From positions 1-64,000 of the forward strand of contig FP929003.1 of assembly GCA_000196815.1 (NCBI GenBank): 64,000 nucleotides of DNA, read 5' to 3'. The notes below the pieces were generated by a model. The model searched no databases, had not been told where the DNA came from, and worked only from the letters and a program-made list of their open reading frames with translations. This document shows, one piece after another, positions 1 to 64,000 of the stretch. The position numbers and the translations under genes are program-made. Origin of the DNA: Nitrospira defluvii (GTDB taxonomy: Bacteria > Nitrospirota > Nitrospiria > Nitrospirales > Nitrospiraceae). Every line of letters starts with the position of its first letter. Positions within the stretch are counted from its first letter, which is position 1.

Positions 1-157
1 AAAAATAAACCGTCGGCCGGTCTCTCGGATGTCCACAAGAAGCGCGCGCGTCTACTCATCGAGCGATCAATAAAACCAGGGCTTCCTATGTATTTATCCA
101 CACCTGTGCATAAGGCTGTGAACATTCATAAGGTATTGAGTTTATAGGATTAATTAG
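1..157. other. oriC: oriC-proximal region with DnaA boxes
   Basis: This non-coding stretch in front of dnaA contains a perfect DnaA box, TTATCCACA, at 94-102. An opposite-strand variant, TGTGCATAA (TTATGCACA on the minus strand), lies at 105-113, and a looser match, ATGTCCACA, at 28-36. A further TGTGAA-type half match begins near 117. AT-rich sequence runs from about 120 to the dnaA start. The cluster fits part of a chromosomal origin and of dnaA autoregulation. Only the dnaA-side part is visible, so the unwinding element and remaining boxes may lie before position 1. The origin assignment is inference from box density and position. Confidence 0.7.
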
Positions 158-1498
158 ATGTGGAATGACGCCCTCGTGTACATTCAGGAAAAGGTCCCGA
201 AGCAGGTCTTTGAAACCTGGTTCACTCCTGTTGTGCTCGACCGGATTGAAGATACAACGGCCTATCTTGCAGTCCCGAACAAATTTTTCGGCGAGTGGTT
301 AGGAGAGCATTACCGCGATCTCCTGGCGGAAGCGGTCTCGGTTGCGCAAGGGGACGGCCACTTGGACGTGTCCTTTGTCGTCCATAACAAGCAGGTTCCT
401 TCCACTTTGCCCGCTCAACAGGAGAGTGGGTCGGCGGATACGGCCGGGCGTGGATTCGTCGCGTCCCGATCAAAACGCGGCGTGCAATTGAATCCCAAAT
501 ATACCTTCAAGAGTTTCGTAGTCGGGGCAGGAAACCAGTTCGCCCACGCGGCCTGTATGGCCGTGGCCGAACAACCGGCCAAAGCGTACAACCCGCTGTT
601 TCTCTATGGCGGTGTGGGATTGGGTAAGACCCACTTGCTGAATGCGATCGGCAACTACCTGGCTGAACGGAGCGACCTCCGCATCGCCTACCTGACGACC
701 GAGCAGTTTACGAACGAGGTCATCAACTCCATTCGCTATGACAAGATGATCGATCTTCGCAAGCGGTATCGCAACGTCGATATGTTGATGATCGACGACA
801 TTCAATTTCTGGCGGGCAAAGAGCGGACGCAGGAAGAGTTCTTTCATACGTTCAATACCCTCTACGAGGCCCATAAACAGATCGTCCTGTCGAGCGACCG
901 CTTTCCGAAGGATATGCCGGATATCGAAGAGCGGCTTCGGTCCCGGTTCGAATGGGGGCTTATTGCCGACCTGCAGCCGCCGGACGTGGAGACCCGTATC
1001 GCCATCTTGCGCAAGAAATCCGAGGACGAACGCATTGCATTGCCCGAGGATGTGATTCATTTCCTGGCCACCACGATGAAGAACAACATTCGTGAGCTGG
1101 AAGGCTCGCTCGTGCGGGTCGGGGCCTATTCCTCGCTGACGGGGCAAACGATCACGCTCGATATGGCCAAGAACGTCTTGCGCGATCTCATCGGGGACAA
1201 GAAGAAGATTGTCTCCATCGAAGATATTCAGGAGGCGGTGGGGTCGAAGTATCATTTGAAGATTGCCGATTTGAAATCGCGGCGTCGAAGCAAAACGCTG
1301 GTGCACCCGCGTCAGATTGCCATGTATCTCTGCCGGGAACTCACCGACGCCTCATTTCCTGAGATCGGACGCCAGTTCGGCGGCAAGGATCATACGACGA
1401 TTATTCACGCCTGCCGGCAGATCTCAAAGGCAAAAGAAGCCGACAGCACCCTGCACACGACGCTGGAAGGCCTGAAAGAACAGATCTTGAGGGCGTGA
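158..1498 (+). CDS. dnaA: Chromosomal replication initiator protein DnaA
   Basis: DnaA binds DnaA boxes at oriC as an ATP-bound oligomer, melts the origin and recruits the replicative helicase. At 446 aa it has the usual family length. The N-terminal domain (about 1-80) is followed by a short linker and an AAA+ core. Walker A GGVGLGKT lies near residues 150-158 and Walker B MLMIDDIQF near 208-217. The C-terminal domain IV carries the DNA-binding signature GGKDHTTIIHA near 407-418. The ATG at 158 leaves the full domain I intact. It is the first gene of the replication cluster, with dnaN starting 22 bases after its stop. The DnaA boxes upstream suggest autorepression. Confidence 0.98.
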   Translation: MWNDALVYIQEKVPKQVFETWFTPVVLDRIEDTTAYLAVPNKFFGEWLGEHYRDLLAEAVSVAQGDGHLDVSFVVHNKQVPSTLPAQQESGSADTAGRGFVASRSKRGVQLNPKYTFKSFVVGAGNQFAHAACMAVAEQPAKAYNPLFLYGGVGLGKTHLLNAIGNYLAERSDLRIAYLTTEQFTNEVINSIRYDKMIDLRKRYRNVDMLMIDDIQFLAGKERTQEEFFHTFNTLYEAHKQIVLSSDRFPKDMPDIEERLRSRFEWGLIADLQPPDVETRIAILRKKSEDERIALPEDVIHFLATTMKNNIRELEGSLVRVGAYSSLTGQTITLDMAKNVLRDLIGDKKKIVSIEDIQEAVGSKYHLKIADLKSRRRSKTLVHPRQIAMYLCRELTDASFPEIGRQFGGKDHTTIIHACRQISKAKEADSTLHTTLEGLKEQILRA

Positions 1499-1520
1499 GG
1501 CCCTCTGAGGGAGACCGACC

Positions 1521-2651
1521 ATGAAGGTACGCATCGGACGAGAGGAATTGTTGACGGGATTGCAGCGGGTGCAGGGTGTCGTTGAAAAACGAAACACCAT
1601 GCCCATCCTCTCGAACATTTTGTTGGAAGCCAAACACGACGGCGCTGAAATTGTCGCCACCGATCTTGAGATCGGCATGAGGGGTCTGTACAAGGCGACG
1701 GTCCTCGAAGCCGGCGGCGTGACGATTTCCGCCCGCAAGTTGTACGAGATCATCAAGGAATTGCCGAGCGGTGAGATCGAACTGACATCCGGCGACAACA
1801 ACTGGACGACGATCCAGTCCGGGAAGAGTCAGTTCAAGGTGGTCGGCCTTCCGAGCGGCGACTATCCGGCGCTGCCCTCTATCGAACGCGAGGGGCTGAC
1901 GCCCCTGGCCGGAGCGGGTCTGTTGGAATTGATTCGCAAGACGTTGTTTGCCGCCGGCGACAACGATGCGCGATACATCCTGAACGGCCTGCTCGTGAGC
2001 TTGACGACAACCGAAAAGAAAACCACGCTCCTGCGACTGGTCGGCACCGACGGCCATCGCCTGGCCGTGGCGGAGCGCGAAGTCGGTACCCCGAATGCGA
2101 AGCAGCCGGCCCAGGATATCAAAGCGATCATCCCGAAGAAGGCGGCGCAGGAAATGCGGCGTTTGCTGGAAGAGGGGGGCGACGAAGAGCCCTTGATCGG
2201 GTTCACCAAAAATCTCATGATCTTCCGCAAGAGCGGCCTCCTCCTCACCTCCCGCCTCATGGAGGGGAACTACCCCAATTACCAGCAGGTGGTCCCGAAA
2301 GAGAGCGGCAAGCGCATTGCGGTTAATCGCGGGCTGCTGGAAAGCGCGTTGCGACGGGTCTCGGTGTTGTCGAAAGACAAGGCGAATGCCGTGAAGGTTT
2401 CGTTTGCCCCCGGAGGCATGACCCTGTTTTCGAGCAATCCCGATTATGGAGAAGCCACGGAAGAATTGGTGGCCCGATATGAGGGCGAGGCGCTTCACAC
2501 AGGATTCAACGCCCGCTACCTCCTGGATGCCTTGAGCGTTATGGATGGAGAATCGGTCTCGTTGCAAATGGACACCGCCTTAAGCCCTTGCCTGATTCAG
2601 GAGGCCGAGAGTCCCGGATTCAAATGCGTCGTGATGCCGATCAAAATTTAG
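1521..2651 (+). CDS. dnaN: DNA polymerase III beta subunit (sliding clamp)
   Basis: The beta clamp forms a dimeric ring round DNA and gives Pol III its processivity. The 376-aa protein has the family's usual length and three-domain architecture. It starts MKVRIGREELLTGLQRVQGV and ends with a VVMPIKI-type C-terminus (family pattern MPIR/MPMR), which forms part of the last strand by the protein-binding pocket. An SD-like GAGGGAGA precedes the ATG. It follows dnaA directly in the same direction, the classic dnaA-dnaN pairing, and is probably co-transcribed with it. A palindromic repeat separates it from gyrB. Confidence 0.97.
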   Translation: MKVRIGREELLTGLQRVQGVVEKRNTMPILSNILLEAKHDGAEIVATDLEIGMRGLYKATVLEAGGVTISARKLYEIIKELPSGEIELTSGDNNWTTIQSGKSQFKVVGLPSGDYPALPSIEREGLTPLAGAGLLELIRKTLFAAGDNDARYILNGLLVSLTTTEKKTTLLRLVGTDGHRLAVAEREVGTPNAKQPAQDIKAIIPKKAAQEMRRLLEEGGDEEPLIGFTKNLMIFRKSGLLLTSRLMEGNYPNYQQVVPKESGKRIAVNRGLLESALRRVSVLSKDKANAVKVSFAPGGMTLFSSNPDYGEATEELVARYEGEALHTGFNARYLLDALSVMDGESVSLQMDTALSPCLIQEAESPGFKCVVMPIKI

Positions 2652-2670
2652 GAATCGGAATGTCTTTTTA

Positions 2671-2793
2671 CAGGATGCTCACAATGGCTGAACGGCAAGG
2701 CGGCCGCGAGCGTAGGGTCGAGGCGTACCCCTGCGGTACGTTGAGGAACTGCACGATGCGAGAATGCCGCCGGCGGACGTGTTCAGCATCCTG
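2671..2793 (+). repeat. Palindromic intergenic repeat, copy 1
   Basis: This is one of six copies of a dispersed repeat in the window. The ends are a perfect 9-bp inverted repeat, CAGGATGCT at 2671-2679 and AGCATCCTG at 2785-2793. Near the middle is a small hairpin, GTACC-CCTGC-GGTAC, inside the shared core GAGGCGTACC...GGTACGTTGAGG. A second shared block, GCAAGGCGGCCGC, lies on the left arm and GAGAATGCCGCC on the right. The element fills most of the dnaN-gyrB gap and stops 11 bases before the gyrB start, so gyrB's ribosome-binding site abuts its right end. It has no coding potential. Confidence 0.85.
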
Positions 2794-2804
2794 GTAGGAG
2801 TTGA

Positions 2805-5279
<2,475 letters not shown>

Positions 5280-5324
5280 CCGGTCCTGATTAAGAAGACG
5301 ACAACTTGGTTCTGTGAATTCGTA

Positions 5325-5445
5325 GGATGCTCAAAATGGTGCTTCGGCAAGGCCGCAGGCGAGAGAGGACCGGAGGCGTACCCTCCGGGGTACGTTGAGG
5401 ACCTTCTCGAGCCGAGAACGAAGCCGAGGGACATGTTCAGCATCC
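5325..5445 (+). repeat. Palindromic intergenic repeat, copy 2
   Basis: This is the second copy of the dispersed palindrome, in the same orientation as copy 1. The termini are GGATGCT at 5325-5331 and AGCATCC at 5439-5445. The internal core GGAGGCGTACCCTCC is followed by GGGGTACGTTGAGG, and GGCAAGGCCGCAG and CCGAGAACG blocks match the other copies. It lies in the gyrB-gyrA gap and ends 11 bases before the gyrA start, the same spacing as copy 1 to gyrB. The repeat therefore sits in the 5' leader of two gyrase genes, if they have their own promoters, or between them in a joint transcript. Confidence 0.85.
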
Positions 5446-5456
5446 GTGGAGGGTAG

Positions 5457-7919
5457 ATGCCGCCAGATGAACGCTTAGGCCAAATTGCGATCGAAGATGA
5501 GATGCGCTCGTCGTACCTGGATTACGCCATGAGCGTGATCGTCGGTCGCGCGCTCCCCGACGTGCGGGACGGGTTGAAGCCGGTGCACCGGCGCATTCTG
5601 CACGGCATGAACGAAATGGGGCTGGCCGCGAACCGGCCGTATCGTAAGTCGGCCAAGATCGTGGGCGAGATCATGGGTAACTACCACCCCCATGGCGATT
5701 CCGCGATTTACGACACGCTCGTGCGTATGGCGCAGAACTTCAACATGCGCTACATGCTGGTCGACGGTCAGGGCAATTACGGCTCCATGGACGGTGACGC
5801 CGCCGCCGCCATGCGGTACACCGAAGCCCGTTTGACCAAATTGGCCGAAGAGCTGTTGGCCGACATCGAAAAAGAGACGGTCGATTTCGGCCCCAACTAC
5901 GATGAATCCCGCGTCGAGCCGCTCGTGCTGCCGTCCCGGGTGCCGAACCTGCTGGTCAACGGCGCCGGTGGAATCGCCGTCGGGTACGCCACCAACATTC
6001 CCACGCACAATCTGGGTGAAGTCATCGAGGGGTTGCTCCTGCTGCTCGAAAACCCCGAGGTGACGATTGCGCAATTGATGAAAAAAATTCCCGGGCCGGA
6101 CTTTCCCACCGCCGGATTCATCTATGGCACGTCCGGCATCAAAGATGCGTATGAGACGGGCCGCGGCTTGTTGACCGTTCGCGCGAAAGTGGCGATTGAG
6201 ACCGATGAACGGACCGATCGTGAGCGACTGATCATCACTGAAATTCCCTACCAGGTGAACAAGTCCAAGTTGATCGAGAAGATTGCCGACCTGGCGCAGG
6301 AAGACCGCGTCACGGGCATCTCCGATATCCGCGACGAGTCGGACCGCGAGGGTGTGCGTGTCGTCATCGAGCTGAAGCGGAACGAGATTCCGCTCGTGGT
6401 GCTGAACAATTTATACAAACACAGTCAGTTGCAGACGACCTTCGGTGTCAACATGCTGGCGCTCGTCAACAACCGTCCGGAAGTGCTGAATCTCAAGCGG
6501 ATTCTGGAAGCCTTTGTCGAGCACCGGCGCGAAGTGGTGGTGCGGCGCACGGCGTACGATTTGCGCAAGGCGGAAGAACGCGCCCATATCCTCGAAGGCC
6601 TCAAGATCGCGCTGGATAACCTGGATGCCGTAATCGCGCTGATCCGCCGTTCGCAGTCCCCCGATGTGGCGCGTACGGGTTTGATGCAGCAATTCCGGCT
6701 GTCGGAGATTCAAGCCAATGCCATTCTCGAAATGCGCCTCCAGCGGCTCACGCAACTGGAGCGCGACAAACTCGTGGAAGAGTATCGCGAAGTGCTGAAG
6801 ACCATCGAGTATCTGCGGTCGGTTCTGGGCAGCGAGGCCCTGGTGCGCAAGATCATCCGCGACGAATTGACGGAGATCAAAGAGAAGTATCAGGACGAAC
6901 GCCGCACCAAGATCGTCAAGGAAGAGGCCGAGCTGACGCTCGAAGATTTGATCGCCGAAGAAGAAGTTGTCGTGACGATTTCCCACGCCGGCTATATCAA
7001 GCGGAACGCCGTCACCCTCTACCGGGCGCAACGGCGCGGCGGCAAGGGAAAAATTGCGATGGGAATCAAGGAAGAGGATTTCGTCGAGACGCTCTTCACG
7101 GCGTCGACCCACGACTCGCTGCTCTTCTTTACCGATGCGGGCAAGGTCTATTGGCTCAAGGTACATGAAATTCCCGAAGCGAGCCGGGCCGCCAAAGGCA
7201 AAGCACTGGTCAATCTCTTGGCCCTCTCCAAAGACGAGAAGGTCACGGCAACCCTTCCGGTGAAAGAATACCGCGCCGATCGGTTTGTCATCATGGGGAC
7301 CAAGCAGGGCGTCATCAAGAAAACGGAACTGTCGGCCTACAGCAATCCGCGCCAGGGCGGCATCATTGCGCTCTCGCTCGATGCGGGCGACAAGCTGATC
7401 GGTGTGGATCTGACCGACGGCCAGCGTGAGATTCTGCTGGGCACGAAGCAGGGCATCACCATCCGGTTTAAGGAAGAAGATGTGCGCGCGATGGGACGCA
7501 CGGCCCACGGGGTGCGCGGGATCACTCTGGAGCCCGGAGACGAAGTCATCGGCATGGAGACGATTACGCCCGACTCGACCACCGCGATCCTCACCGTGAC
7601 CGAAGGCGGGTACGGCAAACGGACACCGGTGAACGAATATCGCGTGCAGGGCCGCGGCGGCAAAGGCATCATCAGCGTCAAGACGACCGAGCGGAACGGG
7701 CCGGCGGTGGGATTCCTCCAGGTTCGCGACGAGGATGAGATCATGTTGATGGCGGCGCAGGGGAAAGTGCTGCGCTGCAAGGTGGATGATATCCGTGAAA
7801 TCGGGCGCAACACCCAAGGTGTCCGCCTTCTCGATATGGATGGAGACGAGGATCGTGTGGTCGCCGTCGTAAGACTGGTCGAACGCGAAGAAGGAGTGCC
7901 TGAAGAGGGCGAGTCATGA
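5457..7919 (+). CDS. gyrA: DNA gyrase subunit A
   Basis: GyrA cuts and rejoins the transported DNA duplex and wraps DNA through its C-terminal domain. The 820-aa protein begins with the usual AIEDEMRSSYLDYAMSVIVGR-type segment. The catalytic tyrosine is Tyr121 in AAAMRYTEARL. The quinolone-resistance region reads YHPHGDSAIYDTLVRMAQ, so the usual serine (HGDS) and the acidic-position residue (Y rather than E/D after AI) can be read off. The GyrA box QRRGGKG at residues 525-531 starts the beta-pinwheel domain and marks it as gyrase rather than topoisomerase IV. The SD is in GTGGAGGGTAG, at the edge of repeat copy 2. Confidence 0.98.
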   Translation: MPPDERLGQIAIEDEMRSSYLDYAMSVIVGRALPDVRDGLKPVHRRILHGMNEMGLAANRPYRKSAKIVGEIMGNYHPHGDSAIYDTLVRMAQNFNMRYMLVDGQGNYGSMDGDAAAAMRYTEARLTKLAEELLADIEKETVDFGPNYDESRVEPLVLPSRVPNLLVNGAGGIAVGYATNIPTHNLGEVIEGLLLLLENPEVTIAQLMKKIPGPDFPTAGFIYGTSGIKDAYETGRGLLTVRAKVAIETDERTDRERLIITEIPYQVNKSKLIEKIADLAQEDRVTGISDIRDESDREGVRVVIELKRNEIPLVVLNNLYKHSQLQTTFGVNMLALVNNRPEVLNLKRILEAFVEHRREVVVRRTAYDLRKAEERAHILEGLKIALDNLDAVIALIRRSQSPDVARTGLMQQFRLSEIQANAILEMRLQRLTQLERDKLVEEYREVLKTIEYLRSVLGSEALVRKIIRDELTEIKEKYQDERRTKIVKEEAELTLEDLIAEEEVVVTISHAGYIKRNAVTLYRAQRRGGKGKIAMGIKEEDFVETLFTASTHDSLLFFTDAGKVYWLKVHEIPEASRAAKGKALVNLLALSKDEKVTATLPVKEYRADRFVIMGTKQGVIKKTELSAYSNPRQGGIIALSLDAGDKLIGVDLTDGQREILLGTKQGITIRFKEEDVRAMGRTAHGVRGITLEPGDEVIGMETITPDSTTAILTVTEGGYGKRTPVNEYRVQGRGGKGIISVKTTERNGPAVGFLQVRDEDEIMLMAAQGKVLRCKVDDIREIGRNTQGVRLLDMDGDEDRVVAVVRLVEREEGVPEEGES

Positions 7920-7959
7920 CTCCTTGGAGCCGCACCGCTGTCATGCGGCTCCCGCCACC

Positions 7960-8580
7960 ATGCTTATGAACCATCCAACTCCGCCATCGGCCGTGGCTCC
8001 GACCAAGACTCCAGCCAAGCGTCCGCTGGACACCGTGGTCAAAATGGCGCTGGGCGTCCTGTTCGGCTCCTTTGCCTTGATCTGGGGCGGGATGTTCCTC
8101 AGCCGTCCGGATCGATCGATTCCACCCTATAGCATCGGCTCCCAGGAACGCACGGTGGTGGCGGTGCACGTGCCGTCCTGGACCAGCGATACCGAGATCG
8201 AAACCCTGATCGAGCGATTCCGGAAAGTCGGCTCCGAGAGCCGGAACTTCGGCAGTATGAAAATCCAGCCCACGACCCTGGATGATCCCAAAGGGCGCTA
8301 TCAGCACATTGCGATCTACATCTTCACCGATGAAGGCTGGACGGAGCCGGAAGTGCTGCACAAGTACGTAACGGGTGAAGATGCCACGGTACGGGACGGG
8401 TTCGAGGGATCCGTACGCGGATTCTACCGGCTCGATGAACAGGAAGAAGAGGGCCGCATCGGACCTGTTCCCAGAGGAAAAGACAGTGCGGCTACCGCGG
8501 CCTATTCGCGGCAGTTGTTTAAGGGGACCGTCGTGCGGAACGCGGCGGCATCTCCGGCTGACTCAACGCCTGCGCCATGA
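7960..8580 (+). CDS. Membrane-anchored protein of unknown function
   Basis: I do not recognise this family. The protein has about 206 aa. A Pro/Thr-rich cytoplasmic N-terminus is followed by one hydrophobic segment (MALGVLFGSFALIWGGMFL, roughly residues 28-46) and a soluble, charged C-terminal domain rich in Arg/Glu. This suggests a single-pass inner-membrane protein with a periplasmic domain. The start is uncertain. A TTG at 7924 gives a longer version, while ATGs at 7960 and 7966 lie nearer the hydrophobic anchor. None has a strong ribosome-binding site. It follows gyrA by about 40 bases and may be co-transcribed. Its last 62 bases overlap the convergent DciA-like gene. Confidence 0.7.
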   Translation: MLMNHPTPPSAVAPTKTPAKRPLDTVVKMALGVLFGSFALIWGGMFLSRPDRSIPPYSIGSQERTVVAVHVPSWTSDTEIETLIERFRKVGSESRNFGSMKIQPTTLDDPKGRYQHIAIYIFTDEGWTEPEVLHKYVTGEDATVRDGFEGSVRGFYRLDEQEEEGRIGPVPRGKDSAATAAYSRQLFKGTVVRNAAASPADSTPAP

Positions 8581-9025
8581 GGGTAACCAGGTGTTCACGC
8601 AGGGCCTGGTCCTGAATGCCCTGGGCGTGAAGCGTCACCTCCCGGAGTAACTGGGGGGACGGCTGAATCGCAGGCGGTTCGACGTCGGCAGTCGCTTCGG
8701 CAGTCGATGAATGGTCGGCGGTGACCTCTCCGATGCGCAGCACGATTTCCGTCACCAACGGCTCGCCCGCCATCGCATTTACCTTTTCCAGCAGGACGGG
8801 CTTGAGAAAGGTGAGTTGCTGTAGCCACACCGAGTTGTGCACCAGGACGTACAGCTTTTTGAACCGGATCTGATCGGGACGCGTGTGCGCGGCGATCGGT
8901 TTACCCACGATGTCGGGCCACTGACGTCGCAGACGCGCTTCGAATAGCTTGCTCTCCAGGCCCAACCTGTGGGCGACACCGGCCAAGATCGAGCCGAAGG
9001 AATCAAGTCTGCTCTGTCCACGCAT
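8519..9025 (-). CDS. DciA-like (DUF721) protein
   Basis: The DUF721/DciA family supplies the replicative helicase loading or operating factor in bacteria that lack DnaC or DnaI. That role fits its place beside dnaA, dnaN and gyrase. The 168-aa product starts MRGQSRLDSFGSILAGVAHR. It has the family core (LFEARLRRQWPDIVGKPIAAHTRP, then LYVLVHNSVWLQQLTFLKP), in which the WPDIVG and VHNSVWLQQL motifs are typical. The C-terminal third is Ser/Ala/Gln-rich and probably disordered. The ATG at 9025 was chosen because upstream residues are not family-like. The gene is divergent from smpB and overlaps the preceding convergent gene by 62 bases. Confidence 0.82.
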   Translation of the reverse strand: MRGQSRLDSFGSILAGVAHRLGLESKLFEARLRRQWPDIVGKPIAAHTRPDQIRFKKLYVLVHNSVWLQQLTFLKPVLLEKVNAMAGEPLVTEIVLRIGEVTADHSSTAEATADVEPPAIQPSPQLLREVTLHAQGIQDQALREHLVTLMAQALSQPEMPPRSARRSP

Positions 9026-9077
9026 GGTGGTATGATAACAAAATCTGCCCGATGGAAATAGCTCGCGCCGGCATGAG

Positions 9078-9557
9078 ATGACGAAAACGCACGACACAGA
9101 AGACCAGTACAAAGTCGTCGCCACCAATCGGAAGGCGTATCACGACTACTTCATCGAAGAGAAGTTCGAGGCCGGGGTCATCCTGCGGGGGACTGAGGTG
9201 AAGTCGTTGCGGGAAGGTCGCGTGAACCTCCAGGATAGTTATGCTTCGGTGGACGACGGCGAGGTCTATCTGCAGCATTGTCACATCAGCCCCTACTCGC
9301 ACGGCAATTTGATGAATCACGACCCGCTCCGCAAGCGAAAGCTGTTGTTGCATCGCAAAGAGATCAACAAGCTGATCGGGAAAACCCAGCTGAAGGGTCT
9401 GACGCTCGTCCCCCTGCGCATCTACTTTTCGAAGCGCGGCCACGCCAAAGTGGAACTAGCCCTGGCGAAGGGCAAGAAACAATACGATCGCCGGGAATCG
9501 ATCAAAGCCCGCGAAGCCGGCCGAGAAGTCGAGCGCGCGATCAAGCAAAGAAAATAG
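9078..9557 (+). CDS. smpB: SsrA-binding protein SmpB
   Basis: SmpB binds the tRNA-like part of tmRNA and delivers it to stalled ribosomes for trans-translation. The 159-aa protein has the expected length and the OB-fold features: [31 protein letters not shown], then [16 protein letters not shown] and HRKEI. The C-terminal tail is basic ([29 protein letters not shown]) and in the family forms a helix in the mRNA channel. Its RNA partner ssrA is also in the window, about 44 kb downstream. It is divergent from the DciA-like gene with a 52-base shared promoter region. Confidence 0.97.
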
Positions 9558-9759
9558 GCGGTTTCGTCCCTCACACGTATCTTCTTTCCTCCTGCCCCCA
9601 GAGAGCCGTGACGTCTCAGTCCCTCATCAGAGTTTTCGATGCAATCCCCCGACTGGGCGGCCGTCGATGGGCCGGTCACCCGGCGTGTATGTCCCTATCA
9701 CCACAGCTGACTGATCTGTAGGAATATGCTTCCTTCCCGTTGAGGGAAAATATTCGCCC

Positions 9760-9787
9760 TTGACTTAGTTCTAATTAGAACTATTAT
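9760..9787 (+). promoter_or_regulatory. Promoter with embedded 18-bp palindromic operator
   Basis: The 320-base gap 9558-9877 holds no gene that I can support. It contains a near-consensus promoter, TTGACT at 9760-9765 and TATTAT at 9782-9787 with a 16-base spacer. The spacer is almost wholly a perfect palindrome, TAGTTCTAATTAGAACTA at 9766-9783, overlapping the first two bases of the -10. An operator in this position is expected to bind a dimeric repressor such as a MarR or HxlR family protein, which in Bacillus control quinone and electrophile detoxification. The repressor is not encoded next to it. The promoter lies 91 bases before the first gene of a nine-gene redox operon. Confidence 0.75.
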
Positions 9788-9877
9788 ACTGGCGTCGGGC
9801 CGTGCGGCGTTTCGCCGGGCGATCCGGGCTGCGGGCGGAGGCAAGCGGGCAATGGTCGATCACGGGAGGATACCGAA

Positions 9878-10324
9878 ATGAAAGCACTATTCAATACAGA
9901 CGACGGTTGGTCCGGCCTGATTTTGCGGCTGACCTTGGGGTTGGTGATGTTGCCTCACGGAGCTCAAAAGTTGCTGGGTTGGTTCGGGGGAATCGGGTTC
10001 GACGGCACGATGGGTTTTTTTACCCAGAAAATGGGGCTACCCTGGATCGTCGCATTTCTGGTTATCATGGGGGAGTTTTTCGGTAGCCTGGGGCTGCTCG
10101 CCGGACTATTGACGCGATTCACCGCCGCCAGCTTCATTGTGATCATGCTGGGAGCCATTCTGACGGTGCATCTGCCGGTGGGGTTTTTCATGAATTGGTT
10201 CGGGCAACAGCAGGGAGAGGGCTATGAGTACCATCTCCTGGTGATCGGGCTGGCCGCCGCGTTGCTGGTGACAGGCGCCGGTCGATGGTCGATGGATCGG
10301 GTGGTGGCGGAACGAGTCGCCTGA
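9878..10324 (+). CDS. DoxX family membrane protein (paralogue A)
   Basis: This 148-aa protein of the DoxX family has four predicted hydrophobic helices. Family members include thiosulfate:quinone oxidoreductase subunits and stress-induced membrane proteins; the specific substrate here is unknown. It begins MKALFNTDDGWSGLILRLTL, followed by MLPHGAQKLLGWFGG and GFFTQKMGLPWIVAFL. It is the first gene of an operon whose members all relate to redox or electrophile chemistry, under a palindromic operator. A close paralogue lies at 33372-33878 and shares long stretches such as ITRFTAASFIVIMLGAI-type sequence. The GGGAGGATACCGAA ribosome-binding region supports the ATG. Confidence 0.9.
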   Translation: MKALFNTDDGWSGLILRLTLGLVMLPHGAQKLLGWFGGIGFDGTMGFFTQKMGLPWIVAFLVIMGEFFGSLGLLAGLLTRFTAASFIVIMLGAILTVHLPVGFFMNWFGQQQGEGYEYHLLVIGLAAALLVTGAGRWSMDRVVAERVA

Positions 10325-10345
10325 GGCGGGAAAGGAGACCGAAAG

Positions 10346-11203
10346 ATGTTCGTCGTATTGGGAGCAACAGGACATACAGGAGCCGTGGTCGCAGAGACGC
10401 TGCTCGCTCACAAACAACCGGTGCGTGTGGTGGTTCGTTCGGCCGACAAGGGGGCAGCCTGGAAAGCTAAAGGGGCTGAGGTGGCCGTCGCCTCGCTGGA
10501 TGATGTGCCCGGCATGACGAAGGCCTTGCAAGGGGCCTTGGGTGTCTACATGCTCGTTCCGCCGAACTATGGAGCGACGGCCTGGCTCGCGGAGCAGCGG
10601 CAGCGGTTGGATCGCGCAGCGGAAGCCGTCAAAGCGAGCGGGATTTCACATGTCGTGTTCCTCTCGTCCGTCGGTAGCCAGATACCTGAGGGCACCGGCC
10701 CAATACGCGCCGTCCGATACGGCGAGCAAAAATTGAGTGCGGTGGCTCGTAATCTGACCGTCTTGCGCCCCTGTTACTTTATGGAGAACTGGGCACCGGG
10801 TATCGGGATGGCGAAGGGCCAGGGCCTGCTGCCGACATTCATGGCGCCGCAGGCGAAGGTGCCGATGATTTCAACCAGAGATATCGGCCGCGTCGCAGCG
10901 GAGCGATTGATGGCCGGCGGAAGGGGCCACACGGTGGTGGAGCTTGCGGGCCCGGAGGAGTACAGTCCGGAACAGGTGGCCGAGGCGCTCGGCGGGATTC
11001 TTGGCCGGGCGGTCGTCGCGCAACCGGCGCCGCTCAGCGCAGTGGTGCCGACATTCACCTCGTTCGGCTTTTCCGGAGAAGCCGCCCGCTTGTTCGAGGA
11101 AATGTACACGGCGTTCTCAACAGGTGCGATCGGGTATGAACATCCCGCCTCGCTGGTGCGAGGGACCATTCCCCTCGTTGAGGCATTGCGCGGATTGGCG
11201 TAA
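10346..11203 (+). CDS. NmrA-like NAD(P)H-binding quinone oxidoreductase-type protein
   Basis: This 285-aa protein has an atypical short-chain dehydrogenase fold of the NmrA/QOR2 type. It begins MFVVLGATGHTGAVVAETLL, which contains the GxTGxxG nucleotide-binding loop. It continues with VSFLSSVGSQ-type (HVVFLSSVGSQ) and RPCYFMENWAP segments common in NmrA/azoreductase-like proteins. Members reduce quinones or sense NADP(H). It follows the DoxX gene by 21 bases with a GGAAAGGAGACC ribosome-binding site. Together with pirin and the flavodoxin-like protein downstream, the context points to quinone or electrophile handling. The precise substrate cannot be read from the sequence. Confidence 0.85.
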   Translation: MFVVLGATGHTGAVVAETLLAHKQPVRVVVRSADKGAAWKAKGAEVAVASLDDVPGMTKALQGALGVYMLVPPNYGATAWLAEQRQRLDRAAEAVKASGISHVVFLSSVGSQIPEGTGPIRAVRYGEQKLSAVARNLTVLRPCYFMENWAPGIGMAKGQGLLPTFMAPQAKVPMISTRDIGRVAAERLMAGGRGHTVVELAGPEEYSPEQVAEALGGILGRAVVAQPAPLSAVVPTFTSFGFSGEAARLFEEMYTAFSTGAIGYEHPASLVRGTIPLVEALRGLA

Positions 11204-11216
11204 GGAAGGAGGCACT

Positions 11217-12101
11217 ATGCGAACAGACACATCCATCACGAAAGATCTTGTCGGAGTGTATCAGGCCGGGTCCCATCATATGGTCGGGGATGGGTTTCCC
11301 GTCCGCAACATGATTCCCGGCGCCGGCGTCGAGGAGCAGCTGTCGCCCTTCTTAATGCTCGACTATCTGGGCCCGCAGCAGTTCCCGCCGACCGACCGGC
11401 AGCTCGGGGTCGGCGAGCATCCCCATCGGGGATTTGAAACGGTCACCATTATGTATCATGGCAAGGTGGCGCATCGTGATTCGACAGGCAGCGGCGGCGT
11501 CATCGGTCCCGGCGATGTACAGTGGATGACGGCGGCCTCCGGTATCGTGCACGAAGAGTTGCATGAGAAGGAATTCGCGAGGCAGGGCGGCCTGTTGGAG
11601 GGTATCCAGCTCTGGGTCAATCTTCCGAAGGCGTACAAGATGACCGCGCCCCGATACCAGACGCTGGTTGACGCGGAGATTCCTGCGGTCGAGCTCGATG
11701 GAGGAGCCGGCCGGGTACGTGTGATCGCCGGGGAGTTTCGGAGCGTGAAAGGTCCGGCAAAGACGTTCAGCCCGGTCCATCTCTACGACCTGAGGTTGAA
11801 GGCGGGTCACCGGACCGAACTCGACTTGCCAGAGGGGTATAATTCGTCCCTGTTCGTGCTGCACGGACAGGTCGTCGTAAACGGGTCGCAGGCGGTGCAG
11901 GAAGTGGAAATCGCGCTGTTCGGTCAGCGAGGCGAACACGTTGTCGTGGAAGCGAAGCAGGATGCGACCATTCTCGTGCTGAGCGGTGAACCGATTGCCG
12001 AGCCGATCGCCCGGTACGGTCCGTTCGTGATGAACACGCGCGACGAAATTATCCAAGCCGTGCACGACTACCAGGCGGGAAAGATGGGGCATTTGTCATG
12101 A
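11217..12101 (+). CDS. Pirin family protein
   Basis: Pirins are bicupin metalloproteins; bacterial members can have quercetinase activity or act as redox-sensitive regulators. The 294-aa product shows the N-terminal cupin segment with PFLMLDYLGPQQF and GVGEHPHRGFETVTIMYHGKVAHRDS-type residues. The metal-ligand pattern H-x-H...H is visible (EHPHRG, then AHRDS and the later HEELHEKEF). The C-terminal half has the pirin_C pattern with VLSGEPIAEPIARYGPFVMN. A longer reading from 10944 exists, but the residues before MRTDTS are the shadow of the previous gene. The start is backed by GGAAGGAGGCACT. Its stop overlaps the next start by 4 bases. Confidence 0.93.
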   Translation: MRTDTSITKDLVGVYQAGSHHMVGDGFPVRNMIPGAGVEEQLSPFLMLDYLGPQQFPPTDRQLGVGEHPHRGFETVTIMYHGKVAHRDSTGSGGVIGPGDVQWMTAASGIVHEELHEKEFARQGGLLEGIQLWVNLPKAYKMTAPRYQTLVDAEIPAVELDGGAGRVRVIAGEFRSVKGPAKTFSPVHLYDLRLKAGHRTELDLPEGYNSSLFVLHGQVVVNGSQAVQEVEIALFGQRGEHVVVEAKQDATILVLSGEPIAEPIARYGPFVMNTRDEIIQAVHDYQAGKMGHLS

Positions 12102-12739
12102 CCGGTCAGGCGCTCACGGTCGATGTGTATTCGGACGTGGTGTGCCCCTGGTGTTACATCGGGAAACGGCGGCTGGAACAGGCGCTGGAATCAGTCCAGG
12201 CGCAGGCGACGGCGCGCATATTCTGGCGCCCGTTTCAGCTCAATCCGACCATGCCCAAGGCCGGCATGGATCGTCGGGTGTATCTCGAAACGAAGTTCGG
12301 CGGCCCTGGTGAAATGAAGGCGATCCAGGATCGCGTCGCAGCAGTGGGAACGAGTGTGGGCATCGAGTTCGCGTTCGACCGGATCGCGCGGACACCGAAC
12401 ACGTTCGATGCCCATCGACTGATCTGGTTCGCTCAGCAGCAGGGCCGTCAGGATGAGGTGGTTGAAGAACTGTTTCACGGGTACTTCACGGAGGGACTGC
12501 ATATAGGCCAGGCTGAGGTCCTGGTCTCCCTCGCCGTCCGTGCCGGATTGGATGGAGAAGCGGTCGGCCGCCTGCTGCAGGCGCAGGAGGGCGAGGATGC
12601 CGTGCGGCAGGAGGAGGCCCATGGCCATCAGCTGGGTATCAGAGGGGTTCCCTATTTCGTACTGAATGGAACGGCTGCGCTGTCCGGTGCCCAGCCGGTG
12701 GAGACGTTCGTCTCCGCGATTAAGCAGGTTGCCGGATAA
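12098..12739 (+). CDS. FrnE-like DsbA family oxidoreductase
   Basis: This 213-aa protein has a thioredoxin fold with an inserted helical domain. DVYSDVVCPWCYIGKRRLEQAL at the N-terminus includes the active-site CPWC and the KRRLE pattern of the FrnE branch. FQLNPTMP and RTPNTFDAHRLIWFAQQQG are family hallmarks, and GIRGVPYFVLNG near the C-terminus supplies the cis-proline loop. There is no signal peptide, so it acts in the cytoplasm. FrnE relatives are disulfide isomerases linked to oxidative stress tolerance. It overlaps the pirin gene by 4 bases, suggesting translational coupling. Confidence 0.93.
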   Translation: MTGQALTVDVYSDVVCPWCYIGKRRLEQALESVQAQATARIFWRPFQLNPTMPKAGMDRRVYLETKFGGPGEMKAIQDRVAAVGTSVGIEFAFDRIARTPNTFDAHRLIWFAQQQGRQDEVVEELFHGYFTEGLHIGQAEVLVSLAVRAGLDGEAVGRLLQAQEGEDAVRQEEAHGHQLGIRGVPYFVLNGTAALSGAQPVETFVSAIKQVAG

Positions 12740-12752
12740 GGAGGTCCCGCGA

Positions 12753-13202
12753 ATGGCGGTTCACGTGTATGGATGTAACCACATCGTCATTGAAGTCACC
12801 GACGCCAAGAAAGCCGTGAAGTTCTATGCAGACGTGTTCGGACTCAAGATGTTGCAAGGCGGAGAAGGCGCCGCATGGTGCAAACTGGGCGAACACCAAT
12901 TCCTGGCGATTTTTGAAGTCGAGCGACTGCAGCCGGATCGCGTGAAGCATTTCGGACTGATGGTGCGTGATGCGGAGCAGATCAAAGAAGTCCGGCGCAA
13001 GCTCACCAGGAAGTACAAGCTGAAGATGGAGCCGCATTTCCGCTGCGATTTCCGCGACCCCTGGGGAAACCGCATACAGGTCGGTGATCTGTCTGACGAG
13101 TCCCTGGTCTGGCTCCTCCCCTATCAGGAGGTCCAGAAGGCGGGCATTACATTTTCCAAGCCCTCGCGCGCTCGACAAGGAAAGGAGCGACAGGATGCCT
13201 GA
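12753..13202 (+). CDS. VOC family (glyoxalase-like) protein
   Basis: This 149-aa protein has a vicinal-oxygen-chelate fold. NHIVIEVTDAKKAVKFYADVFGLKM begins the first beta-alpha-beta-beta-beta unit, and FRDPWGNRIQVGDLSD is the typical end of the second. His in CNHIVIEV is the usual first metal ligand. VOC proteins include glyoxalases, dioxygenases and antibiotic-binding proteins, and the substrate is not evident. The ATG at 12753 was preferred over a longer reading from 12666 because GATAAGGAGGTCCC is an ideal SD and the extra residues are unrelated. It overlaps the next gene by 8 bases. Confidence 0.85.
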   Translation: MAVHVYGCNHIVIEVTDAKKAVKFYADVFGLKMLQGGEGAAWCKLGEHQFLAIFEVERLQPDRVKHFGLMVRDAEQIKEVRRKLTRKYKLKMEPHFRCDFRDPWGNRIQVGDLSDESLVWLLPYQEVQKAGITFSKPSRARQGKERQDA

Positions 13203-13653
13203 TTTAGAGAAGGTTCGACCGCTTGCGAAAGATCTCACCAAGACCTATCCTCGCAGCCCCCGGGAAATGCTGGGGGGATATGTCATCGGCGCGCGTTGCG
13301 CGGACAAGTGCCGGGCGTTTCTCCTGGGCATCAACGGAGACTATAACTATTGGCCCTGCTCGTTAGCCGGCATGCTGTTTTCGTTTACAGGCATCACTCC
13401 TGATCAGTTCAAAGACGTCGTGGCCACCGGGGCGAACGATGAGGAGTTGGCTGTCTGGCTCAAGGCTCAGAGCAAGGTACAGGACCAGCAGGCGATCATT
13501 CAGTGGAACAACAGGATGCGGGACCAGCGTCTGTCGGAGATGGCGCCTTCGGTGCAGGCCTATATGGAAGACTACATCCCGAAATATGTGCCGGGCCACC
13601 GCCCCGTCTACGTGTATTTCGATGTGTACGATCTGGAAGAGAAGCGTTTCTGA
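13195..13653 (+). CDS. DUF5069 family protein
   Basis: This 152-aa protein matches the DUF5069 pattern as I know it. YPRSPREMLGGYVIGARCADKCRA near the N-terminus is the family signature, and the central LAGMLFSFTGIT and NNRMRDQRLSEM segments also fit. The family has no established function and is common in Nitrospirae, Planctomycetes and cyanobacteria. There is no signal peptide or membrane segment. The ATG at 13195 is preceded by AAAGGAGCGACAGG. It overlaps the VOC gene and belongs to the same operon. Its presence between VOC and Rieske-flavodoxin genes suggests a part in the same stress response, but that is inference. Confidence 0.85.
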   Translation: MPDLEKVRPLAKDLTKTYPRSPREMLGGYVIGARCADKCRAFLLGINGDYNYWPCSLAGMLFSFTGITPDQFKDVVATGANDEELAVWLKAQSKVQDQQAIIQWNNRMRDQRLSEMAPSVQAYMEDYIPKYVPGHRPVYVYFDVYDLEEKRF

Positions 13654-13689
13654 CACACGGATGTGTGCTGACACCTGAAGGAATTCGAC

Positions 13690-14796
13690 ATGCCGGATGC
13701 GACATGGACTGAGATCGGATCGGTCGATGAACTCAAGCAGCGCCCCCTCCAGCAGATCGTCTGCGGTCAGACGAAGCTGGCCCTGTCGTACAAGGACGGC
13801 CGGTTCGCGGCGATCTCAGGGGTCTGCAATCATATCGGCGGGCCGCTGGGTGAGGGACGGCTCGAGGGCGACTACGTCGTCTGCCCCTGGCACTACTGGA
13901 AGTTTCACCATCGGACCGGCCAGGGCGAGCCCGGATACGAAGGCGATCAGGTTGCAACCTATGCTGTGAAGGTGGAGGATGGGCGCGTCTTTGTCGATCT
14001 GACGCCGGTCACGAAGCGACAGAAGCTGCCGAAACAATCGCACCCGCTGGCACGTCCGATCGTTCGAGCCGACGGTCCCGTTCGTGTGCTGGGCCTTGCC
14101 ACGACGGCGATGACGGCGGACCAGCCGCGCTTTAGCGCCTCCGATTCCCTGCTGGAGGAAGCACTCGCGTATGCGCACGAACACCTGCAGCTCGACACGC
14201 AACTGATCAAGCTTCGGGACCTGTCGTTCCGGGCCTGTGAAGGGTTTTATTCCAAGGCAGCGGAAGCCTGTACCTGGCCCTGCTCGATCACGCAGATGGA
14301 TCCGACCGATCAAATGGACCGGGTGTACGAGGCCGTGGTGCATTGGGCGGATGTGATTCTCGTCTCGACACCGATCCGATGGGGCGGCGCCAGCAGCCTC
14401 TATTACAAAATGGTCGAACGGATGAACTGCATTCAGAATCAGGAGACGATCGCCAACAGGCATCTGCTCAAGAACAAAGTTGCCGCATTCATCATTATGG
14501 GCGGACAGGACAATGTCCAAGGGGTCGCCGGCCAACTGATGACTTTTTTTGCCGAGGTCGGCTGCCAGTTCCCGCAGTTTCCGTTTATCGCCCATTCGCG
14601 CGGATGGAGCGCGGAGGATATGGAGCGGAATAACAGCGAGGTGCAGAACAGCCGGGAGTTGCGCGAAGGGGCTCAGGCGCTCGTCGGACGCGCGGCGGAA
14701 ATGGCGAGGCTCATGGTGGAGGGGCAACTGGCAATGCATCCGCTCGCCCGGGGTGGCCGCAAGGCGCATCAATTGGATAGTGAACCGACGGGATAA
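13690..14796 (+). CDS. Rieske ferredoxin - flavodoxin/NADPH-FMN reductase fusion
   Basis: This 368-aa protein has two domains. Residues about 1-105 form a Rieske [2Fe-2S] domain with the two ligand motifs CNHIGG and CPWHYWKFH. After a short Pro/Lys linker, residues about 125-345 resemble NADPH-dependent FMN reductase/flavodoxin-type proteins: VLGLATTA, then ILVSTPIRWGGASSLYYKMVERMN and AAFIIMGGQDNVQGVAGQ. The combination implies electron flow between flavin and Rieske cluster in one chain. The substrate is unknown, with quinones or nitro compounds as possibilities. It sits mid-operon, 36 bases after DUF5069. The C-terminal HPLARGGRKAHQLDSEPTG tail looks unstructured. Confidence 0.85.
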   Translation: MPDATWTEIGSVDELKQRPLQQIVCGQTKLALSYKDGRFAAISGVCNHIGGPLGEGRLEGDYVVCPWHYWKFHHRTGQGEPGYEGDQVATYAVKVEDGRVFVDLTPVTKRQKLPKQSHPLARPIVRADGPVRVLGLATTAMTADQPRFSASDSLLEEALAYAHEHLQLDTQLIKLRDLSFRACEGFYSKAAEACTWPCSITQMDPTDQMDRVYEAVVHWADVILVSTPIRWGGASSLYYKMVERMNCIQNQETIANRHLLKNKVAAFIIMGGQDNVQGVAGQLMTFFAEVGCQFPQFPFIAHSRGWSAEDMERNNSEVQNSRELREGAQALVGRAAEMARLMVEGQLAMHPLARGGRKAHQLDSEPTG

Positions 14797-14825
14797 GCGG
14801 GATCGATTCGCAAGGAGGCGGGATC

Positions 14826-15248
14826 ATGTCAGGTCAGGATCACATGTGCGCGCACCTGGGCAATCTGTCGCGGTCATTGCTGCGTCTGCACAAGGCGTTG
14901 CTGGACAGCGAACGGGTTTCCTATGAGCGGGTGCATGGGCGGATCGAGACGAACGGCGCGTTCTTTCAGCTTGTGTTGGGCGACGCGTGGTTCGCCTGGT
15001 TGCGCCCCCTGTCTCAATTGATGGTGAAGCTCGATGAGTTGTCAGAGGAGAAAGAGATGCCTGATCGAGCGGAGATCACGGTGGTGATCGACTCGGTGCG
15101 GACCATGTTGACACCGTCCGAAGAAGGGAATGGATTCGGCCGGCATTATTACGATGCGCTGCAGCGCGAGCCGGATGTGGTGCTGGCGCATGCGGCGGTC
15201 AGGGCGCTGCTCCGGACATCGTCGCCCGGGAAGGAATCGAGCACATGA
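14826..15248 (+). CDS. Protein of unknown function
   Basis: I do not recognise this 140-aa protein. It looks soluble and helical: NLSRSLLRLHKALLDSERVSYERVHG, then NGAFFQLVLGDAWFAWLRPLSQLMVKLDEL. It has no signal peptide. An ideal ribosome-binding site, AAGGAGGCGGGATC, precedes the ATG, and the stop overlaps the next gene's start (ATGA), so it is certainly translated as part of the redox operon. The FQLVLGDAWFAWLRPLSQL stretch resembles small helical proteins seen beside pirin or VOC genes, but I cannot name a family with confidence. Confidence 0.75.
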   Translation: MSGQDHMCAHLGNLSRSLLRLHKALLDSERVSYERVHGRIETNGAFFQLVLGDAWFAWLRPLSQLMVKLDELSEEKEMPDRAEITVVIDSVRTMLTPSEEGNGFGRHYYDALQREPDVVLAHAAVRALLRTSSPGKESST

Positions 15249-15691
15249 AAGCGCACTATCTCGGCCATGTCGTGTTCTATGTGAAAGATCTTGGGCGGTC
15301 GCTGGCCTTTTATCGCGATCTGCTTGGATTCCAGGAAGTGGGGAGAATTTTCAATGGCGCAGCGGCGGCGCTCACATCCGGCCGCACGCATCATGAACTG
15401 CTGTTGATTCAAGTGGGCGATGCGCCAGGGCCTCCATCCGGGCGACGTCGAGGCCTCTATCATATCGGCATCAAAGTCGGCGATAGCCTCGATGCGCTGA
15501 GGGCGGCGAAGCGGGAGTTGGAATCCGCCGGCGTCTCCATCGACGGAATGAGCGACCACACGGTGAGCCAAAGTTTGTACTTGCGGGATCCGGACGGCAA
15601 TGAGGTCGAGCTGTACGTGGACGCGGACGAAGCCTTGTGGAAAAATAATCCGTCGGCTGTCCTTGCGCCCATCAAGCCGCTGTCGCTCTAG
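15245..15691 (+). CDS. VOC family protein (extradiol dioxygenase/glyoxalase-like)
   Basis: This 148-aa vicinal-oxygen-chelate protein resembles catechol 2,3-dioxygenase-type small proteins. YLGHVVFYVKDLGRSLAFYRDLLGF is the N-terminal unit, with His in LGHVVF as the likely metal ligand. HHELLLIQVG and GLYHIGIKVGDS supply the central ligand His, and YLRDPDGNEVELYVD the C-terminal Glu. These four positions fit an intact metal site. It is the ninth and last gene of the redox operon and overlaps its predecessor by 4 bases. Its stop codon TAG lies inside the left terminal sequence of repeat copy 3. Confidence 0.88.
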   Translation: MKAHYLGHVVFYVKDLGRSLAFYRDLLGFQEVGRIFNGAAAALTSGRTHHELLLIQVGDAPGPPSGRRRGLYHIGIKVGDSLDALRAAKRELESAGVSIDGMSDHTVSQSLYLRDPDGNEVELYVDADEALWKNNPSAVLAPIKPLSL

Positions 15692-15796
15692 CAGGATGCG
15701 GAAGAAGACCGCCCGCGGCGTTCTCGCGTCGCTTCGAGGCTTCCCGTACCGCCCGAGTACGATTCGCCTCTTCGCTCGCTGCGGCCTGGCCAAGAT
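15688..15796 (-). repeat. Palindromic intergenic repeat, copy 3 (truncated)
   Basis: This copy is in the opposite orientation to copies 1 and 2. It starts with CTAGCAGGATGCGGAA, the same terminus as copy 4. The shared GGCGTTCTCGC block and the central hairpin region (CGTACC...GAGTACGATTCGCCTC) follow, and recognisable sequence ends at GCTGCGGCCTGGCCAAG. No matching right end is visible, so the copy looks truncated. The left end supplies the stop codon of the upstream VOC gene. The rest of the 333-base gap to 16024 holds no gene I can support. Confidence 0.75.
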
Positions 15797-16024
15797 CTGC
15801 CGGGCCGGATCACCTGTGTCCCTTTCTGCGGCAGGGCCCAGGTGGAGGTTGGCGCATTCCTCCTCAACGGTGTCGTACATGTCGTGCCGGCAAGTGGGAG
15901 AGCGAGCCGTTCGCCTGCTCAAGATGGCAGGGGATTTGCGTCTGATGTATGTAAGCGGGCGGGCCTCAGTGGGGTAAGAATGTGTGAGGAAGTGAAATCA
16001 TCCGGTTAAACAGGAGGGCAGAGC

Positions 16025-16261
16025 ATGGAAGAACCAGTCATTGCAGCGAAGCAGCCGGCGGTGTTGGAGTTGGAAGCAGGCACGCACTATTGGTGCCGGT
16101 GCGGGCGCTCGAAGCAGCAGCCCTTTTGTGATGGGTCTCACAAGGGAACCAGTTTCACGCCCATGGAGTTCACGACGACCGAAAAGAAAACGGTGGCGTT
16201 GTGCCAATGTAAGCACACCAAGAACCCTCCGTTTTGCGACGGGACGCACAAATCGCTCTGA
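16025..16261 (+). CDS. CDGSH iron-sulfur domain protein
   Basis: This 78-aa protein has two CDGSH-type motifs, CRCGRSKQQPFCDGSH and CQCKHTKNPPFCDGTH. Each has the three-Cys, one-His ligand set for a redox-active [2Fe-2S] cluster. It is a bacterial relative of the mitoNEET/Miner group, and the dual motif in one short chain matches the Miner-like class. The role is probably cytoplasmic electron or cluster transfer. The ATG at 16025 follows an AGGAGGGCAGAGC ribosome-binding site. A ferredoxin-reductase-like gene follows 45 bases downstream, a plausible redox partner. Confidence 0.93.
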   Translation: MEEPVIAAKQPAVLELEAGTHYWCRCGRSKQQPFCDGSHKGTSFTPMEFTTTEKKTVALCQCKHTKNPPFCDGTHKSL

Positions 16262-16306
16262 GCTCCCGATCGAGCGGCGTACAGCGCGTGACACAAGAGG
16301 TAAATC

Positions 16307-17047
16307 ATGGGTGAGGCGGTGAGCGAGAATGGGTATTCGATCAGGCTGACCGAACGCCGGCTGGTGGCGGAAGGGACGATGGCGTTCCATTTCGAGAAGC
16401 CGACGCAGTTTGCATTCACGCCGGGTCAGTTTGTCGACCTGACGCTGCCAGAGCCCTCTGAGACCGATGCGGCGGGCAACACCAGGGCCTTTTCCATCGC
16501 GAGCGCACCGCAGGAATCGACCCTGATGGTGGCCACCCGGCTCCGCGATACGGCCTTCAAACGCGAACTGCAGCGTATGCCGATCGGCTCAATCGTCCGG
16601 ATGGAAGGGCCGTTCGGAAAATTGGTCCTGCATGCCGACCAGACCCGCCCTGCCGTCTTTCTGGCAGGCGGGATCGGCATAACCCCGTTTCGCAGCATGG
16701 TGGTGCAGGCGGCGATGCAGCGGTCGCCGCACCCCATGGTGCTGTTCTACTCCAACCGACGACCAGAGGATGCGCCGTTTCTGGACGAGTTGCAGGCCTT
16801 GCAGGACAAGAATCCCCACTATCGCTTCGTGGGCACCATGACCGAACCCGGGAAATCTTCCCGACCCTGGCAGGGCGAGAGGGGATACCTCAACGCGGCT
16901 CTGCTGTCCAAACACCTCGGAAATGTGGAGAAGCCGATCTATTACGTGGTCGGCCCGCCGGGTATGGTCGGTGCACTGCGGACGATGCTCAAAGAGGCCC
17001 GCATCGAAGACAGCGATATTCGAACCGAAAAGTTTGCAGGTTACTGA
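16307..17047 (+). CDS. Ferredoxin-NADP reductase-like FAD/NAD(P) oxidoreductase
   Basis: This 246-aa protein has the FNR superfamily layout: an N-terminal FAD-binding beta-barrel with RAFSIASAP (the RxYS-type FAD motif), then the NAD(P)-binding half with GGIGITPFRSMV and the C-terminal VVGPPGMVGALRTML. It lacks an iron-sulfur domain of its own, so it needs a separate partner. The CDGSH protein immediately upstream is the obvious candidate, which is inference. AAGAGGTAAATC precedes the ATG. A weak stem (CTGCGTT at 17075 with AACGCAG at 17089) lies after its stop without a T-run. Confidence 0.9.
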   Translation: MGEAVSENGYSIRLTERRLVAEGTMAFHFEKPTQFAFTPGQFVDLTLPEPSETDAAGNTRAFSIASAPQESTLMVATRLRDTAFKRELQRMPIGSIVRMEGPFGKLVLHADQTRPAVFLAGGIGITPFRSMVVQAAMQRSPHPMVLFYSNRRPEDAPFLDELQALQDKNPHYRFVGTMTEPGKSSRPWQGERGYLNAALLSKHLGNVEKPIYYVVGPPGMVGALRTMLKEARIEDSDIRTEKFAGY

Positions 17048-17257
17048 CGCAAGACGCCTTCATCCCGTCGTTGTCTGCGTTCTTTTGAAACGCAGGCAAT
17101 GATGCCCCCGCCTGCCGATACCGCCGCCCCAAAATCGTTCCGCTCCGGATCGTCCAGATCTGAAGTATGACCTGTTGGCCATGTATCGGTGAAGAACGCG
17201 CCATTCATCGAATCGGGCATGGGACTTTCCGCGATCTTCCCGCCGTGGCCTAGTGAC

Positions 17258-17272
17258 TGGCTTGGAATATGC
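17258..17272 (+). promoter_or_regulatory. Candidate sigma-54 (-24/-12) promoter
   Basis: The 307-base gap 17048-17354 holds no gene I can support. It contains TGGCTTG-GAAT-ATGC at 17258-17272, matching the sigma-54 pattern TGGCAcG-N4-tTGC at the invariant GG and GC and at most flanking positions. The expected start site would be near 17284, about 70 bases before the cytochrome gene. About 87 bases upstream is CCTGTTG (17171-17177) within TGACCTGTTGG, an 11-mer that recurs upstream of the sigma-54-like site at 33160. A sigma-54 activator gene lies at 24670-26751. The link between them is inference. Confidence 0.5.
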
Positions 17273-17354
17273 AGCGATCGCTGTCGGGACGTTCAGGGAG
17301 CAGCCCCGTGGCTTGCGGACACGTAGAGGTCGTATTGGATAGGGAGGAGACGCC

Positions 17355-17696
17355 ATGCAAGCGCCAAAATCAGTATGGATGGTGCCGGCCTTGATCCTGA
17401 CGGCATTCGTGCTGCTCGGGAATGTGGAACGCATCGCAGGGGCGACAGCTCAAGAGGCTCCCGAGCCTGGGTTTCGGTGGAAAGACGGAGCCGAAGTCTA
17501 TGCGAAGGTCTGCGCATTTTGTCATGAGGCCAAGGTCGGTCCGACGATTCGCGGCCGTGGCCTTGCCCCCGCCTACATCACATTCATCGTCCGCCACGGC
17601 AACCGGGCCATGCCGTCCTTCCGCGCGGCCGAAATCGAAGATGAATCGCTGGCGAAGGTGGCCGAGTATGTGTCCAAAGCTGCAGCCAATCAGTAG
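17355..17696 (+). CDS. Cytochrome c subunit, p-cresol methylhydroxylase type
   Basis: This 113-aa periplasmic cytochrome has a signal sequence (residues about 1-32). CAFCH at residues 53-57 attaches one haem, and Met86 in NRAMPSF is the likely distal ligand. In p-cresol methylhydroxylase the cytochrome PchC takes electrons from the flavoprotein PchF. The gene order here, cytochrome then unknown then FAD oxidase, matches the pchC-pchX-pchF order I recall from Pseudomonas putida. Electrons would pass to the periplasmic cytochrome pool. The ribosome-binding site is GGGAGGAGACGCC. I leave the symbol blank because orthology is inferred from context. Confidence 0.85.
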   Translation: MQAPKSVWMVPALILTAFVLLGNVERIAGATAQEAPEPGFRWKDGAEVYAKVCAFCHEAKVGPTIRGRGLAPAYITFIVRHGNRAMPSFRAAEIEDESLAKVAEYVSKAAANQ

Positions 17697-17710
17697 GGAG
17701 GGCTCACGCC

Positions 17711-18589
17711 ATGGAGATCGATCGACGCAACCTCATGAAAGGTTTGTTGGCGGGAGGAGCCCTGCTGGCGCTCGGGACTCCATCGTGGACGTTTGCGGAG
17801 GAGCCGGCCAGGAAGGCCAAGCGGTGCCTGCTCTTCCTGGGAGACAGCAATGTGGATGACCGGTTCGGGAACGGTGTCCGCGCGGCCTGCGCAGAGACTG
17901 GATACGATGGACTGGAGACGATGAAGGTAGACGGCGGACTCCTGTCCGATCCCGGCACTCTGGTGTCATTGCTCGAACAGACGAAAGGCGCGCGCTGGAT
18001 CGCCGTGATGGACGATGCGAGTGCGGCAGTCTTTCAGGAACTCGCTCGGACAGCCGGAGGCCGGCTGCTGTCGGTCGGTTCTCATACGTCTGCAAAGGAC
18101 GACGCCTGTCCGCTTCGGCATACGTGGCTCACGGCCTCATCTGCTCAGGGTGTTGGTGGCTTCCTTGTTTCCCGACTCATCGCGGCACGTGAAAGTGTTT
18201 CGATTACCGAAAGCTTCCTCAACGAGTCATCTGCCACGAGCAAACCAACCGGTTGGTCTGCACCGGGATTTTCTTCCTATCGGCGTGCCGGATCCGACGC
18301 GATGCATCTCCACTGTTCGGGACTGTCGCTCCTGGAAGGATGTGCACAGCTGGGCTTGACTGGAGGTGAGGGATGGACGCCCATCCCACCCCCCATCTCT
18401 GCCAGTGAAAGGGTCTCGCGGCAGTCTTTACAGTGGGTGGAATCCGTGGGGTATGCGGTGGCGGCTTCGGCTCTTGGAGTACAGTCGACTCAGGAGGCCT
18501 GCTCCACCCGCGCGTTCGTTCATCGAGCGTACAATCCCAACCCATTGCGGCCCACACAACGATTCGTCTCATTCGTGATGGATATGTAG
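17711..18589 (+). CDS. PchX-position periplasmic protein, Tat-type signal
   Basis: This 292-aa protein starts MEIDRRNLMKGLLAGGALLAL, with a twin-arginine-like signal (RRNLMKG) and a cleavage region near AFAEEP-type sequence (TFAEEPARK). The mature part has no motif I recognise: KRCLLFLGDSNVDD, WIAVMDDASAAVF and a Cys-containing tail (EACSTRAF). It lies between the cytochrome and FAD-oxidase genes, the same place as pchX, whose function is unknown to me. A folded, Tat-exported protein here may help assemble or export the flavocytochrome; that is inference. GGAGGGCTCACGCC precedes the ATG. Confidence 0.75.
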   Translation: MEIDRRNLMKGLLAGGALLALGTPSWTFAEEPARKAKRCLLFLGDSNVDDRFGNGVRAACAETGYDGLETMKVDGGLLSDPGTLVSLLEQTKGARWIAVMDDASAAVFQELARTAGGRLLSVGSHTSAKDDACPLRHTWLTASSAQGVGGFLVSRLIAARESVSITESFLNESSATSKPTGWSAPGFSSYRRAGSDAMHLHCSGLSLLEGCAQLGLTGGEGWTPIPPPISASERVSRQSLQWVESVGYAVAASALGVQSTQEACSTRAFVHRAYNPNPLRPTQRFVSFVMDM

Positions 18590-18607
18590 GCGGACAGGAG
18601 GATCAGC

Positions 18608-20152
18608 ATGGCCAGCAAATTTATCGCATTACCGAAAGGCGTCTCGGAGAAAACTTTTGAGGCAGCGATCGCCGAATTCCGCAGTATCCTGGGCCAGGAT
18701 TCCGTCCTTGTCACGGCGGAACAGCTTGCCCCTTACATCAAGACCATGATGCCGGTCCCGGACGCGGACCATACTCCTTCGGCCGCCCTCCAGGCTACGA
18801 CGGTCGAACAGATCCAAAAGATTGTCGCGGTCTGCAACAAATACAAAGTCCCGATCTGGATGATCTCGACCGGTCGGAACTTCGGGTATGGTTCTGCCGC
18901 GCCGGCCGAACGGGGTCAGGTGGTGCTCGATCTGAAACGGATGAACCGCATCCTGGAAGTCGATCCGGATCTCTGTTTCGCCCTCGTCGAACCGGGTGTC
19001 ACGTACAAACAGCTCTACGATTACATCCAGGAACACAAGTATCCGCTCTGGCTCTCCTGTCCCGCCCCTTCTGCCATTGCCGGGCCGACCGGCAATACGT
19101 TGGATCGCGGCGTCGGGTATACGCCCTATGGAGAACATTTTCTCTTTGCCTGCGGGATGGAAGTCGTCCTCGCGAACGGCGAGGTGTTGCGCACGGGGAT
19201 GGGCTCGCTGCCGAAGTCCAACACCTGGCAGGTCTTCAAGTGGGGATATGGACCGTACCTGGATGGGATCTTCACCCAATCCAATTACGGCATCGTCACC
19301 AAGTTCGGATTCTGGTTGATGCCCGCCCCTCCCGCGTTCAAGCCCTTTGTCATTCAGTACGAAAACGAAGACGACATCGTGGAAATCGTCGAGACCATCA
19401 GGCCGCTTCGCATCAGCGGCGTCATCCCCAATGCGATCGTGATCGCCCATGCGCTCTATGAGGCGCCGACAAAGGCCAAGCGGAGCGACTATGTGACCGG
19501 GCCCGGAGCGATCACTGACGACGCGGTGCGGCAGATCATGAAAGACCACAAGCTGGGTGTGTGGAACGTGTACGCCGCCTTGTATGGCACCCAGGAGCAG
19601 ATTGACGTGAATTGGAAGATCGTCACGGACGCCTTCAGCAAATCCGGCAAGGCGAAAGTCCTCACGGAACAGGAAGCGGGGGACGATCCGGCCTTCCAGT
19701 ATCGCGCCGCACTGATGCGCGGAGACATGACCCTCAAGGAATTCTCCCTCTACAACTGGCGGGGTGGCGGAGGCTCCATGTGGTTCGCGCCCGTCTCGCA
19801 GGCGCGCGGCAGCGAAACGCTCAAACAGATGGCCATGACTAAGCGCATTCTGGGGAAGTACGGGCTGGATTATTCCGGCGAGTTCATCGTCGGCATGCGG
19901 GACATGCACCATATCGTGGATGTGCTCTATGACAAAACGGATCCGGCCATGACGAAGGCGGCCTACCAGTGTTTCGATGAGTTGCTGACCGAGTTTTCAA
20001 ATGAAGGGTACGGCACCTACCGGGTCAATACGGCCTTCATGGATAAGGTCGCGCACACCTATGGTCCTGTGCAACGCCACGTCCATGAGACGCTCAAGAA
20101 GGCGCTCGATCCCAATGGAATTCTTGCGCCGGGCAAATCCGGTATTCGATAA
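18608..20152 (+). CDS. FAD-linked oxidase, p-cresol methylhydroxylase/vanillyl-alcohol oxidase type
   Basis: This 514-aa flavoprotein belongs to the VAO/PCMH family. The N-terminal FAD-binding part shows PIWMISTGRNFGYGSAAP and NTLDRGVGYTPYGEH; the C-terminal cap domain follows. Tyr382, in SLYNWRGGGG, lies at nearly the position of the tyrosine that links FAD in P. putida PchF (Tyr384 as I recall). The family hydroxylates p-cresol or related 4-alkylphenols through a quinone methide. No signal peptide is visible, so export would need a partner. It is followed by an aryl-alcohol-type dehydrogenase, the next step in oxidation of the product. Confidence 0.9.
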   Translation: MASKFIALPKGVSEKTFEAAIAEFRSILGQDSVLVTAEQLAPYIKTMMPVPDADHTPSAALQATTVEQIQKIVAVCNKYKVPIWMISTGRNFGYGSAAPAERGQVVLDLKRMNRILEVDPDLCFALVEPGVTYKQLYDYIQEHKYPLWLSCPAPSAIAGPTGNTLDRGVGYTPYGEHFLFACGMEVVLANGEVLRTGMGSLPKSNTWQVFKWGYGPYLDGIFTQSNYGIVTKFGFWLMPAPPAFKPFVIQYENEDDIVEIVETIRPLRISGVIPNAIVIAHALYEAPTKAKRSDYVTGPGAITDDAVRQIMKDHKLGVWNVYAALYGTQEQIDVNWKIVTDAFSKSGKAKVLTEQEAGDDPAFQYRAALMRGDMTLKEFSLYNWRGGGGSMWFAPVSQARGSETLKQMAMTKRILGKYGLDYSGEFIVGMRDMHHIVDVLYDKTDPAMTKAAYQCFDELLTEFSNEGYGTYRVNTAFMDKVAHTYGPVQRHVHETLKKALDPNGILAPGKSGIR

Positions 20153-20210
20153 CCCGGCGACTCGTTCTGTTCAGCCGATGCGATGACGATCGCACATGAA
20201 GGAGTAGCAG

Positions 20211-21341
20211 ATGACCGATAAACCCAGGACACAGACCCGAGAGATCACAGCGGCGGTGGTCCGCAAAAAGGGCGGGCCGTTCCAGGTCGAGACCCTCATC
20301 TTGGAAGAGCCACGTCCCGGCGAGGTCTTGATCCGCATTGTCGCGACCGGCATGTGCCACACCGACATGGTCGCGCGCGATCAACTGTACACAGTCCCCA
20401 TGCCCGTTGTGCTAGGCCACGAAGGTGCGGGTGTGGTTGAGCAAGTCGGCAGCAACGTCAAAAAAATTGCGCCGGGCGACCATGTGGTGCTGACCTACAT
20501 GTGGTGCGGCCATTGCAAACCTTGTCTGAATGGCGACCTGACCTATTGCGCGAATTTCTACCCGTTGAATTTCGGGGGCGCCCGCGAAGACGGCAGCACC
20601 GCGACGCATGACAAGCAGGGAGCGGTCCGCGATCATTTCTTCGGACAGTCCTCGTTCGGCACCTATGCACTCGCTCACGAGCGTAACGTCGTGAGGGTTC
20701 CCAGCAATGCGCCGCTGGAATTGCTCGGCCCTCTCGGGTGCGGCATCCAAACCGGCGCGGGAGCCGTGATGAATGGCCTAAAGGTTCGTCCCGGCAGCAG
20801 TTTCGCCGCGTTCGGGGGCGGAGCCGTCGGGTTAAGCGCCGTCATGGCCGCGCGTGTGGCCGGTGCGACCACGATCATTGCCGCCGATGTCGTCCCATCG
20901 CGGCTCGCGTTGGCCAAGGAACTTGGAGCGACCCACACCGTCAACAGCCGTGAGACCGATCCCGTCGAAGCGGTGCGCAAGATTACCGGCGGCGGCGCAG
21001 ATTTCTCGCTTGAATCGAGCGGACGTCCCGCCGTGCTGCGCCAGGCGATCGACGCCTTGGCGATCAAAGGCGTATGCGGCATCGTCGGGGCCCCGGCGCT
21101 GGGCACCGAAGCCAGCTTCGATGTGAATGGGGTCATGACGACAGGCAAACGGATTATCGGCATCATCGAAGGCGACAGCGTGCCGGATCTGTTTATCCCA
21201 AGCCTCGTCGAACTCTATCAACAGGGTCGCTTCCCGTTCGACAAACTGGTGAAATTTTATAGCCTCGACCAGATCAACCAGGCGGCGGAAGACAGCGAGA
21301 AGGGCGTCACGATCAAGCCGATCGTCCGTTTCGGCTCGTAA
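20211..21341 (+). CDS. Zn-dependent aryl-alcohol dehydrogenase type protein
   Basis: This 376-aa medium-chain dehydrogenase of the aryl/benzyl-alcohol branch has the catalytic Zn ligands Cys49 (GMCHTD), His70 (LGHEG) and the Cys of [10 protein letters not shown]. The structural-Zn cysteines lie in CGHCKPC (99, 102, 105) plus Cys113. The Rossmann motif is [15 protein letters not shown], followed by an acidic residue (ADVVPSR) that favours NAD. Beside a PchF-like enzyme its likely substrate is a 4-hydroxybenzyl alcohol, giving the aldehyde. No benzaldehyde dehydrogenase is visible next to it. The SD is AAGGAGTAGC. Confidence 0.9.
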
Positions 21342-21379
21342 CGGCACGACACCCTGTTCGAGACCGCAGGGGGACTATC

Positions 21380-21910
21380 ATGAATTGTCAGAGGTTTCGG
21401 TGCCTCGCATTCGCGACGGTGCTGGCCGCGTTCTCCATTGCCTCGCCTGTCGCTCATGCGGCGACCGGCTCGGAGCATCTTGCGCAAGGCCACACGCAGT
21501 TCTCCAGCGTCGTCACGAAAAAGGCCGGGGCGCTCGTCGTGACGACGCCGAATGGCGCGATACACCAGCTCAATGCAAACATGGCTCGACGTCACGGACA
21601 GGAGCCGTTCAAAGCGGGGGACGAAGTCATCGTCGTGTTGGACGAAAACAACTACATCGTCGACATGCATCTCAAAGGGAAAGAAGGCACGCATCGACAG
21701 GTGACAGGTAAACTCATCCACGTCGGTCGGATGAACAAGCAGATCAAGCTGCAAACGCCCGACGGAGAGCAAGTGTTTCCGCTGGCGGAAGAAGGACAGA
21801 AGACCAAGGGAATGGCAGAAGGCGAATTGGTCACCTTCGAACTGAATGAAGCCGGAACAGTCATCGACATGCACCGGGCCGACATCGGCGGTGGCGGCCG
21901 TAAAGACTAG
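21380..21910 (+). CDS. Two-unit periplasmic repeat protein (family A)
   Basis: This 176-aa protein has a signal peptide (about 1-27, cut after SPVAHA). The mature part is two copies of a unit of about 60 aa: a basic/His start, a strand pair ending TPNG/TPDGEQVF, and an end reading DENNYIVDMH or LNEAGTVIDMH. The same unit occurs four times in the 305-aa protein at 34219-35136. I do not recognise the family. Strand-rich units ending in conserved NE-x-G-x-VIDMH/L suggest a small beta-barrel or OB-like fold. It follows the alcohol dehydrogenase by 38 bases. Confidence 0.8.
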   Translation: MNCQRFRCLAFATVLAAFSIASPVAHAATGSEHLAQGHTQFSSVVTKKAGALVVTTPNGAIHQLNANMARRHGQEPFKAGDEVIVVLDENNYIVDMHLKGKEGTHRQVTGKLIHVGRMNKQIKLQTPDGEQVFPLAEEGQKTKGMAEGELVTFELNEAGTVIDMHRADIGGGGRKD

Positions 21911-21948
21911 ACGCCGGAGTCAGGAGGGATGCCTGATGGGAGGTACCC

Positions 21949-22590
21949 GTGAAGATCGCATTGATCGGTGCCAGTGGGTTTGTGGGCTCGGCCATTCTGA
22001 AAGAGGCCTTGGGGCGTGGGCACGAGGTGACGGCCATTGTTCGCGATCCCGAGAAGTTGCAGCCGCATGCCAACCTACGCCCTCAGAAAGGCGATGTCTA
22101 CACTGCTGACGACGTGGCTCGTTTGGTCGCGGGTCATGATGCCGTGATCAGTGCCTTCAATCCGGGCTGGGGCAATCCGGACATCTACAATCTTCAGGTA
22201 AAGGGCGCGCAAGCCATCATCGATGGTGTGAAGAGGGCCGGCGTGAAGCGATTGTTATTCGTAGGAGGCGCCGGCAGCCTGGAAGTGAAGCCGGGTATCC
22301 AGGCCTTGGATCTGCCGGATTTTCCCGCCGAGTATAAACAGGGCGCGCTCGCAACCCGAGAGGCCCTGAACATGCTGCGCAGGGAATCGGACCTTGAGTG
22401 GTCGTTTCTCTCTCCCTCCGCCGATCTGTCGCCAGGGCCACGTACCGGGAAGTTCCGGCTCGGGAAGGATCAGATGCTTGTGGATACGAACGGAACGAGC
22501 CGCATCTCGACCGAGGATTATGCGATGGCGATGATCGATGAGGTCGAGCACCCCACCCATGTTCGGCAGCGCTTCACGGTGGGGTATTGA
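21949..22590 (+). CDS. NAD(P)H-binding (atypical SDR, YwnB-like) protein
   Basis: This 213-aa cytoplasmic protein has an extended-SDR fold. It starts at a GTG, KIALIGASGFVGSAILKEAL, with the GxxGxxG dinucleotide motif. RDPEKLQ and GHDAVISAFNPGW are typical of the YwnB/COG2910 group, as is WSFLSPSADLSPGPRTG. The group lacks a standard YxxxK and may bind NADP(H) as a sensor or reduce an unknown substrate. GGGAGGTACCC precedes the GTG. It is followed by a membrane NADH-dehydrogenase-like protein, 28 bases downstream. Confidence 0.85.
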   Translation: MKIALIGASGFVGSAILKEALGRGHEVTAIVRDPEKLQPHANLRPQKGDVYTADDVARLVAGHDAVISAFNPGWGNPDIYNLQVKGAQAIIDGVKRAGVKRLLFVGGAGSLEVKPGIQALDLPDFPAEYKQGALATREALNMLRRESDLEWSFLSPSADLSPGPRTGKFRLGKDQMLVDTNGTSRISTEDYAMAMIDEVEHPTHVRQRFTVGY

Positions 22591-22618
22591 GGCGAAAACG
22601 GATCCCGGGGTCCGGTTC

Positions 22619-23938
22619 ATGGATCGAACTGGGGACATGCCTATACGTGGTGTGCAGATTCCGAGGGTCGTCATCGTCGGCGGGGGGTTCGGAGGGCTCT
22701 ATGCGGCCAAAGGCCTGTCGAATGAGGCGGTGGCCGTCACCCTGATCGACCGCAAGAACCATCACACCTTTCAACCCCTGCTCTATCAGGTGGCGCTGGG
22801 CGTGCTGTCTCCCGGCGAAATCGCCTCCTCGCTTCGCCGCATCCTGCAGCCCGCGCGCAATCTGCACACCATCTTGGGCGAGGTGGTTGGGATCGACGTC
22901 GCCGCCCGCAACGTGCAACTCAACGACGGCGCGCTGGTGGCCTATGACTATCTGATTCTCGCCGCCGGAGCCCGCCATGCCTACTTCGGCCATGACGAAT
23001 GGGAGGCCGATGCACCGGGCCTGAAGACGATCGAAGACGCGGTCGAAATCCGAAGCCGTTTGCTCCTGGCGTTCGAGCGGGCGGAACAGAAGGCGCAGCT
23101 CACGGGACGGGACGAGCCGTTGAGTTTTGCCGTCATCGGCGGGGGGCCGACCGGTGTGGAATTGGCCGGGGCCATCGCCGACCTCGCGCGGTTGGCGCTG
23201 GCCAAGGATTTCAAGGCCATCGACACGATGCAGGCACGTGTCCGCCTATACGAGGGCGCCTCACGCATTCTCGGGACCTATTCGGAAGACTCATCGCGCA
23301 AGGCTGCCGAACAACTGGAGCAGCTGGGCGTCGAAGTCTGCACCGACAGCCTCGTGCGAGCCGTGCAACCGGGTCGGATCCGGGTAGGAGACGAGTGGAT
23401 TGCCACGGACGTGACGATTTGGGCGACCGGGGTTGCGCCCTCCCCGCTCGCGAAGACACTGGGAGTAGCCACGGATCGTTCGGGGCGGGTGCCCATCGAG
23501 CAGGACCTCAGCGTGCCGGGCCATCGCGAAGTTTTCGTCATCGGTGACATGGCGGCCCTCGTCGATGCGAACGGTAGGCCGGTGCCGGGCTTGGCTGCTG
23601 CGGCTTTGCAGCAGGGGCAACAGGCGGCGCGCAACATCCTGAACGATTTACAGAGACGGCCACGCGAACCATTTCGGTACGTGGACCGGGGCAGCATGGC
23701 GACGATCGGCCACCACCGTGCGGTGGCGGAGTGTGGTCGATGGCACCTCTCCGGCATACCGGCCTGGTTGCTCTGGTCGGTGGTGCACGTGTTCTTGTTG
23801 ATTGGTTTCCGCAATCGCATCGCCGTGATGCTGCAGTGGATCTGGGCTTATGCCACGCGCAACGGCAGCAGTCCCCTCATCACTGACTTTCAGCGGACGG
23901 AGGCCAAGCGCGCCTTCCCCTCTACGCACAGCTCTTGA
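22619..23938 (+). CDS. Type II NADH dehydrogenase-like FAD oxidoreductase
   Basis: This 439-aa protein resembles NDH-2 / NAD(P)/FAD-dependent oxidoreductases. It has two Rossmann motifs, VVIVGGGFGGLYAAKGL and AVIGGGPTGVELAGAIADL, the DRKNHHTFQPLLYQVA signature of the NDH-2 group, and VIGDMAA near the C-terminal FAD site. The C-terminus has hydrophobic segments (AWLLWSVVHVFLLIGFRNRIAVMLQWIW) expected for membrane association. NDH-2 transfers electrons from NADH to quinone without pumping protons. Starts at 22538 or 22637 are alternatives; 22619 avoids a large overlap with the previous gene. Its last 17 bases overlap the broken hepT. Confidence 0.88.
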   Translation: MDRTGDMPIRGVQIPRVVIVGGGFGGLYAAKGLSNEAVAVTLIDRKNHHTFQPLLYQVALGVLSPGEIASSLRRILQPARNLHTILGEVVGIDVAARNVQLNDGALVAYDYLILAAGARHAYFGHDEWEADAPGLKTIEDAVEIRSRLLLAFERAEQKAQLTGRDEPLSFAVIGGGPTGVELAGAIADLARLALAKDFKAIDTMQARVRLYEGASRILGTYSEDSSRKAAEQLEQLGVEVCTDSLVRAVQPGRIRVGDEWIATDVTIWATGVAPSPLAKTLGVATDRSGRVPIEQDLSVPGHREVFVIGDMAALVDANGRPVPGLAAAALQQGQQAARNILNDLQRRPREPFRYVDRGSMATIGHHRAVAECGRWHLSGIPAWLLWSVVHVFLLIGFRNRIAVMLQWIWAYATRNGSSPLITDFQRTEAKRAFPSTHSS

Positions 23939-24169
23939 CGATGGTGGATGAGAAGCGGCGAAAGTCGTCGAGGTGAGTGGTGATGATCGTATTGAGAATC
24001 TCCAGATTCAGGCTGGTGTAGTCATGCACGGCGACGTTGCGGAAGCCGACGCATCCTGCTTGGTTTGATTGTCAAACAGGTTGTTTCGATCCCCACCATA
24101 TTCTTCGGTGATGCGGAGCAGGCATCGTTGGATGTTCCCCGCCTTGCTCACGATCACATCGCCAGCCAT
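23922..24169 (-). pseudogene. Broken HepT-like toxin gene (internal deletion)
   Basis: The N-terminus reads [20 protein letters not shown], then [19 protein letters not shown], which matches HepT proteins. The next recognisable piece, in another frame, is GFRNVAVHDYTSLNLEIL...CA and a stop at 23922-23924. It holds the toxin's RX4HXY motif (R-NVAV-H-D-Y) intact. The middle of the usual roughly 139-codon gene, including QDA to the RX4HXY-preceding helix, is missing, roughly 170 bases. The frame also shifts, and reading straight through from 24169 stops early. HepT/MntA is a toxin with an adenylyltransferase antitoxin. The toxin here should be inactive. Confidence 0.75.
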
Positions 24170-24557
24170 ACACGAGTCCGCGAGTCTTGATGTCGTTGAG
24201 TAACTCCCGGCGTTCTTCGTTCAGCCGTGCGTAATCGGAGTAGGCGTACATTTCGAACTCGGCCCTAGCGGAGTGCTCTCTGCTGTCGAGGATGCGGCCG
24301 GTGGCAATGACTTGCGCACGCATGACCGTGGAGGCTCGCTTAAGATCGAGCAGGTCCACATGTCGACCAAGTCGTGCGGCGAGTTCTTGAGCGAATTCGA
24401 AAAGCCGCTCACCGGGAAGCGTCTGCTTGGCAAGGATGGCGAGGTCAATGTCGCTGCCCCGGGTCGCATCGCCTCGGACCTCTGAGCCGAACTGGTAGAT
24501 GGCCACGAGGTTGGGAATGTGCTCCCGCAGAAACTGCACGATCGTCTCACTGTTCAT
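24072..24557 (-). CDS. MntA-like nucleotidyltransferase antitoxin (extended C-terminus)
   Basis: This 161-aa protein has a minimal nucleotidyltransferase domain of the MntA type. [20 protein letters not shown] contains the GS-x(n)-D-x-D active-site pattern (SDIDLAIL). [25 protein letters not shown] and a [15 protein letters not shown] end follow the family pattern. Usual members have about 139 aa, ending near VYG; this one runs on into [13 protein letters not shown] with no similarity, overlapping the broken hepT by 98 bases. A changed stop codon (TGA to TGG at VYG-W) would explain it. MntA adenylylates HepT to neutralise it. The gene is divergent from the sigma-54 activator gene. Confidence 0.8.
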
Positions 24558-24669
24558 GGAAGGAACTCCACTCCGGAGAGGCAGTATTCGTGACAGGGTA
24601 GGAAATGTCGAAGCGGGGCAAACGGGCAACGTTGCGCACGATCGGAGCTCAGGGCATACTAGGCCACGC

Positions 24670-26751
24670 ATGAGCCACGAACCATCAGCAGAGACGGTGT
24701 CTTCTAGCCTCGACCGGTATCGTGCGTTGTTGCGCGTGGCGGAGGCGATTGCCAACCACTCCGACTTGTCTGCACTGGTGCAGGATTTCGCGCGCTTGTT
24801 GCCGTCGGTCGTGCCCGTCAACTTCGTCGGACTCTCACTGCACGATCCTCGGCGCGGCGTCATGCGCCTCCATGCGCTGCGTGCGAATGTCCCCGCTGAC
24901 ATCATCGGCGGCCATGAAGGCGATCCGGCTGACACGCCGGCCGGCCTGGTGTGGGAAACTCAGCAGACGCTGTTGCTGAGCGATCTGTCCACGGAACGGC
25001 GCTGGCCTGACATGATCAGGTTGATGCGGGAAGATGGTGTGCAATCCTGTTGCCTAGTGCCGCTGACCTCTGCGGCCCGACGATTAGGGTCCTTGGAGTT
25101 TTCGAGCCTGGAACAGCACGCATACGGCATCGCCGATGTGGAATTGATGCAACAGATCGGGCGCCAAGTGGCGGTGGCGGTAGAGAATGTCCTCAATCGT
25201 GAGGCTGCGGAGGCCTCCCGGCGCGACGTCGAACGGCAGCGCGATCGCTTCAGTTTGTTGCTGCGGATGACAAATACGATTGCGTCGACGCTGGATCTTC
25301 GCGAGGTGTTCAAGGCCGTGAGCCTCTGTCTTCGCGAGATGGTGCCGCAGGAATACGCCAGCCTGATTCTGTGCGACGGCAAGAATGGCCGCGTCCGCCT
25401 CCATGCCTTGGACTTTCCTGAAAACCACGGCGCGTTGACGGAGGGGGCGATGTCTGATGTTGCCGGTTCTCTGGCCGGCCTGGCGCTGGAGCGGAGGCGC
25501 CCCGCGATAGCGAACACTCTGTCGGACCTGAAAGCGTTTGCTCACGCCGTGCCGCAGCTCCTGGTTATGAAGGGCTTCCAGTCCATGTGTTCCTTGCCCC
25601 TGTTGTCGCGCGATCGCGTGATCGGCTGCCTGAATCTGGCAAGTCATCAAGAGCAGGCGTTCAGCGAGCAGGATGTGGAATTCTTGAGCCAGGTGGCCGG
25701 GCAGATCGCACTGGCCGTCGACAATGCCTTGGCGTATCAGGAGATCCACACGCTCAAAGATCGATTGACCGAGGAAAAGTTGTACTTGGAGGAAGAAATC
25801 CGTGTGGAACATGGCTTCGACGATATCATCGGCGAGAGCCGTGCGTTGAAGCAGGTGTTGGGGCAGGTGGAGATCGTGGCGCCGACCGATGCGACGGTGC
25901 TGATCCTGGGTGAAACCGGAACGGGAAAGGAACTCATTGCCAGGGCGATCCATCGCCTAAGCGGTCGCCACGCACGCACGTTCGTCAAACTCAACTGCGC
26001 CGCGATCCCCACCGGCCTGCTGGAGAGTGAATTGTTCGGTCATGAACGGGGCGCCTTCACCGGGGCCATCGCGCAGAAGGTCGGCCGGTTCGAGTTGGCC
26101 CATGGCGGGACGATCTTTTTGGACGAGGTGGGGGAGATTCCGCTGGAGTTACAATCTAAGCTGCTTCGTGTGTTGCAGGAACAAGAATTCGAACGGCTCG
26201 GGAGCACCCGCACGATCCGCGTGGACATCCGGCTGGTGGCCGCCACGAACCGGGACCTGGCGAAGCTGGCCGAGGAGGGCCGGTTTCGAAACGATCTGTA
26301 CTACCGGTTGAACGTGTTTCCCCTTACGTTGCCGCCGCTTCGCGAGCGTCGCGAAGACATCCCCATGCTCGTGCGGTATTTCGCGCAGCACTATGCCGCG
26401 CGCATGAAGAAGAGCATCGAATCGATCCCTGCCCCGACCCTCGAAACCCTTTCCCGCTATCACTGGCCCGGCAACATTCGAGAACTGGAGAATCTGGTCG
26501 AGCGGGCCGTCATTCTGACCCAGGGGACGCAACTGCATGTGCCGCTGCAGGAACTGAGGCTGGTGGAACCGGAGCGCGCGGCTGCGTCCCCAACCTTGCA
26601 GGATGCGGAACGCCAGCAGATTCTTCGTGTCCTGCGAGAGACGAAGTGGACGATCGGCGGACCGCATGGCGCGGCGGCTCGCTTAGGTTTGAAGCGCACC
26701 ACCCTCACGTCCAAACTCAAAAAGCTCGGCCTCTCGCGCCCGAGAGAATAA
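24670..26751 (+). CDS. Sigma-54-dependent GAF-AAA+-Fis transcriptional activator
   Basis: This 693-aa activator has two GAF sensory domains (about 1-180 and 180-370), a coiled linker ([18 protein letters not shown]), an AAA+ domain and a C-terminal Fis HTH. Walker [16 protein letters not shown], the GAFTGA loop (HERGAFTGA) that touches sigma-54, and [11 protein letters not shown] are all intact. [10 protein letters not shown]-type ([20 protein letters not shown]) marks the end of the AAA+ domain. GAF activators of FhlA or aromatic-responsive type bind small molecules. It lies between the cresol cluster and the exporter operon, and sigma-54-like promoters lie at 17258 and 33160. The start at 24670 was chosen because earlier residues do not look like a domain. 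Confidence 0.92.
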
Positions 26752-26845
26752 TCGTCTGGTGCCCCTACCGCGTGGTCTCGATTCCTGATTCAATGTGAAG
26801 GGAGAGTGTCCTGCGAATCTCACAGTATTCACCAAGGAGGGCAGC

Positions 26846-27286
26846 ATGAAGATGCAGAGCACGGTCAGGGTGGCGATTGGAACGCTGGTCATTGCCGGGG
26901 CGCTGGTCGGTGCCGGGTGTCACCGACACCATACGCCGACGGAGCGAGCCGACTGGATGACGGGGAAGATCGCCAAACATCTGGACTTGGATGATCAGCA
27001 GAAGGCCAAGCTGGCCGCCGTGAAGGACGAAGCGATGGCCGTCCGCGCGGAGTCGGAGAAGGAGCGCAAGGCGACCATGGAAGAGGTCATCGCTCAGGTC
27101 CAGAGCGACCGGTTGGATCAGGCCAAGCTGGCTCGTCTGTTTGAGCAGCACCAAGCGGGACAGACCCGCCTGATGCAACGCCTGTTGCCCAAGCTGGCGG
27201 AATGGCATGGGACCCTGCGGCCCGAACAGAAGGCGGAGGCCGTGGAGCACCTCCGCAAGTGGATGGAGCGTTACGGAGACCACTGA
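26846..27286 (+). CDS. Spy/CpxP-like periplasmic protein (paralogue A)
   Basis: This 146-aa secreted protein has a hydrophobic N-terminus ending GALVGAGCHRHHTPTERADW. A Cys follows the signal, although the residues before it do not match a standard lipobox well. The mature part is helical and rich in Lys/Glu/Gln, with a LDLDDQQKAKLAAVKDE helix and a LRPEQKAEAVEHLRKW end that resembles the LTxxQ-type Spy/CpxP motif. The family binds unfolded periplasmic proteins or metals. It is the head of an operon with a YbhGFSR-like exporter, only 3 bases before the next start. The closest relative in the window is at 35590-36027. Confidence 0.85.
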   Translation: MKMQSTVRVAIGTLVIAGALVGAGCHRHHTPTERADWMTGKIAKHLDLDDQQKAKLAAVKDEAMAVRAESEKERKATMEEVIAQVQSDRLDQAKLARLFEQHQAGQTRLMQRLLPKLAEWHGTLRPEQKAEAVEHLRKWMERYGDH

Positions 27287-27289
27287 GTC

Positions 27290-28393
27290 GTGACCCTTCG
27301 GACCTCGACAATTGCCGCGGCCGTCCTTGCATCGGTGCTGATCGTCGGATACGTGATCCTCGATCGGCTGGTATGGCAGGACGGCTTCCCGGAGGGACTG
27401 ATCCAGGCCAATGGACGGATCGAAGGCGATCATGTCACCGTGGCCAGCAAGTTTTCCGGGCGCCTCGTAGACCTCGCGGCGCGCGAAGGAACCGAGGTTC
27501 ACAAAGGCCAGGTGCTGATCCGGTTAGACGACGCCCAAACGAGCGCGAAGGTCGATCAAGCCGCGCGGCTGGTGGACAGTTTGATGGCGCAGGTGGAAGC
27601 GGCCCATACCGCGCTCGCGGTCCTGAACCTCGAAGTGCCTCTGAACATCGAGGCGGTGGGGGCCAAAGTCGCAAGCATGCGCGCCGTCATCCGGAAGGCA
27701 CAGGCGGTCGAATACGAAGCCCGCCGGGACACCGACCGCATCCGGGCCCTGCTTCCCGAGCAGGCGGTGTCGCAGCAGCAAGTCGATCAGGCTGAGGCCC
27801 GCTGGAAAGTGGCTGTCACGGAGATTGCCGTGGCGAACGCCGCCCTTGACCAGGCGAGCAAGGAGCTCGCGCAGGCCGAATTGGGGTGGCAACGAATACG
27901 ATCGAAAGAAGCGGAGGTCGCGGCCCTCGAACGGCAACGCGACCAAGCAGATGCGACACTCGCGGAAGCCCGCAGCGTACTCGACGACCTGACGATCGTG
28001 GCTCCGACGAACGGCACGGTGACCACTCGCATGGTGGACGTCGGAGAGGTCGTGGCGCCCGGCGCGCCCCTGCTCGAATTGGTCGATCTCGACCGCCTCT
28101 ATCTGCAGGTCTATGTTCCGGAACTCCAAATCGGGAAAGTCCGCCTCGATTTGCCTGCCCGCATCCATACGGACGCGTTTCCCGACCGGTCGTTCGAGGC
28201 GACGGTCCGGTACATCGCCTCGAAAGCGGAATTCACGCCGAAAGAAGTTCAGACCCCGGACGAACGGGTCAAGCTGATCTATGCCGTTCGGCTCTATCTC
28301 ACCGAGAATCCTGACCATCGGCTGACGCCGGGTCTGCCGGCTGACGCGATGATCCGCTGGAAGGACGACGTGGCCTGGTCGAAACCCCGATGA
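27290..28393 (+). CDS. HlyD/YbhG-like membrane fusion protein
   Basis: This 367-aa periplasmic adaptor starts with GTG, then TLRTSTIAAAVLASVLIVGY, an inner-membrane anchor. The lipoyl/barrel-sandwich half follows (GRIEGDHVTVASKFSGRLVDL, then VHKGQVLIRLDD). A long coiled-coil hairpin (about 80-230, rich in Ala/Glu/Gln) precedes the second half-lipoyl motif, LDDLTIVAPTNGTVTTRMVDVGEVVAPG. The adaptor links the inner-membrane ABC part to an outer-membrane channel, which is not encoded here. It starts 3 bases after the Spy-like gene, and its stop overlaps the ABC gene by 4 bases. Confidence 0.92.
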   Translation: MTLRTSTIAAAVLASVLIVGYVILDRLVWQDGFPEGLIQANGRIEGDHVTVASKFSGRLVDLAAREGTEVHKGQVLIRLDDAQTSAKVDQAARLVDSLMAQVEAAHTALAVLNLEVPLNIEAVGAKVASMRAVIRKAQAVEYEARRDTDRIRALLPEQAVSQQQVDQAEARWKVAVTEIAVANAALDQASKELAQAELGWQRIRSKEAEVAALERQRDQADATLAEARSVLDDLTIVAPTNGTVTTRMVDVGEVVAPGAPLLELVDLDRLYLQVYVPELQIGKVRLDLPARIHTDAFPDRSFEATVRYIASKAEFTPKEVQTPDERVKLIYAVRLYLTENPDHRLTPGLPADAMIRWKDDVAWSKPR

Positions 28394-30369
28394 CGAGGCC
28401 CGCTGCATCCCCGCCGGAAGTGGTTGTCCGTGTGTCCGGCTTCGTCAAGCGCTACAAGCAGCATCGTGCGGTCGACCGCCTGGACCTCACCGTCCAGAGG
28501 GGTGAGATCTACGGACTCATCGGACCGGATGGTGCGGGCAAGAGCAGCGTGATGAAAGCGATCGCCGGGGTGTTGCGGTACGAAGAGGGATCCGCCGAAG
28601 TGTTCGGGACCCTTGTGGACTCCGAGCGCGCGGCGGAGCGGGTAAAACCGCGCATCGGATTTCTCCCGCAGGGATTGGGGCTCAACCTCTACCCTGAACT
28701 CTCCGTCGAAGAAAACATCGACTTCTTCGCCAGGCTGCGGCTGGTCCCGGAGCCTGAACTTCGCAAGCGCAAGTCCCGGCTGTTGGCGATCACCCGCCTG
28801 GACCGCTTTCGCGGCCGGTTGATGAAGCAGCTCTCGGGCGGAATGAAGCAAAAGCTCGGCTTGATCTGTACGCTGATCCATGAGCCGGAGCTGGCCATCC
28901 TGGACGAGCCGACGACCGGCGTCGACCCTGTCTCGCGGCGGGACTTCTGGGCCATTCTTGCCGAATGGCAGGCGGACAAGGGCATGACCGCACTGGTGTC
29001 GACCGCCTACATGGACGAAGCGGCCCGCTTTCACCGGCTCTCGTTTCTCTCTCATGGGCGGGTGCTGGCATCGGGCACGCCCGCAGCAGTTCAGTCACTG
29101 GTCCCGGGCCTTGTCGTCACCTTCGAATCGAGCCCGCAACTGGAAGCGGTGGCCCGCCTGAAACACCGGTATGCCCAAGTTGAATCCCTGGGCCCCTTAC
29201 TGCACGTGTTCACGCCAGAACGGGAGCCGGAAGCCGCCGTCGCGGGGATCCGGCACGCGCTGGAAAATTTACCGCTCGAGCATGTCCGCACGGATGAGCC
29301 GGAGTTGGAAGATGTCGTGGTGGCGCTGCTCTTGAAGGAACGAGAAGAACAACCGGGTGTGTCGGCAGGATCGGACCACTCCGCTCGCCCTGCGGGCAGG
29401 CAGCAGCTCGACGGACTGGCCGTCGAGGCCAAGGAGCTCATTCGGGACTTCGGTTCGTTTCGAGCCGTGGATCGGGTCAGCTTTGACATGAAGCAAGGTG
29501 AAATCTTCGGGTTGCTGGGCGCGAACGGGGCAGGCAAGACGACCGTCATCAAGATGCTGACCGGAATTGTGCCTCCGACGGCCGGAGAGGGGCGTGTGGC
29601 CGGCGCGGATATGCGCACGGCGGGCGGCGCGATCAAGGAGCGCATCGGCTACATGTCGCAAGCGTTCTCCCTCTATCTGGACCTGACCGTCATTGAGAAT
29701 ATCCGACTGTTTGCCGGTATCTACGGGTTGGCTCGGCGAGAGGCCCAGCAACGGATGGAGTGGATCGTGGAGATGGCCGGCCTGACCGGCTATGAGAATG
29801 ATCGGACGGGTCGCCTTCCCATGGGTGTGCGGCAACGTCTGGCGTTGGGTTGCGCGCTCGTTCATAGCCCACGGGTGCTGTTTTTGGATGAACCGACGTC
29901 AGGAGTGGACCCCATCGGCCGTCGGCGGTTCTGGGAGCTGCTGTCACGGTTGGCCCGCGAGGAAGGGGTCGCGATTCTCATTACGACGCACTATCTCAGC
30001 GAAGCGGAGCATTGCGATCGCCTGGCCCTCATGTATGCCGGACGCATCGTGGCCGAGGGAACGCCGGCGCACCTGAAAAGACAGGTCGAGCGGGACATCG
30101 GGCAACTCATGGAGATTGTCGCCGATAAGCCGGGGCTCGCACTCGGGCACGTAGTGGCAGCCGGGTTCGCCGGCGCGGCGCTCTTCGGCACCAAGATCCA
30201 TGTGCTCTCGCGTGATCCGGGCCGCGACGAGGGACGTCTTCGGGATGTCCTGGCCCGCTCCGGGATTGCGGTCGAAGCGGTGCGGACGCGGATGCTCAGC
30301 CTGGAGGATGTCTTTGTGTCCAGGGTGATGGCACTGGAACAGGCGGCGCAAAAGGAGGTGTCAGCCTGA
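28390..30369 (+). CDS. YbhF-like ABC transporter ATP-binding protein, two NBDs
   Basis: This 659-aa protein has two ABC ATPase domains. Domain 1 has Walker A GPDGAGKSS, signature LSGGMKQKLGL and Walker B ILDEPTTGVDP. Domain 2 has Walker A GANGAGKTT, but its signature reads LPMGVRQRLAL instead of LSGGxxQ, with Walker B LDEPTSGVDP. The degenerate second signature may make one ATP site non-hydrolytic. The tandem layout matches YbhF of the YbhFSR exporter of E. coli. It lies between the adaptor and two permeases, and starts with ATG overlapping the previous stop. Confidence 0.93.
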   Translation: MTRPAASPPEVVVRVSGFVKRYKQHRAVDRLDLTVQRGEIYGLIGPDGAGKSSVMKAIAGVLRYEEGSAEVFGTLVDSERAAERVKPRIGFLPQGLGLNLYPELSVEENIDFFARLRLVPEPELRKRKSRLLAITRLDRFRGRLMKQLSGGMKQKLGLICTLIHEPELAILDEPTTGVDPVSRRDFWAILAEWQADKGMTALVSTAYMDEAARFHRLSFLSHGRVLASGTPAAVQSLVPGLVVTFESSPQLEAVARLKHRYAQVESLGPLLHVFTPEREPEAAVAGIRHALENLPLEHVRTDEPELEDVVVALLLKEREEQPGVSAGSDHSARPAGRQQLDGLAVEAKELIRDFGSFRAVDRVSFDMKQGEIFGLLGANGAGKTTVIKMLTGIVPPTAGEGRVAGADMRTAGGAIKERIGYMSQAFSLYLDLTVIENIRLFAGIYGLARREAQQRMEWIVEMAGLTGYENDRTGRLPMGVRQRLALGCALVHSPRVLFLDEPTSGVDPIGRRRFWELLSRLAREEGVAILITTHYLSEAEHCDRLALMYAGRIVAEGTPAHLKRQVERDIGQLMEIVADKPGLALGHVVAAGFAGAALFGTKIHVLSRDPGRDEGRLRDVLARSGIAVEAVRTRMLSLEDVFVSRVMALEQAAQKEVSA

Positions 30370-31520
30370 ATCTGCAACGAATCGGCGCCGTGGCGCTCAA
30401 AGAATGGAAGGAGACCACCAGAGACCGGCTGTTCCTGCTGTTGGCGTTCTTGTTGCCGGCCCTGTGGTTGGTGGTATTCGGGTACGGCTTGAATCTGGAT
30501 GTCGAAAACATTCCGTTCGCGGTCCTGGATCGGGATCACAGCGAGTTGAGCCGGGACTATCTCCACCGGTTCATGCAGTCGCGATATTTTTCGTTTCAGG
30601 GGTATGCCGACGATGAACGCGCCCTTGATCGCCTGTTGACCGAGACGAAAATCCGGGCGGCCATCATCGTTCCCGAGCGGTTCCAGGAGCAGTTGGCGGC
30701 GGGAGAACCGGCCTCCGTGCAGACCTTGCTCGACGGGGCCTTTCCTCTTCATACGGATATCGCCAAAGGCTATGTCATTGCCATCAACCAGGCGTTCACC
30801 GAGGAGCGATTGATCGAGTACCTGCGCCGAACCCGTGGTCTTACTCAGGAGCAGGCCGGTGCGCTGGTGCGTCCGCTGACCGTCGAGGTGCGATATCTGT
30901 ACAACGAGGAAGTCCGGAGTACCTGGTCCATGGTGCCGGCGCTGGTCATGTTCACGCTGATGCTCGCCTCGCCCCTGCTGACGGCGCTTGGGGTCGTGCG
31001 GGAAAAAGAAACGGGTTCGATTTACAACATCTATAGCTCCACCGTGAGCCGCGCCGAATTCCTCACCGGCAAGCTGCTTCCCTATATCGTCATCTCACTC
31101 GTGAACGTCCTTGTGTTATGGCTGATGGCCGTCGGCCTGTTTCAGGTGCCCTTTAAGGGAAACTTCCTTCTGTTCTTTTCGGCGTCGGTTCTATTCGTGT
31201 GCTGTACCACGGGGATCGGCCTGCTGATTTCTCTGCTGGTGCAGACGCAAATGGCGGCGCTGATTATCACGATGGTCGTGGCGATGATCCCGACCATTCT
31301 CTTTTCCGGTCTCTTGGTGCCGGTGGCTTCGCTCACAAGAGGTGCGAAGGTACAGGCGCATCTGTATCCTGCCATGTATTACACCAACATCGTGCGGGGA
31401 AGTTTTCTGAAGGGCGTGGGCGCGGACGTGCTGTGGACCGACCTGCTGGCGCTGGCGATGTTTGCCGTCGCATTGAGCGGACTTACGTACCGGCTCTTCA
31501 CCAAGAGGCCGAAGACATGA
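30366..31520 (+). CDS. YbhS/R-like ABC-2 permease 1 (non-standard CTG start)
   Basis: This permease of the ABC-2 type has 384 aa if it starts at the CTG of 30366. An N-terminal helix (LFLLLAFLLPALWLVVFGYG), a long periplasmic domain and a C-terminal block of about five helices fit the family. The ATG/GTG in the reading is GTG at 30390, which has no ribosome-binding site. AAAGGAGGTG at 30351-30360 ends 5 bases before CTG, overlapping the previous stop as CTGA, and gives NLQRIGAVALKEWKE, the usual beginning of this family. I take the CTG start as more likely. A second permease follows. Confidence 0.85.
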   Translation: MNLQRIGAVALKEWKETTRDRLFLLLAFLLPALWLVVFGYGLNLDVENIPFAVLDRDHSELSRDYLHRFMQSRYFSFQGYADDERALDRLLTETKIRAAIIVPERFQEQLAAGEPASVQTLLDGAFPLHTDIAKGYVIAINQAFTEERLIEYLRRTRGLTQEQAGALVRPLTVEVRYLYNEEVRSTWSMVPALVMFTLMLASPLLTALGVVREKETGSIYNIYSSTVSRAEFLTGKLLPYIVISLVNVLVLWLMAVGLFQVPFKGNFLLFFSASVLFVCCTTGIGLLISLLVQTQMAALIITMVVAMIPTILFSGLLVPVASLTRGAKVQAHLYPAMYYTNIVRGSFLKGVGADVLWTDLLALAMFAVALSGLTYRLFTKRPKT

Positions 31521-31530
31521 GAGCTGAGGC

Positions 31531-32685
31531 ATGACGGCGCGGCAGCAGGCAGTCACGTGGGGGCGGCGGCTCGCGGCGATGACGTGGAAGGAAATCCTGC
31601 AACTGTCGCGCGACGTGCCGCTGTTGTTGTTTCTCTTGTATTCGTTTTCACTCTCGGTGGTGGTCAGCGGGGCCGGGATCACGATGCAGCTGACCAATGC
31701 GGAGTTGCTGGTGCACGACGCGGATCATAGTCACTCGTCCCGCGAGCTGATCCATCGGTTTCAGCTCCCCTATTTCTCCTTCGCCGGGGAGATCAGCGAT
31801 CCGCGCGAGGGGCTCCGGCAACTGGACCAGGGCAGAGTGATGTTGCTGTTGGAGATTCCGCCACGATTTCACGAGGCCTTGATGAGCGGAGAACGGACAG
31901 CGGTGCAAGTCCTCGTCGATACCACCAATGCACCGCAGGGTCTCTCGGCAGCCGGGTATAGCGTGCGAATCGCCGGCCTGTTCGGGAGCGAGACGGGCCT
32001 GGCCTCGGCGGGTCTTTCCGGAGCAGAGGCAGCCATGCCGCGGGTCTCCAGCGCCCATCGCGTCTGGTTCAATCCCACCCAGGATGAACGATGGTTTCAG
32101 TCCATCGCCCATGTGTTACGCATGACGACGATCTTTGCGGTGTTGTTGCCGGCGGCTGCGCTGGTCCGTGAAAAGGAACGGGGCACGGTGGAACAGTTGC
32201 TGGTATCGCCGCTGTCCCCCTTTCAGATCATGTTTGCGAAGGTGCTGGCGATGTCCGGGGTCATCCTCATCGCGCTCAGTCTCGCCCTGTATGGCGTGTT
32301 GCACCCTGTCTTTCACGTGCCGATGAAGGGTTCGACCGGGCTCTTTTTTCTGCTGACCACCTTGCATGTGTTCACGACGGCCGGATTTGGGTTGGTGGCG
32401 GCGACCATCGCAAAGAACCAGGCGCAAGTAGGCATGATGACGCTCTTCGTCGTGGGCCCGATGCTGTTGCTGTCGGGCATTACCTCGCCGTACGAATCGA
32501 TGCCGAAGTGGGTGCAGACGGTCATGACGTTTTCCCCGTTGCGGTACTACATCGACATTACCTACGGCGTGATGCTGAAAGGGGCAGGCCTGGATCTCCT
32601 CTGGAAGCCCGTCGGCGCCATGCTCCTCTTGGGAGGAGCGTTGTTCGGGTTTGGAATGTGGCGATTCCGACGGCAATTCCAATGA
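31531..32685 (+). CDS. YbhS/R-like ABC-2 permease 2
   Basis: This 384-aa ABC-2 permease has an N-terminal TM helix (LLLFLLYSFSLSVVVSGAGI), a periplasmic domain of about 150 aa (HDADHSHSSRELIHRFQLPYFSF) and a C-terminal membrane block with EKERGTVEQLLVSPLSPFQIM. It is paralogous to the previous gene in layout. With it and the two-NBD ATPase it would form the YbhFSR-like transmembrane exporter. The start follows 10 bases after the previous stop. The substrate is unknown; E. coli YbhFSR has been linked to drug and cation export. It ends the operon; the next 533 bases hold no gene I can support except the small protein at 33219. Confidence 0.92.
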   Translation: MTARQQAVTWGRRLAAMTWKEILQLSRDVPLLLFLLYSFSLSVVVSGAGITMQLTNAELLVHDADHSHSSRELIHRFQLPYFSFAGEISDPREGLRQLDQGRVMLLLEIPPRFHEALMSGERTAVQVLVDTTNAPQGLSAAGYSVRIAGLFGSETGLASAGLSGAEAAMPRVSSAHRVWFNPTQDERWFQSIAHVLRMTTIFAVLLPAAALVREKERGTVEQLLVSPLSPFQIMFAKVLAMSGVILIALSLALYGVLHPVFHVPMKGSTGLFFLLTTLHVFTTAGFGLVAATIAKNQAQVGMMTLFVVGPMLLLSGITSPYESMPKWVQTVMTFSPLRYYIDITYGVMLKGAGLDLLWKPVGAMLLLGGALFGFGMWRFRRQFQ

Positions 32686-33088
32686 GCCGATAGCCTCGCC
32701 GCCCGTGTGCCACTCTCTGACAGTCGAGCACGATGGATCGGATCGACGTGAAGCATGGACCGATCACCGAGGCGGCAAACGGTGGGAGAGCGCAACACAA
32801 TCTCAACCACTGGAAGACCACAGGATGGCTGTGGTTCATCCACCGCCAGGTATTACCGGGATGCCTGTTGTGAGCGACGCGCAGGACATCTTCGAGTTCA
32901 GCGATCGATGAGCCTCATCCTCTAGCCGACCGACCAACCGTCTCTGCGCCATGGGTCCCACGGGGCAGAGGCGCGACAACCCACGATCTCAAAAGTCCCG
33001 AAGCGTAGTCCTCGACCGGTTCTCTGCCCTCCCTGACGATCTCCTTCGTCACCGTCGCATCGTCACTCAATGACTCAGGCGGATGTGA

Positions 33089-33174
33089 CCTGTTGGTGAT
33101 CAACAGGGTTTGCCTGTTGTTTCAATTGGTTACGGATATCAACGGCACAGGCAGCGAAGTGGAATGACCTTTGC
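33089..33174 (+). promoter_or_regulatory. Alternating CCTGTTG heptamers plus sigma-54-like promoter
   Basis: Three heptamers in alternating orientation are spaced by 5 bases: CCTGTTG at 33089-33095, CAACAGG at 33101-33107 and CCTGTTG at 33113-33119. Adjacent units are perfect inverted repeats, a layout expected of an upstream activating site for a dimeric activator. A sigma-54-like promoter, TGGAATG-ACCT-TTGC, follows at 33160-33174, with GG and GC 12 bases apart as required. The next gene starts at 33219. The 32686-33088 part of the gap holds nothing I can support. Confidence 0.55.
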
Positions 33175-33218
33175 CATTACCTGAAATAGCGCTGCATGAG
33201 GGATCGGGAGGTGAGGCC

Positions 33219-33350
33219 ATGAAAGACATGACGCTGTGGGGCTGGTGGTACGGAATGTTCGTGACCCTGCCGCTCTTCGTGGCAGGGCTGTTCCTGAAGG
33301 ATCGACTGGCGAGTGCGGTTCCGCAACGGGTGCGGAGCCACCGACGGTAA
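33219..33350 (+). CDS. Small membrane protein, 43 aa
   Basis: This short gene reads MKDMTLWGWWYGMFVTLPLF, then VAGLFLKDRLASAVPQRVRSHRR. It has one hydrophobic segment (about residues 6-26), a Trp-rich start and a basic C-terminal tail, so it is likely a single-pass inner-membrane protein with its tail in the cytoplasm. GGGAGGTGAGGCC precedes the ATG. It is the first gene after the sigma-54-like promoter, 21 bases before the second DoxX gene, and probably forms an operon with it. I do not recognise a family. Confidence 0.7.
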   Translation: MKDMTLWGWWYGMFVTLPLFVAGLFLKDRLASAVPQRVRSHRR

Positions 33351-33371
33351 TTCATATCAAGGAGGTGTGAC

Positions 33372-33878
33372 ATGTACGGCTTTTTCAAAACAGATGAGTC
33401 CTGGGCGGGTTTGATTCTTCGGGTGGTGCTGGGCGGCGTGATATTCGCGCACGGCGCTCAGAAACTATTGGGCTGGTACGGAGGGTTCGGGTTCGAGGGC
33501 ACCATGGGATTCTTTACTCAGAAGATGGGCCTCCCTTGGCTGGTCGCATTTCTCGTGATCATCGGTGAATCCATCGGCAGTCTGGGCTTGCTGGCCGGCC
33601 TGCTTACCCGGTTCACGGCGGCGAGCTTCATCGTGATCATGCTGGGCGCGATCATGACCGTGCACCTGCCGCAGGGGTTCTTCATGAACTGGTTCGGACA
33701 GCAGACCGGTGAAGGGTTCGAATTTCACCTGCTCGTGATCGGCATGAGTCTGGCGTTGCTGGTCGTCGGCGGGGGCAAGTGGTCGCTCGACGGTTTGATT
33801 GCCAGATGGCTGGGTGAGCCGTCGGCGGTTCAGCCCTCGCAAACAGGCAAGCCGGCCTATGCGTTCCGGACGTTGTAA
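33372..33878 (+). CDS. DoxX family membrane protein (paralogue B)
   Basis: This 168-aa DoxX family protein has four predicted helices and is clearly paralogous to the protein at 9878-10324: YGFFKTDESWAGLILRVVL, FAHGAQKLLGWYGG, GTMGFFTQKMGLPWLVAFL and LTRFTAASFIVIMLGAI correspond piece by piece. It has an extra C-terminal tail (WLGEPSAVQPSQTGKPAYAF). AAGGAGGTGTGAC precedes the ATG. It lies behind the alternating heptamer site together with the small membrane protein. Unlike the first copy it has no quinone-stress operator, so the two copies may answer different signals. Confidence 0.9.
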   Translation: MYGFFKTDESWAGLILRVVLGGVIFAHGAQKLLGWYGGFGFEGTMGFFTQKMGLPWLVAFLVIIGESIGSLGLLAGLLTRFTAASFIVIMLGAIMTVHLPQGFFMNWFGQQTGEGFEFHLLVIGMSLALLVVGGGKWSLDGLIARWLGEPSAVQPSQTGKPAYAFRTL

Positions 33879-33917
33879 GAGTCATTCAGAATCGCCGTGA
33901 ATGGAGACCCGGACACC

Positions 33918-34205
33918 ATGCTCAAAATTACGGTGTCGAACAACAATGCAGGGACCACCTACGGTCTATCCGGGCGGTTGGTGGGTCCCTGGGTCGAAGA
34001 GTTTCGGCAATGTTGGCTCCAGGCGGAATCAGGCGGAACGGTCCCCTGCCATGTCGATCTCCGGGAAGTGACCTTCATCGATGAGGCGGGAACCACGCTG
34101 CTGTCTCAGATGTCCCGCGAGGGGGTCACCATTCAGGCGTCAGGCTGTCTGACGAGGGCCATCGTGCAGAATTTAGGCAAGACGGGCGTTCACCATCACG
34201 GATGA
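33918..34205 (+). CDS. STAS-domain (anti-sigma-antagonist-like) protein
   Basis: This 95-aa protein resembles a single STAS domain: LKITVSNNNAGTTYGLSGRLVGPWVEEFRQCW, then HVDLREVTFIDEAGTTLLSQMSREGV. The Ser of the canonical DxxG(S/T) phospho-site region appears as FIDEAGTTLL, so a Thr is available. The family partner kinase is not in the vicinity. The start could be the GTG at 33897; ATG 33918 was chosen because GGAG lies upstream and the longer form adds no domain residues. It lies between DoxX and the repeat-protein gene in the second stress cluster. Confidence 0.7.
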   Translation: MLKITVSNNNAGTTYGLSGRLVGPWVEEFRQCWLQAESGGTVPCHVDLREVTFIDEAGTTLLSQMSREGVTIQASGCLTRAIVQNLGKTGVHHHG

Positions 34206-34218
34206 AGGGAGTCAAACG

Positions 34219-35136
34219 ATGAGACACACAATGGTTATTCTCGGTTCAATGGTTCTCAGCTTGTCGATGGCGGTGTCCTATGGGCAAGCCGCCGAAAGCG
34301 GGGGCAAGAGCGCGACGCACATGAAGGTCAGCGGAGTGGTATCGAATGTGGCGTCAGGCATCACCACCGTGAAGACCCCCTGGGGAACGATGAAGATCGC
34401 GTCCGCGCTCACGCCCAAGAATCTTGAGGTGGGGGAAGAAATCGAGATGCAGGTCAATGAAAACAATGCCGTGATCGATGTCCATCGGAAGGGAGACAAG
34501 GCCCATAGTCATCGCTTCGTGACCGGCAACCTGGCCTATGCCTCGCCGGATAAGAAAGAAATCAAAGTGTGGACGCCTGAAGGAGAGAAGGCCATCGATG
34601 TGCAAACCGGAAAGTCCAAGTTGTCTGCCTTGGAGGAAGGAGCCCCGGTGACGATCGAGTTAAACGAAGCGGGAAAGATGATCGACATCCATCGTTTCAC
34701 GGTCGAGATGAGCTTCGACGAACACCCGCGCACGAAACCCGGCTATGTCATTCAGGTGGATGGCACGGTCGTCAAGTTTGATTCGAGCCTGGCCTACGTG
34801 AAGACGCCGGCCGGACAGTACACGCTCTTGAAGAAGTATGCCCCGGCCGATGCGGCGGTCGGCGATCACGTGTCCCTCTGGATCAATGAAGAGGGTATGG
34901 TGATCGATGTGCATGGAAAAGATAAGGCCAAGGCCGGGACCCATCGGCTGATCTTCGGCAAGTTGATCCGTACCGGTCCCAACAAGAATCAGATTAAGCT
35001 CGCCACGCCGGAGGGCGAGAAGGTGTTTCCGCTGGAGCGGATGGAAATAAAGACCAAGCCGATCGCCGACGGAGACCATATCGTCGTCGAGCTGAACGAA
35101 GAAGGAACCGTCATCGATCTGCGGAAGGCGCAGTAA
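34219..35136 (+). CDS. Four-unit periplasmic repeat protein (family A)
   Basis: This 305-aa protein has a signal peptide (about 1-24, cut near GQAAE). The mature part is four units of about 60-75 aa, each ending N(E)-x-G/N-x-VIDVH or VIDLR: NENNAVIDVH, LNEAGKMIDIH, INEEGMVIDVH and LNEEGTVIDL. Units 1 and 3 share TxxVKTP-W/A-G, while units 2 and 4 share THR/SHR starts, P(E)GEK and LNE ends, suggesting duplication of a two-unit ancestor like the protein at 21380. I do not know a function. Periplasmic location and a neighbouring STAS and DoxX gene suggest envelope stress. Confidence 0.8.
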   Translation: MRHTMVILGSMVLSLSMAVSYGQAAESGGKSATHMKVSGVVSNVASGITTVKTPWGTMKIASALTPKNLEVGEEIEMQVNENNAVIDVHRKGDKAHSHRFVTGNLAYASPDKKEIKVWTPEGEKAIDVQTGKSKLSALEEGAPVTIELNEAGKMIDIHRFTVEMSFDEHPRTKPGYVIQVDGTVVKFDSSLAYVKTPAGQYTLLKKYAPADAAVGDHVSLWINEEGMVIDVHGKDKAKAGTHRLIFGKLIRTGPNKNQIKLATPEGEKVFPLERMEIKTKPIADGDHIVVELNEEGTVIDLRKAQ

Positions 35137-35144
35137 CCTGAATG

Positions 35145-35176
35145 GGTCTGGCGGGTGCCGACGCTCCCGCCAGACC
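35145..35176. terminator. Hairpin without T-run
   Basis: A perfect 11-bp stem, GGTCTGGCGGG at 35145-35155 and CCCGCCAGACC at 35166-35176, with a 10-base loop follows the stop of the repeat-protein gene by 8 bases. No T-run follows, so it may be a Rho-linked or processing hairpin rather than a standard terminator. It lies between that gene and the ABM gene. Confidence 0.55.
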
Positions 35177-35259
35177 GCACCGGGGGCCGATCACACCCTT
35201 CGCCTCAACAGGTGTCCGGTGAAGGTGGACGTCCACATCGAACCTATTCATGGAGGTGC

Positions 35260-35559
35260 ATGATGCCGGTGACATTGATCAATGTGTTTTCGGTCCCCGC
35301 TGCCAAGGAACCTGAGTTTGTGCAGTGGTGGCAGGGCGTCAAGGAGCACATCACGAAGCAAGAGGGGTTCATCAGCGGCACATTCCACAACAGTATCAAG
35401 GCGGAGAGCAGATTCAACTTCATCAATGTTGCGATCTGGGAGAATGAAGAGGTGTATTGGAAGGCCTACGAAACGAGCGTCACGCCGATGAAGGCCAAGC
35501 TCGGGGAACTGGGGGTTGAAATGACTCCCGCGCTCTATCGCGTCGCCTTCGAGTACTGA
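35260..35559 (+). CDS. ABM-domain (antibiotic biosynthesis monooxygenase-like) protein
   Basis: This 99-aa protein resembles the dimeric alpha-beta-barrel family that includes ABM monooxygenases and haem-degrading proteins: VTLINVFSVPAAKEPEFVQWW, EGFISGTFHNSIKAESRFNFINVAIWEN and YWKAYE. No catalytic residue can be assigned from sequence alone, and many members have unknown function. The ATG at 35260 follows GGAGGTGC. A longer reading from 35155 starts with Pro/Arg-rich residues unlike the family. It belongs to the second stress cluster. Confidence 0.75.
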   Translation: MMPVTLINVFSVPAAKEPEFVQWWQGVKEHITKQEGFISGTFHNSIKAESRFNFINVAIWENEEVYWKAYETSVTPMKAKLGELGVEMTPALYRVAFEY

Positions 35560-35589
35560 CTGTGCGAGTTCACCCACAAGGAGGATCGT

Positions 35590-36027
35590 ATGAGGAGGCA
35601 CAAGACATTCAGGGTGGTTGTCGGGACGCTAGTCCTCGCCGGGGCGCTTGTCGGAGCCGGGTGTCATCGTCATCATACCCCGTCCGAGCGCGCCGACTGG
35701 ATGACGAGCAAGATCGCCAAACATTTGGATCTGGACGACCAGCAGAAGGCGAAGCTCATGGCCGTGAGGGATGAAATGGTGGCGGCCCGCGCCGAGTCGC
35801 AGCAGGAGCACAAGGCAATCATGGAAGACGTGATTGCTCAGGTGAAAAGCGACCGGTTGGACCAAGCCAAGTTGACGCAACTGATGGAGCGGCACCAGGC
35901 CGAGCAGAAACGCGTGATGCAGCGCTTGTTGCCGAAGGCGGCGGACTGGCATGCAACCCTCCGACCGGAGCAGAAGGCGGAAGCCGTGGAGCACATCCGC
36001 AAGTGGATGGACCGGTATGGAGAGTAG
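35590..36027 (+). CDS. Spy/CpxP-like periplasmic protein (paralogue B)
   Basis: This 145-aa secreted protein is a close paralogue of the one at 26846-27286. GALVGAGCHRHHTP, then ERADWMTSKIAKHLDLDDQQ and a LRPEQKAEAVEHIRKWMDRYG end are nearly identical, with the variable part in the middle. The signal ends in GAGC, as in the first copy. The helical mature part resembles Spy/CpxP chaperones. CAAGGAGGATCGT precedes the ATG. Here it lies beside a repeat protein and DoxX rather than beside an exporter, so the two copies may serve different stress circuits. Confidence 0.85.
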   Translation: MRRHKTFRVVVGTLVLAGALVGAGCHRHHTPSERADWMTSKIAKHLDLDDQQKAKLMAVRDEMVAARAESQQEHKAIMEDVIAQVKSDRLDQAKLTQLMERHQAEQKRVMQRLLPKAADWHATLRPEQKAEAVEHIRKWMDRYGE

Positions 36028-36135
36028 GAAGAAAAGATAGTCAAACCGACAATCACCATCGAAGGACGGAGTGCGCTGCTCATGAAGCTTGAGCGGTCGA
36101 TGGACGGCTCCCAGAGCCTAAACCAGGAGGGTGCA

Positions 36136-36474
36136 ATGCGACAGATGAAAGGATTCTTTACCATGTTATTGACGGCCGCTCTCATGCTATCGGCCGGTTC
36201 CCTGTTCGCCGAGGTGGATGACGGATCACACATCAAAATCACCTCGCCGAAAGACGGGGCAACAGTGGGAGAGACGTTTGAGCTCACCTACGAACTCACC
36301 AAGGGTTCCAAGGCGGCTCACGCGCATGTGTATCTGGACGGTGAATCGCAGAAGAAGTTTCCCGGCACCTTCAAAGGCCTCAGCAAGGGGAAACATGCAA
36401 TCACAGTTCAAGCGGCGACTCACGATCACGACCATTTGGCCGCGACCGATACCATTACGGTGGAGGTGCAATAA
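36136..36474 (+). CDS. Secreted Ig-like beta protein of unknown function
   Basis: This 112-aa protein has a signal peptide (about 1-26, cut near GSLFA-E). The mature part is a single beta-rich domain: HIKITSPKDGATVGETFELTYEL, HAHVYLDGESQKKF and KGKHAITVQAATHDHDH, with a His/Asp-rich end and a closing DTITVEVQ strand. The fold resembles Ig-like or copper-resistance-type beta sandwiches. A His-rich loop (THDHDH) hints at metal binding, but that is inference. CAGGAGGGTGCA precedes the ATG. The next gene is convergent, separated by a GC-rich hairpin. Confidence 0.7.
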   Translation: MRQMKGFFTMLLTAALMLSAGSLFAEVDDGSHIKITSPKDGATVGETFELTYELTKGSKAAHAHVYLDGESQKKFPGTFKGLSKGKHAITVQAATHDHDHLAATDTITVEVQ

Positions 36475-36499
36475 CGGCAGCTCCGAGCGGGGGGGAATC

Positions 36500-36524
36500 G
36501 GCCTCCCCGCCCCCGTGGGAGGCC
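36500..36524. terminator. Hairpin between convergent genes
   Basis: A perfect 8-bp stem, GGCCTCCC at 36500-36507 and GGGAGGCC at 36517-36524, with a 9-base loop lies in the 93-base gap between two convergent genes. A T-run is missing on either strand. It is placed as expected of a shared terminator, but stem and loop alone cannot prove it. Confidence 0.45.
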
Positions 36525-36567
36525 GCGCGGGGAACCGTAGTCCAGCGGGACTCGGCGACGTGAAAGG

Positions 36568-37350
36568 CTATGGGCAGAGTTCAGTCATGTCAGCCGTCAC
36601 GAGATGCGCACCGTTTCGTATGAGTTCTTCCGCATGGCCGGTCCGATCGACGCCGATGACCAATCCGAATCCGCCGTTCCGCCCGGCCTGCACGCCCGCA
36701 ACGGCGTCTTCGACAACCATGGCTCTCCGGGGATTCACCCGCAATCGCCGCGCTGCTTCCACGAAGCCATCGGGGGCCGGCTTCCCCGCAAGATGAAGTC
36801 GTTCGCTTTCGATGCCGTCGACCCACTCATCGAAGGAGTCCGCGAGGCCGGTCCGTTGCAGAACCGCAGCCGTGTGTTTGCTGGCTGAGACCACCGCGGT
36901 TCGCATGCCCTGTGCCCGTACGCTCCGGAGAAACTGCACCGCGTCGTCATACAACTCGATGCCCTGCTGTTTGAGGTGGGCTTGGAAGTACCCGTCTTTC
37001 TTGTTGCCGAGTCCCTGGACCGTTTCCTGGTCCGGGCCGTCTTGAGGGGTGCCATTGGGCACGACAATGTTGCGGGATTCGAGAAACGATTTTACGCCGT
37101 CGTATCGAAGCCTGCCGTCAACGTAGCGCTGATAGTCGAGCGTGACATCGAAGGGTTGAAAAGGGACCTGTTCGCGGGAGGCTCTTGCTTTCAGGTACTC
37201 ATCGAATAACCGCTTCCAGGCGGCTGCATGCAGGACGGCGGTTTTGGTCAGGACTCCGTCGAGGTCGAAGAGCACGGCATCGAACCGGGTCAGATCAATG
37301 GGATGTGGGCTGAGTGGTTGTTCTCCGGTGAGGCCTTGTGTCATCTTCAA
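36568..37350 (-). CDS. Beta-phosphoglucomutase-like HAD hydrolase
   Basis: This 260-aa HAD-superfamily protein has the nucleophile motif FDAVLFDLDGVLTKT near residues 23-37, a cap domain with a DYQRYVDGRLRYDGV sequence typical of beta-phosphoglucomutases, and a late VVEDAVAGVQAGRNGGFGLVIG motif. Beta-PGM converts beta-glucose 1-phosphate to glucose 6-phosphate. It is divergent from the GH65 phosphorylase gene, whose product would be beta-glucose 1-phosphate, so the two form a coherent unit. The DVTLDYQRYVDGRLRYDG segment is a strong family hallmark. The divergent gap is about 90 bases. Confidence 0.9.
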   Translation of the reverse strand: MKMTQGLTGEQPLSPHPIDLTRFDAVLFDLDGVLTKTAVLHAAAWKRLFDEYLKARASREQVPFQPFDVTLDYQRYVDGRLRYDGVKSFLESRNIVVPNGTPQDGPDQETVQGLGNKKDGYFQAHLKQQGIELYDDAVQFLRSVRAQGMRTAVVSASKHTAAVLQRTGLADSFDEWVDGIESERLHLAGKPAPDGFVEAARRLRVNPRRAMVVEDAVAGVQAGRNGGFGLVIGVDRTGHAEELIRNGAHLVTADMTELCP

Positions 37351-37441
37351 GCTTTCTGCGAATCACTTGGTGTATCGACATCTGAGATAGACGGTCATTT
37401 CTGCATGCTACCATTCTGCTCCCCGGAGATGTGAGAAGGTT

Positions 37442-39832
37442 ATGATGTGGATACCTCGAGACAATTCGATCCTGTCAGTCCCGCTTCAGGAAGAAGAAGG
37501 GGCGAAATCGGCTGCCCTGCTCCTTCCGGTCAACCCTCCCCTCGCCATCGACCCTAGCTGGGTATTGGTCGAGGCAGGATTCGAACCGCAGCGGGAGCGT
37601 GAGATCGAGTCGATCTTGACGGTGGCGAACGGCTATGTGGGGACGCGGGGTGCGCTTGCGGAACGCACGAGCCTGTCATCCCCTGCCGTCTTTCTCGCGG
37701 GTGTGTTTGATGCGAACGAGGCGCCAGGCGGCACGCTGGACCTCGTGAAACTCCCTGATTGGACGCATCTTCGCGTGCTGGTGGAAGGAACCCCGCTGTC
37801 GCTCGAAACCGGAAGTATCGTCGAACACCGACGCATCCTCGATCTGCAGCATGGGGTGCTGTGTCGATCCTGGCGACACCGGGACCAGGAAGGCCGAGTG
37901 ACGGGCCTCATCTTCCTGCGCGTCGCTTCTCTTCACGATCGGCATCTTCTGCTCCAATCCGTCACGATCACCCCGGAAAACTATAGCGGGATGATCTCGA
38001 TCGAATCTGTGATGGAAGGGACGCAGGCGGGAATACCATGGTCGTCCAACGTGGAGGGCGACGGAGCTATGATCGTGGGGCGGACGCGGAGGGGAACGAC
38101 CATCGCCATGGCCACTCACGGGAAGCTGCGACATGAGAACGTTCAAGAGAGCTCGGGCAGCAGTCCGATCGAAGGACTCACGGATCGGCGGACGTGGCAG
38201 GCGCGAAGGGGGGAGCCGGCCCGGTTCGATCGGTCTGTCGTCGTCTATTCATCCCGTGAGACAGGGGATCCTCCTGCCGCAGCCGGAGAACATATGCGAC
38301 GAGCCTCCGGGGCGGGCTTGGACGCCCACATCGTGCGGCATGCGGAAGCCTGGGAAGCCCGCTGGCGGGCCGGCGGAGTGGAAGTCGCCGGCGATGAGAT
38401 GGCGCAGCGCGCGCTCCGCTTTGCCGTCTATCATCTGAATAGTGCCGTGAATCCGAAGGACGAATATGCGTCGATCGGAGCCAGGGCGCTCACCGGCTCC
38501 GCCTACAAAGGACACGTCTTCTGGGATACGGAAATCTATCTGTTGCCGTTTTACACCTTCACCGATCCTTCGGCGGCGCGGACGCTCTTGCTCTACCGGT
38601 TCCATACGCTCCAGGCTGCCCGCGACAAGGCGCGGCGGCTGGGGTACCAGGGAGCCTTATACGCCTGGGAGTCCGCCGATACGGGAGAAGATGTCACGCC
38701 GGACACAGTGATCGCGCCGGACGGCCGGGCGGTTCAAGTTCTCACCGGAGTTCAGGAGCACCATATCAGCGCCGATATCGCCTACGCGGTCTGGCAATAC
38801 TGGCAGGCGACGGCGGATGAGGCCTTTTTCCTTGAGGCAGGGGCGGACATGCTCATCGAGACCGCGCGATTCTGGGCGACCCGCGGGCGGTTGGAGCCGG
38901 ATGGGCGGTATCACATTCGAACGGTCATCGGGCCGGATGAATACCATGAATCCGTGGATGACAATGCGTACACCAATGTCATGGCGCAATGGAACCTGGA
39001 GCGGGCCGCGGACACGGTCGACTGGCTCCGCTCTCGCCATCCTGAGGTCTGGCCTATCATCAGCGAGCGCTTGCAGATCACGCCTGATGAGCCGGCCTCT
39101 TGGCGTCGGACCGCTGAGCGCATGACCACCGGATTCGATCGGGAAACCAATCTGTTCGAACAGTTTACCGGTTTCTTTGACTTGGAGGATGTGGACCTCG
39201 CAGCGTACCCGGCCCGACCTGTGCCGCTGGATGTGATTCTCGGGCGCGACCGGACGCAGAAGTCCAAAGTCGTCAAGCAGGCAGATGTGGTCGCGCTGAG
39301 CGCACTCCTCTGGGAACGATTCCCCTCTGCCGTGCATGAGGCGAACTTTCGGTATTATGAACCCCGCACCGCGCACGGCAGCTCCTTGAGTCCCGCTCTC
39401 CATGCCTTAGTGAGCGCGCGGCTCGGCGAGGCCGATCTGGCGGCCCGGTACTTTCACGACGCAGCGGCGATCGATCTTTCCAATCACATGGGCAATGCGG
39501 CGGGAGGAGTTCACATCGCGACCCTGGGGGGGCTGTGGCAAGCCGTTGTCTTCGGCATGGGGGGTGTCAGGCTTCGAGACGACGGACTCGTCATCCACCC
39601 GAACCTGCCGTCGAACTGGGATCGGTTGTCGTTCCCTCTGCAATGGAGAGGTCGGAGCGTCACTGTGGCGATCAACCGCGAGCCGAAACAGGCGACCGTC
39701 GAGCTTCGGACCGGCGATCCAATGACTATTCAGTTGGGTCAGGGGTCGATCCAAGTGATGACCTCGAACCATCGCTACGTCATCCAGGGGGAAAGGTCCG
39801 GCTGGGGCGCCTGGAAGGAATCCAAGCGGTAG
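37442..39832 (+). CDS. GH65-family disaccharide phosphorylase
   Basis: This 796-aa protein is a glycoside hydrolase family 65 member. The catalytic acid is proposed to be Glu500 in GPDEYHE (VIGPDEYHESVDDNAYTN), and the phosphate loop HGSSLSPALHA follows. The N-terminal beta-sandwich shows ESILTVANGYVGTRG, the (alpha/alpha)6 barrel GHVFWDTEIYLLPFY, and the C-terminal beta-strand domain ends the protein. GH65 includes trehalose, maltose, kojibiose and nigerose phosphorylases; the exact substrate is not visible. With the divergent beta-PGM-like protein it would feed an alpha-glucoside into glycolysis, which matches glycogen or trehalose use. Confidence 0.92.
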   Translation: MMWIPRDNSILSVPLQEEEGAKSAALLLPVNPPLAIDPSWVLVEAGFEPQREREIESILTVANGYVGTRGALAERTSLSSPAVFLAGVFDANEAPGGTLDLVKLPDWTHLRVLVEGTPLSLETGSIVEHRRILDLQHGVLCRSWRHRDQEGRVTGLIFLRVASLHDRHLLLQSVTITPENYSGMISIESVMEGTQAGIPWSSNVEGDGAMIVGRTRRGTTIAMATHGKLRHENVQESSGSSPIEGLTDRRTWQARRGEPARFDRSVVVYSSRETGDPPAAAGEHMRRASGAGLDAHIVRHAEAWEARWRAGGVEVAGDEMAQRALRFAVYHLNSAVNPKDEYASIGARALTGSAYKGHVFWDTEIYLLPFYTFTDPSAARTLLLYRFHTLQAARDKARRLGYQGALYAWESADTGEDVTPDTVIAPDGRAVQVLTGVQEHHISADIAYAVWQYWQATADEAFFLEAGADMLIETARFWATRGRLEPDGRYHIRTVIGPDEYHESVDDNAYTNVMAQWNLERAADTVDWLRSRHPEVWPIISERLQITPDEPASWRRTAERMTTGFDRETNLFEQFTGFFDLEDVDLAAYPARPVPLDVILGRDRTQKSKVVKQADVVALSALLWERFPSAVHEANFRYYEPRTAHGSSLSPALHALVSARLGEADLAARYFHDAAAIDLSNHMGNAAGGVHIATLGGLWQAVVFGMGGVRLRDDGLVIHPNLPSNWDRLSFPLQWRGRSVTVAINREPKQATVELRTGDPMTIQLGQGSIQVMTSNHRYVIQGERSGWGAWKESKR

Positions 39833-39881
39833 TCCGATCGGCTCTGCCTATGTCATCAATGATACACATGAGGAGGATCAC

Positions 39882-40307
39882 ATGAAACGTCACGCCTCGG
39901 CACAATGGAACGGCGATTTGAAAACCGGTAAGGGGACGGTCTCGACACAAAGCGGGATCTTGTCCCAGACCCAATATTCTTTCGCGACTCGATTCGAGAA
40001 CGGCAATGGGACCAATCCCGAAGAGCTGATTGCGGCGGCCCATGCCGGCTGTTTTTCGATGGCTCTTTCCGGACAGTTGGGCGCGGCGAATCTGGTGGCC
40101 GACCAATTGGCGACCACTGCCACCGTCACGATGGAAAAAATAGAGGCCGGTTGGACCGTCACCGGAGTGCATTTGTCTGTCACGGGCAAGGTGCCGAAAG
40201 CAGATGCGGCCGCCTGGGAGAAGGCGACGGCGGCGGCCAAGGCCGGCTGTCCGATCTCACGGCTGCTTAACACCACGATCACCATGGATGCGAAGTTGGA
40301 GCACTAG
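39882..40307 (+). CDS. OsmC family peroxiredoxin-like protein
   Basis: This 141-aa protein is of OsmC/Ohr type, a thiol-dependent organic hydroperoxide reductase. RHASAQWNGDLKTGKGTVST starts the protein. GTNPEELIAAAHAGCFSMALS holds the first catalytic Cys, and KAGCPISRLLNTTI the second. These are the two residues needed for function. The glutamate and arginine of the active site are in NGNGTNPEEL and FSYATRF-type sequence. GAGGAGGATCAC precedes the ATG. Its stop codon TAG is the third to fifth base of the left end of repeat copy 4 (CTAGCAGG). Confidence 0.93.
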   Translation: MKRHASAQWNGDLKTGKGTVSTQSGILSQTQYSFATRFENGNGTNPEELIAAAHAGCFSMALSGQLGAANLVADQLATTATVTMEKIEAGWTVTGVHLSVTGKVPKADAAAWEKATAAAKAGCPISRLLNTTITMDAKLEH

Positions 40308-40510
40308 CAGGATGCGGAAAAAGTCCGCCAGCGGCGTTCTCGCATCACTCAGAAGCTCACCGTACAGCACGAGTACGATTCGCCTCTTCGTTCGCTGCGG
40401 CCTTGCTGGACGGCCTTTTTGCGCATCCTGCGGGCGATTCTGACGCGAGACGGCCCGTGTGCGAAACGCGACGTATGACGCAATAATCGAGTTTTTCCGC
40501 AGCCTGCTAG
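40304..40510 (-). repeat. Palindromic intergenic repeat, copy 4 (long form with TIRs)
   Basis: This is the long form. The left end CTAGCAGGATGCGGAAAAAG starts at 40304, and its inverted counterpart TTTTTCCGCAGCCTGCTAG ends at 40510, agreeing at about 20 of 22 positions. Between them lies the 125-base core shared with copies 1-3 and 5-6 (GGCGTTCTCGC, CGTAC...GAGTACGATTCGCCTC, GCTGCGGCCTTGCTGGACGG). A tail of about 70 bases follows the core. The TIRs and 207-base length are like a MITE. The next HAD gene starts 6 bases beyond, and the left end supplies the OsmC stop. Confidence 0.85.
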
Positions 40511-40515
40511 ACCTC

Positions 40516-41214
40516 ATGACCGCTTCGCAGGATCCTGATTCGTTGGCCTTTCTCTTCGATCTGGACGGGACGCTGGTGGACAGCGTGTACCAGCATGTGC
40601 TGGCATGGCGCGAGGCGACCCAGGCGTCCGGGATTGAATTGCCGGTCTGGAAGATTCATCGCCAGATCGGCATGAGCGGTGGCCTCATGTTACATGCGCT
40701 CTGTCGGGAAACCGGACGGCCGGTTTCAAAGGACGAAGCGGAGCGCATTCAGCGGCTGCATGCCGATGCCTTTGCGAAACAGGCCCCATCACTCCGAGTG
40801 CTACCGGGCGCGCAAGAATTATTGAACGCCTTGACGGCGGCTGACGTACCCTATGCCATTGCCACCAGCGGGCGACTGCAGAGCGCACAACATACGTTGA
40901 AGCTGTTAAAGCTTCCGCCTGGAACGCCGGTGGTGACGCGCGATCAGGTGAAGCGCGCGAAGCCCGATCCCGATTTGTTTCTGGCTGCCGCCGAACAGCT
41001 CCGGGTTCCGATTGCGAAGTGCATCGTCGTCGGTGACAGCGTGTGGGATCTGTTGGCGGCCCGTCGTGCTTCCGCGCTCGGGGTGGGGCTGTTGTCAGGA
41101 GGTTATGGGAGGGAAGAACTGGAACGGGCGGGCGCCTATCGCACCTATGATGATCCGGCGGATTTGTTGCGCCATCTGGATGAATGTGGCGTCCGGCCAG
41201 ACCCGCCGGCGTGA
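40516..41214 (+). CDS. HAD family phosphatase (beta-PGM/GPH-like)
   Basis: This 232-aa HAD-family protein has LFDLDGTLVDSVYQHVLAW near the N-terminus, TSGRLQ in the cap/core joint (IATSGRLQSAQHTL), and VVGDSVWDLLAARRAS for the last motif; all catalytic positions (D, D, S/T, K, D) appear. It resembles phosphoglycolate or sugar-phosphate phosphatases. The start is set at MTASQDP (40516) because a longer reading begins inside the repeat copy 4. The gene is read from within 6 bases of the repeat end, so the repeat may hold its promoter or leader. Confidence 0.85.
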   Translation: MTASQDPDSLAFLFDLDGTLVDSVYQHVLAWREATQASGIELPVWKIHRQIGMSGGLMLHALCRETGRPVSKDEAERIQRLHADAFAKQAPSLRVLPGAQELLNALTAADVPYAIATSGRLQSAQHTLKLLKLPPGTPVVTRDQVKRAKPDPDLFLAAAEQLRVPIAKCIVVGDSVWDLLAARRASALGVGLLSGGYGREELERAGAYRTYDDPADLLRHLDECGVRPDPPA

Positions 41215-41220
41215 CGGTGG

Positions 41221-41796
41221 ATGCGTGATGCGATGATGGAGAAGACCGAAAAAGAGAAAATGCTGGCGGGAGATCTGTACCATGCCGCGGATACGGAACT
41301 CCTCACCGAGCGACGCCATGCGCAGCAGATACTGGTTCGATACAATGCTGCGCCCGATGACGGCCAAATGCTCCGTACGGACCTGCTTCGGGATGTCCTG
41401 GGGGCCGTCGGCGAAGGAACCGTGGTCCTTCCCACCTTCACGTGCGACTATGGTTACAACATCAGCCTCGGCCGAAACGTCTTCATCAATTATCACTGCA
41501 TCTTTCTGGACTGTGCGCCTATTGCGATTGGAGACGACGTACAGATCGGCCCCGCCGTGCAACTCTATACGGCGCAACATCCCCTCGATGCCAAGGTGCG
41601 TCGCTCCGGCCTGGAATCCGCAAGCCCGATCCGGATCGGCAAGGATGTATGGATCGGCGGCGGCGTGGTGGTTTTGCCGGGCGTCACGATCGGAGATCGC
41701 AGTATCGTGGGAGCAGGTAGTGTGGTCGTGCACCACGTGCCTCCGGATAGCCTTGTGGTCGGGAACCCCGCCCGCATTGTGCGAACGTTGGTGTAA
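41221..41796 (+). CDS. Maltose/sugar O-acetyltransferase-like (Maa) protein
   Basis: This 191-aa left-handed beta-helix acetyltransferase resembles Maa/LacA/NodL. EKEKMLAGDLYHAADTELLTER is the typical N-terminus. FTCDYGYNISLGRNVFINYHCIFLDC, DVQIGPAVQLYTAQHPLDAK and IGGGVVVLPGVTIGDRSIVGAGSVV are hexapeptide segments, with the conserved His in QHPLD. It acetylates sugars with acetyl-CoA. The start may be ATG 41233 or 41236. It follows the HAD gene by 6 bases and may be in its operon. Confidence 0.9.
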   Translation: MRDAMMEKTEKEKMLAGDLYHAADTELLTERRHAQQILVRYNAAPDDGQMLRTDLLRDVLGAVGEGTVVLPTFTCDYGYNISLGRNVFINYHCIFLDCAPIAIGDDVQIGPAVQLYTAQHPLDAKVRRSGLESASPIRIGKDVWIGGGVVVLPGVTIGDRSIVGAGSVVVHHVPPDSLVVGNPARIVRTLV

Positions 41797-41822
41797 ATTC
41801 CGATCTGGAGAAGGATTCGTTC

Positions 41823-42428
41823 ATGGAAAAACCTGCTGATGTGGCCCACCCCATTCATGCTCTGTTACAGCGGCGATGGAGTCCGCGCGCGTTTGCGGAT
41901 CGGATGGTGGAGCCGGAACAATTGCAGAGCCTGTTTGAAGCGGCCAGGTGGGCGCCGTCATCGAACAACGAGCAGCCCTGGCACTTCATTGTCGGCACGA
42001 AAGCGGACCCTCCCGCACACGACCGTCTCGTGGCCTGCCTCAAGGAAGGCAACAGGAAGTGGGCGTTTCGCGCCCCGGTCTTGATATTGTCGGTGGCGCG
42101 GTTGAATTTCGAGGACGAAGGCACTCCAAACCGGCATGCCTGGCACGACACGGGGATGGCCGCGCTCAGCCTCTGCCTGCAGGCGACCGCGCTTGGATTG
42201 GTCGCACACCAGATGGCGGGATTCGAGATCGAGAAGGCCCGCACCGATCTCGGCATTCCCGCCGGGTATGAACCGGTGGCGATGATCGCCGTCGGATACC
42301 CGGGCGACCCGGCAACCTTGCCGGACTATCTGCGTGAGCGGGAATTGAAACCGCGGGAGCGAAAGCCCGCAACCGAGTTCGTGTCCGACGGCACGTGGAA
42401 TGGCCCGCCGGACTGGCTCACCCGGTAA
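41823..42428 (+). CDS. Nitroreductase family protein
   Basis: This 201-aa FMN-dependent nitroreductase-fold protein shows MVEPEQLQSLFEAARWAPSSNNEQPWHFIV, the family N-terminal FMN site. WHDTGMAALSLCLQATALGLVAHQMAGF and MIAVGYPGD are further typical segments. RRWSPRAFADRMVEPEQL is common in the Cj1064/DrgA-like branch. It reduces nitro compounds, quinones or flavins with NAD(P)H. The ATG follows an AGAAGGATTCGTTC stretch. It ends 10 bases before the end of a convergent methyltransferase gene. Confidence 0.9.
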   Translation: MEKPADVAHPIHALLQRRWSPRAFADRMVEPEQLQSLFEAARWAPSSNNEQPWHFIVGTKADPPAHDRLVACLKEGNRKWAFRAPVLILSVARLNFEDEGTPNRHAWHDTGMAALSLCLQATALGLVAHQMAGFEIEKARTDLGIPAGYEPVAMIAVGYPGDPATLPDYLRERELKPRERKPATEFVSDGTWNGPPDWLTR

Positions 42429-42438
42429 GCGTCCGGAC

Positions 42439-43122
42439 TCACATCCATTGTATGCGCAGCATCTCGTTGCCGCCGCGTTGAAGCTCGTAGCCTACCGCTT
42501 CGATGGATACCCGGTACCCGTCCCGTTCCAGCCGCTCACAGACGGGAATCAGGTGCTGTGAGCGCTCGGCTCTCAAGGCGATCAGCGGAAAAATCCGCAC
42601 CTCACGCGCGACCCGCAACAGGGCTCGAACGGCAGCGAGGTGAAACGCTGTATCGAAGTGATCCGAGTAGAGAAAGAGAAAGTGCGACGAGAGTGCGAGG
42701 TCGAACCGGTCTGCCTCGAACGGGAGGTTCGGCAAGGCGCCGCAGACATACCGACCTGTTCCCGTCCGCCCGCTGTAATCGGCAACAAATCTTTCCATCA
42801 CCGCGATCCGGTTCCGTCGTAGATCCTCCGGGTCGCGATGATAACTCCAGACCCAATTCTGCGGCGTTGCCCGCACCTGCTCAATGACGTGATCCAGGGT
42901 AGAGAAGAATTGCCGTTGGATCTCCGCTCCGCCGAATTGATACAGTGGGTCGATCGACCAGACATCGCCACCGGCCGCCGTGAGTTCGGCATTGAAGCTG
43001 GATGGTCCAGCGGCACAGTCCAGAATGCGGCTCCGGCGGTCGGCCGCGCTGAGTGAAAACATCGACTCATATTCGCGCAGCGACCGTCCGAACGGCACGG
43101 TCTGGTCAAGACGGATGCTCAT
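42439..43122 (-). CDS. Class I SAM-dependent methyltransferase-like protein
   Basis: This 227-aa protein has a Rossmann-like SAM site: RILDCAAGPSSFNAELTAAGG holds motif I (DCAAGPSS in place of DxGxGxG), then WSIDPLYQFGG. A post-motif segment, FDLALSSHFLFLYSDHFD, is as in motif IV. No target-binding domain is visible, so the substrate is open. It is convergent with the nitroreductase gene and divergent from the SDR gene (108 bases between their starts). It is annotated on the minus strand with an ATG at 43122. Confidence 0.85.
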   Translation of the reverse strand: MSIRLDQTVPFGRSLREYESMFSLSAADRRSRILDCAAGPSSFNAELTAAGGDVWSIDPLYQFGGAEIQRQFFSTLDHVIEQVRATPQNWVWSYHRDPEDLRRNRIAVMERFVADYSGRTGTGRYVCGALPNLPFEADRFDLALSSHFLFLYSDHFDTAFHLAAVRALLRVAREVRIFPLIALRAERSQHLIPVCERLERDGYRVSIEAVGYELQRGGNEMLRIQWM

Positions 43123-43230
43123 GGGCGCACTGTATCAGACGTGGTCTTTACGAGACCATCGGCTTATGGCGAGCGGTCTGTGGATGAGCCGGCCGATGGC
43201 GAGTGGCAGGACGGGAATGGAGGCGCGGGC

Positions 43231-43962
43231 ATGGGGTTGTTGAAGGGCAAAGTGGCCATTGTGACCGGGTCGTCGAGCGGGATCGGCCGCGCCATCGCCG
43301 AACGCCTGGCGCAGGACGGCGCGACGGTGGTAGTGAATTACCATGTGCATGAGGAAAAAGCCCGGGAGGTGGCTGCAGGGATTCAGGCCGGTGGCGGGGC
43401 CGCTGCCGTCATCCAGGCTGACATGAGCCGGGTGGCGGACGCGCAACGCCTGGTGCAGGAGACAGTCCACCAGTTCCGTCGCCTCGATATTCTGGTCAAC
43501 AATGCGGGACGGTTCATTCCCAAGAAGTTGGTGGAGACGACGGAGGCGGAGTTCGATGCCATTCTTGCGCTGAATGCGAAGGGGCCATACTTTGCGATGC
43601 AGGCGGCGGCCAAGGTGCTCAGCGACGGTGGGCGTATTGTGAATATTTCGTCGGCGCTCACCCACCTGAAGTTTCCTGGTGCGACGGCTCACTTAGGGAG
43701 CAAGGCGGCGCTTGAACAGTATGGCAAGGGCCTCGCGCAGGAACTGGCGCCACGCGGCATTACCGTCAATACCGTGTTGCCGGGCTTTACCGATACCGGT
43801 GTGTTGACGGAGCAGTATCGCACCATGGGCGAACAGATGTCGCCGTTCAAGCGGCTCGGGCTCCCGTCCGACGTGGCCGATGTGGTGGCGTTTTTGGTGA
43901 GTGAGCAGGCACGGTGGCTGACTGGTCAGGTCATTCAGGCAGGCGGCGGGTTGGTGATGTAA
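43231..43962 (+). CDS. Short-chain dehydrogenase/reductase (SDR)
   Basis: This 243-aa classical SDR starts MGLLKGKVAIVTGSSSGIGRAIA. It has the nucleotide motif TGSSSGIG, NNAGRFIPK, the catalytic Ser in ISSALTHLK and the Tyr/Lys as shown by EQYGKGLAQELA (the spacing Y-x3-K applies: YGKG). The ending SEQARWLTGQVIQAGGGLVM is typical of the family. The oxidised substrate is unknown. The longer reading from 43141 was rejected as the residues before the ATG at 43231 do not align. Repeat copy 5 begins 6 bases after its stop. Confidence 0.92.
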   Translation: MGLLKGKVAIVTGSSSGIGRAIAERLAQDGATVVVNYHVHEEKAREVAAGIQAGGGAAAVIQADMSRVADAQRLVQETVHQFRRLDILVNNAGRFIPKKLVETTEAEFDAILALNAKGPYFAMQAAAKVLSDGGRIVNISSALTHLKFPGATAHLGSKAALEQYGKGLAQELAPRGITVNTVLPGFTDTGVLTEQYRTMGEQMSPFKRLGLPSDVADVVAFLVSEQARWLTGQVIQAGGGLVM

Positions 43963-43967
43963 CGTGT

Positions 43968-44167
43968 GGCAGGATGCGGAAAACGGCTCCCAGCGGCGTT
44001 CTCGCTTCATGCAACACCTCAACGTACCGCAAAGGGTACGCCTCGGCGCTCCATTTGCTGCGGCCTTGCTGGAAGGCCTTTTTGCACATCCTGCGTGCTA
44101 TCCTAATACTGCCAGCCACGTAGCTGATCGTAGCGTGCTGTGCAAATTGGAGTTTTCCCGCAACCGA
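43968..44167 (-). repeat. Palindromic intergenic repeat, copy 5 (long form)
   Basis: The left end GGCAGGATGCGGAAAACGGC begins at 43968; the core (GGCGTTCTCGC, AACGTACC...GGGTACGCCTC, GCTGCGGCCTTGCTGGAAGGCC) matches the other copies. The right end near 44150-44167 (GAGTTTTCCCGCAACC) is an imperfect inverted copy of the left end, as in copy 4. The long-form length is about 200 bases. It fills the gap between the SDR and RidA genes. A weak remnant, CCGGATGCGGACAATGGCCG, lies at 44568-44590 after the ridA stop. Confidence 0.8.
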
Positions 44168-44181
44168 TCAAAGGAGGATTC

Positions 44182-44565
44182 ATGGCAAGGCAGAACGTTT
44201 CGACCGGGGGACCATGGGAAGCGAAAATCGGGTATTCACGCGCGGTGCGAGTCGGTCAGTCGGTGCAGGTCTCCGGAACAACCGCGATGACGGCTACGGG
44301 GCTGGTCGGCAAGGGTGATCCCTACGCGCAGACGATCCAGGCGTTGAAGACGATCGAAGCGGCGCTCGTACAGTCCGGCGCGTCGATAGCGGATGTCGTG
44401 CGCACGCGCATCTACATGGCGAATATCGATCAATGGCAGGAGGTCGGACGCGCGCATGGAGAGGTCTTCGGCTCGGTCCGGCCGGCGACGACCATGGTGG
44501 AAGTGAAACGGTTGATCGATCCGGATATGTTGATTGAAATTGAAGCGGACGCGATCGTGGCCTAA
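44182..44565 (+). CDS. RidA family (YjgF/YER057c) protein
   Basis: This 127-aa protein of RidA type has ARQNVSTGGPWEAKIGYSRAVRVGQSVQVSGT and the C-terminal RPATTMVEVKRLIDPDMLIEIEADAIV, with the conserved Arg in the GSVRPATTM motif. RidA hydrolyses reactive enamine/imine intermediates from PLP enzymes. Shorter members vary in activity. The ATG at 44182 follows AAAGGAGGATTC; the longer reading from 44140 starts in repeat sequence. The gene lies 15 bases beyond repeat copy 5. Confidence 0.92.
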   Translation: MARQNVSTGGPWEAKIGYSRAVRVGQSVQVSGTTAMTATGLVGKGDPYAQTIQALKTIEAALVQSGASIADVVRTRIYMANIDQWQEVGRAHGEVFGSVRPATTMVEVKRLIDPDMLIEIEADAIVA

Positions 44566-44748
44566 CCGGATGCGGACAATGGCCGCCGGGAGCATGTCCA
44601 AGATCCGCAAACCGTGAGTCGTGAACGGTGACATGGAAGGCGACGTGAGACTTCAGTGTCGGACACGGGCGACCTGTTTATGTGTCACGTTGTACGAGGT
44701 GGCGGATGGCCGTTCTCCATCGTCTGCAGTCTGGATAGGCGAAGCCGC

Positions 44749-45426
44749 ATGAACCAGCCGTCACCGGAAATTGTTCACCTCTGTAAGATCGATCCAGTGA
44801 TGAAGCGGGTGATCGGCGAAGTCGGCCCTTATGCGTTGTCACTCCGGGCGAGGCGCTCCCCGTTTGAGTCGCTGGCCCGTGCCATTGCCTATCAGCAACT
44901 GCATGACAAGGCGGCGGAGAGCATTCTTAAGCGGTTCATCGCGCTGTTTCCCGGCCGGCGGTTTCCCCGTCCGGCCGACTTGCTGGCGATGGCGCCGGAG
45001 ACTATTCGCGGCACAGGGTTTTCTCGCGCCAAGATTGCCGCATTGCAGGATCTGGCGGCCAAGGCGATGGATGGAACCGTGCCGACCACGGCCGTGATTC
45101 AACGGCTCGCGGATGATGCCATTGTCGAACGGCTGATCGCGGTGCGCGGCGTCGGACGATGGACCGTGGAGATGTTGCTGATCTTTCAGCTTGGCCGACC
45201 CGATGTCCTGCCGGTGGATGACTTTGGCGTGCGGAATGGATTCCGCATCGCATACAAACGAAAGGCGATGCCGACTCCTAAAGAGCTGCTAGTGTATGGG
45301 GAGCGCTGGAGGCCTTATCGCACGGCAGCAGCCTGGTATCTCTGGCGCGCGGCGGATCAGGCGAAAGTGGTGCGAACACCTCTGTCCGTGGTGACGGTTA
45401 CGGGCAAGCGAGCTCCGAATGGCTGA
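44749..45426 (+). CDS. HhH-GPD DNA-3-methyladenine glycosylase (AlkA-like)
   Basis: This 225-aa protein resembles AlkA-type DNA glycosylases. SLARAIAYQQLHDKAAESILKRF and VERLIAVRGVGRWTVEMLLIFQLGRPDVLPVDDFGVRNG hold the helix-hairpin-helix (GVGRWT) and the GPD motif, with the catalytic Asp in VDDFGV. It excises alkylated purines. The start at MNQPSPE (44749) was chosen because earlier residues do not look family-like. Its last 8 bases overlap the ferredoxin-MBL fusion gene. Confidence 0.9.
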   Translation: MNQPSPEIVHLCKIDPVMKRVIGEVGPYALSLRARRSPFESLARAIAYQQLHDKAAESILKRFIALFPGRRFPRPADLLAMAPETIRGTGFSRAKIAALQDLAAKAMDGTVPTTAVIQRLADDAIVERLIAVRGVGRWTVEMLLIFQLGRPDVLPVDDFGVRNGFRIAYKRKAMPTPKELLVYGERWRPYRTAAAWYLWRAADQAKVVRTPLSVVTVTGKRAPNG

Positions 45427-46294
45427 CGCGCGTAAACGATTGGATGCGAATCGAGCCGGCAACTTCTATGTCGATTCCACCTGTATCAATTGTGATGCCT
45501 GCCGACAATTGGCTCCGTCGAGTTTCGAAGAAGTAGGAGAATATTCTGCAGTGACTCATCAGCCGGCCACCGAATTGGAAACCAGGCAGGCCTATCGCGC
45601 GTTGCTCGCCTGCCCGACCGGGTCGATCGGGGCCGAGCATACGAACCACACCCTCTTGAGTGCCGCGAACGCCGACTTCCCGCTCCCGATTGAAGGGAAC
45701 GTCTACTACTGCGGCTTCAATTCGGAAAAGTCGTTCGGGGCGAACAGTTTCTTCGTGCAGCATCCGGACGGCAACTGGTTGATCGATTCGCCGCGGTATC
45801 TCAAGCCGCTTGTCGATGCCTTCGATCGAATGGGAGGCCTCGCTCATATCTTTCTCACCCATGAAGACGATGTGGCGGAGGCTGCGAGGTATGCGAGCCG
45901 GTTCGGGGCAGAACGGATCATCCACCGTGCGGATGTCCATGCCATGCCCGATGCGGAGGCGATCGTTGAAGGGACGGACGCTCGCGTATACCGTGAAGAG
46001 TTCCGCATCATCCCTGTTCCCGGCCATACGGCCGGTAGCATGTGCCTGCTCTATCGGGATCGATTTCTGTTCACCGGCGATCACCTCTGGTGGGACCCGG
46101 AGGTTCGAGCGCTGAACTCACCCAGGCAACTGGTGTGGAACGCGAGCGCCTTGTTCGAGTCGATCCGTACGCTCGCACAGTATTCCTTTGACTGGGTGCT
46201 GGCCGGTCACGGCGGCCGTGTTCAACTCCCGCGACTGGACATGCAAGCCGCGCTGCATGCTCTGATCGAGGGACGGCGACAAGGTCGGGCATGA
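45419..46294 (+). CDS. Ferredoxin-MBL metallo-hydrolase fusion
   Basis: This 291-aa protein fuses a short ferredoxin-like domain (residues about 15-70, CINCDACRQLAPSSF and a later CPTGSIG, 4 Cys for one cluster) with a metallo-beta-lactamase-fold hydrolase (about 95-280). MBL motifs are FLTHEDDVAEA (H-x-E-D-D in place of HxHxDH), IPVPGHTAGSMCLLY and LFTGDHLW, with a late GHGG. The first motif has lost two histidines, so metal binding may be altered. The fusion implies redox control or delivery of electrons to the MBL part. It overlaps both neighbours by a few bases. Confidence 0.85.
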   Translation: MADARKRLDANRAGNFYVDSTCINCDACRQLAPSSFEEVGEYSAVTHQPATELETRQAYRALLACPTGSIGAEHTNHTLLSAANADFPLPIEGNVYYCGFNSEKSFGANSFFVQHPDGNWLIDSPRYLKPLVDAFDRMGGLAHIFLTHEDDVAEAARYASRFGAERIIHRADVHAMPDAEAIVEGTDARVYREEFRIIPVPGHTAGSMCLLYRDRFLFTGDHLWWDPEVRALNSPRQLVWNASALFESIRTLAQYSFDWVLAGHGGRVQLPRLDMQAALHALIEGRRQGRA

Positions 46295-46968
46295 GGAGCA
46301 TCCTTCCGACAATAGGGGTGGGTCTCTTGCTCATGACGGGTGTCACCATGGCCTTCGGATCAAGCCAGCTTCCTCACGATCAGGCGTTGATCATTGCTGC
46401 GGAGGACAATGATATCGACGCGATCAGGCGGCTGTTGAAGGAAGGCGCCGGCGTCCGGGCTCGTGATCCGCAGGGACGTACGGCCCTGATGGCTGCAACG
46501 TATCGGAACCATGTCGAGGTCGCCAAGTTGTTGATTCAGGCCGGCTCCGATGTGAATGCGCAGGATGCCATACAAAACAGTCCCCTGTTGTTGGCCGGGG
46601 CCAGCGGGTATCTCGACGTTCTGCGAATGACGTTGGCCGCCGATCCGGACTTCACGATCTACAATCGCTACGGAGGCACGGCCTTGATTCCGGCCTGCGA
46701 GCGGGGCCACGTGGAAGTGGTGAAAGAACTGTTGAAGACGAAGATCGACGTGAATCACGTGAACCGGCTGGGCTGGACGGCTTTGCTGGAGGCCATCATT
46801 CTCGGTGACGGCGGACCGGCACATCAGACCATCGTCGGTTTGCTGGTGGCTGCTGGGGCCGATCTTCACCTTGCCGACGGAGAGGGAGTGACGCCCCTCC
46901 GGCATGCCAGACAGAACGGCTATAGCGTCATCGCCGACATTCTCCTGTCGGCGGGGGCACGGGAGTAA
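46291..46968 (+). CDS. Secreted ankyrin-repeat protein
   Basis: This 225-aa protein has a signal sequence (about 1-24, ILPTIGVGLLLMTGVTMAFG) and about six ankyrin units: ALIIAAEDNDIDAIRRLLKEGA, GRTALMAATYRNHVEVAKLLIQAG, NSPLLLAGASGYLDVLRMTLAAD, GGTALIPACERGHVEVVKELLKTK, GWTALLEAI and GVTPLRHARQNGYSVIADILLSAG. The unit pattern TALxxAxxxGHxEVVKxLL is typical. Bacterial periplasmic ankyrin proteins often act beside catalase or peroxidase genes. It overlaps the MBL fusion gene by 4 bases. Confidence 0.9.
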   Translation: MRSILPTIGVGLLLMTGVTMAFGSSQLPHDQALIIAAEDNDIDAIRRLLKEGAGVRARDPQGRTALMAATYRNHVEVAKLLIQAGSDVNAQDAIQNSPLLLAGASGYLDVLRMTLAADPDFTIYNRYGGTALIPACERGHVEVVKELLKTKIDVNHVNRLGWTALLEAIILGDGGPAHQTIVGLLVAAGADLHLADGEGVTPLRHARQNGYSVIADILLSAGARE

Positions 46969-46995
46969 CCGGCAGGGCGTGCCGCCGATCTTCCC

Positions 46996-47346
46996 TCAAC
47001 TCCCTCGATAAGTGCTGTAGCCGAAGGGGCTCAGGAGCAGCGGAATGTGATACGGCTGCGTGACGTCGCGCAGGCTGAAGAGCACGACGACCTCGGGGTA
47101 AAAGGTCGTCACGTTCTGTGATCGAAAATAGGTTGAGACCTCAAACGTGAGGCGGTAGATCCCGGCCTGAAGGCGCAGGTTCGCAGGGTACAAGTCGTCG
47201 CTACGGCCGTCCATATCCGTCCTGCTCTTGCCCAGCACTGTCCAGATTCCCGCCAACCCCTGGCCTTCCAACGTGATGGGCATGCCCTGCGCCGGTCGGC
47301 CTTGCGCAATGTCCAACACATGCGTGCTGATTCGTGACTCGGCCAT
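46996..47346 (-). CDS. uraH: 5-hydroxyisourate hydrolase (transthyretin-like)
   Basis: This 116-aa protein has the HIUase signature: ISTHVLDIAQGRPAQGMPITLE at the N-terminus and the C-terminal YRGS tetrapeptide, which is a hallmark of HIUase versus transthyretin. It hydrolyses 5-hydroxyisourate in uric acid breakdown. No other urate gene lies near it. ATG 47346 follows AAAGGAGGAAGA, and the reading from 47361 adds only MKGGR. It lies just upstream of the oxyR stop on the same strand. Confidence 0.93.
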   Translation of the reverse strand: MAESRISTHVLDIAQGRPAQGMPITLEGQGLAGIWTVLGKSRTDMDGRSDDLYPANLRLQAGIYRLTFEVSTYFRSQNVTTFYPEVVVLFSLRDVTQPYHIPLLLSPFGYSTYRGS

Positions 47347-47371
47347 TCTTCCTCCTTTCATCCTGTGAGGC

Positions 47372-48286
47372 TTATGATCCTGAGGTGATGGGCGTCAGTC
47401 CGGGAATTTTCAACGCAGCGACCGCATCCTGGATTACCGGAATCACCGACGGCCTCGTGAATCCTTTCCGCCACGCCAGCGCAATCCTGCGTTCCGGCAC
47501 CGGCTTCATGAACTCCAGGACAGCCAGTCGCTTGTTCTGATGTTTGGCCGTGACGGCGCTGCAGGGCATGACGGTGATGCCCAGTCCGGAGGCCACCATC
47601 TGACGGATCGTCTCCAGCGAATTGCCCTGCAAACCTTCCGTATCCGACCGGCTGAGTTCCGGGCAGTTCTCCAGGACTTGCTGGCGGAAGCAATGTCCTG
47701 CGTGCGGTAAGAGCACGCGTTCCGTGCTGAGGAGCGCCGAATCGATTTTTGATCGTTTGGCCAGCCGATGGTCGGCCGGCACCACGGCCTTGAATGGTTC
47801 GTCATAGAGGGCTCGGGTGAGAATGCCCGGCTCATCGAAGGGCAACGCAATCATGATCACGTCCAGTTTGCCGCTCTTCAGCATGGCGGTCAGATTGACG
47901 GTCAGATTTTCTTCGATTTCGAGCGGCATACCGGGGGCGCGCTTGTGCAGCAGCGGGATCAAGTCCGGCAAGAGATACGGGCCCACCGTCGCGATCACTC
48001 CGAATCGTAAGGCTCCCACGAGCTGGTTCTTCCCCCGCGCAGCGAGCAGTTTGATCTGATCCGCCTCCTCCAGCACGCGTTGAGCCTGATGGACGATCTG
48101 CTCACCGAGCGGCGTGAGCTCGACGTGATTCTTGCGTCGCTCGAAAATCGCCACCCCCAATTCGTCCTCCAGTTTTTTGATGGCCAGGCTGAGGGCCGGT
48201 TGGGTGACGAACACCCGATCCGCCGCCCGTCCGAAATGACGTTCGCGCGAAACCGCCACGATGTACTGCAGTTCCGTCAGCGTCAT
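47372..48286 (-). CDS. oxyR: OxyR-type LysR regulator
   Basis: This 304-aa LysR-family regulator starts MTLTELQYIVAVSRERHFGRAADRVFVTQPALSLAIKKLE, the HTH part. The peroxide-sensing domain contains GHCFRQQVLENC, in which two Cys lie 9 residues apart as C199 and C208 do in E. coli OxyR, so redox sensing by a disulfide is plausible. It is divergent from a lipoprotein and a di-haem peroxidase gene. In the divergent gap lie AT-rich palindromic stretches (48303-48345). I assign the name from the Cys pair and the context. Confidence 0.88.
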   Translation of the reverse strand: MTLTELQYIVAVSRERHFGRAADRVFVTQPALSLAIKKLEDELGVAIFERRKNHVELTPLGEQIVHQAQRVLEEADQIKLLAARGKNQLVGALRFGVIATVGPYLLPDLIPLLHKRAPGMPLEIEENLTVNLTAMLKSGKLDVIMIALPFDEPGILTRALYDEPFKAVVPADHRLAKRSKIDSALLSTERVLLPHAGHCFRQQVLENCPELSRSDTEGLQGNSLETIRQMVASGLGITVMPCSAVTAKHQNKRLAVLEFMKPVPERRIALAWRKGFTRPSVIPVIQDAVAALKIPGLTPITSGS

Positions 48287-48302
48287 GGTTCCCCTCCACT
48301 GT

Positions 48303-48345
48303 TGATAAGTTCAGTTTATCGTGATGCCATAGACTATCAATTGGA
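48303..48345 (+). promoter_or_regulatory. Candidate OxyR-binding region
   Basis: The 132-base divergent gap between oxyR and the small lipoprotein gene has GATAAGTTCAGTTTATC at 48304-48320 (a loose inverted repeat) and ATAGACTATCAATTG from 48330. These have the ATAG-half-site flavour and 10-bp-like spacing of OxyR sites, but match the consensus only in part. The position, beside the divergent regulator gene, fits autoregulation and control of the peroxidase genes. Confidence 0.35.
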
Positions 48346-48418
48346 CTGATTCTTCGGCAACCGGTATCGTCTCTGTATGACTTCGCAACAAGGCAACCAT
48401 GAAACAAGGAGGTGGGGG

Positions 48419-48625
48419 ATGAGACAGATTGTGATAGCCGTCGGTATGGGGTTCGCCGTGATCATGCTGCAGGCCTGCGCAACGCCGTCGAAGCCAACCG
48501 GTCATCAGACCGTGGCCTCCTCGGAGGGGCAGCAAATGCCCCTGTCGGAAGAAGAATTCATTCAAAAGGTCGAACGGCATATGGAGCGCCAGGATCGGCC
48601 TGGAACGACGCTGCGGTTTCGATGA
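48419..48625 (+). CDS. Small lipoprotein
   Basis: This 68-aa protein starts MRQIVIAVGMGFAVIMLQACA. A lipobox-like LQAC ends the signal, so Cys20 would be lipidated and the mature part anchored in the membrane. The rest is hydrophilic (EEFIQKVERHMERQDRPG). The function is unknown. The ATG at 48419 follows GAGGTGGGG. It precedes the cytochrome c peroxidase by 47 bases and may be part of its operon in the peroxide response. Confidence 0.75.
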   Translation: MRQIVIAVGMGFAVIMLQACATPSKPTGHQTVASSEGQQMPLSEEEFIQKVERHMERQDRPGTTLRFR

Positions 48626-48672
48626 TCCGCACGGGAAGCGCGTCGAAGGAAGAAGGAGCAAGGGAGGAGATC

Positions 48673-49746
48673 ATGGGCAAGATGAGAATCAAGTGGGTGG
48701 TCGGTACCGTGGTGGTGGCGACCGTCGGGGCGATCGGCTTGGCGGCTACCAGGGTCATGGGTGAGCCGTCGGTGGGGCAACCAGGCGCCGTTCCTGCGGC
48801 GCAGGAGGTGCCGCTGGGCTTGGAGGATCCCGGCGGATATATTCCCGCGGACAACCCGCAGACGGCGCGGAAGATCGAATTGGGGCGCTGGCTCTTTTTC
48901 GACAAGCGGCTCTCGAAGAACGGAACAGTGGCGTGCGCAACCTGTCACATGCCGGGCCTGGCATTCACCGATGGACAGCCGGTCTCGACGGGTATTTACC
49001 GGTTGCAGGGCGGACGCAGCGCCCCGACGGCGATCAACCGGGTGTACAGCAAGGCGCAATTCTGGGACGGTCGAGCCGACACGTTGGAGGATCAATCGGT
49101 CGGTCCGTTCGTCAGCCCGGTTGAGCACGGGTTTCTCGACCACAATGAGTTGGTGGGCAAGATCAAGAGCATTGAGGGCTATCGTGCGCTCTTTCAGGAG
49201 GTGTTCGGCCGCGAAGTGACCGTCGGCGATGTGGGCCGCGCGATCGCCGGCTTTCAGCGGACCCTGTTGTCGGGCAACAGCCCGGTGGACCGGTTCGATA
49301 TGGGCGGTGAAGAGCAGGCCTTGAGCGATTCGGCGAAGCGAGGGCTCGAACTGTTTCGAGGGAAGGCCCGCTGCACACGTTGTCACTCGGGGTTCAACTT
49401 CTCCGACGAGAAATTTCACAACCTCGGTATCGGATGGGATACGAACACCGTCGATTTGGGACGCTACATGGTGACGAAGAATGCCGAGGATATCGGCGCG
49501 TTTAAAACGCCCACGTTGCGGGAGATCGCGCGCACGGCGCCGTACATGCACGATGGACGGTTTGCGACGCTCGAGGATGTGGTCCGGTTCTATAACCAGG
49601 GCGGTATCAAGAATCCACATCTCGACAATACCGTGATCCCGCTCGAACTGACCGAACCGGAGCAGCAGGATCTGGTGGCGTTCTTACGGTCGCTCAACGG
49701 CGAAGGGTGGCAGCACGTGGCTGCGCCCGTAGAGTTTCCGAAGTAA
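48673..49746 (+). CDS. Di-haem cytochrome c peroxidase
   Basis: This 357-aa protein has a signal peptide (about 1-26) and two CxxCH motifs, CATCH and CTRCH, as in bacterial di-haem peroxidases. EIGRWLFFDKRLSKNGTVACATCH-like and FQRTLLSGNSPVDRFDMGG are family segments, and TPTLREIARTAPYMHDGRFATLEDVVRFYNQGG forms the C-terminal haem domain. It reduces hydrogen peroxide with electrons from cytochrome c in the periplasm. It is divergent from OxyR, so induction by peroxide is likely. The start was chosen at MGKMRIK (48673) with GGGAGGAGATC upstream. Confidence 0.93.
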   Translation: MGKMRIKWVVGTVVVATVGAIGLAATRVMGEPSVGQPGAVPAAQEVPLGLEDPGGYIPADNPQTARKIELGRWLFFDKRLSKNGTVACATCHMPGLAFTDGQPVSTGIYRLQGGRSAPTAINRVYSKAQFWDGRADTLEDQSVGPFVSPVEHGFLDHNELVGKIKSIEGYRALFQEVFGREVTVGDVGRAIAGFQRTLLSGNSPVDRFDMGGEEQALSDSAKRGLELFRGKARCTRCHSGFNFSDEKFHNLGIGWDTNTVDLGRYMVTKNAEDIGAFKTPTLREIARTAPYMHDGRFATLEDVVRFYNQGGIKNPHLDNTVIPLELTEPEQQDLVAFLRSLNGEGWQHVAAPVEFPK

Positions 49747-49861
49747 GCCGTTCGTTCGCTGATCGGAACGGCCGGGGTCGTGAGGCTCCGGCCGTTGCAT
49801 CCGGCTCTCCGGGCTGCTTGCAAATGGTGGTCCCGTACGGGTAACAGAGAGGGAGAAGAAC

Positions 49862-49897
49862 ATGAGTTCATCGCCGTCCCTGGATACCCATTCGTGA
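49862..49897 (+). CDS. Short leader ORF (11 aa) overlapping next start
   Basis: The ORF MSSSPSLDTHS has a good ribosome-binding site (GAGAGGGAG at about 49847-49855, 6 bases before the ATG). It ends with TGA at 49895-49897, which overlaps the GTG at 49894-49896 (sequence GTGA). This is a layout for translational coupling to the transporter gene, which itself has no clear ribosome-binding site at its GTG. Ribosomes ending the leader could restart on the GTG. It may also be a chance ORF. Confidence 0.4.
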   Translation: MSSSPSLDTHS

Positions 49898-51519
49898 TTG
49901 CTGCTGCCTCCCGCTGGATCGACCGCAATATTCTGGAACTCGCGCGCGACTTCCAGCTTTCCTATCTGCCGCCGCTCATGGTCTACATGGCCGCCGGGAT
50001 TTCCGGTCTGACCGGCATCGTCGGCACGTTTTTCGTCAAAGAGTATTTGGGTCTGTCTGCGGCCTTTCTTGCCGCGTTGGGGTTCTGGGCGGGCATTCCC
50101 TGGGCGCTCAAAATGCCGTTCGGGCACCTTGTCGATTTGTTGTGGCGCTGGAAAAGCCTGCTCGTCTATTTCGGCGCCGCGGTGATTGCGGCGAGTCTGT
50201 TGCTCATGGTCGGCCTGATCGGTCACCGCGAGGCGATGGTCGCCGTGCTGCCCGCTGAAGTGTGGTACGTGCTCAGCGTGTTGTTGTCGCCGATCGGTTA
50301 TGTGATTCAGGACACGGTGGCGGACGCGATGACGGTCGAGGCCGTGCCCAGAGTCGATGAGCGAGGGGTGCCCATCGATGAAGCCAGGCTGAAACTCATG
50401 CACACCACGATGCAGACGCTCGGGCGTGTCGCCATTATCAGCGGGGGTATCCTGGTCGCCCTCATCAATCTGTACCTGTTCAACGGCGTGGAAAGTATGC
50501 CGAAGGAGAAGGTGGCCGCGATTTATGAACAGGTGTATCTGATGGCATTGGTGATCCCGGCTGTATCGGTCCTGGGGGTCATCACCGCGTCGGTTCTTCG
50601 GGTGCGAACCCGGCGGCGGCTGCTCAGCCAGGGTATGACCTCTGAACAGGTAGCCTCGCTGACGGACCGGGCCGCGGAACCCACCAAGCCCAATTGGTGG
50701 ATTCTGGGGGGTAGTCTGCTCTTCGTGCTCTTTACCCTGACGGTCGGGGTCGCAGATTTTGCTTACAGTGAAGAAATCGTGTTCGCCGGGTCGATGGCCA
50801 TCGTCGCGTTGCTCATGGTGCGCCTCACCCGTGAGCTGGCTCCCGACGCGAGGCATGTGCTCGTGGGCACCGCGCTGGTGGTCTTCGTGTTTCGTGCCGT
50901 TCCCGGTCCCGGCGAAGGCGCGACCTGGTGGATGATCGATCAGCTGAAGTTCGATCAGCAGTTCCTGTCGGTCTTGTCGCTCATCGGCAGCGCCCTCACG
51001 CTTGCGGGTATGTTTCTGTTCCGACGATTCATGGCTGAGCGGTCCATTGCCTATGTGGTCGGCTTTCTCACTGTGGCGGCCTTTTTCTTAGGCCTGCCCA
51101 TTGTGAGCATGTACTACGGGCTTCATGAGTGGACGGCGGCTGTGACCGGAGGCGTGGTCGATGCGCGGTTCATTGCCCTCGTGAACACGGCGTTGGAATC
51201 GCCGCTCGGCCAGATTTCCATGATCCCCATGCTGGCCTGGATCGCGAACTCTGCGCCGGCGAATCTCAAGGCGACCTATTTTGCCGTGATGGCGTCCTTC
51301 ACGAACCTCGCGCTGTCGCTCGGCCAACTGGGGACGAAGTATCTCAACGAGCTGTTTGTCGTCACCCGGGAGGTGCGCGATCCGGTGACCAACGCCATCC
51401 AGACCCCCGACGATTATAGCCAGCTCGGAATCTTGTTGATTGTGCAGGCCCTGCTCGGCCTGGCCCTCCCCTTCGCCGCGATTCTATTTGCGCGATACTC
51501 ACGATATCGCAGCGCCTGA
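49894..51519 (+). CDS. MFS-type transporter, folate-biopterin transporter-like
   Basis: This protein of about 541 aa has roughly 12 predicted helices. It reads SYLPPLMVYMAAGISGLTGIVGTFFVKEYLGLSAAFLAALGF, then PFGHLVDLLWRWKSLLVYFGA and SPIGYVIQDTVADAMTVEAV, the latter resembling folate-biopterin transporter proteins. The substrate is not certain. The start is unsettled: GTG 49894 is coupled to the leader ORF, while the frame stays open back to 49780 without a typical sequence. A DedA-rhodanese gene follows 20 bases downstream. Confidence 0.75.
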   Translation: MIAAASRWIDRNILELARDFQLSYLPPLMVYMAAGISGLTGIVGTFFVKEYLGLSAAFLAALGFWAGIPWALKMPFGHLVDLLWRWKSLLVYFGAAVIAASLLLMVGLIGHREAMVAVLPAEVWYVLSVLLSPIGYVIQDTVADAMTVEAVPRVDERGVPIDEARLKLMHTTMQTLGRVAIISGGILVALINLYLFNGVESMPKEKVAAIYEQVYLMALVIPAVSVLGVITASVLRVRTRRRLLSQGMTSEQVASLTDRAAEPTKPNWWILGGSLLFVLFTLTVGVADFAYSEEIVFAGSMAIVALLMVRLTRELAPDARHVLVGTALVVFVFRAVPGPGEGATWWMIDQLKFDQQFLSVLSLIGSALTLAGMFLFRRFMAERSIAYVVGFLTVAAFFLGLPIVSMYYGLHEWTAAVTGGVVDARFIALVNTALESPLGQISMIPMLAWIANSAPANLKATYFAVMASFTNLALSLGQLGTKYLNELFVVTREVRDPVTNAIQTPDDYSQLGILLIVQALLGLALPFAAILFARYSRYRSA

Positions 51520-51539
51520 GCGCGTGGGAGGAGATCGCC

Positions 51540-52490
51540 ATGAACACCTTCCAGTTTCTCGCCGATCACGGCGCCTGGGTCCTGTTCTGGGTGGTCTTCA
51601 TCGAGCAGTTGGGATTTCCGATTCCGGCGATTCCTCTCCTGGTTGCGGCAGGTGCGCTCGTCGGGGCCGGAAAAATGAGCCTCGCCACGGCGCTGCTCCT
51701 GCCGGTGGCCGCTGCGCTCCCGCCGGACCTCGCCTGGTACTATCTTGGTCGTATCAAGGGCGGCAGGGTGCTGGGCTTTCTCTGTCGCCTGTCGCTTGAG
51801 CCGGACTCCTGCGTCAGGGATACGGAAAATCTGTTTCACCGGTACGGGCCACGTGGACTGTTGCTGGCGAAGTTCATCCCCGGCTTCAACACGGTGGCAC
51901 CGCCGCTGGCCGGGATTGTCGGCATGGCCGCGACGACATTCGCGCTGTACGATGTCGCGGGCACGTTCATCTGGGCGGCGGTCAGCGCCGGAGTCGGCGC
52001 GGTATTCAGCAATCAACTGGAGCAACTCGTCGGGTTGTTCGATCAAGCGGGCGGACTTGTGTTCGGGGTGCTGCTCATCGGCCTGGCGGGATTCATCGGC
52101 TATAAGTTCTATTATCGGCAGCAGTTCCTCAGGCATCTGCGCATGTCAAAGATCTCCGTGGACGAGCTCAAACAGCGGCTGGACGCGGGCGAGGCGATCA
52201 GCGTGGTGGATGTGCGGCATCCCCTGTCGCTGCAACTCGATCCGGACACGATTCCAGGCGCCATCAACTTCACCCTGGAGGAGATCGAGCATCGGCACCA
52301 CGAGATTCCTCGCGATCGCGATATCGTGCTGTATTGTACCTGCCCGAATGAAGTCTCCAGCGCCAGGACGGCGTTTCTGTTGAAAAAGAAAGGCATCCAT
52401 CGTGTGCGCCCGCTCGAAGGCGGTCTGGATGCCTGGCGAGAACGGCAGTATCCCGTGGAGCGACGGATGAATGCCGGTGTGAGCGGCTGA
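51540..52490 (+). CDS. DedA-rhodanese fusion protein
   Basis: This 316-aa protein has an N-terminal DedA (SNARE-associated) membrane domain (about 1-200) and a C-terminal rhodanese domain (about 210-310). FIEQLGFPIPAIPLLVAAGAL, LAWYYLGRIKGGRVLGFLCR and AKFIPGFNTVAPPLAGIVGM fit DedA. The rhodanese shows SVVDVRHP and the active-site Cys in VLYCTCPNEVSSARTA. DedA proteins transport or flip lipids, and the rhodanese part suggests a sulfur link. It follows the transporter by 20 bases with GGAGGAGATCGCC before the ATG. Confidence 0.9.
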   Translation: MNTFQFLADHGAWVLFWVVFIEQLGFPIPAIPLLVAAGALVGAGKMSLATALLLPVAAALPPDLAWYYLGRIKGGRVLGFLCRLSLEPDSCVRDTENLFHRYGPRGLLLAKFIPGFNTVAPPLAGIVGMAATTFALYDVAGTFIWAAVSAGVGAVFSNQLEQLVGLFDQAGGLVFGVLLIGLAGFIGYKFYYRQQFLRHLRMSKISVDELKQRLDAGEAISVVDVRHPLSLQLDPDTIPGAINFTLEEIEHRHHEIPRDRDIVLYCTCPNEVSSARTAFLLKKKGIHRVRPLEGGLDAWRERQYPVERRMNAGVSG

Positions 52491-52560
52491 CGGCGTACCG
52501 CTGCGCGGGATAAGGGAGGGTCGCCAGAGGGCGTCTCTGGCTTGCGGAGGGAGTGAACGC

Positions 52561-53175
52561 ATGACACGTCTGGTGATACTGATGATCGCAGGGACCGTGC
52601 TCGTGCCATGCGGCCGTGAGGCAGGCGCCTGGCCGGAGATGTCGACAGCGGGGAGCGAGGCCATGGTCTGGCTCTCGAAAGGGTCCCCGCGTTCGAAGCC
52701 CGCACCGTTGAAGTATAAAGTGGTGGGAGTCTTTCAGAAGGACAAACAGTTTGTCGGTGGTTCGGCTGTCGCCGACGTGACGAAGCAGATCGAGTTCGAA
52801 TTCAAGTGGCCGCTGGAGGAGGGTGTGTCGCCCAAGGTGTTGCCGAATATTCCGACGAAGGCAGAGCATTATCGCGATGGTTCGGCGGTTTGCCCGGCTC
52901 CGATTCTGAAAGGGGCCTATGAGCATTTTGAGTTGAAGAGCATTCTGGTGATGGGGCCGATGTTCGGGCTGGTTGGCGAACGGAGAACGCCGGACATGGA
53001 GGAATATGTCGGCGGTGGCGGCTGCAAGGGCACACACCCGGTTCAGGGGCAGGTGCGCGAGGAACAGGTGCTGGTGACACTCCCTCCCGAGTTCCTCGCC
53101 GGCCAGTTGTCCAAGGGACAGGTCTTCACGCAACAGGATCAGGGATGGACCTGGACCTTTACGCCGGTTCCGTGA
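52561..53175 (+). CDS. Secreted protein of unknown function
   Basis: This 204-aa protein starts MTRLVILMIAGTVLVPCGRE, with a short hydrophobic signal and a Cys near its end. The mature part reads WPEMSTAGSEAMVWLSKGSP, FQKDKQFVGGSAVADVTKQIEFEFKWP and a Gly/Cys-containing VGGGGCKGTHPV stretch. I do not recognise a family. It lies 70 bases after the DedA-rhodanese gene, with GCGGAGGGAGTGAACGC as ribosome-binding site. Confidence 0.65.
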   Translation: MTRLVILMIAGTVLVPCGREAGAWPEMSTAGSEAMVWLSKGSPRSKPAPLKYKVVGVFQKDKQFVGGSAVADVTKQIEFEFKWPLEEGVSPKVLPNIPTKAEHYRDGSAVCPAPILKGAYEHFELKSILVMGPMFGLVGERRTPDMEEYVGGGGCKGTHPVQGQVREEQVLVTLPPEFLAGQLSKGQVFTQQDQGWTWTFTPVP

Positions 53176-53245
53176 GATCCCCTGTCCGGGTTTCCCGCCC
53201 AACCGTTTCTCTCCTGGCATCCCCTGTGCGTTGATGTCCCGATAG

Positions 53246-53560
53246 CTACTCAGGTGGAGTTGCGGGGCGGACATGTTTAATCATGGCCAAAACGGGAGGA
53301 CTGGCATGCTCGGGGTGGATGACGATTCCGGGATGGCGAGTGGTAAAGACCCGAAACACTTCGTCGGCAAATCCCTGTCCCACGGATCGTACGTCACGAA
53401 AGTCCACTATGATCTCGCGGACGTTCTCCAAATTTGCAAGGAGGCGTCGTGCCTCAGACCGGGCGATGAAATCAGGCCTCAACAACCTGATGCGGACTGA
53501 ATCTCCATGACATTCTAAGTCGAATTCCGGCTGCGGTGAATCGCCTGTCACGTTACCCAT
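53246..53560 (-). CDS. DUF4325 (STAS-like) protein
   Basis: This 104-aa protein resembles the DUF4325/STAS-like family: DFRDVRSVGQGFADEVFRVFTTRHP is the typical core. IARSEARRLLANLENVREIIVDF forms the strand-helix part before it. Members often accompany ATPase or HTH proteins in defence or phage-like regions; no such partner is next to it here. ATG 53560 was preferred because earlier residues are hydrophobic and not family-like. It lies between the unknown secreted protein and ssrA. Confidence 0.7.
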   Translation of the reverse strand: MGNVTGDSPQPEFDLECHGDSVRIRLLRPDFIARSEARRLLANLENVREIIVDFRDVRSVGQGFADEVFRVFTTRHPGIVIHPEHASPPVLAMIKHVRPATPPE

Positions 53561-53721
53561 GGTAGAGCTCAGCAGACCACATGACGAATGTGATGTGAAA
53601 AATATCATCAAGCCCGATAAGCATGGAAGCTGGCTTCCTCTTGACCCATGCGATATGATGAGCATCTAGAAAAAAGCAAATAGCTGATGGCGTATGGCTG
53701 ATAGCCAGGCCGAAGATCTTG

Positions 53722-53842
53722 CGGATGTTCAAAAAGGTCTTCTGGCCAGGCCGCAGCGATGCGAAGGTCCGAGGCGTACATGTCCTGTACGTCGAGGAGC
53801 TGAGCGAGTGAGAACGCCGCCAGAAGCCTTTTTCAACATCCG
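53722..53842 (+). repeat. Palindromic intergenic repeat, copy 6 (beside ssrA)
   Basis: This copy has CGGATGTT at 53722-53729 and its inverse AACATCCG at 53835-53842. The core (CGAGGCGTAC...GTACGTCGAGG, GGCCAGGCCGCAGCGA, GAGAACGCCGCC) matches copies 1 and 2. It ends 7 bases before the ssrA 5' end, where the precursor would be cut by RNase P. If the ssrA promoter lies upstream (TTGACC at 53641 is possible), the repeat is part of the pre-tmRNA and would fold next to the mature end. Confidence 0.8.
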
Positions 53843-53849
53843 ACCGAAA

Positions 53850-54200
53850 GGGGGCGACCGGTTTCGACGGGGATATTGACGCCATCGTTGCATGTCGAGA
53901 TCTCGGGAACTCGTAAAATTCCGGGAAAAACGCAACTGCCAACCAAGAACTGGCACTCGCAGCCTAATTTAGGCTGAGACGTCGTTCCATCTGAGGCCCG
54001 CGGGGGTGGAATGGCGCGATGCAGCGGGCTGGTCCCACGCCGGTGCTCAGCGGCGTGGGGCGAGACAATACTGGGCTAGCGGCGGTTCTAAGCCGGCCGA
54101 TAGGCGTGGGTCGCTGCGAAGCTTAAAGAATCGGCTACACATGTAGATGCGATGTGCCGACGATCTTCGGACAGGGGTTCAACTCCCCTCGCCTCCACCA
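53850..54200 (+). ncRNA. ssrA: tmRNA (ssrA)
   Basis: The 351-nt RNA starts GGGGGCGACCGGTTTCGACG, a standard tmRNA start. The acceptor stem GGGGGCG pairs with CGCCTCC at 54190-54196, then ACCA at 54197-54200 is encoded. The T-arm GGGGTTCAACTCCCC is present. The coding part begins at about GCA 53932 and reads ATANQELALAA, then TAA at 53965-53967; the LALAA end is a typical tag. tmRNA rescues stalled ribosomes with SmpB, which is encoded at 9078. An integrated element starts at its 3' end. Confidence 0.95.
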
Positions 54201-54207
54201 TAATGTG

Positions 54208-54241
54208 AAATCCCAACCCTTATCCGGTTGGGATTTTTTTT
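54208..54241 (+). terminator. Rho-independent terminator after ssrA
   Basis: AATCCCAACC at 54209-54218 pairs with GGTTGGGATT at 54226-54235, a strong 10-bp stem, followed by a T-run to 54241. The terminator lies 7 bases after the tmRNA 3' end and is intact. It suggests the integrated element entered either beyond the terminator or carries a copy of it. Confidence 0.9.
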
Positions 54242-54468
54242 GCCCGTTCCCCCTGTGTTGGCGCGGTTTCGGGCATCTGCCTCTTGAGCGCGCCCCTTGG
54301 GAAGTCGCCGTTCCAGGCGCGCTTTCCGCCGTTTTTCTCTCTCTGTTCTCTGTTGGTCTCTTGACCGTGCAAGTGCCGAAGTCCGCTGTTTTCGTGGGTT
54401 TGAGGGTCAGCAGTTGCGTTTTTCGTTTGCATAGCGCTGGCGACCGAAAACGGACAAGTGCGGGGGCG

Positions 54469-54810
54469 TCACGCACCCGTAGCCGGTTGCAGTGCGATGA
54501 CCGCCATGCCGACCAATGCGATGGCCGCTCCTACGAAGTCCCAGCGGGTCAGCGCAACGCCGTCGACAAAGTGCAGCCAGACCAGCGCCACGGCGATGTA
54601 CATCCCACCATACGCGGCATAGGTTCGCCCGGCGGCCGTTGGGTGCAAGGTCAGCAGCCAGGCGAACAGCGCCAAGGAAAGTGCCGCAGGCAAGAGCAGC
54701 CATGCCGATTTGTCCTGCTTCACGACCAGCCACGGCAAGTAGCAGCCGACGATTTCAGCCACCGCTGTCACGGCAAAAAGGAGGGCAATTTTCAAGAGAT
54801 CCATCGTCAC
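54469..54810 (-). CDS. ynfA: YnfA family (UPF0060) membrane protein
   Basis: This 113-aa protein has four predicted helices and the YnfA hallmarks: [45 protein letters not shown]-type ([17 protein letters not shown]) and [20 protein letters not shown]0060 proteins are small multidrug-transporter-like. It overlaps merR by 4 bases and would be translated with it. In several mer-type clusters a YnfA gene follows merR; the role in metal handling is not settled. Confidence 0.9.
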
Positions 54811-55214
54811 GCCTCCTGAAGTGCCTGGATCATCGGGCAGCGCACCTGTCCCCGTGCGGCGCAGCAGCGCTGCACCAGATCTTCCAGGACTGCCTCAATG
54901 CGGTGAAGATCGGCGAGCTTGGCGCGCACATCCGCGAGCTTGCGTTCGGCCTGTTCGCGGGCCTCGGTGCAGTGCGACCCATCCTCGAGCTTCAGCAAGT
55001 CGCCGATCTCGTCCAAGCTGAACCCTAGTCGCTGGGCCGACTTGATGAAGCGCACGCGTGCCAAATCCGGCTCCCCGTAGCGACGGATACCGCCAAGTGG
55101 CCGGTCAGGCTCCTGCATCAGGCCCTTGCGTTGATAGAAGCGGATCGTCTCGACATTCACCCCGGCGGCCTCGGCCAAGACTCCGATTGTCAGTATTTCG
55201 GTTGGTTCTTCCAT
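54807..55214 (-). CDS. merR: Mercury-responsive regulator MerR
   Basis: This 135-aa protein has the MerR HTH ([26 protein letters not shown]), a long dimerisation helix and the three Hg(II) ligand cysteines: GSHCTEA near residue 80, and [12 protein letters not shown] near 114-124. That matches Tn21-type MerR (C82, C117, C126). It represses and, with Hg(II), activates the divergent merT promoter by untwisting a 19-bp spacer. ATG 55214 was chosen because [11 protein letters not shown] fits the known N-terminus; the longer reading is not family-like. Confidence 0.95.
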
Positions 55215-55219
55215 AGCGC

Positions 55220-55250
55220 TTGACTCCGTACTTAAGTACGGAAGTAAGCT
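55220..55250 (+). promoter_or_regulatory. mer operator/promoter with 19-bp spacer
   Basis: TTGACT at 55220-55225 and TAAGCT at 55245-55250 are 19 bases apart, the long spacer typical of MerR-controlled promoters. Between them, CCGTACTTAAGTACGG at 55226-55241 is a perfect 16-bp palindrome, close to the classic mer operator. The -10 ends 6 bases before the merT ATG (55257), so the transcript may begin at or very near the start codon. Confidence 0.9.
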
Positions 55251-55256
55251 TAACCC

Positions 55257-55628
55257 ATGAAACCAGATTCCCCCACTGAACCTCAAAGCGGCAGCGGACG
55301 CGGAGCGTTGTTGACAGGTGGTCTGGCCGCCATCCTCGCGTCCACCTGCTGCCTCGGCCCCTTGGTGCTAATCACGCTGGGTGTCTCCGGCGCGTGGATC
55401 AGCAACCTAACCCTGCTGGAACCGTATCAGCCTTTCTTCATCGGTGCGGCGCTCGTGGCACTGCTTTTCGCGTACCGGCGCATCTGGCGACCAGTTGCTG
55501 CCTGTGAGCCCGGGCAGGTGTGCGCGCTGCCACAGGCCAACCGCAGTTACAAGGCGTTGTTCTGGATCGTGGTGGCGCTGGTCATCGCTGCGCTCGGATT
55601 CCCGCTGATCGCGCCCTGGTTTTACTGA
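55257..55628 (+). CDS. merT: Mercuric transport protein MerT
   Basis: This 123-aa inner-membrane protein has three helices and the Cys pairs of MerT: TCCLGP in the first helix and [10 protein letters not shown] in the loop. [25 protein letters not shown] and [23 protein letters not shown] follow the family. It passes Hg(II) from MerP to the cytoplasm for the reductase. The N-terminus is 7 residues longer than Tn21 MerT, and the ATG may be leaderless. merP follows 12 bases after its stop. Confidence 0.95.
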
Positions 55629-55640
55629 AAGGAAACTGCC

Positions 55641-55925
55641 GTGAAAAAACTCGTTGCCCTGGCGGCGTTGGCCGCGATGACCTCGCCCGTCTGGGCTGCC
55701 ACCCAGAGCGTCACGCTGTCCGTGCCGGGCATGAACTGCGCCACTTGCCCGATCACGGTCAAGAAAGCGCTGACCAAGGTTTCCGGCGTCAGCAAGATCG
55801 ACGTGAGCCTGGATCGACGTGAGGCCAGGGTCACGTTCGATGATGCGAAGGCGAACGTCGAGGCCCTCACACGCGCCACCAAGGACGCAGGTTTTCCGTC
55901 CACTTTGGTGGGAGCCGCCAAATGA
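55641..55925 (+). CDS. merP: Periplasmic mercury-binding protein MerP
   Basis: This 94-aa protein has a signal peptide (about 1-19, MTSPVWA-A) and the HMA domain motif GMNCATCPITVKKAL, whose two Cys bind Hg(II). VSKIDVSLDRREARVTFDD follows the family. It hands Hg(II) to MerT. GAAAGGAAACTGCC precedes the ATG. The stop overlaps the start of the next gene (ATGA). Confidence 0.96.
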   Translation: MKKLVALAALAAMTSPVWAATQSVTLSVPGMNCATCPITVKKALTKVSGVSKIDVSLDRREARVTFDDAKANVEALTRATKDAGFPSTLVGAAK

Positions 55926-56143
55926 CGGCTGTGATCCTGGAATCGACGCTGACCTGTCCCGAGTGCGGCCACGCCAAGACCGAGACGATGCCGACGGACG
56001 CCTGCCAGTGGTTCTACGAGTGCGAGCAGTGTCACGCCGTGCTCAAGCCAAAGCCGGGTGACTGCTGTGTTTACTGCTCCTACGGCACAGTGCCATGCCC
56101 GCCGATCCAGGAGCGCGGCAAGGGCGGTTGCTGCAGTAGCTAA
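55922..56143 (+). CDS. GDCCVxC-domain protein
   Basis: This 73-aa protein is rich in cysteine (CPECGH, CEQCH, then GDCCVYCSYGTVPCPPIQ). The CPxCG and CxxC pairs resemble a zinc-ribbon-like fold and the GDCCVxCSYG motif gives the family its name. It ends GGCCSS. It is translationally coupled with merP. The family occurs with mer genes and probably binds thiol-reactive metals; its exact role is not known to me. No merA follows it. Confidence 0.88.
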   Translation: MTAVILESTLTCPECGHAKTETMPTDACQWFYECEQCHAVLKPKPGDCCVYCSYGTVPCPPIQERGKGGCCSS

Positions 56144-56620
56144 TTACGCCAGTCGCAGCCGCTCACGCTGCTCGTCCCACCGCTGGGGAATGGCACGACG
56201 GCTGACGCTTTCCAATGTCACGCCCGCAGCCGCACCGGTAGCGCAGGCTTCAACGATGCTGGGTGCCAACTGTGCCAATCGGGCGATCCGGCTGGCACGA
56301 CCCAGATCGAAGCCTTCAGCTTCAGCGATCTCAGTGATCGATGCGAAGCGCCCTTCGTCCATCAACCTTTGCCAGTGGTGCGCGAGACCGAGCGCGCGCA
56401 TCAAAGGCGTTTCCTGCGCAGCCGCCTTCATCAATCGCTCGCGGCGAGCCTCGTCCAGGAACTCCTGCGGCGCGTCCAGCGGCGTGATGACCTGCTTCTT
56501 CAAACCCCGGCGCACCAGCGTCCAGGGCAGGAATGTTTCCATCTGCACGCCGCCAGCAGGCAGCGGCGTCTGATACGTCACTGGGTCGCCCTTGGCGTGG
56601 CCACGATGCTTCTTGCTCAT
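56144..56620 (-). CDS. Recombinase-associated HTH-like protein 1
   Basis: This 158-aa protein has a basic start (MSKKHRGHAKGDPVTYQTPL), a METFLPWTLVRRGLKKQVITP block and a HTH-like segment (SITEIAEAEGFDLGRASRIARLAQLAP). The same METF-P-RRG block and a HTH part occur in the next gene upstream, so they are related. I do not recognise a named family. It is the last gene of the recombinase operon, overlapping its neighbour by 4 bases. A helper or directionality role is possible; this is inference. Confidence 0.7.
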   Translation of the reverse strand: MSKKHRGHAKGDPVTYQTPLPAGGVQMETFLPWTLVRRGLKKQVITPLDAPQEFLDEARRERLMKAAAQETPLMRALGLAHHWQRLMDEGRFASITEIAEAEGFDLGRASRIARLAQLAPSIVEACATGAAAGVTLESVSRRAIPQRWDEQRERLRLA

Positions 56621-56988
56621 ACGTCCTCCTCGAAGGTGGCCATGAGCTGGCGCTGGGCTTGCCAATCGACCATCAGGCGGTTTCGCTGAAACCACATCAG
56701 CGTCAGCCGCCGTGGCTGCTTGCCCGCCATGAACTGCTCAATGATGTCGGGGGCCAACAGGGTCAGGCGCAGCAGTTCGTTGACCACCGAGTGGTGCAGC
56801 TTCTCGGCGCGGGCGATGGCCGAACCGCTCTGCATCGCGCCGGTGTCCAGCAGGTGCTGCCAGTAAAAGGCCCGTGCCACACCGTCGAGCAGGGTCACGT
56901 CGTGGACGCTGCGCTCGTCGGTGGCCACGCGCTGGACGCCCCGGCGTCGGAACGTCAGGGGCACAAAGGTTTCCATCGACTCGTCCAT
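56617..56988 (-). CDS. Recombinase-associated HTH-like protein 2
   Basis: This 123-aa protein starts MDESMETFVPLTFRRRGVQR, has a HTH-like SGSAIARAEKLHHSVVNELLRLTLLAPDIIEQFMAG and an Arg/Trp/Gln-rich end. It is related to the next gene (METF-P-RRG; the HTH and LAP motifs align). Its start overlaps the recombinase stop as TGATG. I have no family name. It may help the recombinase choose or bind DNA. Confidence 0.7.
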   Translation of the reverse strand: MDESMETFVPLTFRRRGVQRVATDERSVHDVTLLDGVARAFYWQHLLDTGAMQSGSAIARAEKLHHSVVNELLRLTLLAPDIIEQFMAGKQPRRLTLMWFQRNRLMVDWQAQRQLMATFEEDV

Positions 56989-58376
56989 CAGGCTTCGACC
57001 TCCAGCAGTTCGGCACCGATGCTGTCCGGGGCGAACTCCGCGATGAGCGCGTTCCAACCCACCTCACGCCACTTCACCTTGATCCCCTGTACCTCGCCCG
57101 TGTGGACGAGGTCGATGCGCTCGATCATCAGATTGGCGATGCGGTGGCGCTCGACCGGGAACAGTTGATCCCAGACGTTGTTGAGCCGTCCCATCGCCAT
57201 CACGGTGGTGGCCTCGTCGATCTGGGCCCCGTTGCGTTGGATGTGCCGCACCACCGACGCTACGGTCTCCGGGCTGGTCAGCACCGTGCGGATCTGGGCC
57301 ACCACCGCCCCCTCGATCTCCGGCGCGGGCAGGCGCTCATAGCCCTTGCCCGGCGCGCCGAACCGCGCTTCCGACTTGGACACGTAGTAGTGGTACTTGC
57401 GCCCGTTCTTGCGCGAGTAGGTCGGGTACATCCGCTCGCCTGAGGGTGCGTACAGCAGGCCGCGCAGCAAGGCGTCGGTGCGCGCCCTGATCTTGGTTTC
57501 CACCGACCGGGTGTGACCGTCCTTGGCCAGCACCTCGTGAACCCGGCCCCACAGCCCGGGATCGATGATGGCTTGATGCACGCCCGGGTACCAATTGCCC
57601 TTGTGCGACAACTCCCCGAGGTAGATGCGGTTGCGCAGCAGCTTGTGCAGGTACTTCTTGTCGATGCGCGTGCCCGCCCGCGTCTGGCCGTCTTGCGTCG
57701 TCCACGCCTTGGTCGTGATGCCATCCAGCGTTAGGTTCGCGGCAATCTGGGTGGGCGAGCCGATGGTCAGCATCTCCTCAAAGATGCGCCGCACCACCGC
57801 CGCCTCGGTGTCGTTGATGACCAGCAGACGGTTCTCGACGTCGAAGCCGAGCGGCGGCACGCCACCCATCCACATCCCTTTGCGTTTGCTGGCGGCGATC
57901 TTGTCGCGGATGCGTTCGCCGGTGACCTCGCGCTCGAACTGGGCGAAGGACAGCAGCACGTTGAGCATCAGCCGTCCTATCGAGGTGGTGGTGTTGAACT
58001 GCTGCGTGACCGACACGAACGACACGCCTTGGCGCTCAAACACTTCGACCATCTTTGAGAAGTCGGCGAGGCTGCGCGTCAGGCGGTCGATCTTGTAGAC
58101 AACCACGATGTCGATCTGGCCGCGCTCAATGTCGGCCATCAGGCGTTTTAGCCCCGGCCGATCCGTGTTGCCGCCGGAGAAGCCGGGGTCGTCGTAGTCG
58201 TCGGCCACCGGAATCCAGCCCTCGGCGCGCTGGCTGGCGACATAGGCGTGGCCAGCCTCCTTCTGCGCGTCGATGGAGTTGAACTCCTGGTCAAGGCGCT
58301 CGTCCGACGACACCCGGCAGTAGACGGCGCAGCGTTTGCGTGCCTTGGGAGAGGCGATTTGGACGGCATCTTTCAT
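56988..58376 (-). CDS. Large serine recombinase
   Basis: This 462-aa large serine recombinase starts MKDAVQIASPKARKRCAVYCRVSSDERLDQEFNSI. The nucleophile Ser is in YCRVSSDE, with FSGGNTDRPGLKRL and VVVYKIDRLTRSLADF as further catalytic-domain motifs, and GERIRDKIAASKRKGMWMGGVPPLGF ends the resolvase part. A recombinase domain and Zn-ribbon-like part follow (LLRGLLYAPSGERMYPTYSRKNGR, here without a clear Cys cluster). It would catalyse integration or excision between att sites. It overlaps both neighbours, so it is part of a coupled operon. Confidence 0.93.
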   Translation of the reverse strand: MKDAVQIASPKARKRCAVYCRVSSDERLDQEFNSIDAQKEAGHAYVASQRAEGWIPVADDYDDPGFSGGNTDRPGLKRLMADIERGQIDIVVVYKIDRLTRSLADFSKMVEVFERQGVSFVSVTQQFNTTTSIGRLMLNVLLSFAQFEREVTGERIRDKIAASKRKGMWMGGVPPLGFDVENRLLVINDTEAAVVRRIFEEMLTIGSPTQIAANLTLDGITTKAWTTQDGQTRAGTRIDKKYLHKLLRNRIYLGELSHKGNWYPGVHQAIIDPGLWGRVHEVLAKDGHTRSVETKIRARTDALLRGLLYAPSGERMYPTYSRKNGRKYHYYVSKSEARFGAPGKGYERLPAPEIEGAVVAQIRTVLTSPETVASVVRHIQRNGAQIDEATTVMAMGRLNNVWDQLFPVERHRIANLMIERIDLVHTGEVQGIKVKWREVGWNALIAEFAPDSIGAELLEVEA

Positions 58377-58825
58377 TGCGCACCTGCCTTGCCGGTCAGG
58401 CCGAAGAACAGCGGCCCCGACCAGTGCGTGCCGGTGATCTGCCGGGCCACGGCCGTCAGGCTCTTGAAGGTGCTGCCCTCGTACTCGAACAGGCCTTCGG
58501 CGGTGACCGCCACCTTGTGCTCGCGGTCGCCCCATTCGCGCAGCAGCACGGTGCCGGGCGCGAAGTTGGTGTCGCGCGGCCGTGCCCGCAGCTTGATCTT
58601 GGAATGCTTGGCACCGATGGCCTCCAGGCGCTGGCGCGTGTTGTGCGCCAGACCGCCGAAGGCTTCCTCCTGCATCTTGTAGGCGATGCGCGACTCGATG
58701 AAGACGCGGTTGGGGTTGATGGGGCGGCTGCTGAAGTACCGATCCCACACTGGCCACAACTCGGCGATGGGCAGGCTCGACAGCTCCGCGATCCGCGCGG
58801 CGACGGATGCTTGTTTCTCGTTCAT
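58373..58825 (-). CDS. DUF2924 family protein
   Basis: This 150-aa protein shows the DUF2924 pattern: RIAELSSLPIAELWPVWDRYF, FIESRIAYKMQEEAFGGLA and the C-terminal PRDTNFAPGTVLLREWGDREHKVAVTAEGLFEYEGSTFKSL. The end has an RE-W-G-x-x-H-x-V block. DUF2924 genes are commonly found before serine recombinases in integrated elements, so the family may be a DNA-binding partner. The start was set at MNEKQ (58825), with AGGAGAAGTTGTG upstream. It overlaps both neighbours. Confidence 0.88.
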   Translation of the reverse strand: MNEKQASVAARIAELSSLPIAELWPVWDRYFSSRPINPNRVFIESRIAYKMQEEAFGGLAHNTRQRLEAIGAKHSKIKLRARPRDTNFAPGTVLLREWGDREHKVAVTAEGLFEYEGSTFKSLTAVARQITGTHWSGPLFFGLTGKAGAQ

Positions 58826-59016
58826 CACAACTTCTCCTGTTGATAGGGGGTTGTATGAACGCGCTGGTCGGGCAGGAAGCCAAGGCCAACTTCTCTCTGT
58901 TTTAGCGCTTCTGCGACGACGGTGCGGACGATGGCGGCCGCAAGGACGGCGGTGATTTCACCAGCGCGGACGCTGGCGGACATCTCCGAGGGAGATGCGA
59001 TTTCGATGTTTTTCAT
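58825..59016 (-). CDS. Small protein heading the recombinase operon
   Basis: This 63-aa protein reads MKNIEIASPSEMSASVRAGE, then ITAVLAAAIVRTVVAEALKQ and a FLPDQRVHTTPYQQEKL end. The ALAAAIVRTVVAEAL part is helical. I do not recognise a family. It overlaps DUF2924 by one base (stop and start share sequence), which suggests that the five genes are translated together. It is divergent from the XRE gene with a 170-base gap. Confidence 0.65.
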   Translation of the reverse strand: MKNIEIASPSEMSASVRAGEITAVLAAAIVRTVVAEALKQREVGLGFLPDQRVHTTPYQQEKL

Positions 59017-59108
59017 GACGGCTCCGAGGAATTGCAACCGTCTTAGATGATGTGCGCGATGTTCCGAAGCGGATGGCAATTCCGGGTAATCGACGGCGAA
59101 ACTTTCGC

Positions 59109-59165
59109 GTTAACTAAACAGTTGACAGAACCCGGAACCCGCAGTACGCTCACACCATTAACTAA
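59109..59165 (+). promoter_or_regulatory. Promoter and candidate operator of the XRE regulator
   Basis: TTGACA at 59122-59127 and TACGCT at 59145-59150, 17 bases apart, form a promoter for the XRE gene. GTTAACT at 59109-59115 and AGTTGAC at 59120-59126 are an inverted repeat (6 of 7) overlapping the -35. TTAACTAA recurs at 59110-59117 and 59158-59165. AGTTAAC is also at 60334-60340, before the 474-aa gene. These are plausible binding sites for the XRE protein. Confidence 0.5.
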
Positions 59166-59186
59166 TCACGCAACTAGGAAACACCC

Positions 59187-59465
59187 ATGCCTTTCGGAGC
59201 CTTCATTCGCAAAAAGCGCGAAGAGAAGCAGATCCAGATGAACGAGTTCGCGCGTCAGCTCGAGATATCGCCTGCTTACTGGTCGCGCATCGAGCGCGAC
59301 ATGGAAAAGCCGCCCAAGGACGAGTTGATCCGCAAGGCAGCCGAGATTCTGGGCATCGACCCCGACGACGCCTTCGTGGAGGCCAGCCGTCTGCCGCCCG
59401 ACATGCGCGAAGACGTGGCCAGCGTTGTGCGGATGTACCGCCGGGAAGTAACGGAGAAAAAGTGA
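59187..59465 (+). CDS. XRE family HTH regulator
   Basis: This 92-aa protein has a Cro/CI-type HTH: FGAFIRKKREEKQIQMNEFARQLEISPAYWSRIERDMEKPPKDELIRKAAEILGI. The recognition helix is ISPAYWSRIE. It is followed directly by an ImmA-type peptidase gene, as in ICEBs1 and relatives, where the peptidase cuts the repressor to release the element. TGA at 59463-59465 abuts the ATG of the peptidase at 59466. Confidence 0.92.
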   Translation: MPFGAFIRKKREEKQIQMNEFARQLEISPAYWSRIERDMEKPPKDELIRKAAEILGIDPDDAFVEASRLPPDMREDVASVVRMYRREVTEKK

Positions 59466-60281
59466 ATGCCGGTTCTGACCCTCGACTACCGGCATTGCGA
59501 CCGCAAGCGCCCCAAATACGTCAAGCACATCGAGATTGAAGGCATTGCTGCGCTGGCCCGCCAACAGTTGGTTGGCTCCGGGCTCGACGCCATTCCCTTC
59601 GACGCGCTGCGCGAGATCACCCACCTGAAGATCAACGGCATCGACTTCTCGCTTGAAGTCAGCACGGACTGCGAGGTGCATGATGACGATGGCAACCACG
59701 TCTTTGGCATCTGCGAGTACGACCCCGGCGTTCCAGACACCGCGATGGTGTGCGTTTCTCCTGTCGGCGAAAAACTCAGCCAACTGCTGGCGCTCAGCAC
59801 GCTTGCCCACGAGTTGGGGCACGCAGTGTTCGATGCGCCGGGCTGGATCGTCGATGGCAGCAAAGGGCCAGGATTGTTCGACGCCCTGGAGCCAGCCGTG
59901 CAGCGTGCCTACCGCACAACCACGCCGGACAGTGAACATTTGGCGAAATCACCCATCAGCCCCGCACAGGCCGCACTGGCCACGGAGGTTCACTTTGCCG
60001 AGTTGCGCGCCAATGAGTTCATGGGATCGCTGCTGGTGCCACGCCAGCACTTGAGCGCGGCAGTTGAGGAGCTTGCCCCCCAGTTCAGCATTGCGCTGCA
60101 CCGTGGCCCATCTCTCGATCCGGAGATTCCCGGCACCAGTCTGTATTTCTCGCACGTCGGCGCAAACGAACTGGAGTTTTTCGAGAAAGCGCTCGCCGGG
60201 CGCTTTGGCGTCAATCCGCGTTTTGTGCAAGTACGTCTGCAACGCTACGGCCTGATCCGACCGGAGGCCGCCGTGCGCTGA
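59466..60281 (+). CDS. ImmA/IrrE family metallopeptidase
   Basis: This 271-aa protein has the zinc-peptidase motif HELGHAVFDAPGW (HExxH) near residue 117, with a downstream FAELRANEFMGSLLVPR segment that carries the third ligand Glu in the family (xExxAN). It cuts XRE repressors of mobile elements. It follows the XRE gene with no gap. A terminator follows at 60301. Late residues resemble a DNA- or substrate-binding C-terminal domain. Confidence 0.92.
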   Translation: MPVLTLDYRHCDRKRPKYVKHIEIEGIAALARQQLVGSGLDAIPFDALREITHLKINGIDFSLEVSTDCEVHDDDGNHVFGICEYDPGVPDTAMVCVSPVGEKLSQLLALSTLAHELGHAVFDAPGWIVDGSKGPGLFDALEPAVQRAYRTTTPDSEHLAKSPISPAQAALATEVHFAELRANEFMGSLLVPRQHLSAAVEELAPQFSIALHRGPSLDPEIPGTSLYFSHVGANELEFFEKALAGRFGVNPRFVQVRLQRYGLIRPEAAVR

Positions 60282-60300
60282 CCTTTGCCATCCCCTCCAC

Positions 60301-60324
60301 GCCGACCTCGCGTCGGCATTTTTT
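60301..60324 (+). terminator. Rho-independent terminator after ImmA gene
   Basis: GCCGAC at 60301-60306 pairs with GTCGGC at 60312-60317 round a 5-base loop, followed by ATTTTTT. It ends the XRE-ImmA transcript. A new transcript probably starts near 60330 for the next gene, where AGTTAACAACT lies. Confidence 0.8.
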
Positions 60325-60378
60325 GAACCCCGTAGTTAACAACTCGCGCAATCGCGCACTTCATGAAGGAGCCTGCCT

Positions 60379-61803
60379 ATGCCAACCGGTCACACCACCA
60401 CCGCCCAGCCGCAGAAAGTGGTCAACCCGAAGTCGTCCCCGAAGCGCCCGCGCGAGCAGCGATCTGATGACGGCCCCACCATCCTGCCTGGGATGGAGCA
60501 TTTCGTTGACCTGCTGCGCAAGGTCAAGCGTCCGGCGCTGGTGGTGCGCCTGCTCGAACGTGCCAACGACGAATCGTTGCCGGAACTGCAGGCGCTGGCC
60601 GATGCAGCCAAGGGCAAGTTGCCAGTCGAATCCCGCCAGGCATTTTTCCATTGCGTGGCCAAGCTGGATGCTGTCATTCGCCAGCGCCTCGAGGATGTCG
60701 CGGAACGGGTCATCCTGCTCGGCGATGACTATGGCGCACAGGCTGTTCAGTCGGTGCTCGACGAGCGGCGCGAGGACGATGCCGCCGTTCTTGGAATGCC
60801 CAGCGACCGTTTCAGTCGCGCACTGCACCTGTGCATCCTGCAGGAATTTCCCGGAGCAGGGGTTCACCGCGAAGATCGTTTCGATCAAGCCGAGCACGTG
60901 CAGGTGATGCACCGCCAGTGGAAGAGCGATCAATACTCCAGCCACTTCCTCGGCCCCAAAGGCGTGGTGCCGATGATGGGTGACGATGTTCAGGAGACTC
61001 TGCGCACGCGCATTGCCGATCTGTTCCCGCGCGTGCCCAAGGATCAAATCCTGATCGAGCAATTCACGCGCCACGATCTGTCGCATGCCCAGCATGACGA
61101 TGATGAAGATGCTGACGCCGACGACCACGCCCTGCTGCACACGCTCACCGCGACCTTCAATGGCTCGACCGCGCATTACCAACAGGTAGCCAATGGCCAT
61201 GTGGTCGATCACGAGGAGCCTGCTGCCATGTCCGCGCGCTTCTCCTGGGAACCGGCAACGGGCGCGCTCACCGTGTTCTGCCAAGACCGCGAAGCACGGC
61301 GCGAGCTCGCCACCATTTTCCGTGACGTGGTGCTGGCGCACGACGGCGAGATCGACGACATGCCGATTCGCCAGTTCGATCTGCTCGGCTTTTCGTCGTC
61401 AGAAATGCTCAAGCGTCTGGAGCGGGATCGCATCGCGGGCATCGAGAGCATCTCGATCCTGCAAATCAAGGTGGCCAAGCCCTTTGAACAGCAGTCAGAA
61501 ATCGGCGGTCGTGCAGTCGTCCGGCAACTGGCAAGCAAGATGGAAATCACCCGCGACCGGCGCGACGGCCGCACCATCTATCAAGTTGCCTACGAGGATT
61601 ACAGCGCCGAGGATCTGAGCCAGTTTGCGCTGGTGCAAGTGAAGCTGGTGATGCGCATGGCCAAGCAGCTCCATCGCAAGGCGCACAACGTCGCCGTGCA
61701 GATCACTGCCCCGAACGGCCTGAACGACAAAAGCAAAACTGAGGACGACCGCAAGCGCGTGTTGGAGCAACTGATCCGCGTGGGCGTGCTGAGCGAGTTC
61801 TGA
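60379..61803 (+). CDS. 474-aa protein of unknown function
   Basis: I do not recognise this protein. It has a basic, Pro/Gln-rich start, then a helical N-terminal part (MEHFVDLLRKVKRPALVVRLLERANDESLPELQALADAAKGKLP) and a mixed C-terminal part (ARFSWEPATGALTVFCQDREARRELATIF, DDMPIRQFDLLGFSSSEML). An acidic run, HAQHDDDEDADADDH, lies in the middle. No membrane segment is visible. The stop overlaps the next start. It follows the ImmA terminator and may be repressed by the XRE protein through AGTTAAC. Confidence 0.75.
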   Translation: MPTGHTTTAQPQKVVNPKSSPKRPREQRSDDGPTILPGMEHFVDLLRKVKRPALVVRLLERANDESLPELQALADAAKGKLPVESRQAFFHCVAKLDAVIRQRLEDVAERVILLGDDYGAQAVQSVLDERREDDAAVLGMPSDRFSRALHLCILQEFPGAGVHREDRFDQAEHVQVMHRQWKSDQYSSHFLGPKGVVPMMGDDVQETLRTRIADLFPRVPKDQILIEQFTRHDLSHAQHDDDEDADADDHALLHTLTATFNGSTAHYQQVANGHVVDHEEPAAMSARFSWEPATGALTVFCQDREARRELATIFRDVVLAHDGEIDDMPIRQFDLLGFSSSEMLKRLERDRIAGIESISILQIKVAKPFEQQSEIGGRAVVRQLASKMEITRDRRDGRTIYQVAYEDYSAEDLSQFALVQVKLVMRMAKQLHRKAHNVAVQITAPNGLNDKSKTEDDRKRVLEQLIRVGVLSEF

Positions 61804-62747
61804 TGGAGACGCCGACGATGTCACTTCACCTGAGCTTCTTCGCAGCCATCGACATGCTGCCGCGCATCGATACGCCAGTGTTGGCGACCACATTCGGTCG
61901 TGACTGGCCCCAGTTCCTGAAGCGGGGCTGGCTTACCGACGAGGGTCACCTCACGCACGTGATGGCTCCGTTCCTCGATTCCGAATGTGAGGTCGAAGTC
62001 GAGGCTGATCCGGATGCGGGCAGCTATCGCTACCGCAGTCCGCAGAACGGGCGAGCTGTCGTGCAACCACTGAGCGCGATTGCGTTGTGCGGCATCCAGA
62101 TTGCGCCGTGGCTGGCCGATCTGGCCACGCTGATCGGTATCGAAGATCGGCAGCGCTCCAGTCGTCAGTGCCGCACCCCGAACCATCTCTGGCACCTCGG
62201 CGAGCTACGCATTGCGGGGACGCACGATTTTGCTCCGGTGTTCGTTGCCCGAGCGTGGGGTCGCGTACCGGTGAGCGAAATGCTGTCAACGCTCAATGAT
62301 CCGTTCTGGCCCCGTGGCGGCATCGTGTTACGGCATCAGCGAGATTCAGTCGAGCTGCCCCGCGACCATGTCATGCGTGGGCTCCACGAGTTTGTTCGCG
62401 TGGACGACGGCCAGAACGTTTTCGACGCGAGCGCATTCGACAGGGTTCTGCGTGGCTTCGTCACGCCCAGCGGTGAGCCGGAGCCAGTGGAATTTTTGCA
62501 AGGCAATCGGCTGAAGTTGCCGCACTTTCCCGAGTCGCGCGAGCTGTCTGCGGAACGGGCCAAGATCATCAAGCAGATGTGGAGTGTCGACGGGAGGGCC
62601 GCGCCCGAGATGTCCTGGGCCGAGGTCAATAGGATCGTCAACACGGGCTACCAGTCGTTCGATGACGCCTTCGGAGGCAAGGCCGAACGCGAGGACGTGA
62701 TCGCGTTGGTCAGGCGCGGCAAATACCGGGTACGACGCAACCCATAA
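61803..62747 (+). CDS. 314-aa protein of unknown function
   Basis: This protein is not of a family I know. It starts METPTMSLHLSFFAAIDMLPRIDTPVLATTFGRDW, has ECEVEVEADPDAGSYRYRSP, RIAGTHDFAPVFVARAWGRVP and a C-terminal basic REDVIALVRRGKYRVRRNP. It is soluble. The start overlaps the previous stop by one base (TGATG), so the two genes are coupled. CCCATAAAT occurs twice after it (62741-62749, 62753-62761), and a CACGGG...CCCGTG hairpin lies at 62771-62789. Confidence 0.75.
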   Translation: METPTMSLHLSFFAAIDMLPRIDTPVLATTFGRDWPQFLKRGWLTDEGHLTHVMAPFLDSECEVEVEADPDAGSYRYRSPQNGRAVVQPLSAIALCGIQIAPWLADLATLIGIEDRQRSSRQCRTPNHLWHLGELRIAGTHDFAPVFVARAWGRVPVSEMLSTLNDPFWPRGGIVLRHQRDSVELPRDHVMRGLHEFVRVDDGQNVFDASAFDRVLRGFVTPSGEPEPVEFLQGNRLKLPHFPESRELSAERAKIIKQMWSVDGRAAPEMSWAEVNRIVNTGYQSFDDAFGGKAEREDVIALVRRGKYRVRRNP

Positions 62748-62770
62748 ATCCGCCCATAAATAGAACCAGA

Positions 62771-62789
62771 CACGGGCCATAAACCCGTG
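62771..62789. terminator. Small hairpin before the HTH gene
   Basis: CACGGG at 62771-62776 pairs with CCCGTG at 62784-62789 round a 7-base loop. It has no T-run. It may be an attenuator or a weak terminator after the 314-aa gene. Confidence 0.4.
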
Positions 62790-62832
62790 CGGAGACTTCG
62801 ATGTGCCCATTTCATCTAGGAGGCACATCGAA

Positions 62833-63096
62833 ATGCAAACCCAAGTTCCAGCAACCCAAACCGGTCGGGACTCTTTCCGATCCAATCCCAGCGGTGCCGT
62901 GTGCATCGCCCTCGACGAAAACGAGCTTTCCATCCGCTGGGGGCTCTCCGTCAAGACCCTGCGCCGCTGGCGTCAGGAACAGCTCGGCCCGATCTACTGC
63001 AAGCTCGGTCGCCGGGTCACCTACCTCCTGCACGAAATCGAAGCCTTCGAGCGCCGCGTCTCGCGCTACTCGAGCTTCACTCGTGCGTACCAGTGA
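62833..63096 (+). CDS. Excisionase-like HTH protein
   Basis: This 87-aa protein has a winged-HTH/excisionase-like region: ALDENELSIRWGLSVKTLRRWRQEQLGPIYCKLGRRVTYLLHEIEAFE. The pattern (LSxRWxxSxxTLRRWR, then KxGRRVxYLxxDxEAF) fits AlpA/MerR-like small HTH proteins of mobile elements. It may regulate excision or transcription. The ATG at 62833 was chosen, with AGGAGGCACATCGAA upstream. Confidence 0.8.
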   Translation: MQTQVPATQTGRDSFRSNPSGAVCIALDENELSIRWGLSVKTLRRWRQEQLGPIYCKLGRRVTYLLHEIEAFERRVSRYSSFTRAYQ

Positions 63097-63107
63097 GGAG
63101 GACGGCC

Positions 63108-63590
63108 ATGAGCGATCTGACCATCTTCCCCGCCGACATCGCCGAGATGTCCGTGAACCAACTGGCCGCGCTGCCGCCCGAGCAGAAACGCGAGGTCGAC
63201 AAGAACCTCGATGCCGCCATCGACTGGCTCAAGAAGGCCCGCACCAAGTTCGATGCAGCACTGGATCAGTGCTACGGCGAGCAGGCTCGCGCCGCGCTGC
63301 ATGAATCCGGCCGCGACTTCGGTACCGCCCACATCAGCGACGGCCCGCTGCGCATCAAGTTCGAGTTGCCCAAGAAGGTCAGCTGGAATCAGAAGCAGTT
63401 GGCGGAAATCGCCGAGCGCATCGTCGCCTCTGGTGAAAAGGTCGAGGGTTACCTCGACATCAAGCTCGCGGTATCCGAATCGAAATACACCAACTGGCCT
63501 CCGGCACTGCAACAGCAATTCGCCGCAGCGCGCACGGTCGATTCCGGCAAACCGTCCTTCACCCTGAGTACCGAAGGGGGTGAAGCATGA
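63108..63590 (+). CDS. Phage-like protein of unknown function, 160 aa
   Basis: This protein reads MSDLTIFPADIAEMSVNQLA, then ALPPEQKREVDKNLDAAIDWLKKARTKFDAALDQCYGEQAR and KKVSWNQKQLAEIAERIVASGEKVEGYLDIKLAVSESKYTNW. The last segment resembles proteins found upstream of phage-type single-strand annealing ATPases. I cannot name its function. The stop overlaps the next start by 4 bases (ATGA), so it is coupled to the ATPase gene. GAGGAGGACGGCC precedes the ATG. Confidence 0.7.
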   Translation: MSDLTIFPADIAEMSVNQLAALPPEQKREVDKNLDAAIDWLKKARTKFDAALDQCYGEQARAALHESGRDFGTAHISDGPLRIKFELPKKVSWNQKQLAEIAERIVASGEKVEGYLDIKLAVSESKYTNWPPALQQQFAAARTVDSGKPSFTLSTEGGEA

Positions 63591-64000
63591 AACAGCTCCC
63601 CATCGTGTCCGCTGTCGAGCGCATGGCTGAACGCAAGGGCGTGAAGCTCTTGATGCTCGGCAAGTCTGGCATTGGCAAGACCTCCCGGCTCAAAGACCTC
63701 GACCCGGCGACCACCTTGTTCCTCGACATCGAGGCAGGCGACTTGGCTGTGGCCGACTGGCCGGGCGACACCATCCGTCCGGCGTCTTGGCCAGAGAGCC
63801 GCGACTTTTTCGTGTTCCTCGCGGGCCCGGACAAGTCTCTGCCGCCGGAGAGTGCGTTTTCGCAGGCGCACTACGACCACGTCATCGAGAAGTTTGGCGA
63901 TGCGACGCAGCTTGATCGTTACCAGACCTTCTTCCTGGACTCCATCACGCAACTGTCCCGGCAGTGCTTTGCGTGGTGCAAGACGCAGCCCGGTGCGGTC
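63587..64000 (+). CDS. Sak4-like AAA ATPase (partial at window end)
   Basis: The first 138 codons read MKQLPIVSAVERMAERKGVK, then LLMLGKSGIGKTSRLKDLDP with Walker A GKSGIGKTS. FLDIEAGDLAV and FFLDSITQLSRQC, with Walker B-like FFLDS, fit RecA-like phage ATPases (Sak4 type) that promote strand annealing. The gene runs off the window end. It has no stop in the window. With the preceding protein it suggests a phage-like recombination module. Confidence 0.75.
   Translation, partial: MKQLPIVSAVERMAERKGVKLLMLGKSGIGKTSRLKDLDPATTLFLDIEAGDLAVADWPGDTIRPASWPESRDFFVFLAGPDKSLPPESAFSQAHYDHVIEKFGDATQLDRYQTFFLDSITQLSRQCFAWCKTQPGAV

Follow-up and report, generated by a model that had tools for sequence, protein, structure and literature searches.

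The window, that is, the whole 64,000-nucleotide stretch of Nitrospira defluvii DNA analysed here (contig FP929003.1, positions 1 to 64,000), encodes a Spy-like protein, Spy1, between a predicted sigma-54-dependent activator and the four genes of an ABC exporter, and these are followed by a DoxX-STAS cluster (Table 1). The start codon of the activator is uncertain, with a longer open reading frame beginning at 24499. As the first-pass annotation had claimed, the Spy-like gene lies 3 nt before the adaptor gene, and both order and coordinates hold: the Spy1 stop codon (TGA, 27284–27286) is followed by the adaptor GTG at 27290. From this spacing and the shared strand, we infer a common transcript for Spy1 and the adaptor. 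The reading frames of adaptor and ATPase share 4 nt. Spy2 is found 8.3 kb downstream of Spy1, inside the DoxX-STAS cluster; neither it nor the upstream activator figures in the first-pass annotation. A Pfam search with the 43-aa leader ORF of that cluster returned no match.

Table 1. Genes and predicted elements of the locus, in window positions
Feature	Coordinates	Strand	Family match
Sigma-54-dependent activator, FhlA-like; GAF domains, AAA+ with GAFTGA motif, Fis-type HTH	24664..26751	+	
Spy1, 146 aa; LTXXQ/CpxP-Spy fold, N-terminal hydrophobic segment, invariant Cys25 after a lipobox-like stretch	26846..27286	+	
HlyD-type periplasmic adaptor, GTG start	27290..28393	+	Pfam HlyD_D23
ABC ATPase, two nucleotide-binding domains, YbhF-like layout	28390..30369	+	ABC_tran in two stretches
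ABC-2 permease 1, closest to RbbA C-terminal permease	30390..31520	+	Pfam ABC2_membrane_3
ABC-2 permease 2, closest to YhhJ	31531..32685	+	Pfam ABC2_membrane_3
Predicted activator sites: palindrome CTGACGA-N6-TCGTCAC (33033–33052) and second half-site TCGTCAC (33060–33066)	33033..33066	+	
Predicted sigma-54 promoter TGGAATGACCTTTGCC (GG-N10-GC)	33160..33175	+	
Small conserved ORF, 43 aa, hydrophobic; leader between sigma-54 promoter and DoxX	33219..33350	+	
DoxX family membrane protein	33372..33878	+	
STAS-domain-like protein	33897..34205	+	STAS_2, 24.8 bits, under Pfam cut-off of 29.2
Predicted exported protein (H34219)	34219..35136	+	None above cut-off
ABM-family protein (antibiotic biosynthesis monooxygenase domain)	35263..35559	+	
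Spy2, second LTXXQ/Spy-like paralogue, 77% identical to Spy1	35590..36027	+	

Spy1 belongs to the Pfam LTXXQ family (3.6e-10; 40.9 bits against a cut-off of 24.3), carries the LTXXQ-like motifs LDLDDQQ and LRPEQ, and is predicted to form four core helices. It is not the Spy chaperone proper, scoring 31.6 bits with NCBIfam PRK10455 against an equivalog cut-off of 174. Structure matches include CpxP (3itf, TMt 0.68), Spy (5wo3, TMt 0.69), CnrX (3epv, TMt 0.61), and ZraP (3lay, Z 8.4), in a fold class, helical bundles, that draws many unrelated structure matches. Most of the 50 matches listed in a second structure list are unrelated helical proteins, with Spy and CnrX chains absent among those 50, and Foldseek gave no match as good as E 0.001. 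Spy1 is probably a lipoprotein: Cys25 is invariant in 17 of 17 aligned proteins, but residue −3 of the lipobox-like stretch is Gly in most aligned rows. Compared with six relatives, its dN/dS is approximately 0.06–0.10, denoting strong purifying selection; since the Spy-adaptor pair also recurs, Spy1 is a real gene.

The exporter had been labelled YbhGFSR-type, a term that fits its layout (a single gene run encoding an adaptor, a two-NBD ATPase as a protein of its own, and two individual ABC-2 permeases) but not its sequence, three of the four parts being nearer to YhiI-RbbA-YhhJ. The adaptor is nearest to YhiI (130 bits) and then to YbhG (85 bits) among seven E. coli proteins compared, permease 1 scores 224 bits with RbbA versus 166 with YbhS, and permease 2 scores 201 bits with YhhJ versus 166 with YbhR. 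The ATPase is about even, matching YbhF in one piece (414 bits; residues 10–569 of 659) and RbbA in two (220 and 192 bits). The best NCBIfam model for the adaptor is PRK03598, which we take to be the YbhG family, at 146 bits against a cut-off of 393. No outer-membrane partner was found next to the operon: none of the 27 OEP-domain matches in the genome falls in the window.

Across 29 genomes of the genus, the gene pair is not confined to one strain, so that the first-pass annotation survives the check it had set itself: among the 15 with a close exporter (the genome of the window included), all possess Spy and 14 have an intact copy directly before the adaptor, always on the same strand and, in eight, with the identical 3-nt junction. 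This arrangement would suit a dedicated exporter accessory, with Spy1 guarding either the adaptor or the periplasm against the compound that the exporter expels and Spy2 being a paralogue with another job, as would the strong purifying selection on Spy1. The exporter-adjacent Spy copies of seven genomes also form one group in the Spy tree (88/82, under the tool's starred level), on which the label 'adjacent to exporter' needs 5 changes versus a shuffled mean of 8.4, a value as low in 7 of 500 shuffles.

The distribution of Spy nonetheless argues against a chaperone fixed to the exporter, as first proposed. Six of the 21 genomes with Spy (G003, G010, G011, G013, G021, and G024) have no close exporter, three of them (G011, G013, and G024) showing the order EBP-DoxX-STAS-ABM-Spy. 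Genome G008 retains Spy although most of the exporter is gone, the adaptor of G022 is preceded only by a Spy remnant (a second remnant occurs in G020), and the divergent exporters of G001, G003, G012, and G021 have no Spy alongside. In all five genomes with gaps of 128–140 nt (G005, G009, G018, G043, and G044), the interval from Spy to the adaptor contains a conserved, promoter-like stretch, and the exporter-adjacent copies of G005, G008, G009, and G018 are placed among Spy2-type sequences. Moreover, the activator and exporter sides of the window resemble different relatives: 155 informative sites in the activator agree with one relative group and 2 with the other, whereas the ATPase gives 4 and 166, respectively. 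The switch falls within Spy1 and the adaptor start, and the Spy1/adaptor 5′ region is a recombination joint in the window. A dedicated accessory is hence unlikely, and the comparison suggests that the exporter is an optional add-on, with Spy mainly a part of the neighbouring sigma-54 stress circuit. No result speaks for the two roles that the first-pass annotation had suggested, an exporter that may handle an envelope-damaging substrate or a Spy protein that may shield the adaptor.

Spy is associated more steadily with the sigma-54 activator and with the DoxX-STAS cluster than with the exporter. An activator orthologue at the level of at least 79% occurs in 21 of the 29 genomes; Spy and a close activator are each present in 21 and occur together in 20 (Fisher p = 4e-5, versus 7e-4 for Spy with the exporter; 29 genomes, kinship not corrected). 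G001 has the activator, sigma-54 promoter, DoxX, and STAS, with Spy absent. The activator is a bEBP by its Sigma54_activat domain, its GAFTGA (the motif of sigma-54 activators), and its Fis HTH, and RpoN is encoded in the genome. GG-N10-GC is an element of sigma-54-dependent promoters, and such an element, together with an upstream palindrome, precedes 23 of 23 DoxX copies checked by sequence in 21 genomes. The promoter expression, which was composed after inspection of a 15-row alignment, matches the window a single time, both strands counted, and has one exact match in the whole genome, with six more at one mismatch (control, 2).

The palindrome occurs at 44 places in the genome at up to one mismatch, two of them exact (backwards-read control, 4). 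A strict promoter lies within 300 nt of only one of these, at 33034, and any GG-N10-GC ending in TTGC lies near five, 33034 included; the other exact match, at 2583018, has no such element. With 43 of 44 sites lacking a strict promoter, a wider palindrome regulon was rejected and no second target was found within the one-mismatch limit of the search. A sigma-54 promoter directly before Spy1 was likewise rejected: in 11 genomes examined, the gap between activator and Spy1 contains neither a palindrome half-site nor a GG-N10-GC that ends in TTGC, a bare GG-N10-GC being present only in G000, G006, G016, and G042. Spy1 and the exporter are therefore not visibly under a sigma-54 promoter in the window.

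We consider it reasonably probable that Spy is an envelope protein with the CpxP/Spy fold, and probably a lipoprotein, in a genus-level sigma-54 stress locus, for which an exchangeable exporter is an optional output. A cytoplasmic signal would be sensed by the GAF domains of the activator, which would bind the GTGACGA-N6-TCGTCAC palindrome at the predicted sites and then switch on the DoxX-STAS-(H34219)-ABM-Spy cluster from its conserved sigma-54 promoter. At the periplasmic face, the Spy product may hold or monitor stressed proteins (or metal), and the RbbA/Ybh-type exporter would act as an optional, exchangeable module expelling a toxic compound. In G009, G018, and G044, the exporter is situated downstream of the predicted sigma-54 promoter, behind DoxX-STAS-ABM-Spy, and has its own promoter-like element. 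In the lineage of the window, it is situated behind the activator and Spy1, with the activator's own promoter probably driving it, and Spy2 lies in the sigma-54 cluster.

It is about as improbable as a dedicated accessory that Spy1 and Spy2 are periplasmic metal binders of the ZraP/CnrX kind, in a metal stress locus whose exporter would remove a metal or metal complex. The fold matches to ZraP and CnrX, a marginal Metal_resist match (3.9e-7; 30.7 bits, just over the cut-off of 29.2), the His-rich stretch behind Cys25, and the invariant His102 and His121 are consistent with such binding, but the exporter is of the ABC-2 type and not an RND, CDF, or P-type metal pump. His26–His29 also vary among relatives, His102 and His121 lie in one predicted helix at a spacing of 19 residues, too distant for a single site per monomer, and no metal-specific family besides Metal_resist was found among the cluster proteins scanned. 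That a sigma-54 activator also controls ZraP, according to PMC4987338, is a further point in favour of metal. More improbable still is that Spy just sits at a junction prone to recombination, where closeness to the exporter has no bearing on function: the recombination joint, the DoxX-STAS modules flanking the exporter on both sides in G009 and G044, the Spy remnants, and, in five genomes, the exporter's own promoter-like element would agree with this, but the uniform strand, the identical junction in eight genomes, and the presence of Spy in every close-exporter genome speak against it.

A scan of genome contigs with two peptide patterns, a number that may have missed distant relatives, recovered 16 loci, whose titles all name Nitrospira or Nitrospirales, and tblastn found no match at E 0.01 among 72,556 plasmid records. 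A literature search, with most subscription journals outside its coverage, gave no title about this locus among those listed. Nitrospira-type bacteria have few genetic tools, and the favoured sigma-54 reading offers for them a predicted stress circuit built on one promoter, in which the activator site and the output genes are defined and which could be tested in a heterologous host. Adjacency in a single genome was misleading here: the exporter partner is optional and the regulator nearly constant.

Like YbhGFSR and YhiI-RbbA-YhhJ, the exporter combines an adaptor, a two-NBD ATPase, and two ABC-2 permeases; unlike in YbhGFSR, the adjoining regulator is not CecR and a Spy gene is placed in front. 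PMC7190983 reports tetracycline and ethidium export by YbhFSR of E. coli, as well as a role in Na+(Li+)/H+ transport. CnrX of Cupriavidus (CnrX-CnrYH-CnrCBA) has a related fold (3epv) and, according to PMC7689651, is a small protein that faces the periplasm and is linked to an efflux pump. CnrX is, however, a transmembrane sensor that frees an ECF sigma factor for an RND pump, whereas the window pairs an ABC-2 exporter with a sigma-54 activator.

ZraP-ZraSR of the Enterobacteriaceae, as described in PMC4987338, comprises a Spy/CpxP-fold periplasmic protein with a sigma-54 activator in the locus and has an envelope-stress role. The Spy-fold protein next to a sigma-54 activator in the window is a parallel to ZraP-ZraR in another phylum. 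The activator of the window differs in having GAF domains and no adjoining sensor kinase gene, Spy1 is a predicted lipoprotein, and the locus adds DoxX, STAS, ABM, and the optional ABC exporter. With CpxP-CpxRA, the likeness is the Spy1 fold; CpxP is a soluble protein, unlike the predicted lipoprotein Spy1, and the window genes scanned next to Spy1 include no two-component genes. Two of three relatives at about 33%–40% identity precede OmpR-type regulator and histidine kinase genes, as in CpxP-CpxRA; in the relatives L087 and L049, the genes after Spy encode an OmpR-type regulator and a histidine kinase with a HAMP domain. Tentatively, a CpxP-type periplasmic sensor/chaperone, with an OmpR-type two-component system in more distant Nitrospirales, might have been rewired in the genus to a GAF-domain sigma-54 activator (with one recognisable target promoter) and to DoxX, STAS, and ABM, the exporter being a cassette that can be swapped, with the Spy gene as a homology joint for exchanging regulator and exporter halves between lineages.

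The Spy-like gene (Spy1) and the HlyD-type adaptor, two-NBD ATPase, and two ABC-2 permeases of the exporter behind it lie where the first-pass annotation had placed them within this 4,317,083-base single-contig genome, of which the window spans bases 1–64000, with 3 nt between Spy1 and the adaptor gene, and each gene name is backed by both Pfam and NCBIfam models. Across the 29 genus genomes searched, Spy was detected in 21. The close exporter, defined by an adaptor identity of 84% or more, is present in 15, with the adaptor truncated in G008, and adaptors of 67%–70% identity (divergent exporters) occur in four more. In 14 close-exporter genomes, Spy and the adaptor are immediate neighbours in one orientation, Spy first; in the 15th (G022), the adaptor is preceded by a Spy fragment only. 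The pair is thus real and conserved but not fixed, as six of the 21 Spy genomes lack a close exporter (G003, G010, G011, G013, G021, and G024; in G010, which is 88% complete, Spy lies on a 4.9-kb contig). Both G003 and G021 carry a divergent exporter located away from Spy. No Spy was found alongside the four divergent exporters (around 0.45 kb upstream being covered in G012), and G012 and G001 gave no Spy match in the whole genome. In G008 (L041, 4548–5051), adaptor residues 1–146 are fused directly to residues 363–384 of permease 2 beside an intact Spy, which points to an internal deletion or, possibly, an assembly fault.

Spacing within the pair, computed from match coordinates up to the matched adaptor start, is 3 nt in eight genomes (the window's own, G006, G008, G016, G019, G020, G023, and G042), 43 nt in G004, and 128–140 nt in G005, G009, G018, G043, and G044. 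The five longest gaps (loci L038, L040, L042, L093, and L094) hold a conserved TGGCAA-N17-like stretch followed by CTACAGTGTCGACG, which resembles a separate promoter for the exporter and whose loss may have given rise to the 3-nt junction.

The sigma-54 activator upstream is the more constant partner of Spy. Its orthologue (at least 79% identity) occurs in 21 genus genomes, 20 of which have Spy; the exceptions are G001, with the activator and no Spy found, and G010, with Spy on its short contig and no activator found. The two share a locus in 19 of 21 Spy genomes, the others being G010 and G044. By Fisher tests that ignore kinship, Spy is associated with the activator at p = 4e-5 and with the exporter at p = 7e-4. 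The counts for G044 are less reliable, since with three Spy matches and 5% contamination it resembles a mixed assembly. G011, G013, and G024 have a locus without the exporter that runs activator, DoxX, STAS, (H34219, a predicted exported protein), ABM, and Spy. Two genomes lacking Spy carry an activator paralogue (56% identity) close to a different HlyD/ABC-2 exporter (G014:C175 and G017:C90), and so an activator–exporter pairing may predate the Spy link.

The sigma-54 promoter and GAFTGA consensuses are general background. A GG-N10-GC element ending in TTGC precedes all 23 DoxX copies checked in 21 genomes (two copies each in G009 and G044), and 5′ of it in every case lies a palindrome, C/GTGACGA-N5/6-TCGTCAC, at a start-to-start distance of 127 nt in the window and 143–147 nt in the other 22. 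Both expressions were written from the 15-row alignment in which they were first noticed. The promoter expression matches once across both window strands; genome-wide there is one exact match, with six more at one mismatch, and of 44 palindrome sites (at most one mismatch), only that at 33034 has a DoxX-type promoter within 300 nt. RpoN is encoded in the genome, and a dedicated activator–promoter pair is the best reading of these patterns. The element was not found before Spy1 in 11 activator–Spy1 gaps; therefore, transcription of the window's Spy1 and exporter probably starts from the activator's own promoter, which counts against a simple account of an exporter induced by the activator. The exporter of G009, G018, and G044 is on the sigma-54 side, behind DoxX, STAS, ABM, and Spy. 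A sigma-70-like pair, GTTGCG ... CATACT, lies around 10 nt before the activator ATG, a spacing that would suggest a leaderless transcript; by a count made by eye, 12 of 14 rows have CATACT. The leader between the sigma-54 promoter and DoxX holds a conserved small ORF of around 43 residues (MKDMTLW... type), without a match in a Pfam search, with counterparts in at least 13 of 23 DoxX leaders (first candidate ORF per leader).

Features of the locus, with informative sites grouping the window with three activator-side or three exporter-side relatives, both groups picked from the identity profile
Feature	Coordinates	Activator-side sites	Exporter-side sites
NDH2-like gene, upstream of activator	22538–23938		
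Sigma-70-like pair (region)	24600–24664		
Activator	24664–26751	155	2
Activator–Spy1 gap		8	0
Spy1	26846–27286	4	5
Exporter (all parts)	27290–32685		
Adaptor		15	74
ATPase		4	166
Permeases		4; 10	61; 84
Small ORF	33219–33350		
Spy2 (DoxX-cluster paralogue)	35590–36027		
Third LTXXQ match, outside window (L003, L098; 27.2 bits)	3382601–3382879		

Nucleotide identity along the window is closest to G042, G006, G016, and G008 on the activator side and to G023, G020, and G019 over the exporter. The partner switch falls between ~26980 and ~27490, within Spy1 and the 5′ part of the adaptor, and hence the Spy1–adaptor pair of this genome itself straddles a recombination joint. On a 25-row Spy protein tree, seven exporter-adjacent copies group together (88/82, under the starred support level), and the adjacent copies of G005, G008, G009, and G018 fall with copies of the downstream type. 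Five changes are needed for the label 'adjacent', as few as in only 7 of 500 shuffles, so that on this tree adjacent copies are clustered, and not of single origin. DoxX-STAS copies flank the Spy–exporter block on both sides in G009 and G044 (L042 and L094), a possible route for exporter duplication or loss. More distant Spy relatives occur in G029 (39%), G038 (33%), and locus L087 (40%); in G038 (L049) and L087, though not in G029, the Spy gene stands ahead of genes for an OmpR-family regulator and a HAMP histidine kinase. The gene directly before this set in L087 (1903–4038) encodes a protein that resembles type-II NADH dehydrogenases and has cNMP-binding and CBS domains.

Spy1 scores above the Pfam LTXXQ cut-off and stays far short of both the NCBIfam Spy cut-off (31.6 versus 174 bits) and that of the CpxP family (33.8 versus 148 bits). 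Its AlphaFold2 model (17 aligned sequences; mean pLDDT 81, residues 1–25 below 50) has core helices at 31–45, 50–86, 92–121, and 126–144. Foldseek against the PDB returned no match at E 0.001; the best 50 of 328 matches include CpxP (3itf, 3qzc), Spy (5wo3, 5wo2), ZraP (3lay), CnrX (3epv), and NccX (4clv), at target TM-scores of 0.47–0.69. A second structure aligner placed ZraP (Z 8.4, rmsd 2.5, 79 residues) and CpxP (Z 8.2, rmsd 3.0, 103 residues) in a list interspersed with unrelated helical proteins. Pfam and, less strongly, the fold place Spy1 in the CpxP/Spy superfamily, though not as a close Spy. Lipidation is likely rather than proven, because Cys25 follows a hydrophobic stretch and is kept in 17 of 17 aligned sequences.

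The exporter had been described as YbhGFSR-type, which holds for its layout; by BLASTP against seven E. coli K-12 proteins, its sequence is mostly YhiI-RbbA-YhhJ-like. The adaptor favours YhiI over YbhG (130 versus 85 bits), permease 1 RbbA over YbhS (224 versus 166), and permease 2 YhhJ over YbhR (201 versus 166); the ATPase matches YbhF at 414 bits (residues 10–569) and two RbbA domains at 220 and 192. Among NCBIfam models, the top hit of the adaptor is PRK03598 (YbhG), under cut-off (146 versus 393), and that of the ATPase and permeases is RbbA, all under cut-off. For YbhFSR, tetracycline and ethidium export and a role in Na+(Li+)/H+ transport have been reported (PMC7190983); extending these substrates to the window exporter would be a guess.

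Spy1 is best described as an LTXXQ protein of a predicted sigma-54 stress locus in which the exporter is optional. For such a protein, whose membership of the ZraP group is putative, ZraP under ZraR (PMC4987338) offers a closer likeness than a dedicated exporter subunit.
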